A stretch of DNA of 29,013 bases, taken from the IMG/VR virus record IMGVR_UViG_3300030389_003520, positions 1 through 29,013 of that record, one strand, 5' to 3'. How positions within the stretch are numbered: position 1 is the stretch's first letter; every line of letters begins with the position of its first letter. The stretch comes from a virus. The notes under the pieces are model-generated. The model worked only from the letters and a program-made list of their open reading frames with translations, had not been told where the DNA came from and did no database searches. Below are positions 1-29,013 of the stretch, piece after piece. The position numbers were made by a program, and so were the translations under genes.

Positions 1-38
1 AAATAAAAACATTAATATTATTAATATAATTTTTTTCA

Positions 39-317
39 TTATTCGTAAAGTTTTTCTTCTATTTTTTCAATAGACTTTTTAATTTCTTTAACGTCTTCTT
101 GAGTATCCATAATAGTGTTACGTATCATTTGATCTTTCATGTCAAACTCTATACGTGTAACATCTGGTGGTAAAGGTGCGGGTAGTTCTTTTGCTTCAGC
201 AATGTCAGCTTGTAACGTGAACCACATACCAGCTATAGTTGCTATTGCAAAACCTATACCTATTAATGTTTTTATGCTTAATACAAAGCCTGTGTCTTCG
301 TTTAATTCTTTTGCCAT
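39..317 (-). CDS. small one-TM protein with C-terminal coiled coil; holin/spanin-like candidate
   Basis: A 92-residue protein with one hydrophobic segment at about residues 13-35 (around IGIGFAIATIAGMWF). After a short proline-rich stretch (LPAPLPPD) comes a charged, heptad-like helix rich in Lys, Glu and Ile (around VKEIKKSIEKIEEKL). One N-terminal membrane anchor plus a coiled coil is common among small phage holins and i-spanin-like proteins, but also in unrelated membrane proteins. It follows the giant 2440-aa gene after a 43-nt gap, at the end of the structural cluster, where lysis genes often sit. No endolysin is visible beside it. The ATG is preceded by A-rich sequence with no clear Shine-Dalgarno. 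The gene is well supported; the lysis role is inference. Confidence 0.75.
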   Translation of the reverse strand: MAKELNEDTGFVLSIKTLIGIGFAIATIAGMWFTLQADIAEAKELPAPLPPDVTRIEFDMKDQMIRNTIMDTQEDVKEIKKSIEKIEEKLYE

Positions 318-360
318 TTTTAGTTAAGTCTATATATATTTATACAATCACTTGTTTTTG

Positions 361-3300
361 TTATTTTTTACTTTTCCTTTTGTTTTCTAACTGTATGATT
401 TTATTTACTCTGTCTTCTTCATATTTTAATTCTCTTATTTGTTTAGGCGTTAACCCAAAATCTATAAGCATATTCACTTGATCTTTTTTATTCATTTTAA
501 ATAAATCTATAGATCTTTGTTCTTTTTCTGTAGGTATATAATTTTCAATAGCATTTATTGTAGAATCTATTTTTCTTTCGTTTTTATTACGTAAATTCAT
601 AATAGCGTCTACTCTATCTGCTTCTTTTGGATATTTTTTAGGGTTTAAATTGTTAGCATCAAGTATTTTTATTTGTTCATTTTTACTTAAATCAAATACA
701 GACTTTTCTACTATTTTTAGTTTTTCTTCTGGTGTAGCTTGTTTTAATTTAGTTTCTTCATTTATACGCTTATTATTTTCTCTTATAGCGTTTTTAATTT
801 CTTTTATTTCGTTATCTTGTATACCAACATCCCATCTACTCCAACCAGCTGCTACAGCTACTCTTTGCCACCATTTGTTTTCACTGTCAAGAGCAGCATT
901 TAAGTTTTGTATTTTTCTAAGTAATCTTGCTGTAGGTACATTTGTAAAACCTTCTATATAAGTAGCGCTTGTTTCATATATAGGATTATCAAGATTATCT
1001 AATGGTAACTCTGTAAGCACGTCTTTATTCCACTCTAAGTTTTTCTCAGCTCTAGCTATTTTTCTTATTTTAATACCTATAGGTGGTGATAATTGTAATA
1101 ACTCTTCCCAAGCCGGCGTTTTAAAGAAGCTTTTATTTTCTAAATTATCAGTTAATTTTATAGCATAATTTTTAAGTGTAGATACAATAGCACCACCAAC
1201 ACCTAAACCTTTTAACAAACTGTCTATAGTACCGTTTATTACTCTTTGTTTTTTAGTATCAAAAAACTTTTTAGTTTTTTCTTCGTCTTCTTCTTCTTCG
1301 TCAAACATCATAGCAAACAAAGCGTTTTGTAAAGCGTTAAATATAACTGCTTGTATTGCACCGTAATATATTATTCTTGATATATTAGACATGTCGCTTT
1401 GTACTTGCGTTTGATAACCTCTACTTATTCTTCTATTTACTAAATCTAAACCAGCTTTTTTAATTAATCTAGCGTATTGTGCTGTGACGTTTTGAAACGC
1501 TAGTATAATTCTACCAAGTGTAGAAGTTTGTTGTTGTGACACCATGTCAGGTCTAGCAGACTGCTGTGTAGCTTCAGCTATTTCTTGAAAATCAATGAAT
1601 GCTTTTGACTCTGCTTCTTTTTGTGATAAACCTTGTTTTAAATACGTCTTAATTCTGTTTCTATAAAACGTAGCACCACCACTAGCAATAGCAAAACTAT
1701 CGGCTAATTGCGTAGGTAAAAAACCTATATTTAGTAAATATTTTATTGCTGCTAATACAGGATTTTTAGAGCCTGCAACTTCTCTAGCTATTTCATTTGC
1801 ATTTACATCAAAAGCAGCGCCACTACGTCTTTGTTTTAAAAAGTCAGAGTTAAATAAAGCTGCAAAATCAGACCAAAACTGTTTTTGATTAGCAAAAGCT
1901 GCTGCCGCTTTAAATATATTATTATCGCCAAAGTTTATAAAGTTAACTGTAGATAATGTCTGTAATACAGCAGATCTAGCATTAAAAAACATCGTAGCAC
2001 CAACCGATCCATTTATCCAGTCTAAAAACTTATTAACTATACGGTTATTACCAGCAGGTCTATTGCTACCAGTTTTAATTCTATAAAGCATATCTTGTAA
2101 GGCTTCTACAAAGTTATCACCAAATGCAGCTCTAATTTTATTCATATTTTCATCAGAAAATATTATATCTACATTTTCTTGGAACTCTGTAAAAAACTTA
2201 GCTCTACCAACTCTACCCGTAGCATCAACTAAATCATATCTAATGTTACTAGCTTGCCAACTATCACCAGGTGATACATAACCTTCTTCAACTCTTGATA
2301 TTTTACTTATTTGTTCAGCAAACTGCAATATTTCAATATCATTTTTTACAAAATCAGTTAAGTTTTTTAAATCAGTTTTAGTTAAACCAGGTATTTCAAA
2401 GCCAGCTTTATCAAACAAATAAACTCTTATAGCATCTTCTACAGTATAATCACCTTTAAGTATTTTTTCGCCTAAACGTTTACGTACTTGTGGCATTGAT
2501 TTTACTAAATTTCTATAGTCATTTGCTATGGCTTGTTTAGCTACGTTTAACTCTCTAAAAGCTCTGTTTAATGGTCTTATTAAAGCTTTTTCAAAAAAGT
2601 CTCTATGTTTGTTACCTTTTTCACCAAAACCTATAAAGTTATATAATAAACCTACAAAGTCTTCGTGTGATGGTGGTACAAAAAATCTAAATCTACCTTT
2701 ACCTCTACCTCTCGCTCTAGCTTTTGCATCAGAAAAACGTTTTTTAGCATCTATACCTGTAACATCATCTAGTATTTTATTAAAATCATTATCTAATGAA
2801 TTACTAAACTTAATTTTAGCTTGCACAGATTTACCTTTAATATCTAGTTGATTCATTAAATCTTTAACAGCTTTAACATTAGGTAATGCGTCGTCAACAA
2901 AATACATGTCGTTATAGCCTTCGGCATATTTACTAGCCATCCACATTGCTTTAGCTTCACCAGTACTATTACCTAAACCAGTAATATTTTCTATTGGTAT
3001 AGTTATACCTTTAGTTTTTAACCACTCATGTATTGCGGTAGCGCTTTCAGGTGGTCTAGCAGTTAATATATAATTATTTTTAGGTCCGTATTTTTTTATT
3101 CTATTTTTAAGCTTTTGTAATAATGGACCTGCAACTCCACCTCTAACGTTAACAAAATCTTTAAAATCAAAAGTATAACCTTGTTCAGCTAGTTTAGGTC
3201 CTTGTATCGGCCATTGACTGCTAGTTATTTTAATTTGTTTACCATCTGGACTAGTAGCTAAAATAAAGTTTTCGCCTCTATCAATTAACGTTTCATCAAA

Positions 3301-6300
3301 ATCAAAAGTAGACATACCTCTAGATGTTTTACTATATTTTATGACTGGTCTAGAGTTTTCAACAGCTTTTTTAGTAATACTAAATTGTATTTTACTATTT
3401 GCTTTTTCAGCTGATTTACCAAGTCCTTTAGCTATTGTTTCGTTATTTATATCAACTTCAGAAGGTATAAAGTTTTCGCTTAATATTAATGGTCTAAGTC
3501 TAAATTTTATCTTACCATTTACTATATCCATGTTAGCAACAACATCTATACTAGAAGCTTTTTCAGCGTTAAAAGCTAAGTTTGGTATTTCAACACCAGT
3601 TTCATTAAAAAATTCCTCGGTTAAAACACTGGTATTATCATCAACTTTTTTATTTCCTGTTTGTAATCTATAAAGTTTACCTTCAATTATTATAAAACCT
3701 TGTGGTTGTTTTTTATATTTACCATTTGCATAAGCAGACATTATATAATCTAAACTAACTTGCTCTTCTAGCATAAATAAATGTCTAAATGGCTTTATTG
3801 CTTCTATTTGTTCAGATGTTAATTCTTTTGTAAAATCAGTTATTAGATCAACATTAGGATAATAGTCTTTTAAATGTTTATTAATTTTTTCACGTACTTT
3901 TAGCATTTTCTCACCTATAATATCATCAAATAAAACCTGACTATCATTTGAAGTTTGATTTTTATTAGGAAAATTAATACCTTGTTTAGTGTAACTTAAT
4001 AACTGACTAACACCCTGAGCTATACCAAGTTTAGATTCAAAACCAAAAATAACGTTACTAAAAGCAATATAAGTATCTCCTATACCGTTTATAAAATTAG
4101 CTGTTTTAGGAAAATATTTTTGCAATATGCTTCTGTCTTTATTTTCGTTTTCTATACCAGCATTTGTAACTTTATTATTTTTCTTAGCTTGTAATATTTT
4201 ATTTAATAAGTAATCTCCTAGTTTTTTATCAACAGGTCTAGCATATCTTTTATCAATACTCATTTTGTAAGCTAGCTCAGCTATTATAGACTTGTCTTTA
4301 CTAGACATTGTTTTAGAACCAGGTCCAACTATTCTTTTAGCTTTACTAGCATATTCAATATAATCTTCTTTAGTTTTAAGTTTTGGATCTTTTAGCGCTA
4401 TATTTAAATGTTCTACTAAATTTTTATTTGCAAAAGTTTCTTTATCAAGCTGCTTACCAGTTAATGAAAACTTAATACTAGGATCTCTATTTATAGTTGC
4501 AGATAAAATTTGTATGTCAGTATCATCTATAATTTCACCTCTTAACTCTGCTATTTGTTGTCTTTTTTCAGCAACCTCAGGCTCTTGAGCTACTTGCATC
4601 GTAGCGTCAAAGTTTAGCGATGCGGCTACGTATTTAGCTAATTGATCTTTTCTAGTGCCTCTTAGACCAGATCTAACGCCAGTTTTTGGATTTACTAATG
4701 GTTGATCAAAAAAAGCTACAAACTGCTCTTCTGTTGGCATTATTTTTTCATATAAATTAACAGATTGACCTTTGTCTATAGTATTTAAAGCAGAAGGCGG
4801 TAAATCATTTCTATTTACAGCGTCTTCTACTTCTTTTTTACTAGTTAGTTTACCTACAAATCTAGTAAACACTCTTTGATCATCAGCAACATTTCTTTCC
4901 ATTTGTACTAAATCAGATGTAAACATAGAATTTATCAAAGCGACTCTAAGTTTTGTTATGGTAGGTATATATTTAGCTTTAGTACCTAACATATTTTTAA
5001 CTTGTTTAAACAAATACACCGAAGCTTCTTTAGTTAAATCTCTTTGTATTTGTCTAACTGTTTTACCTGCGTCATAAGCTCTTATTAGTACTTTACGGGC
5101 TGTATCTAAAACAGTGTTATAAACATCACTATCGTCTTCAATACCTAGCTCTTGTCTAAGCTTTGATTTACTAGGCTCTTCTTTTTTAGCTGTTTCTTTT
5201 TTTCTTCTAGCTTCTGCTTGAGGCGATATATCTTCTGTTTCTAAAGCTTCTAACGTAACATCTGTTTCGTCTGCAACTTGTACTTTTACTTCACCTTCTT
5301 TTGTTCTATCATCTACATCTCTAGCTGTTCTTTGTTCTGTAGTAGTTTTGTATTCTTTATTAAATACATTACCAGCTTTATTAGCTAGTTGACTATTTAT
5401 CCAACCAAATAAATTATCATTAGTTTCTGGATTAAAGTTTCTAATATGATTAGTTAGTTCAGTATATACTTTATCTACAAAATCTACAGGCACTCTATCA
5501 CCTTTAAACTTAGCTGCAATTAGATCATCTAAATAATTATTTTGTTTTATTTCTGTAATAGCATTGTCGGCGCCACCTTCGTCCCAAGCTTTTTTACCGC
5601 CTTCAAAACTATAAGTATCGCCTATTTCTTGTACATTATCAGTTATTTGTTGTTTAGCCTCTGAAGACAAAGATTTTTTAATAATAATAGCATCTTCGTT
5701 TTGTTTAGCAAAATCTAATGCTCTTTTTCCTAATTTACCTTGCTTTATATTTTGATTATATTCTTTTACAAAATCGTAAGCTTGTCTACCGTCACTAAAC
5801 TCTTTAGTATAATCTATATCTAAACCAGGTACAGCTTTAAATATTTTTCTTAAAAAATCTTGAGTAGCAAATTTTATTTTTTGACCAAAAGTTTCATTAA
5901 AAGTTATTTCTTCTTTTACAACAGCGTCAGATAAAGCAGTAAACATTTCATTTACTCCTTTTTTAGTAAATATAGAGTCTCCTTCTAAACCATATTTTTG
6001 TAGCCTATTTCTAACAGCTTGTTGTTGTTTTGAATTTAAAGTAGACATAAATTGTTTACCTAATTTAGCAGCGTCTGAGTCAGAAAGCTTGTCTATATGA
6101 TTACCTATAATACCATGTAAAAGCTCATGCGAACCAACACTTATAGCCCCAGTTTCTTTTGCTGTTAGAGTATTTATATATATTTTGTTTCCTTTAATAA
6201 ACCCATCGGTATTTTTTACATCTCCTTCAAAATCTTTTTCTGTTCTTAATTTGTCGTATTGCTCTTGATAATCTTCTTTAGTCTGTATCTCAACAATTTC

Positions 6301-7683
6301 TTTACCTATTTTATCTCCTTGTTCTTTAGCAAACTCAATATTTTTTTTGTACAGTATATCTATTATAGCTGATTTATTTTTATTGTATTGCTCATTAAGT
6401 CCTTTAACAGCTAGATCAAAATCTTGCTGGCTTATATCGTTGTTTTCAAGTTTTTCTACTAATTGATTAATTCTAAAAGCTGAAACATCAGCTAAATCAG
6501 ATAAACTTTCTATATTTTTTATATCTTTATCAGTAAGACTACTATAAATATCATTACCTTTTTTAATCTTGTTTTTTAAAGTTTTTTTAGTTTTATTTAT
6601 CTCTTTTTTTAAAGCAGATTTAATATCTAAATCATCAGTATTATTAAGACGTCTAGTTAAATCAACTAAATTTGATAATTCTTTTTCAACATCTAATTCT
6701 TCACTAGATTTTCTAATGTTGTTTAGTGCTTTAGCAGAGTAAGCAGTACCTTTTAAACCACCACCACCAAAAAATCCTTGTAATCCAGCTTCTATACCTT
6801 GTGGACTAAGAAAAGCATCTGTAAAAGTCATAAAAGGATTTATATCTTTGCCTTCAGCGTTAGCTATTGCTAATTCTTTATTGTATATTTCAAGAGCAGT
6901 TTGACCCATTTCTGTTAAGGCCTCGGTACCAGCAGCAGAAAATATATCTAATCCTACTCTTACGTTTTTGTTTTTATTATAAAGTTTAGTTAAACGGTTA
7001 CCAACAGCTTTTTTATAAGCTTTATCTACACCCGTACCTTTTAAAGGTGCCATTATTTTTTTAAAACCAAAGTATTCTAAACCAGCTTGTAAAGCGCCTA
7101 TTTTTAAAGGCGCGCTTATTTCTGCATCACCAGAATTAACTAACTGATCTAAAGTTAAACCTTTTGATTTTGCTTTTATTTTGTTAGCTTCTATAAAATT
7201 GTCCGTAGTAAATTCCATTAAAAACCCTGTGCCTGCAGTACCAAGATTATAAGCAACAGATCCAAGTGCATTTATTATTGAACCAGCAGCTACAGATAAA
7301 TAATCTTCTAAAGTTTCTGACTCAGCAAAAGTTTTAGTTTGTCTTCTGTCTTTTTGCTCTATTTGAAAGTTTTTTATCATTTGTTGAAACTCAGGAGTAT
7401 CAGTAGTATAAATTGTACCCATCCACTTGCCAAAATCAGTTTCGTTTATTTCTTTTATTTTATCTTTTCCAAATATATTTTCATAAATTATAGAAGATGC
7501 TGCCATTAGACCACTTTGAGCTCCTTCACCGCCACCAAACCAATATTCAGTTATATCACCTATTTGTTCAAAGGCGTTATAAAGATTATCTTTAAAATTA
7601 TCCCAATTAGTACCTTCGTATTCTTTAGGCTTTGTATTAACAGGCTGTTGACTAAAAAATTCAGTTAAATATTTATTTGACAT
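361..7683 (-). CDS. giant polyvalent ejection/virion protein (2440 aa) with zincin-like, HAD phosphatase-like and membrane-active segments
   Basis: It occupies the place of T7 gp16, third in a gp14-gp15-gp16-like row, so it is probably packaged and ejected with the DNA. In order: glycine-rich hydrophobic segments at about residues 128-155 and near 300; a zinc-peptidase motif HELLH at 519-523 with NEMFTA at 578-583 supplying a possible third ligand, E579; a patch at 730-775 (FNPETNDNLFGWIN) faintly like sigma-70 region 2; a lysine/glutamate-rich linker near 800-860; a HAD-type phosphatase at about 1455-1615 with DFDET (D1461, D1463, T1465), LTARP (T1541) and VDDA (D1597, D1598); and a helical C-terminal part from about 1680 with the phrase RPDMVSQQQTSTLGRIILAF near 2040-2065 and an acidic run (DEEEEDEE) near 2130. 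Phrases like this C-terminal one recur, from memory, in large polyvalent phage proteins. IKFS-like motifs lie between the domains. The gene is certain; domain functions are inferred from motifs. Confidence 0.85.
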   Translation of the reverse strand: MSNKYLTEFFSQQPVNTKPKEYEGTNWDNFKDNLYNAFEQIGDITEYWFGGGEGAQSGLMAASSIIYENIFGKDKIKEINETDFGKWMGTIYTTDTPEFQQMIKNFQIEQKDRRQTKTFAESETLEDYLSVAAGSIINALGSVAYNLGTAGTGFLMEFTTDNFIEANKIKAKSKGLTLDQLVNSGDAEISAPLKIGALQAGLEYFGFKKIMAPLKGTGVDKAYKKAVGNRLTKLYNKNKNVRVGLDIFSAAGTEALTEMGQTALEIYNKELAIANAEGKDINPFMTFTDAFLSPQGIEAGLQGFFGGGGLKGTAYSAKALNNIRKSSEELDVEKELSNLVDLTRRLNNTDDLDIKSALKKEINKTKKTLKNKIKKGNDIYSSLTDKDIKNIESLSDLADVSAFRINQLVEKLENNDISQQDFDLAVKGLNEQYNKNKSAIIDILYKKNIEFAKEQGDKIGKEIVEIQTKEDYQEQYDKLRTEKDFEGDVKNTDGFIKGNKIYINTLTAKETGAISVGSHELLHGIIGNHIDKLSDSDAAKLGKQFMSTLNSKQQQAVRNRLQKYGLEGDSIFTKKGVNEMFTALSDAVVKEEITFNETFGQKIKFATQDFLRKIFKAVPGLDIDYTKEFSDGRQAYDFVKEYNQNIKQGKLGKRALDFAKQNEDAIIIKKSLSSEAKQQITDNVQEIGDTYSFEGGKKAWDEGGADNAITEIKQNNYLDDLIAAKFKGDRVPVDFVDKVYTELTNHIRNFNPETNDNLFGWINSQLANKAGNVFNKEYKTTTEQRTARDVDDRTKEGEVKVQVADETDVTLEALETEDISPQAEARRKKETAKKEEPSKSKLRQELGIEDDSDVYNTVLDTARKVLIRAYDAGKTVRQIQRDLTKEASVYLFKQVKNMLGTKAKYIPTITKLRVALINSMFTSDLVQMERNVADDQRVFTRFVGKLTSKKEVEDAVNRNDLPPSALNTIDKGQSVNLYEKIMPTEEQFVAFFDQPLVNPKTGVRSGLRGTRKDQLAKYVAASLNFDATMQVAQEPEVAEKRQQIAELRGEIIDDTDIQILSATINRDPSIKFSLTGKQLDKETFANKNLVEHLNIALKDPKLKTKEDYIEYASKAKRIVGPGSKTMSSKDKSIIAELAYKMSIDKRYARPVDKKLGDYLLNKILQAKKNNKVTNAGIENENKDRSILQKYFPKTANFINGIGDTYIAFSNVIFGFESKLGIAQGVSQLLSYTKQGINFPNKNQTSNDSQVLFDDIIGEKMLKVREKINKHLKDYYPNVDLITDFTKELTSEQIEAIKPFRHLFMLEEQVSLDYIMSAYANGKYKKQPQGFIIIEGKLYRLQTGNKKVDDNTSVLTEEFFNETGVEIPNLAFNAEKASSIDVVANMDIVNGKIKFRLRPLILSENFIPSEVDINNETIAKGLGKSAEKANSKIQFSITKKAVENSRPVIKYSKTSRGMSTFDFDETLIDRGENFILATSPDGKQIKITSSQWPIQGPKLAEQGYTFDFKDFVNVRGGVAGPLLQKLKNRIKKYGPKNNYILTARPPESATAIHEWLKTKGITIPIENITGLGNSTGEAKAMWMASKYAEGYNDMYFVDDALPNVKAVKDLMNQLDIKGKSVQAKIKFSNSLDNDFNKILDDVTGIDAKKRFSDAKARARGRGKGRFRFFVPPSHEDFVGLLYNFIGFGEKGNKHRDFFEKALIRPLNRAFRELNVAKQAIANDYRNLVKSMPQVRKRLGEKILKGDYTVEDAIRVYLFDKAGFEIPGLTKTDLKNLTDFVKNDIEILQFAEQISKISRVEEGYVSPGDSWQASNIRYDLVDATGRVGRAKFFTEFQENVDIIFSDENMNKIRAAFGDNFVEALQDMLYRIKTGSNRPAGNNRIVNKFLDWINGSVGATMFFNARSAVLQTLSTVNFINFGDNNIFKAAAAFANQKQFWSDFAALFNSDFLKQRRSGAAFDVNANEIAREVAGSKNPVLAAIKYLLNIGFLPTQLADSFAIASGGATFYRNRIKTYLKQGLSQKEAESKAFIDFQEIAEATQQSARPDMVSQQQTSTLGRIILAFQNVTAQYARLIKKAGLDLVNRRISRGYQTQVQSDMSNISRIIYYGAIQAVIFNALQNALFAMMFDEEEEDEEKTKKFFDTKKQRVINGTIDSLLKGLGVGGAIVSTLKNYAIKLTDNLENKSFFKTPAWEELLQLSPPIGIKIRKIARAEKNLEWNKDVLTELPLDNLDNPIYETSATYIEGFTNVPTARLLRKIQNLNAALDSENKWWQRVAVAAGWSRWDVGIQDNEIKEIKNAIRENNKRINEETKLKQATPEEKLKIVEKSVFDLSKNEQIKILDANNLNPKKYPKEADRVDAIMNLRNKNERKIDSTINAIENYIPTEKEQRSIDLFKMNKKDQVNMLIDFGLTPKQIRELKYEEDRVNKIIQLENKRKSKK

Positions 7684-7705
7684 TTATATTTTTTTTAATT
7701 TTATT

Positions 7706-9394
7706 TTATAAATCATCTATGGCATCATAATTATTATTAATCATACCAAACATAATAGCTATTAATTTTTCTGTATTTTTTACATCGTCAGAAATAGTAT
7801 CAAATCTAATTATTTGACCTTCATTAGGTCTGTTTCTATGAGTAACTTTTAAAGCATCAGACTCTAAAGTGCCAAGATCTTCATATTCAAATGTAAAACC
7901 ATATTCTCCGAACTCTCTGTTTAAACTATTAACAACAAAATCATCATCACCGTAGCTAAGTAAATAATCACTTACTTTTCTACCACCAATAGTAGCGTCT
8001 TGTGACAATAATTTATTTACTTTAGCATCAAACACGCCTTTTCCACCACTTACCATAGATAAATCTTTCGCGTTTTTATCATCTGTTTGTGTTGCAATAT
8101 TTTTAGATGTATTAATTTCACTATCAACAAAATCTATTATATTTTGTTCGTTATATCCTGGGGTGCCTTTGTACGTGTTTTTTAACATATCTATTATTTG
8201 AAGTCTACTTAGATCTATTCTGTAACGCGAGTCACCTGGAACATGTTGTACAAAAGGATTTCCGTTATCAAAACCAATTGTTGCTTGTTCAACATCCATA
8301 GGTTTATTATTATCTAAATTATTAATAGTGTAAGCTGGTAAAAAACTATTGCTTCCTTCAGTGTCAAAATTATCTACAAAATCTTTAAAAGAACCTTTAG
8401 TAATATTAGCTGGCGGTGGGTTATAACCACCTGTATTTCCTCTATTATTTCTTGTATTTCTATTACCACTGTATTGTTGCATACCACCAGCGTGATATTG
8501 ATCTCTTAAAACACCTAACAAGTGGTTACCAAAAGCATCTATTAAACCTTCGTCTTTTTTATATTCTTCTAATAACTGTTCATAACCTTCGTCACCTGGT
8601 TTTTTACCAGTTTTGTTTTGTATGTACTGATGTATAAACTGTATAGGTTGACTATCATCTAGTAAATTACCAGTTTTTACACCGTCATAAGCAAAGTTTA
8701 TAACTCTATCAATACCGCCGCCTTTAAACATAGTTTTTATAGCAGCTTCATATTTAACAGGATCAAAGTTAATACCTGCTAAACCTTCTTTTTGTGCTGC
8801 TTCTGTAAGTTGTAAATAGCTACCTATTAAAGCACCGTCATCTACAAAACCAGCTTTATAGTCTGTAAATTTTATTCTATTACCGTTTGAAGATAAAAAA
8901 CTACCATTACCACTTTCGTCTATTTCAAAGCTTTGTAAAACATTACCATTAGCCATATTACTATGATCTAGTTTTCTATTTTGATCGTTAGACAAAGCTA
9001 GTTGATCAAAAGTTTCAAGTGAAAGTTTAGCATTTTGTTGATAAGCCTCTAAACTAAGACTTAAGTTTTCAAATTTAGCTTTAACGCCATTTAAAGTATC
9101 CATAGCTTCGTTATACTTGTCACTACCCATAGGTGAAGTAGCTAATGTTTGCGCTGCGTCAGCATAAGACTTTTTATTTTTTGATAAAAAATCAGTAACT
9201 TGTCCTCTTATTTCTTCTGGTACTTTATCAATAGCCACGCCATTTGGCATTAAAGCCATTAAGTTCTTTGTTTTTATTATTGACTCTTCAAAAGGTTTTT
9301 TTAAAGTATCACCTAATGATTTAAAAACATTAGAATATTGCTGTACTTTTGGTACAGTTCCAAAACCTAAATTGTAAAAATTATCTTTTGCCAT
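7706..9394 (-). CDS. internal/ejection virion protein, T7 gp15-like by position
   Basis: A 562-residue soluble, largely helical protein with no transmembrane segment. The N-terminal ~280 residues are helical and Lys/Gln/Asn-rich. A low-complexity Gly/Asn/Arg linker follows at about residues 300-330 (around GNRNTRNNRGNTGGYNPPP), then a mixed alpha/beta C-terminal half. I do not recognise a catalytic motif. It lies between a 372-aa gp14-like protein and the 2440-aa protein, with a 1-nt gap to the upstream gene and 22 nt to the downstream gene, so the three are probably co-translated. In T7-type phages this position encodes the middle ejection protein that builds the periplasmic tunnel. The assignment rests on gene order and size class. 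The start ATG is preceded by the TATAAT-type A/T run common to this genome. Confidence 0.7.
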   Translation of the reverse strand: MAKDNFYNLGFGTVPKVQQYSNVFKSLGDTLKKPFEESIIKTKNLMALMPNGVAIDKVPEEIRGQVTDFLSKNKKSYADAAQTLATSPMGSDKYNEAMDTLNGVKAKFENLSLSLEAYQQNAKLSLETFDQLALSNDQNRKLDHSNMANGNVLQSFEIDESGNGSFLSSNGNRIKFTDYKAGFVDDGALIGSYLQLTEAAQKEGLAGINFDPVKYEAAIKTMFKGGGIDRVINFAYDGVKTGNLLDDSQPIQFIHQYIQNKTGKKPGDEGYEQLLEEYKKDEGLIDAFGNHLLGVLRDQYHAGGMQQYSGNRNTRNNRGNTGGYNPPPANITKGSFKDFVDNFDTEGSNSFLPAYTINNLDNNKPMDVEQATIGFDNGNPFVQHVPGDSRYRIDLSRLQIIDMLKNTYKGTPGYNEQNIIDFVDSEINTSKNIATQTDDKNAKDLSMVSGGKGVFDAKVNKLLSQDATIGGRKVSDYLLSYGDDDFVVNSLNREFGEYGFTFEYEDLGTLESDALKVTHRNRPNEGQIIRFDTISDDVKNTEKLIAIMFGMINNNYDAIDDL

Positions 9395-9395
9395 A

Positions 9396-10514
9396 TTATA
9401 TTGTATATCTTGTTGGATCGTTATACGCTTGATTTATTAAATTTTGTATATAAGCAGCTTCTCCACCTGATCTGTAATCATAATTATTTTCAGCTCTCAT
9501 TTCCTTTCTTCTTTGGCTTAGTTGACCTTTATCGTAACTGTCAGCGTAGTTAAATTGAGGTGTTGCGTTTACAGAGTTAAAGATCGCGTTAGATATTGTT
9601 GGTTGTGATAACGTAGACTGATTAAACAAATTATTAGTAAAATTATCAAGAACACCTGGTGGTGTTGTACGTCTTGGAGTACTTAGTAAATCGTCTCCAA
9701 ATTGAAAATTTTCAGGAATAAAAGAAATATTAGAAGTTTGACCTAAACCTAAGCTTGAGTCTACAGGACTAGATGCTTTTCTATTAAATCCACCAGCCAT
9801 AGCAAATGAACCAGCTGTACTAAGTGCATCAGAAACAAAACCAGTTATAGCTTGAGTTTTTTGCCCTCTTAATAACTCTTCGTTCATATCAAACTGTGTT
9901 TTAGCAGCGTCTCTACCTGCTTTTAATTGCATTATATTTAAAGCTCTTTGGTTTTCATTTTGCTCTCTTAAATAATCACCATAAGCAACTCTTTGCTCGG
10001 CTTGTTGTTCCATAGCAGATACTCTTAGCGCGCCTTGTGCCATTAAAGCTTGATTTCTTGATTCTTGTTGACCTATACTAGCTGCAGCTCTAGCGTTTTG
10101 TAGCGTAGCTTGATTTGCCATAGCTTGAGCTAAACCAGCTATACCGCTAGCACCCGCTGCTCCTCTAAACTGATCCATTATATTAGCTCTACTTTGAGCC
10201 GCTTGTTGAGAAGCAAACTGTGCTGCTTGTTGATTAACAGTTATATCTTCAAAAGGATTTTCAAACTGTGTTTGTATATTAGCAAAAGGATTACTTATTT
10301 CTATATCTTGAAGAGCTTGTAAATTTTCTCTAAAAGTTTCTCCACTTCTTGTTCTTGCTTTTTCTTGTGCTTTTAACTGTCTATTAGCACTTCTATAGTT
10401 TCCAATCGCTTCTACTCCAGCTCCAACAGCGGCACTTATAGCCATAATAGTTAAGGGATCAACAAATTTTGTTGGGCTCTTTTTCATTGGTGTTATTCTT
10501 TTTCCTACAGGCAT
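9396..10514 (-). CDS. internal/ejection virion protein, T7 gp14-like
   Basis: A 372-residue protein with a short basic N-terminus, a hydrophobic Ala/Gly-rich segment at about residues 22-37 (TIMAISAAVGAGVEAIG), and a long Gln/Ala-rich helical body (residues ~40-240, with QQAAQFASQQAAQSR and repeated QALMAQGAL-type heptads). A second small hydrophobic stretch follows near 225-245 (FVSDALSTAGSFAMAGG), then a disordered Ser/Asn-rich tail. A membrane-active start followed by an Ala/Gln-rich coiled region is typical of the first ejection protein of T7-like podoviruses, which inserts in the host outer membrane. It is the first of three adjacent ejection-type genes, after a 49-nt gap that may mark a new translation or transcription unit. 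The function is inferred from composition and position. Confidence 0.7.
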   Translation of the reverse strand: MPVGKRITPMKKSPTKFVDPLTIMAISAAVGAGVEAIGNYRSANRQLKAQEKARTRSGETFRENLQALQDIEISNPFANIQTQFENPFEDITVNQQAAQFASQQAAQSRANIMDQFRGAAGASGIAGLAQAMANQATLQNARAAASIGQQESRNQALMAQGALRVSAMEQQAEQRVAYGDYLREQNENQRALNIMQLKAGRDAAKTQFDMNEELLRGQKTQAITGFVSDALSTAGSFAMAGGFNRKASSPVDSSLGLGQTSNISFIPENFQFGDDLLSTPRRTTPPGVLDNFTNNLFNQSTLSQPTISNAIFNSVNATPQFNYADSYDKGQLSQRRKEMRAENNYDYRSGGEAAYIQNLINQAYNDPTRYTI

Positions 10515-10563
10515 ATTATTATATTTTATGTATTTATAGTCACTCTTATTCGTAATTATTTAA

Positions 10564-11796
10564 TTATGCAACAGTTAATATGTTATCTAAGTTAAGTGTT
10601 GTAGTAAAACTTTCTTCGCCAAAAGAAGAAATATATATAGTTGCTTTTATAGTAGCTGATCTACTACTACCAGTAAATGTAACTGTTTGTCCGTTTTCTA
10701 TAGTTTGATTAGTACTAACAACTACACTGACACCAGAATTAACAGTATCTACATGTGGTGAAGTACATGTTACACCTATACCAGTCATTAATACAGTTTC
10801 AGCTGCTTTTATACCATCTGTACTAGTTAAAGGTATTGTTCTAGAGTTACTAGCACTATTATCTAAAGTTGTAACTACAGGTTCTATTGTTAAAGATATA
10901 TCATCTATCAAAAATCTACTACCAAATATTTGTCCAGCTCCATCAGACCCTGTATCAGTAAACGTTATACTAGCACCGTCAGAAACGTTACAAGTATTGT
11001 TCATTGTTAATGTTTTAGTATCATTGTTTATAGAAGAGACTGTAGTACTACTTGGCACTCCTGACCCAGAAACTGCTTGTCCAACTCTTATTTTATCTAC
11101 ATCGTCAAAAACAACTGAAGTACTATTAACAGCACCATTAACTGTTTTAACAATAGTAACTTCAAAATCAGTTATTAAAGGTTGTCTTGCTATAACAAAC
11201 TGACTAGTACTTAAAGTAACATTAAAGTCTATATCTACTTTAGTAGACTCAGATTTAAGTACATCACTACCAGTTGTATTACCACCATATTCAGCTCTAG
11301 TTTGAGTATACGATGTGTTTCTAGGTTTAGATATAGATACGTTAGAAGGTAAAGTATTGTAACTACCACTACTAGCTGGTGAAGCTAAAGAAAACGTAAT
11401 CTGCGTGTCTAAAAATTGATATATAGAGCTTGTTAAAAGTTCGTCGTTTTTGTTATTTTCTACTTTATGTAAAATTTTTTCGTTTACACCTAGTATATTT
11501 AATTCTGTGTTAAAATGAGGTTCTGCTTGTATAAATATATTATACTCATCATTATCTGTTACAGCAGGAAATTTTATATAATCATTATATTTTCCATTTG
11601 TTATTTTAGCGTTCTCTAATCTACTATATGTCGATGTAAAAGTTCTTGTTTTAAAATTATAATAATGTGTGTCTTCGTTAGTAATATAAATACTAAAAAC
11701 AGCATCATCATCTCCTAAAACTGTAAAATACCTATTGGTCGTGCCACTAGGTAAGTCTTCTGTGCTTATTATAAAATTATTTATTTTTTTAATCAT
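10564..11796 (-). CDS. beta-rich virion protein with two adhesin-like repeats
   Basis: A 410-residue protein, poor in helix-forming sequence and rich in Thr, Ser, Val and Asn. The first ~110 residues form a beta-type domain (around YNIFIQAEPHFNTELN). Residues ~110-220 are another beta-rich region. Two similar modules follow at about 222-283 and 310-385. Each runs: hydrophobic strand, a G-x-x-V-x-x-x-G-V turn, then TLTMNN or VVVSTNQ, ending in a G-x-x-[IV]-T-F-T strand. The same pattern appears in the tail adaptor at 18768-20093. There is no enzyme motif. Position between the tail hub and the ejection genes suggests a tail appendage, head fibre or receptor-binding part, but this is not proven. 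It follows the 156-aa gene with a 1-nt gap, so it is translationally coupled. Confidence 0.65.
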   Translation of the reverse strand: MIKKINNFIISTEDLPSGTTNRYFTVLGDDDAVFSIYITNEDTHYYNFKTRTFTSTYSRLENAKITNGKYNDYIKFPAVTDNDEYNIFIQAEPHFNTELNILGVNEKILHKVENNKNDELLTSSIYQFLDTQITFSLASPASSGSYNTLPSNVSISKPRNTSYTQTRAEYGGNTTGSDVLKSESTKVDIDFNVTLSTSQFVIARQPLITDFEVTIVKTVNGAVNSTSVVFDDVDKIRVGQAVSGSGVPSSTTVSSINNDTKTLTMNNTCNVSDGASITFTDTGSDGAGQIFGSRFLIDDISLTIEPVVTTLDNSASNSRTIPLTSTDGIKAAETVLMTGIGVTCTSPHVDTVNSGVSVVVSTNQTIENGQTVTFTGSSRSATIKATIYISSFGEESFTTTLNLDNILTVA

Positions 11797-11797
11797 A

Positions 11798-12268
11798 TTA
11801 GCTTGATTTACTTACATTAGCATTAACACAAAACAACTCTGCTTTATCAGTTGAGTTATTTATAAATTGAGCATTTGCATAATATCCTTTTATAGTAGAA
11901 ACATTTACTTTAGAATTTTTTGCAAAAAATATCATTGAAGTGTTGCTAAAAAGTTCTAAAACAGAATTATTACTAACGTTAACTTCTATATGTTGAACAG
12001 GATCTTCTAACAAAGGGTTATCTGGAAATAACTCTGTTAAAATTGAAGAAGGACTTTGTGCAATTGAACTTTGTCCAAATCCTATTGATTTAACTATACC
12101 TAAACCGTGTAAAGCACTATTATCGTTGTGAAATATATTTTGCTCTTCTTCCAACTGAGTACTACCAGTTGTTACAGAACTATTAGAGGTAACTGATGTA
12201 AACAATATAGTGTCACCAACTTGTAAAGATTCATTTAAATTAAAAGGAAAGTTTAATATTATTATCAT
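11798..12268 (-). CDS. small conserved beta-rich phage structural protein
   Basis: A 156-residue protein. It opens with a beta-strand region and a GDTILFTS phrase, and ends with a phrase I recognise from many marine phage genomes (SKVNVSTIKGYYANAQF, then NNSTDKAELF and a Val-Ser-x-Ser-Ser end). That family has no established function that I know of and occurs among virion and tail genes. No membrane segment or catalytic motif is visible. The ATG overlaps the region just after the hub stop codon (TAA, one base, then ATG), so it is coupled to the 2164-aa gene. The family memory is not backed by a search here. Confidence 0.65.
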   Translation of the reverse strand: MIIILNFPFNLNESLQVGDTILFTSVTSNSSVTTGSTQLEEEQNIFHNDNSALHGLGIVKSIGFGQSSIAQSPSSILTELFPDNPLLEDPVQHIEVNVSNNSVLELFSNTSMIFFAKNSKVNVSTIKGYYANAQFINNSTDKAELFCVNANVSKSS

Positions 12269-12269
12269 A

Positions 12270-15200
12270 TTATATAGGTCTTACTGGAACTCTTCGTTTT
12301 ATATCTATTAATATTTGAAAATCTTGATTAGGCATAGTCCAACCACCGTTTGGTCCAGCTGAATAAATTACTTCACATCTTATTCTATCAGGATACGGGT
12401 ATCTATAACCAGGCGTAACTTGGTCAACATCATATTCTTCTATTAAAAATATATCACTAACACCTGGATACAGCTCTGTTAATAGAAGCTGTTGTAGTTG
12501 TCCTGTACTATAATCGTTATAAAGCTGACCATCAACAGTAATTCTCATAACAGTTTCACATTTTAAGTTTAAATTATTAATTCCTGGTAAAACTTCTCCA
12601 TGAGGCGAAAGTGCTGATGGGTTATTGTTTAAAAATATAGTTTTTGTAGGCATTAAAACAGCAGGTACATTTTGATCTGCAAATAAAACTCCTGGACTAG
12701 AAAATCCTGGTCTTGCAATAAAAGCAAAAAAGTCTGAAGCCGCTATATTAAAACCATCTGCTGGTAATATATTGAAAGAGTCAAATCTTAAATTTTGAAA
12801 AATACTATTACTAGAGTGATACAAACCTGGCTCTACATCTTCTGTATGTATATTTGTAGTAAAGCTATTATCGTCTATACTTGATGTTCCAGTAGTGTTA
12901 TTAGAATTTATTTCACTAAATCTTTGAACATCTTTTAATGTAAACAAAAACGTTGTCTCAGCATTTGGATCTGTAGCTAAAGATACACCTGCCGCGGCTG
13001 TTATTCTACCTATACCTTGTACGTGAAAAGACGCTGGATCAAAATCTGCCGTAGTGCCTTTTATATAATTATACCATTTACCTTCTTTTTTAATAAACTC
13101 ATCTATAGTACCTTGTTGAAGATCTGTTGTTATAAACTCTGTGTACCAACCTTTTTTACTTGTTATATTGTAATACTCACCGTCTCCGTATGTAGCTACG
13201 TTTTGACCAGGTATTAAAGGTGCAAACTCATCTATTTTTGACTGTGTACCTTCATAACCTAAAGCATAGTAATTTTTTACTGTACTTGGTGAATTATTTA
13301 AAAGTACTTGAAAACTAGAGTCATAATGTTTACCATAAAAATTATTTCTAGTTACATTAGTATAGTGTTTCCAAGGTTCACCGTTTTTCATACTAAAATA
13401 ACTTCCAGAAACACTAACACTTTGCTCTGGTATATAAGATTTAAAACTGGTCCAACCTTTTACGTCTTCTTGATAACTAATTGTTTTTTCAAAAGCAGCA
13501 ACTGTATTAACATCATATTCATCTTCACTACTAAAGTTTTTTATTAAAGTTAAATCATAAGCTTGGTTTTCAATATCATAACCTCCTAATAATCTCATTG
13601 GGTTATTAACATTGTCTTGATGCTTAAAATTATCTCTAAAATAATTATTCATACCAGCGTTTGATATAGGTGTTAAACCATCCATAGATAACCTAAGTAC
13701 AGCGCCTCTTTGTTTGTCTGTAAAATAAGCTCTATATCCATAAGAAGCAAAAGACTCTGGATTTTTAGATATACCATAGTCACCTACAAAAGGCATTGTT
13801 TGTCCTAAAACTCTAGCGTTAGCTGTTAACTGTGGATTACCATCTGCATTAAAAACAGCGTCTTTATTAGCTAATATTTTTAAAACTTTATCTTCACAAA
13901 AAGCAACTAAATCTGTTTGTCTTGAAAATAACTTTTGTATACTACCGTAAGTCGGATTTAAATCTTTAGTTATTTTTTCTGCTTGTATAAACTGGTTAAA
14001 ATTATTAACGCCACTAGTAGAATTATATAAGCCTGAAAATATTAAACCATATTTCCTACGTTGTTCTTCGTAAGGCTCGTCTAATGTACTAGATGCTTTA
14101 GCACCATTATCTATTGTTATAGAGTTAAATGTATCTCTAATTCTATCAGACTCAACTCCATTACCAAAAGAATAACAATTAAACCAATTTAAACCTATTT
14201 TTTGATTTGAAACATCTTTTTCAACAATAACTTCATTGAAATAATCTTGACCTTGAATATCAATTGGCGTACCTACAAAATCTATTATTTTGACTTGTTT
14301 ATAAGTACCATCATTGTTAGTTAATTTAATAAGTTTATTTTGTAAAACTCCACCTATAACTCCATTAGAAATTTTTAAAACTAAATGACCATTAGAATTT
14401 ATACTCCAATTACTTAAAACAATATTTTCACCTGTTGCGCTAGTGTTAATTATATCTAACGCAAACAAAGGATTAACTGCTTCTACAAAAGAACCTATAG
14501 GCGCGTATAAAGGCGCTTTTAATTCATCAAGTTTTGTAGGTATAAAATCAGTTGCTTCGTAATATATTTCTAAGTCTTGATCTTCTTTTGGTTCTGTTTC
14601 AAATATTGCAGGGTTTTCTGGAAAATCTATTTCGTTGTCTTCTAGTATATAATTATTAGTAATTATCTCTATACTACAAGGAAAATCATCAATAGTAGTT
14701 ATTTGCGACCCACTACCATCGCCATTATCATATAGTGGATGATAATCTGTCCAATCAGGATCGTTACCATCTAAATCTTCTAGCTCTATTCTAAACGTTA
14801 TTCTACGATTATGATGTGCGTTAAAATATCTTATAGCAGCATCAAGATTAGCTAAGTCTGTTGTAGTGACGTTAGGTTGATTTATACTACCGAACAAACT
14901 ATCCCAGTCAGCTAATATATCAGTATATGGAGCTTGATTTGTGTTAAAAGTTGATATTAAAGGCATATCGTGGTAATTAAACTTAAAAAACTTTTTTACA
15001 CTTTTTATATTGTATATTATTTGGTTAGGATCATTTGTAAATCTTATTTTATTTCCTTCAAATAAGTTATCCGCAAACTCTCTTGCGTTTTTATCATATT
15101 CTTTGTTTATACCCCAATATCCAGCCCAAGGCATATCACCACTCATAACATTAGCTGGAGCAAGTGGATTATAATTTTCTGTATTAAGTGTTTCTAAATC

Positions 15201-18200
15201 TTGACCTGGTTGTACTCCATACGGACCAACATAAGAAATATCTAAAGTATTATTAGTAACTCCGGCACCAGTACTGTAATAAATAAAATCACTAGTATTG
15301 CCACCATGACCTAAACCAACTAAACCTATCTGATCTGCAAAAGTACCAAAGTCAGAACTAAAATTAGTAAAAGGATTACCAGAAAATGATTGGTGTCTTA
15401 GAGTTGTAAGATTACTATTAGTAATTAACAAATGTTGTCCAAATATTGTAGAAGAACCAGTTGCAAAAAGCGCTGTTTCTTTTGAATCATCAAAACCAGC
15501 TAATCCCCAAAAAGGCTCTTCACCAGCTGCGTATGCTTCATCAATTATCCAACCTCCACTTCCATAAGCGTTAGAAGAAGTATTTTCAGAGCTATCACTA
15601 AGTATTTTATATATAGATCTCCAAGCAAAATAACTACAATAAGCATCAGTCGGTATATCTACACCTTCAGGATAATTATTGTTAAAATCTGTTATTACCC
15701 CAACGTGATTAGCAGCGCTTTTGTTACCAAAAAAAGGATAAGGTAAACTAATATCACCAGGTGTATCATCTTCTGTAAAGTTTTTTGCGTAAAAAGCTTT
15801 TATTGTATTAACTACTTTTGTTTGCTGAAAATTAGAAGTTGCTACAATAGCTTTTTCTATAAAAGCATCTCTAAGTATTTTTACAAAAAATCTACCTTGA
15901 AAAAGAGCTAAATTTTGTACAATATCTTGTGATATTTCTATTTTTATATTAGAATTACCGTTAACAGTGTCGTTATAAGTAGCAACTAATGACGTAGGTG
16001 TAGTATCTATAAAATCTACTGTTTCATTTAAAGCTTTTTTAAATCTAATATTATATCCTGTGGTAGTTCCAGAAGTATCTTTTTCTTTTTTTACACTATC
16101 TATTTCAAAATAATCACTAACTTTTCCATTTTCAACATTATTAGCATCTTCACCTATAAACCTTACGTATAAAACCCTGTCTCTGTCTTCTACTTTTTGT
16201 TTTTCGTCAAAATCTTCTAGCAACGTATTAACAAAACTATTTTGTAATTTTATTTCTTTGTTACCTCTTACTGGTTTAAAATCGTTTGCAGTTGCAGGAG
16301 CAGTAGCAGACGATGTGTTTACAAAAACATTACTATTACCAGTAGTAGCATCGTTTTGATTTCTAAAAGTTCCTATTATAGCTTTTCTAGTTTTAATATA
16401 CTCTGGAGCTTCGTTTTCTATAGCTAATATTTTATAAGTTTCTCCAGAAGTTTCAGCGACATCAACGTCTAGTCTCTTTTTTAATATTAAAGAAGTATCT
16501 ATATCTAATTTATTTCTATCTGAAGAAGCAAAACTAAGCCACACATTACCATCCTTTGCATCAAAATATCTATCTAAAGCTAAATTATAATACTCTGTAG
16601 ACGTTTCTTTTATAAAAACTTTAAAATATTTTGCCCAAGAAGGAGCTTCAGTATTGTTTTTAAATGCTAACTGCGTTTGTCTGCCAGAATCTAATTTATT
16701 TATTTTAAAACTACCAGTGTTATTTGAAAAAACTGGAGACTGTCTTTGATATTCGTCTGCATAAACAACACCTATTTGATATTCTCTTATAGATTTTAAA
16801 GACTTAAAACTACTACCTCTTTGTTCTAAATATACGTTTAAATCTATAGTGTTATCAAAATTATAATTTTGCAAATAATTAGCATAAACTATTCTACTAC
16901 CAGTTATTTCTTGTGCTAAAGCATTTCTAGGAACATTGTCATAAGGTCTTAAAAGTTGATTAGAAGGTAATAAAGACTGTATATGTTCTGCTTTAATAGA
17001 GTAAACATTGTTTATATAAGCATCATCTGTGTTTTTAAACTCAGTTACTTTGTAAATATTTGTTGAATTAGATTCTTTGTATAATAACTCAATTTCTTTA
17101 ACGTCTTTTGGTAAATCTTTTTGAACAATATTACTAACTTTTATTTCTTTTACAGAGTTTTCCATACCAAGATTATAACCTTTATCTACAGAATAATCAT
17201 ATTGCGATGGTAAAAAAGCTATTTCAGAAAAAGATGAAAAAGCAGAGTATTCTCCGTCTATATATTTATATCTAAAAGCAAATCTAGGAAACTTTAATTT
17301 ATATAAATTTTTATCAAAAGTATCTATTTTTACAAAAAAATTCTTTGTAACGTCTAAATTGTCTACTATTGATAAAACCCTACAAGTGTAATTAAAATTA
17401 TCTACATCAATTACTAAAACTCTAATATCAGCTTCTTTAACGTCAAACTGTCCGTTTAAATCAAATGTTTGTTTTAATGCAAGAGTTTCACCTTGTTTTA
17501 TAGTATCAACGTTCAAGGTTAAGTTTACAATATCTGATACTTGTAATCCAACTGTAAAACTAGTAGTACCTTTTACTTCGTTATCAGTACCTATTAGTTC
17601 TAAAATAGGTGATAAACTTGGCGCTCTACGTATTACAGTAACATGTTCTTCTGCTAATCTAACACCATCGTTTGTTGTTATGTTTTGATTTGGATTAACT
17701 AATAAAGTGTGTGCGTTGTTAATTGTACCTTCTATACATCTAGGTATGTTTATTTTTTTAGGCTCTGAAAACCCATCTGTAAAAAACAAAAGATCATCAA
17801 CAATATTTATACCTGTTATATAGTTTTTCTTTTGAAAATTTAAAGGTCCGTTTAAATCTTCAAATACAAAAAAATTAGGAGTTTGATTAGGAGATACAAT
17901 AGTATAAAGTTCACTCAAAGTTATTACTAACTTTTGAAACGCTTGACCAGTAGTAGGTATTGTAAAACTTCCAGCTACAACAATGTCTTCTATAACAGTG
18001 TTTTCTTCAAATAAATTTTTTATAGTAGTTGCTTGTGTAGGTGAGTTTGCATCTGGCTGTTGAGCTGCAAAACAGTTAACCTTCATACCAATTTTTAAAG
18101 TTTCTTTAGGTACTGCTACTGCTATTTGTTTTGCGTTAATAAGGGGTGAAGGTCCAGAAGTAGGAAATCCTTTTGAGTTAAATCCACTTGGAGGTGCTTG

Positions 18201-18764
18201 TCCAAAAGTACCAAAGTTTTTGTCAACGTTAAACTCTGTGTTAAATATTTCTAAAACAACGGTATGTTCTTCTGATACAACTGTTTTAGACTCTCCACTT
18301 TCAGTGGCTTCGTGTTGAAAAATATAATTTTTGTATTTATGTATGCCGTTAGACTTTAAATAAAAACCAGGTGTTTCACCAAATATTTCATCTGTAAAAG
18401 CGCTTTGGTTTGGTACTAAATCAAATGGTAGTTGAGTATCAAGGCCGTGTCTAACTAAATTATAAAATACGTCGTTTTTTTCATCTGCTATAGAACCAAT
18501 AGAACAACCTACTGTATCAATAGGAACATCTGGTGGTAATGTGTTAGTATTACCAGCTTCAGCGTAAACACCAAAAGCAGTTGCTTTAGGTAAAATAAAT
18601 TGTTTTGTATTACCTAATATATTTTGAATAGTTCCAACGTCTGAACCATCAGAAGTAGAAATTTGTATATTTTCTGCATTTCTATATTGACCGTTAGGTA
18701 CTATTCTTTCGTCAAGGTCTTTGTTCATTTTACCTTGAGCGAACGTATATTTAATTTCCGGCAT
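12270..18764 (-). CDS. giant neck/tail-hub protein, P22 gp10 / crAss-like tail stabilisation type
   Basis: A 2164-residue, almost wholly beta-rich protein. It opens with KYTFAQGKMNKDLDERIVPN and then RNAENIQIS, an opening I associate with phage tail-hub or DNA-stabilisation proteins of the P22 gp10 kind, which close the DNA channel under the portal and adaptor. A conserved propeller-like region lies at about residues 1615-1692 (LVAFCEDKVLKILANKDAVF, later YGYRAYFTDKQRGAVLRLS). The C-terminus is basic (KRRVPVRPI). There are no transmembrane segments. It is far longer than T7 gp12 (about 800 aa) or P22 gp10 (about 470 aa), so large beta domains have probably been added between about 300 and 1600. 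It follows the adaptor gene with a 3-nt gap, as expected for interacting neck proteins. Confidence 0.75.
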   Translation of the reverse strand: MPEIKYTFAQGKMNKDLDERIVPNGQYRNAENIQISTSDGSDVGTIQNILGNTKQFILPKATAFGVYAEAGNTNTLPPDVPIDTVGCSIGSIADEKNDVFYNLVRHGLDTQLPFDLVPNQSAFTDEIFGETPGFYLKSNGIHKYKNYIFQHEATESGESKTVVSEEHTVVLEIFNTEFNVDKNFGTFGQAPPSGFNSKGFPTSGPSPLINAKQIAVAVPKETLKIGMKVNCFAAQQPDANSPTQATTIKNLFEENTVIEDIVVAGSFTIPTTGQAFQKLVITLSELYTIVSPNQTPNFFVFEDLNGPLNFQKKNYITGINIVDDLLFFTDGFSEPKKINIPRCIEGTINNAHTLLVNPNQNITTNDGVRLAEEHVTVIRRAPSLSPILELIGTDNEVKGTTSFTVGLQVSDIVNLTLNVDTIKQGETLALKQTFDLNGQFDVKEADIRVLVIDVDNFNYTCRVLSIVDNLDVTKNFFVKIDTFDKNLYKLKFPRFAFRYKYIDGEYSAFSSFSEIAFLPSQYDYSVDKGYNLGMENSVKEIKVSNIVQKDLPKDVKEIELLYKESNSTNIYKVTEFKNTDDAYINNVYSIKAEHIQSLLPSNQLLRPYDNVPRNALAQEITGSRIVYANYLQNYNFDNTIDLNVYLEQRGSSFKSLKSIREYQIGVVYADEYQRQSPVFSNNTGSFKINKLDSGRQTQLAFKNNTEAPSWAKYFKVFIKETSTEYYNLALDRYFDAKDGNVWLSFASSDRNKLDIDTSLILKKRLDVDVAETSGETYKILAIENEAPEYIKTRKAIIGTFRNQNDATTGNSNVFVNTSSATAPATANDFKPVRGNKEIKLQNSFVNTLLEDFDEKQKVEDRDRVLYVRFIGEDANNVENGKVSDYFEIDSVKKEKDTSGTTTGYNIRFKKALNETVDFIDTTPTSLVATYNDTVNGNSNIKIEISQDIVQNLALFQGRFFVKILRDAFIEKAIVATSNFQQTKVVNTIKAFYAKNFTEDDTPGDISLPYPFFGNKSAANHVGVITDFNNNYPEGVDIPTDAYCSYFAWRSIYKILSDSSENTSSNAYGSGGWIIDEAYAAGEEPFWGLAGFDDSKETALFATGSSTIFGQHLLITNSNLTTLRHQSFSGNPFTNFSSDFGTFADQIGLVGLGHGGNTSDFIYYSTGAGVTNNTLDISYVGPYGVQPGQDLETLNTENYNPLAPANVMSGDMPWAGYWGINKEYDKNAREFADNLFEGNKIRFTNDPNQIIYNIKSVKKFFKFNYHDMPLISTFNTNQAPYTDILADWDSLFGSINQPNVTTTDLANLDAAIRYFNAHHNRRITFRIELEDLDGNDPDWTDYHPLYDNGDGSGSQITTIDDFPCSIEIITNNYILEDNEIDFPENPAIFETEPKEDQDLEIYYEATDFIPTKLDELKAPLYAPIGSFVEAVNPLFALDIINTSATGENIVLSNWSINSNGHLVLKISNGVIGGVLQNKLIKLTNNDGTYKQVKIIDFVGTPIDIQGQDYFNEVIVEKDVSNQKIGLNWFNCYSFGNGVESDRIRDTFNSITIDNGAKASSTLDEPYEEQRRKYGLIFSGLYNSTSGVNNFNQFIQAEKITKDLNPTYGSIQKLFSRQTDLVAFCEDKVLKILANKDAVFNADGNPQLTANARVLGQTMPFVGDYGISKNPESFASYGYRAYFTDKQRGAVLRLSMDGLTPISNAGMNNYFRDNFKHQDNVNNPMRLLGGYDIENQAYDLTLIKNFSSEDEYDVNTVAAFEKTISYQEDVKGWTSFKSYIPEQSVSVSGSYFSMKNGEPWKHYTNVTRNNFYGKHYDSSFQVLLNNSPSTVKNYYALGYEGTQSKIDEFAPLIPGQNVATYGDGEYYNITSKKGWYTEFITTDLQQGTIDEFIKKEGKWYNYIKGTTADFDPASFHVQGIGRITAAAGVSLATDPNAETTFLFTLKDVQRFSEINSNNTTGTSSIDDNSFTTNIHTEDVEPGLYHSSNSIFQNLRFDSFNILPADGFNIAASDFFAFIARPGFSSPGVLFADQNVPAVLMPTKTIFLNNNPSALSPHGEVLPGINNLNLKCETVMRITVDGQLYNDYSTGQLQQLLLTELYPGVSDIFLIEEYDVDQVTPGYRYPYPDRIRCEVIYSAGPNGGWTMPNQDFQILIDIKRRVPVRPI

Positions 18765-18767
18765 ATA

Positions 18768-20093
18768 TTAGTGTTTTATATGTTTTGATTTGTTTCTCAT
18801 TATTTGAACTAGCTCAGTTAGTTTAATATTTGATAATCTTAACTTAGCTTGTCTAACAGCTGCAAATTTTTCTCTTTTATATCTTTGTACTAGCGGTTGT
18901 AAATATTTAGAGCCCGCTACTAATCCATAAGCTATACTTCTGTACATTGCTTCTTCAGCAAACTTATGAACTTTCATTTCTTCTTCAGTTCCTAAACCAT
19001 CGCTTATGTAATCTAAAACTATATTTTTACCGTTTAAATTAGAACTAAAATATATTAAACCTCTATTATCATCTATAAAATAAGAGCCGTTTATTTGTGC
19101 TTCTTGTGGGCTTAATCCATATCTTTGACCCACGTTTTGCTCATATATTTGATCGTCGTAATCGTAATCTTTTAATGTGTTTTCTTTTGGCTCGTGATTT
19201 TTATAACTAGTCCAAGTAGTTGAGTTATTAGTTGTAGAAGTAAATACTATGCTAGTTGGAGAACCATTGCTCAACGCATCACTGTTTGTAAAAACTTGTC
19301 CAGCTGAAGCTATAACATCAGTAACAATTGTACCAATAGGAAAAAGATCACTTGAAACTAACATACCTTTTTTTACGTCTGATAAGTCTGCAGCATCAAT
19401 ACCAGTTATAAAATTTGTTTCAGCCGTAACTGTCATACCACTTGAAGTAACATTTACTTGAGTTTCAGTTTCTAAAATTAAATCTAATTTATTTTTAAAT
19501 TCAAAGTTAGCAAAAGCAGTTATAGTTAAAGTAGAAGCATTATCCATAGTAACAGTTGTTATACCACCAGAAACACTAGTTGCTTTTACTACATTGCCCT
19601 CTACGTCTCCAACTCCTCCAGAAATAACCATACCAACTAATATATTATCATATTTATCGTTTAGAACTAATTGATCACTACCACTAGTTAAAGTTCCTTT
19701 AGCTTTTATGTGATATGTACCGTCATCATTTTGAAATATAGGCGTAGGATTTGAAGTGTTTTTAGTTGGATATAAAGGATGTTTTATACCAGACTCATCT
19801 GTAACAGATATTTTAGTGTAATTAACATAGTCATGAGGTAGTATCATTGTTAAAGAAGGTGGCAATGTAATTTCTTGTGATTTAACACTTTTAAACGTAT
19901 CAAAAGATAATTCAGCTAAAGCTCTTTGCGCGTGAAAAGCCACATCAAATCTTTTTGCTTTTTCTATAATTTTATCTTCACCAACATAAACAACCATAAA
20001 TTGATCTATTATATCTTGTAAAGTAACAAACTGATAACTACCGTAGTTATCACCTTCATAATATTCGTTTTGTGTTTGATTTAATAAAGCCAT
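18768..20093 (-). CDS. tail adaptor/tubular protein carrying a two-repeat beta insertion
   Basis: A 441-residue protein. The N-terminal ~125 residues (TLQDIIDQFMVVYVGEDKII, then QRALAELSFDTFKSVKSQ and LPPSLTMILPHDYVNY) and the C-terminal ~150 residues (RYGLSPQEAQINGSYFIDD, LDYISDGLGTEEEMKVHKF, RLSNIKLTELVQIMR) match a tail-tube or adaptor family I associate with crAss-like and marine podoviruses. It probably binds below the portal as a ring. Between these halves, at about residues 130-288, lie two Thr/Val-rich beta modules (around LVGMVISGGVGDVEGN and KKGMLVSSDLFPIGT) that look inserted and resemble those in the 410-aa protein. It is followed 3 nt later by the tail-hub gene and preceded 3 nt upstream by the 238-aa protein, so the three connector genes form a tight set. 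Confidence 0.75.
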   Translation of the reverse strand: MALLNQTQNEYYEGDNYGSYQFVTLQDIIDQFMVVYVGEDKIIEKAKRFDVAFHAQRALAELSFDTFKSVKSQEITLPPSLTMILPHDYVNYTKISVTDESGIKHPLYPTKNTSNPTPIFQNDDGTYHIKAKGTLTSGSDQLVLNDKYDNILVGMVISGGVGDVEGNVVKATSVSGGITTVTMDNASTLTITAFANFEFKNKLDLILETETQVNVTSSGMTVTAETNFITGIDAADLSDVKKGMLVSSDLFPIGTIVTDVIASAGQVFTNSDALSNGSPTSIVFTSTTNNSTTWTSYKNHEPKENTLKDYDYDDQIYEQNVGQRYGLSPQEAQINGSYFIDDNRGLIYFSSNLNGKNIVLDYISDGLGTEEEMKVHKFAEEAMYRSIAYGLVAGSKYLQPLVQRYKREKFAAVRQAKLRLSNIKLTELVQIMRNKSKHIKH

Positions 20094-20096
20094 TTA

Positions 20097-20813
20097 TTAT
20101 TGTCTTTTAAGTTGAGTACTCTTTATATCTTCTTGTTGACCTACTTGATATAATTCACCGCCCATGTTTATACCAGCTAGTCTTAATATTTTAAAAACTA
20201 AATTGTTTTCTTCTGAAGGGTGTAATTCAAAGTTAGTTGACTGAGAAGGATCCCATAAAGCTTTTTCACTTACAACAACATAACCCCACTCTGCTTTTTT
20301 AGGTTTTCTAAAATAAAAAACACCAGTAGGTGTTATAAAGTTATTTTGGCTACCAACAACTCTTAATATATTAGATCTAATATTAGCTACTGGTCTAGAA
20401 TTAGTAGGTTTTACTAAAGGCCCACTAAATCTAACGTCATTAAAATCACTAGTATTTAATATTTCACAATTAACATTAAAAAATTCTACCCTATGAACTC
20501 TGTACACATAATCTGGTAAAACTTTATTAATACCATCGTTACCAGCGCCTTGATAAGCAGCAACTACAGCAGCGCCATCACTTTCTTCAAATACTTGTAA
20601 TTTTTCTTCCAACATATCGTCAACATCTGCATATTCACTTTGATTACCTGGTACTCTTATAGCTTGATTTAAATCATAAAAGTACTGATCAAATATTTCC
20701 ATTTGAGCTTGATTAGCAAATAAATTATATTCTTGTGGTGTTATGTAACCTCTTTGTTCTTTATTAGCTATAGCTAAAACTCTTTGATATATTGTATCTA
20801 TATTTATTGCCAT
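20097..20813 (-). CDS. connector/adaptor-type structural protein
   Basis: A 238-residue protein opening with AINIDTIYQRVLAIANKEQR, then GYITPQEYNLFANQAQMEIF. I recognise this N-terminus from many marine and Bacteroidota podovirus genomes, always in the neck region. The start is helical; the rest is mixed alpha/beta with YVYRVHRVEFFNV and FYFRKPKKAEWGY strands and a helical end (LRLAGINMGGELYQVGQQED). It is probably a ring or head-completion protein between portal and tail hub, by gene order and family memory. No catalytic motif is seen. It lies just after a strong hairpin (20832-20857), so it may start a separately controlled block. The ATG has only an A-run upstream. Confidence 0.7.
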   Translation of the reverse strand: MAINIDTIYQRVLAIANKEQRGYITPQEYNLFANQAQMEIFDQYFYDLNQAIRVPGNQSEYADVDDMLEEKLQVFEESDGAAVVAAYQGAGNDGINKVLPDYVYRVHRVEFFNVNCEILNTSDFNDVRFSGPLVKPTNSRPVANIRSNILRVVGSQNNFITPTGVFYFRKPKKAEWGYVVVSEKALWDPSQSTNFELHPSEENNLVFKILRLAGINMGGELYQVGQQEDIKSTQLKRQ

Positions 20814-20831
20814 ATTTTTTTATTATAATAA

Positions 20832-20857
20832 AGTAACTACCCCGAAGAGTAGTTACT
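20832..20857 (-). terminator. hairpin terminator-like structure with UUCG tetraloop
   Basis: Read on the minus strand, AGTAACTACTC - TTCG - GGGTAGTTACT forms an 11-bp stem with one G-U pair and a cUUCGg tetraloop. It is followed by TTTATTATAATAAAAA, an imperfect U-tract. It lies in the 56-nt gap after the 273-aa gene and before the 238-aa gene. The stem is clear. Whether it ends or only attenuates transcription is not certain, because the U-tract is weak and could instead protect the 3' end of the capsid transcript. Confidence 0.75.
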
Positions 20858-20869
20858 CTATTAGGGTTG

Positions 20870-21691
20870 TTACGAGTTTAATCGTTTTTCTATATTTGCA
20901 TATATTTCCATACCTTCATCAGTTTTAAACCAATGCGCTAAAGCAGTGTATGGGTGCTCGTCAAAAGGAACTGTCATTAATTTTCTATCGTTAGAAGCCC
21001 ATAAAAAGTTTCTTTGATCAGAAGATAATTTAATAATTCCTAGTTCAGTGGCTTTAATACCAAAGTTTCTCAGCTGTACATTATCATCAGTAGCTAACTC
21101 TAAGAACAACACAGGGTTGTTTTTAGCATAAAGTAATAAATCTCTTTTAAGTTCTTTAGAACTCATGCTAGATACCTTAGAACCGTACTCTACTCTCATA
21201 ATAGCTTCAGCCATATCTATATCTACTGACTTAGCTATATTTAAAGCTTCTAATTCTAATTCTAATATTTCTAAATCATCAGCAGCTTCTACTTCTGGTT
21301 TCCACTCGTTAAAAAGTATATCTTTTTGCGGGTGGTATAATGATAATAACTTTTGTAAAGTTTGTTTATTTCTAGGTACATGAAGAGCTCCGTTTCTAAA
21401 TATTATATGAGATAATCTTTGGTCGCCTTTCATCTCGTCAACAAAAGGTGTTATTTGATTTTCACAATACTTTAACTCTCTTTCGTAACCTTTTTCTTCA
21501 TCAAAGTAATATATACCAGCAGACTTAACCATATAAGACAAAGGTCTACGTTGCTTAGTTAAATAATAAACTCTATCTTTTATTTCCCACTCTGGTTTTT
21601 TAGGTTCGTTTTTTTTAGGTTTTGGTGTTTCAACAACAGGTGTTTCAACAACAGGTACCTCTACCTCTGTATTTTTTGTTTTCTTTGCCAT
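20870..21691 (-). CDS. conserved hypothetical protein next to the capsid gene
   Basis: A 273-residue protein. The first ~30 residues are Pro/Val/Glu/Lys-rich and low-complexity (VPVVETPVVETPKPKKN) and probably disordered. A compact domain starts around EWEIKDRVYYLTKQRRPLSY and runs through KQTLQKLLSLYHPQKDI. A helical middle follows (residues ~130-200, with LEILELELEALNIAKS), then a C-terminal region with VQLRNFGIKATELGI, LMTVPFDEHPYTALAHWF and an IEKRL end. I remember close relatives in other marine phage genomes beside the capsid gene, with no known function. It could be a head-decoration, head-completion or assembly factor. It is framed by two UUCG hairpins, which suggests its own transcript or dosage control. 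The function is unknown. Confidence 0.7.
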   Translation of the reverse strand: MAKKTKNTEVEVPVVETPVVETPKPKKNEPKKPEWEIKDRVYYLTKQRRPLSYMVKSAGIYYFDEEKGYERELKYCENQITPFVDEMKGDQRLSHIIFRNGALHVPRNKQTLQKLLSLYHPQKDILFNEWKPEVEAADDLEILELELEALNIAKSVDIDMAEAIMRVEYGSKVSSMSSKELKRDLLLYAKNNPVLFLELATDDNVQLRNFGIKATELGIIKLSSDQRNFLWASNDRKLMTVPFDEHPYTALAHWFKTDEGMEIYANIEKRLNS

Positions 21692-21720
21692 AATATAATA
21701 TATAATAAAATTAATAAAAT

Positions 21721-21750
21721 AAAAGGCCGAGGCCGAAGCCCCGGTCTTTT
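21721..21750 (-). terminator. rho-independent terminator after the capsid gene
   Basis: On the minus strand, AAAAGACCGGGGC - TTCG - GCCTCGGCCTTTT gives a 13-position stem with one A-C mismatch and one G-U pair, a cUUCGg tetraloop, and a following T-rich tract TTTTATTTTATTAATTTT. It starts about 10 nt after the capsid stop codon (TAA at 21763-21761). It is the G+C-richest short segment of the window apart from the right end, and is a textbook intrinsic terminator for the major capsid transcript. Confidence 0.88.
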
Positions 21751-21760
21751 AATGTAAATG

Positions 21761-23242
21761 TTACTTCATTAACATAAAGTTGTTAGCACCTTGAGTAACT
21801 AAACATCTTTCAGTTAACATGTGGATTTGCATAACGTCTAAAGCAGAAGTAGCAGCTCCAACAGAACCAGTAACCCAAGACTTCATTCTTCTATCGTCAG
21901 TTTGTGAAGCTCTAAATCTAACGTGTAAGAAAGGACGTCTTATGCTCTGTCCAACAACTTGGTCATAAACAGAAGATGATCCAGCTGGAATAATAACTCC
22001 TCTTAATGCTTCAGAACCAGCAGTAGCATTGATACCACCTCTAGTAGCTTTGTCATTTAAGTATCTGAAGTCAGACTTATAGAAGTCATAAGAACCTCTT
22101 CTAAATCCTGAGAATCCTAAGTTAAGTGCCATGTCTTCAGAGTTAGAAAATACTCCATAAGAAGTACCACCAGCTCCGTAAGAGTTCATAGCAGCTAACA
22201 TATCATCCATTGCTAAAGATGTAGTTCTATTTACAAACATCATGTTTTCTTCGATAGCTCCTTGATTATCAAACTCAGCTAAAATTGCATCGAACTCAGC
22301 TAAGTCAGTAGCAGCGTTCACACCAGATACACCAGTAGTAACGTTACCTCTATCTTCTATAGCGTGGAATAAACCTTCAGTACCAGCATCACTTTCTGTA
22401 CCAAATCCTAACTCAGCATCAACGTTAGTTGAATTAGAACCTGGAACAGACTCAAGCATAGCCATTTCTAAATAATCAACGAATCTAGCTCTTGTATCAG
22501 CTTCAGCTTTTAAGTACCATAAGTAACCAGATGCACCTGTTTCAGAAGAAATTTCTACCCAACCAATTCTAGAAGCGTCAGATCCTGATACTTCGTAGTA
22601 ATCTTTCATGATAATTGGCTTGTTAGTAAAAGTCTTGAAAGTAGGCTCGTTAGCACCTCTAGTTTCAGAACCATCGTAGTTGTCACCTTTCTTAAACTCA
22701 GAACCGATAACTAGTAATGTAGCAGCACTAGCTGTTTCAGAGTGACCAGTTAAAACATCTTCGTCAAAAGCTCTAATACCTATAGTTTGGTTATCAACAG
22801 CTACAACTAAAACTCTAGATACTTTACCTGGTGTAGAAAGTAAACAAAGATCGTGGTTTCTAACACCGTGATTAGCGATAGCAAAACCGTCACCAGATAC
22901 ATTACCGTCAATATCAGATACTACAGTAAAACTACCTTTAGCACCTGAAGAAGAAACGTTACCATCTAAATCAACTGTACCTTTTAATGAAATGTGTAAT
23001 CTCGATTGCTCAGACCATATAACTCTATCAGAAGTCATAGGCTCTTCTGCACCTACTTGATTGAGGAAACCAGAAATTGTACGAGGTCCAAAGATCTCAG
23101 CTTCTTGTTCCATTAACTCAGGCAGGTATTGTTGTGCCCAACCTTCAGTTGAAGCACTTGTAAAATCAACGTAATTTGTAGATAATGTTTGCTTCTGTGA
23201 AGAAGGAACACTATTCAAATTATTTCCTGGATTTAATGCCAT
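21761..23242 (-). CDS. major capsid protein, probably HK97 fold
   Basis: A 493-residue protein starting ALNPGNNLNSVPSSQKQ, with AQQYLPELMEQEAEIFG, then a GFLNQVGAEEPMTSDRVIW segment typical of the N-terminal arm and E-loop region. Later parts (ATRGGINATAGSEALRGVII, LMTERCLVTQGANN) fit a peripheral-axial domain. This is the organisation expected of marine and crAss-like podovirus capsid proteins of about 490-500 residues, and it follows a scaffold-like gene directly. No protease gene is visible nearby. Codon use differs from neighbours: more TTC, GAC, AAG and other C/G-ending codons, suggesting high expression. A strong terminator follows. The start has A/T-only sequence upstream and no Shine-Dalgarno. 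The assignment is from position, motifs and family memory, not from a search. Confidence 0.85.
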   Translation of the reverse strand: MALNPGNNLNSVPSSQKQTLSTNYVDFTSASTEGWAQQYLPELMEQEAEIFGPRTISGFLNQVGAEEPMTSDRVIWSEQSRLHISLKGTVDLDGNVSSSGAKGSFTVVSDIDGNVSGDGFAIANHGVRNHDLCLLSTPGKVSRVLVVAVDNQTIGIRAFDEDVLTGHSETASAATLLVIGSEFKKGDNYDGSETRGANEPTFKTFTNKPIIMKDYYEVSGSDASRIGWVEISSETGASGYLWYLKAEADTRARFVDYLEMAMLESVPGSNSTNVDAELGFGTESDAGTEGLFHAIEDRGNVTTGVSGVNAATDLAEFDAILAEFDNQGAIEENMMFVNRTTSLAMDDMLAAMNSYGAGGTSYGVFSNSEDMALNLGFSGFRRGSYDFYKSDFRYLNDKATRGGINATAGSEALRGVIIPAGSSSVYDQVVGQSIRRPFLHVRFRASQTDDRRMKSWVTGSVGAATSALDVMQIHMLTERCLVTQGANNFMLMK

Positions 23243-23262
23243 AATTTTTAATTTTTAAATTG

Positions 23263-24507
23263 TTATTTTTTGTTTTTAATTCTAAATTTGAAGTCATTAG
23301 AATTATCACCTAACACTCTTACTTTTATTCCGCCAGTATTAATCTCATTGTTAAACTCTTGTCTTGGATCCATACTAACATTTTTAGATTTAGCTATACT
23401 ATCTTTCATAGCATCTGCCTTACCTTGCTCGTAAAAATGTTTTGCGACAGCATCAGCGTTCATAGCTGTAAACAAAGATTTGTGGTAACCTGCAGCGTCG
23501 TTAATTTCATTGTTTTTATCCAGGAACTTCCCTATAAAATTATTAATATCACTTTGCGTTTCTTTTACCGTACCCGCATCTTTAACATTAAATCTAAATC
23601 TTTTTTCACCAACATTATATTCAAAACCTTTGAAATTTTTGTTGAATAATTGATTAGTTTTATTTAAAAAAGTACGAGATTGTTTCTCAGCTAATTGCTG
23701 TTGTTCTTGTGACTCCTTGTTGTATCTATTGAAAAAATCAATAGCTTTTTGCTGCTCACTAGTGAGTTTGCTTCCAGCTTTAATCTCTTCATAATATTTG
23801 GACTTTGCACCGTCCAGGTGTTGCTTTGCTTGAGCAACTTGCTCCTTCAAAGCTAATTTTTTTCTTTTAATATCTTTTGGCTCATCTTCTTCTTCGTCAA
23901 AAGAAAAATTATCTTCCATCATAAAATCTATTTCTTCTGAGTTTAGATGAGGTTTTGTTTGTCTATAATACTCTCTTAACAAAGATAAATTATCTAGTTG
24001 AGAATAATCCTGATTTAACATAACATAGTCTTGTAAGCTACCACCAGTTTCATCCATAAAATCTATAAGTTTTTGAATGTTTTCTGGAAGTGGCTTTCCA
24101 GTTTCTTGTGCTTCTGCTACAGCTTCTTCCGCTTGTTCTGTTAGTTCTTCAACTTGTTCTTTTACTTCTTCTTCTGTAATTTCTTCAACAACGGGTTTGT
24201 CACTCTGAACTTCTTCGGTGACTTTTTCTCCGGTAGGTTTTTCATCTGTTTTTTCGACGTTTTCTTCGAGTACTTTTTCGCTAGTTTCGGATTTGTCGCG
24301 TACAGGAACCTCATCTGTGCTTTGCTCTGGAACGGCATCTGTTTCTGTTTTTTTAGTTAAATCTACTTTTGTTACAGTTTCTTCTTCTGGTTTAGCTTTA
24401 AAATCATCAAGATTTACTTTTGTAACAGTTTCTTTGTTTTTGTTTTTTAGTTTTATTTTGCCAACTTTATTGTCTACAGCTGGCTCTTCTTTTTTCTTTT
24501 TTGCCAT
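23263..24507 (-). CDS. scaffold-like head assembly protein
   Basis: A 414-residue, highly charged protein. The N-terminal ~130 residues are acidic and low-complexity with a near-repeat, ETVTKVNL then ETVTKVDL (about residues 28-51). A helical block follows from about 140 (PENIQKLIDFMDETGGSLQD), then acidic FDEEEDEPKD, then Lys/Gln-rich coiled coil (about 210-300). The C-terminus is short and basic (VRVLGDNSNDFKFRIKNKK). Disordered acidic start, long helices and a basic tail placed between portal and capsid genes are the hallmarks of a phage scaffolding protein, which templates capsid assembly and leaves or is lost at maturation. It lacks a visible protease motif. Its exact function is inference from composition and position. 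Confidence 0.65.
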   Translation of the reverse strand: MAKKKKEEPAVDNKVGKIKLKNKNKETVTKVNLDDFKAKPEEETVTKVDLTKKTETDAVPEQSTDEVPVRDKSETSEKVLEENVEKTDEKPTGEKVTEEVQSDKPVVEEITEEEVKEQVEELTEQAEEAVAEAQETGKPLPENIQKLIDFMDETGGSLQDYVMLNQDYSQLDNLSLLREYYRQTKPHLNSEEIDFMMEDNFSFDEEEDEPKDIKRKKLALKEQVAQAKQHLDGAKSKYYEEIKAGSKLTSEQQKAIDFFNRYNKESQEQQQLAEKQSRTFLNKTNQLFNKNFKGFEYNVGEKRFRFNVKDAGTVKETQSDINNFIGKFLDKNNEINDAAGYHKSLFTAMNADAVAKHFYEQGKADAMKDSIAKSKNVSMDPRQEFNNEINTGGIKVRVLGDNSNDFKFRIKNKK

Positions 24508-24534
24508 AATATAATATAATAATAATTAATAATT

Positions 24535-26961
24535 TTATCTAGGTGTAAAACCAGACATATCAGTAACATCTCTTCCTCCTAATATATCATTACCTACTGA
24601 TTCAAATTTTTTAGCAGGTTGGTTGCCTTTTCTTTGCTCGATTAACTCAGACTGTTGACTAGCTTGTATTCTAGTTCTTTCGTCTTTACGATCTTCTTTT
24701 TCTTTTTCTCTATTTTTTAAACCTTCAGTTTCAATACCTTTTAATTGCATATTCATTTGGAACTCAAGTTGCATTAACTCTTTTTTGTATTGTACTTCTT
24801 GTTGCATTTTAACTTGCTCTAGTTGAGCTTTAACTTGTTCTAGCTGAGCCTGTACTTGTGCGTTTGCTTGATTTTTTTGTACCTCAGCTTGTGCTGCTAC
24901 TTGTTGAGCTTGTGCATTAGCCTGAGCTTGAACTTGTATGTTTTGTTGTTGTGCTAATTGATCTCTTTGTATTTTTCTTTTTCTACGTATCTTTAAAACT
25001 TGATTAGCTAATTTTAAATTGTTTATTTCTCTAATATCAATAGCATCTTCTAAGTCTATAGTTTGTTGTGCTAAAGCTACTTGTATATTATTTTCTAATT
25101 TAGCTTGCTCTTCTTCATCTGGCATTAACTCTATAAATATACCAAAGTCATAAAGATGTAAATCTTGCATTTCAGAAAGAGTTGCTACGTTATGTACTCC
25201 AATAGCTTGAATAAAAGCATCTCTTGTCGGTGAGTACTCTATAATATCAGATATTCTAAGTGAAAGCTGCTCTGCTACTTGTGATGTTAGCAATAATCCA
25301 GACTGTAATATATGTCTTGTTGCTGTGTTACTATTAGCAGCTGCTAGTTTTTGTACTCCTACTAAGGCGTTTTTGTCTGGCATACTACCATCTCTAGCTT
25401 CGTTTAATCCGGTTACATCTCTTATAAGTTGCATGTAATAGTTGTAGTTACCTATTAAAGCATTTATTTTATTACCACCTGAGCCAGATGTAATTTCTTG
25501 AATAGGTACTTTACCTGGATTCATATCACCTTCACTAGTAAAACTTCTACCTATAACACTACCGGTTTGAAAAAACATATTAAGCGCTTCTTGTGGGTTA
25601 TAGTTAGTACCGTTACCTAAATCTATTTCAGCTAAACCATCAGCATCTAAATAAACACCATCTGGCACCATACGCGACATCACTTGTTGAAGTTTTAAAT
25701 GTGTTAACTGTATCATATCAGCAAAACCAGTTATACGACTTACTAAACTTTCTATTTTACCTTTATACATACGTGGCGCCACTAAAGAATAATTCATTTT
25801 TACTTTAGTAAAATCACTCTTTGGCCTCATCATGTTTTTAGCCATTTCCCATTTTAAAAGTCTATCACTTCCTACAACGAAAGCACCTTCATAAACTACT
25901 TCTATTGCTCTTTGTAATCTTTGGAAATTACCTTCTTTGTCTTCTGGTGGATTAAAACCATCATCTTTAGCTATTACTTTTTCGGCACCTGTAGAAACTT
26001 CTTTTAATTTATAAACTTCGTTCATGTAAGTTTTGTAATTAAAATATAAAACGTCTACAGTATTGTTGTCTACTTCTCTGTAGTTATTGTAACCTTGATT
26101 ATAATTAGTTTGATTATAATTGTACTTTATTATATCTTCTAAATCTTCTTGTGTTAAATGTGGAAACTGCTTAGCAAGTTCATTTATTGGTATTGATTTT
26201 ATTTCACCAACATAATATATATCATCAAAATATGGTGACTCTGTATAAGAGTAAACTAAATCTGCAGGATCAACGTACTCTACAATAGCTCCTTCAGAAG
26301 TATTAAAACTAGTTTTAACCGCACCAATACCTAGTACAGTTAAATCGTAATAAAATCTTTTTTGTATTAAATCGTAATTGCTACCGTTTAACAGAGTTTG
26401 TATAGCTTGTTCTTCTGCTATTTCTACAGCTTGCTTGTAACTAATTTGCATGTGTAGTTGTAACTCTTCCATAGACTCAGGAAGTTGTGAAGGTTCGTTT
26501 TCTGATATTTGTATACCAAATGCTTGTTCTGAAAACTCGTTTAACTCTTTAGTACGCATGTCATCTATAATAGACTGCATATATTGAGTTCTTTTTTCTA
26601 CGCCATAAGGATCTTGTGAATAAGCTTTTATATCGTACATACGGTTAGACATACCATTAACAACTATATCTACAAACTTAGATATTATTGGTACTGGTGT
26701 CCAGTCAAGATTTAAGTAGCTTAAGTCACCATTTATAGATAATTCATCTTTGTATTTTTGTATTGACTGTTCTCCTCTTGCGTATAATCTTAAATTGTGA
26801 AAATTATTTCTATTAGAAGTATACCTTGTTTGGTTTCTATCATTATAAAACCACTCAGCCTGTATTGCTTTAGCAACTTTTAAACCATAATCGTAGCTTA
26901 ACTTTTCAGCATCACTTACAACTTGGCTAGGAAAATAATTTTTATCACCGTAATATGCCAT
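24535..26961 (-). CDS. portal protein
   Basis: An 808-residue protein with the expected features of a podovirus portal: an N-terminal helical and clip/stem region (KYKDELSINGDLSYLNLDW, FVDIVVNGMSNRMYDI), a central mixed domain (around YVDPADLVYSYTESPYFDD) and a stem/crown part (LIRDVTGLNEARDGSMPD). A long Gln/Ala-rich coiled coil at about residues 660-740 contains AQLEQVKAQLEQVKM. A P22-like C-terminal barrel would explain that coiled coil and the large size. The gene directly follows the terminase gene, whose TAG stop lies 4 nt before this ATG; the upstream AGGAAT is the only Shine-Dalgarno-like sequence in the window. The protein forms the dodecameric DNA entry channel at one capsid vertex and docks the terminase. 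Confidence 0.88.
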   Translation of the reverse strand: MAYYGDKNYFPSQVVSDAEKLSYDYGLKVAKAIQAEWFYNDRNQTRYTSNRNNFHNLRLYARGEQSIQKYKDELSINGDLSYLNLDWTPVPIISKFVDIVVNGMSNRMYDIKAYSQDPYGVEKRTQYMQSIIDDMRTKELNEFSEQAFGIQISENEPSQLPESMEELQLHMQISYKQAVEIAEEQAIQTLLNGSNYDLIQKRFYYDLTVLGIGAVKTSFNTSEGAIVEYVDPADLVYSYTESPYFDDIYYVGEIKSIPINELAKQFPHLTQEDLEDIIKYNYNQTNYNQGYNNYREVDNNTVDVLYFNYKTYMNEVYKLKEVSTGAEKVIAKDDGFNPPEDKEGNFQRLQRAIEVVYEGAFVVGSDRLLKWEMAKNMMRPKSDFTKVKMNYSLVAPRMYKGKIESLVSRITGFADMIQLTHLKLQQVMSRMVPDGVYLDADGLAEIDLGNGTNYNPQEALNMFFQTGSVIGRSFTSEGDMNPGKVPIQEITSGSGGNKINALIGNYNYYMQLIRDVTGLNEARDGSMPDKNALVGVQKLAAANSNTATRHILQSGLLLTSQVAEQLSLRISDIIEYSPTRDAFIQAIGVHNVATLSEMQDLHLYDFGIFIELMPDEEEQAKLENNIQVALAQQTIDLEDAIDIREINNLKLANQVLKIRRKRKIQRDQLAQQQNIQVQAQANAQAQQVAAQAEVQKNQANAQVQAQLEQVKAQLEQVKMQQEVQYKKELMQLEFQMNMQLKGIETEGLKNREKEKEDRKDERTRIQASQQSELIEQRKGNQPAKKFESVGNDILGGRDVTDMSGFTPR

Positions 26962-26965
26962 ATTC

Positions 26966-29008
26966 CTATTTTATTATTTTTGAAGTATTACCAGTATTAG
27001 TATATCTAGCAATACTTATATTTAATTTTGGTTTTTCTATTTTTACATTTGGCGCATACAAATGTCTGTTACAAGCCATAATAGCTAGTCCAGAACTTAT
27101 AGAAGCATCAAACTTTGTTCTTTTTGTTATATCAAACTTACCCCAGTCGTTTAAAGTTTTATTAAAATATATATTACCATAAACTCCTTCTCTAATTAAC
27201 CCAACGTGTTGTTGTATGTACATTTCTATTGCAGCCGCGTGAGCTTGCTTTATATCTTCACTAGTATTTGGTATACCACCTATTTCTTTTTCTGAAGTTG
27301 ATAATTTATTCCAAACTTTGTCTGGCCTGTTCATACTATAACCTCTATACCCTCTTCTTCTTAAATGATATAATAGTCTAGGCTTGTTGTTTTCCGCAAG
27401 TATAGGCATGCCATAAAAAACTAATGCCATTAAAACATCTTCAAAAAATATTTCAGCTGTTTGTGGTCTAGCTATATATTCTAAAAAAAAGTGATTAGGC
27501 GGCGCGTCTTCCATGCTAAACTTAGTTAAACCATGCAAAGCTCCATTAGAACCTTTACCATCAACTGTACCTGATATATCGTAACTATCACAACCAAACG
27601 CACCTATATGCTCATTACCAGGATATTTAATACCGTTTTTACTTATTATTTTGTTTTGTAAATGATTTGGTGGAAACCAACTTACATTAAACCTACCTTT
27701 TGGATCAGGATAAAATATTACACTTGTATCTTTAACTCCGTTTACCCATTGGAAATTACCAGTGTTAACATTTCTTTGAGAACCTATACCTTCGTTGTAA
27801 TCTATTTGCTCGTATATTTTTACTAAGTTAAATATACTGTTTTTAGCTTCGTCTCTAAACGCGTGTTCTTCAGTTCTTGGAAACTGTCTGTAAAACTCGT
27901 TTAAAGCATCTTGATCGTTTTTTAAACCTTCAGCTTCGTTTTCCCAATAATCAATAATACCATAATCAATTAATTCGCCATCTGGTCCGAAGACATCGTG
28001 ATCTGGTGTATTAAATACAGGTTTTCCGTATTGGTCAATAAATCCTTCATAGTTCCATTCCATTGGTATAAAAAGAGAATATAAGCCAGACTTTGTTTGT
28101 CCATTACGGTTTCTTGAAGTAACGTCTGAGTCATTGTAAAGTTTTTTAAAGTTATTACCACCTTTGTCTAAAGCGTTACTTGTTGATCCCATCATGCATT
28201 TACCAACTACTCTAGCACCTAAACGTAAACAAGTTTTTGTTACCCGCCAGTTATTTAATATATTATCTGGTCTTTCCCACTTGCCGCTTTCATCGTGTAC
28301 TAGTAAGTTTAGCTTTTCACCATCGTAACTATTATCACCTGTGTTTTTCCAGTCTATAGTTGTATCAAGACCAATTAAATCTTCTTGCTTTTCGTTGGCT
28401 GTTATCTTTTTTCTTGTAAACTTACTAGCTGGTACTCTATAAGCAAGTTCTGTTTTAGGTCTGTCCATACCATCTTGTATAGGCTTGAAGAAAAAAGGGT
28501 AGTTAACTGATATTGGTACAACTTTATCTGTAAACATTTTTTTAGCATCACTACCACTTTTTGATAATATACCATATCTACTATCACTCGATATTGTTGC
28601 TAAATTAACTGTTTCTGCAGACGACATAAAACTAAAGCCAGATCTTCTGTTTTTAAGGTAACACATACCATAGCATCTTTTGTCTGCTTTACAAGCTTCC
28701 CAGAATATAAAAAACAAACGGTTTGCTTCTCTAAAATCTGGAGCACCTACGTCTATTTTACTCCATTGTAAATACATATAGTGACTACCTGTAATATACG
28801 TTGGCTCGTTATTATTCATAAACCAAAAGCCTTCGTCTCTACGTTTAAACTCTTCGTCTATATAATCATACCACTTTTCTTTTTGATCTTCAGGATATGA
28901 TCTCCAGTCAAATATGTTTTTAAGTTTACTTAGTTGTTTTGGATACTCTATTTTTTGCCACTTACCTATTTTGTGCTGCAGTCGCACTGGCAGCAACGGC
29001 AAAGCCAC
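26966..29008 (-). CDS. terL: terminase large subunit (5' end uncertain or chimeric)
   Basis: The large terminase is the ATP-driven DNA packaging motor and headful nuclease. Seen: a P-loop-like segment LKNRRSGFSF (G124), Walker B LLVHDES (D239, E240), a motif III candidate GSTSN (274-278), and RNase-H nuclease acids in FGCDSYD (D474, D477) and FDASISSGLA (D634). The P-loop lacks the usual GKS/T and resembles the deviant lambda-type R-x-G-Y-S form. The reading frame remains open to the window edge. The first about 11 codons before HKIGKWQKIEY are G+C-rich and CTG-rich, unlike the rest, so the GTG start at 29008 is probably not the true start. The gene is followed 4 nt later by portal. Identity is firm; the N-terminus is not. 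Confidence 0.88.
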   Translation of the reverse strand: MALPLLPVRLQHKIGKWQKIEYPKQLSKLKNIFDWRSYPEDQKEKWYDYIDEEFKRRDEGFWFMNNNEPTYITGSHYMYLQWSKIDVGAPDFREANRLFFIFWEACKADKRCYGMCYLKNRRSGFSFMSSAETVNLATISSDSRYGILSKSGSDAKKMFTDKVVPISVNYPFFFKPIQDGMDRPKTELAYRVPASKFTRKKITANEKQEDLIGLDTTIDWKNTGDNSYDGEKLNLLVHDESGKWERPDNILNNWRVTKTCLRLGARVVGKCMMGSTSNALDKGGNNFKKLYNDSDVTSRNRNGQTKSGLYSLFIPMEWNYEGFIDQYGKPVFNTPDHDVFGPDGELIDYGIIDYWENEAEGLKNDQDALNEFYRQFPRTEEHAFRDEAKNSIFNLVKIYEQIDYNEGIGSQRNVNTGNFQWVNGVKDTSVIFYPDPKGRFNVSWFPPNHLQNKIISKNGIKYPGNEHIGAFGCDSYDISGTVDGKGSNGALHGLTKFSMEDAPPNHFFLEYIARPQTAEIFFEDVLMALVFYGMPILAENNKPRLLYHLRRRGYRGYSMNRPDKVWNKLSTSEKEIGGIPNTSEDIKQAHAAAIEMYIQQHVGLIREGVYGNIYFNKTLNDWGKFDITKRTKFDASISSGLAIMACNRHLYAPNVKIEKPKLNISIARYTNTGNTSKIIK

Positions 29009-29013
29009 CCGCA

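Follow-up and report, generated by a model that had tools for sequence, protein, structure and literature searches.

T7 gp16 is a giant ejected virion protein that starts with a transglycosylase domain and, like P22 gp16 and gp20, is a structural ejection protein. Among phages with a related virion module, the comparable gene position is held in Cellulophaga phages by gp101 of phi38:1 and phi40:1 (Pervagoviridae) and by gp120 of phi46:3 (Pachyviridae); the record of phi40:1 gp101 states MS/MS evidence for its presence in virions. According to the main text of Iyer et al. 2017 (PMC5512222), zincins are predicted in polyvalent proteins, for which self-processing by the zincin is proposed, and the N4 virion RNA polymerase (gp50), a giant that is ejected into the host, contains a zincin domain and serves early-infection transcription; the same main text makes no mention of HAD, phosphatase or sigma domains. 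The protein analysed here, P0001, is of the polyvalent type and is predicted to combine a zincin-like domain with a HAD domain and, probably, a sigma-like one.

P0001 is encoded in a window that is an entire 29-kb viral record (29,013 nucleotides), in which all long genes lie on the minus strand in the order terminase, portal, a 414-aa protein, major capsid protein (MCP), ring/adaptor-like proteins, a 2164-aa virion protein, smaller proteins and P0001. The 2440-aa open reading frame claimed in a previous sequence-only reading is present on that strand, and the ORF list and PHROG matches make it the final gene of a TerL-portal-MCP-tail module (Table 1). TerL, portal and MCP (phrog_6681, phrog_6547 and phrog_13704) anchor this syntenic virion module, and homologues of the neighbours occur in the same order in Cellulophaga phage phi38:1 (gp096, gp097, gp099 by HMM; TerL by tblastn). 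The 562-aa protein in the gp100 position has no sequence match to phi40:1 gp100. The notes of the phi38:1 record (KC821614) cite 'phi18:1_gp91-101' as the structural source; phi18:1 is a 39-kb phage, and phi40:1 was probably meant. Cultured-phage relatives of TerL and of the 2164-aa protein belong to phages of Flavobacteriia, the exception being one uncultured record, and of the MAG contigs with P0001 family members roughly half fall into Bacteroidota bins, while the others are mixed in assignment and probably mis-binned; the host group is therefore likely to be Bacteroidota.

Table 1. Features of P0001 and its neighbours, with positions in the window and, where applicable, residues of P0001.
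Feature	Position	Strand	Basis
P0001, 2440-aa polyvalent-type protein	361..7683	-	ORF calling
C-terminal helical module, residues ~1640-2440	364..2766	-	alignment A4, AlphaFold2
HAD phosphatase domain (predicted), residues 1452-1626	2806..3330	-	catalytic set, fold search
Site at which relatives carry inserted cassettes, immediately behind HAD motif I (residue 1466)	3285..3286	-	inserts in relatives
Conserved domain with GTRKD motif, residues ~845-1090	4414..5151	-	alignment A3
Sigma-70 region-2-like domain, residues 679-784	5332..5649	-	VIA-align, profile comparisons
Zincin-like metallopeptidase domain, residues ~435-665	5689..6381	-	conserved ligands, AlphaFold2 layout
Third putative zinc ligand, E579	5947..5949	-	conservation in alignments
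HELLH motif, residues 519-523	6115..6129	-	sequence, family conservation
N-terminal module common to virion giants of Cellulophaga/Maribacter phages, residues 192-411	6451..7110	-	HMM
562-aa protein in the position of phi40:1 gp100 (gp100 in virion, MS/MS)	7706..9394	-	position only
372-aa protein, homologue of phi46:3 gp117 and phi38:1 gp099	9396..10514	-	HMM 3.2e-7 and 1.3e-5
2164-aa virion structural protein, phi38:1 gp097 homologue	12270..18764	-	phrog_14478 1.5e-120; HMM 4e-180
Terminase large subunit (TerL)	26966..29011	-	65% to ctfjg026, 47% to Flavobacterium elemo phages

P0001 itself has no significant match in Pfam, PHROGs or PDB sequences. About 220 relatives were found in viral contigs, those of full length having 2200-4100 aa, yet tblastn found no match among 50,697 phage records; a widespread phage lineage thus carries an unstudied, presumed delivery protein. 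The HExxH and sigma-like counts given below refer to 80 family sequences including P0001, of which 74 include the N-terminal side.

The link to the virion lies at the N-terminus, where an HMM of residues 192-411 has only three significant matches among 170 ORFs: phi38:1 gp101 (2.8e-13), CDS0069 of Maribacter phage Panino (2e-11) and phi46:3 gp120 (1.6e-10). This module is present in 43 family members. The remainder of phi38:1 gp101 differs and has neither an HExxH nor a HAD motif, so that its kinship with P0001, as judged from sequence, is one of a single module and not of the whole protein. The 'tRNA methyltransferase' label of Panino CDS0069 (L084:13229-18718), which has the N-terminal virion module, looks doubtful. 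Membrane-type segments, which had also been claimed for P0001, found weak support, all 19-residue KD windows scoring below 1.6 (maximum 1.47 at 2109); the Gly/Ala-rich stretch at 192-411 is the homologous virion module rather than a set of clear TM helices.

The conserved helical C-terminal module described earlier was recovered by three routes: a mean column identity of 49% in alignment A4, helices in the AlphaFold2 model, and 57 Foldseek matches in BFVD with E<=1e-3, which include proteins named LPD, ART-PolyVal or MuF-C. Outside the close family the fold matches are giant phage proteins, with E down to 1e-12. Comparison of this module with the giants of phi38:1 (gp101), phi46:3 (gp120), Panino and ctfjg026 by HMMER and hhalign gave no support above controls; kinship with the ctfjg026 protein had been considered on a single-member BLAST match (E 5e-4 at best) and was set aside when the profile brought no confirmation. 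That protein (MW202828, L083:741-12320) has 3859 aa, the same gene position and two HExxH motifs; its annotation as 'reticulocyte binding/rhoptry protein' looks wrong, and it has no match in viral_contigs. The suggested likeness to polyvalent proteins agrees with the presence of at least two disparate domains (zincin, HAD and, likely, sigma-like), of an encoding gene that lies among virion genes, and of a C-terminal fold common to giant phage proteins named for polyvalent domains. Comparison with the LPD families gave a divided result: the fold matches include LPD-named proteins, whereas P0001 itself has no Pfam polyvalent domain. Among relatives, matches to catalogued polyvalent domains include LPD14 (0.005) in one and ART-PolyVal (0.12) in an insert of relative L071.

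The HELLH motif lies at the residues where it had been reported, and HExxH occurs in 74 of the 74 viral family members that include the N-terminal side, as against at least one HExxH in only 1.2% of sequences when residues of the family were shuffled. It is also present in 11 of 11 checked members from MAG contigs; the His content of P0001 is 10 in 2440 aa. H519, E520, H523 and E579 are the only invariant columns in 27 aligned sequences (A3), and in 62 more divergent sequences the first three are still invariant and E579 is kept in at least 90%. An AlphaFold2 model of residues 424-1110 (27 sequences, mean pLDDT 75.6) reaches pLDDT 84-93 around the site and predicts the strand-helix layout expected of a zincin, with strands at 39-43, 71-74 and 77-81, HExxH on helix 93-109 and the Glu on helix 151-166 (model numbering). 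Foldseek of this model returned nothing with E <0.001, and the VIA-align matches, to anthrax lethal factor (LF), Certhrax and PPEP-3, are weak (Z 5-5.7); the LF match covers LF residues ~50-260, where the zincin fold is present in its N-terminal copy, which is non-catalytic. A few members have sub-threshold Pfam matches in this region to M78, DUF5700, M91, DUF6782 and M90. With structural Z scores this modest, it is chiefly the conserved ligands, together with the layout and these scattered metallopeptidase matches, that carry the zincin assignment. In five relatives (L034, L038, L043, L047 and L074) another type of zincin apparently occupies the same position, which suggests replacement with the function kept. 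The GTRKD-motif domain, downstream of the sigma-like part in P0001, is mostly helical in the AlphaFold2 model (pLDDT mostly 76-93) and has no specific PDB match in the VIA-align fold search.

The full HAD set proposed at residues 1461-1598 is placed exactly there: D1461/D1463 (DFDET), T1541 (LTARP), K1578 and D1597-D1598 are invariant in 60 sequences. The fold, for which confident prediction had been named as the check, was recovered with confidence from an AlphaFold2 model of residues 1421-2440 (60 sequences, mean pLDDT 77.0): VIA-align against the PDB gave 119 chains with Z>=8, and every row listed is a HAD. For this domain, Pfam DUF2608 is matched in 35 of 39 cases and Pfam HAD in 10 of 39. 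Given their invariant residues, both the zincin and the HAD sites look like active sites under selection. The HAD also accepts other domains, a P-loop kinase of ~200 aa (AAA_33, E 2e-10; zeta toxin, 7e-10) standing directly after motif I in six relatives (L017, L051, L052, L053, L060 and L067), and an ART-like insert of 139 aa, that of L071, at the equivalent of residue 1483. A 179-aa insert just after the HAD in another relative (L064:14486-15022) has no Pfam match and is possibly acetyltransferase-like by eye. Relative L018 has a transglycosylase (SLT) domain at its N-terminus; P0001 has none in Pfam. Four distant members from MAG contigs have no HAD motifs and keep HExxH and the C-terminal module. 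Judged from these insertions and losses, zincin and C-terminal module vary least across the family, followed by the HAD; the sigma-like part is found in 49 of 80 family sequences.

That sigma-like part, residues 679-784, received no mention in the sequence-only reading; it was spotted by eye before the fold result. VIA-align of model residues 259-355 gave E. coli sigma70 (6ca0_F) as first match, with Z 8.1 and 2.5 Å over 88 residues, and sigmaE region 2 with Z 6.8, values to be read against the program's note that helical bundles often reach Z 6-8 by chance and its advice of ~13 for such folds. Such a chance likeness, with 679-784 an ordinary helical bundle, would fit these scores, the lack of a significant Foldseek match and the failure to detect the segment in about 40% of family sequences. 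We nevertheless think it the less probable reading, in view of the sigma factors that make up about two thirds of the VIA-align rows listed and of independent profile searches. A profile of 44 such segments ranked a sigma factor first among 177,635 PDB sequences (E 0.037; second sigma factor 0.29), and Sigma70_r2 is the Pfam family matched most often by the segments, although at 0.05 in just 2 of 44. Profile-profile comparison by hhalign gave P 0.0043 against E. coli sigma factors and P 0.002 against these together with the phages' own, the latter with a score of 27.0 and aligned on region 2; 100 column shuffles reached at most 14.6 and other windows of the family at most 18.1, the two best of which overlap the sigma-like region itself. 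Against phage sigma factors alone the score was only 14.1. Taken together, these comparisons argue that 679-784 probably adopts the fold of sigma-70 region 2, with the predicted sigma function rated lower than the fold. No region 4 was found in P0001 by Pfam or among fold-search matches, and our search of the open-access literature brought up no account of a sigma domain carried in virions. Full-length sigma genes occur in 9 of 23 related phage records, which suggests that these phages re-programme host RNA polymerase. The encoded sigma-70-type factors (L094-L102, in records L062, L075, L026, L037, L053, L017, L011, L049 and L035) are ~250 aa long and show region 2 and region 4-like parts, and in most records a conserved ~200-aa gene with an HTH-like end precedes the sigma gene.

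Computation establishes the domain architecture of P0001, its conserved active sites, its synteny and the homology of its N-terminal module to a virion-detected protein; the best explanation of the whole, module roles included, is in our estimation a good bet rather than a certainty: that the virion carries P0001 as a polyvalent protein and ejects it together with the DNA. Were it instead mainly a structural ejection protein of an inner core or conduit, with the zincin a maturation protease, the HAD a relic or structural element and the enzymes of use in assembly only, its place as last virion gene, the N-terminal module common to virion proteins without these enzyme motifs, the zincin as the most constant enzymatic element and the SLT domain of L018, as in T7 gp16, would all agree. 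We hold this to be unlikely, because a relic would lose the catalytic residues that are invariant in the HAD and because assembly has no need of swapped enzyme cassettes. Compatible with an ejected polyvalent protein, and a refinement of that reading, is the tentative idea that the HAD, together with the kinase in some relatives, heals ends of tRNA or DNA in the manner of T4 Pnkp once host defence has broken them on entry. The three best fold matches of the HAD are polynucleotide 3'-phosphatases (T4 Pnkp, Z 12.4; 1ltq, 12.0; Pnkp1, 11.9) and the kinase lies within the HAD of six relatives, but the rank of Pnkp is nearly tied, the following HADs being within about 1 Z (8a0m, 11.3), and the kinase matches AAA_33 and zeta toxin almost equally well. 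P0001 itself has no Pfam kinase match and hence no kinase fusion of the Pnkp type, and no RNA ligase was found: RNA_ligase matches in three related phages were rejected as support for an RNA-repair cassette, the two checked being ATP-dependent DNA ligases (DNA_ligase_A_M, 6e-18 and 1.6e-10).

If P0001 is an ejected polyvalent protein, it would be packaged in the particle and then delivered into the host alongside the DNA, and the N-terminal and C-terminal modules, to go by their homology and fold, would serve packaging and ejection. The zincin probably processes P0001, cleaving its own chain or partners at maturation or post-entry and so freeing modules. For the sigma-like part, an early engagement of host RNA polymerase is probable, and by binding this enzyme it may aid the start of early phage transcription ahead of any phage protein synthesis. 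From its Pnkp-like shape, the HAD might strip phosphates from nucleic-acid ends or nucleotides, and the variable cassettes of relatives (kinase, ART-like, transglycosylase) would be interchangeable effectors or entry tools. More speculatively, the injected partial sigma factor, as part of a multi-enzyme protein processed by its protease, could steer host RNA polymerase to phage promoters before any phage gene is expressed, with the phage's full-length sigma factor acting later, and would then parallel the N4 virion RNA polymerase with the host enzyme in place of a phage one. Should the sigma-like domain work in this way, the phage could take over host transcription on entering, with no need of a polymerase in the virion. 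Because the zincin is invariant, the self-processing proposed for polyvalent proteins can be tested directly, and the insertion point in the HAD, which takes whole kinase or ART-like cassettes, offers a natural series for probing ejected effectors.

Set beside the known systems, P0001 resembles T7 gp16 in its position as a giant ejected virion protein, and relative L018 also starts with a transglycosylase; P0001 itself has no such domain, and its other enzymatic modules are unlike gp16. The gp101 and gp120 proteins are alike in gene position and have an N-terminal module homologous to that of P0001, but have 1691 or 1439 aa, no HExxH and no HAD motif, and their C-terminal part cannot be aligned by sequence. 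T4 Pnkp superposes on the HAD at 2.5 Å over 129 residues with 13% identity, in a near tie with other HADs, and carries a fused kinase that P0001 lacks. With N4 gp50, P0001 has in common its giant size, a zincin and a proposed role in early transcription; however, no Pfam RNA_pol match, and so no T7-type RNA polymerase domain, is present in P0001, and its sigma-like piece would instead rely on the polymerase of the host. A search of 23 related records for an RNA polymerase gene came back blank, as did that of control genomes, which makes it uninformative. The phage polyvalent proteins described in the main text of PMC5512222 are, like P0001, giant, multidomain and encoded among virion genes, with a zincin-like metallopeptidase, and interchangeable cassettes that include zeta-like kinase and ART-like domains, and the C-terminal fold of P0001 recurs in proteins that bear polyvalent names; P0001 differs in matching no Pfam polyvalent domain and in its HAD and sigma-like domains, which are absent from that main text. 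The earlier remark that it is not standard to find a zincin joined to a HAD stands as far as the check went, and we found no protein in the open-access literature that unites zincin, HAD and sigma-like domains. The class of delivered multi-tool proteins is known, and the domain make-up of P0001 appears new.
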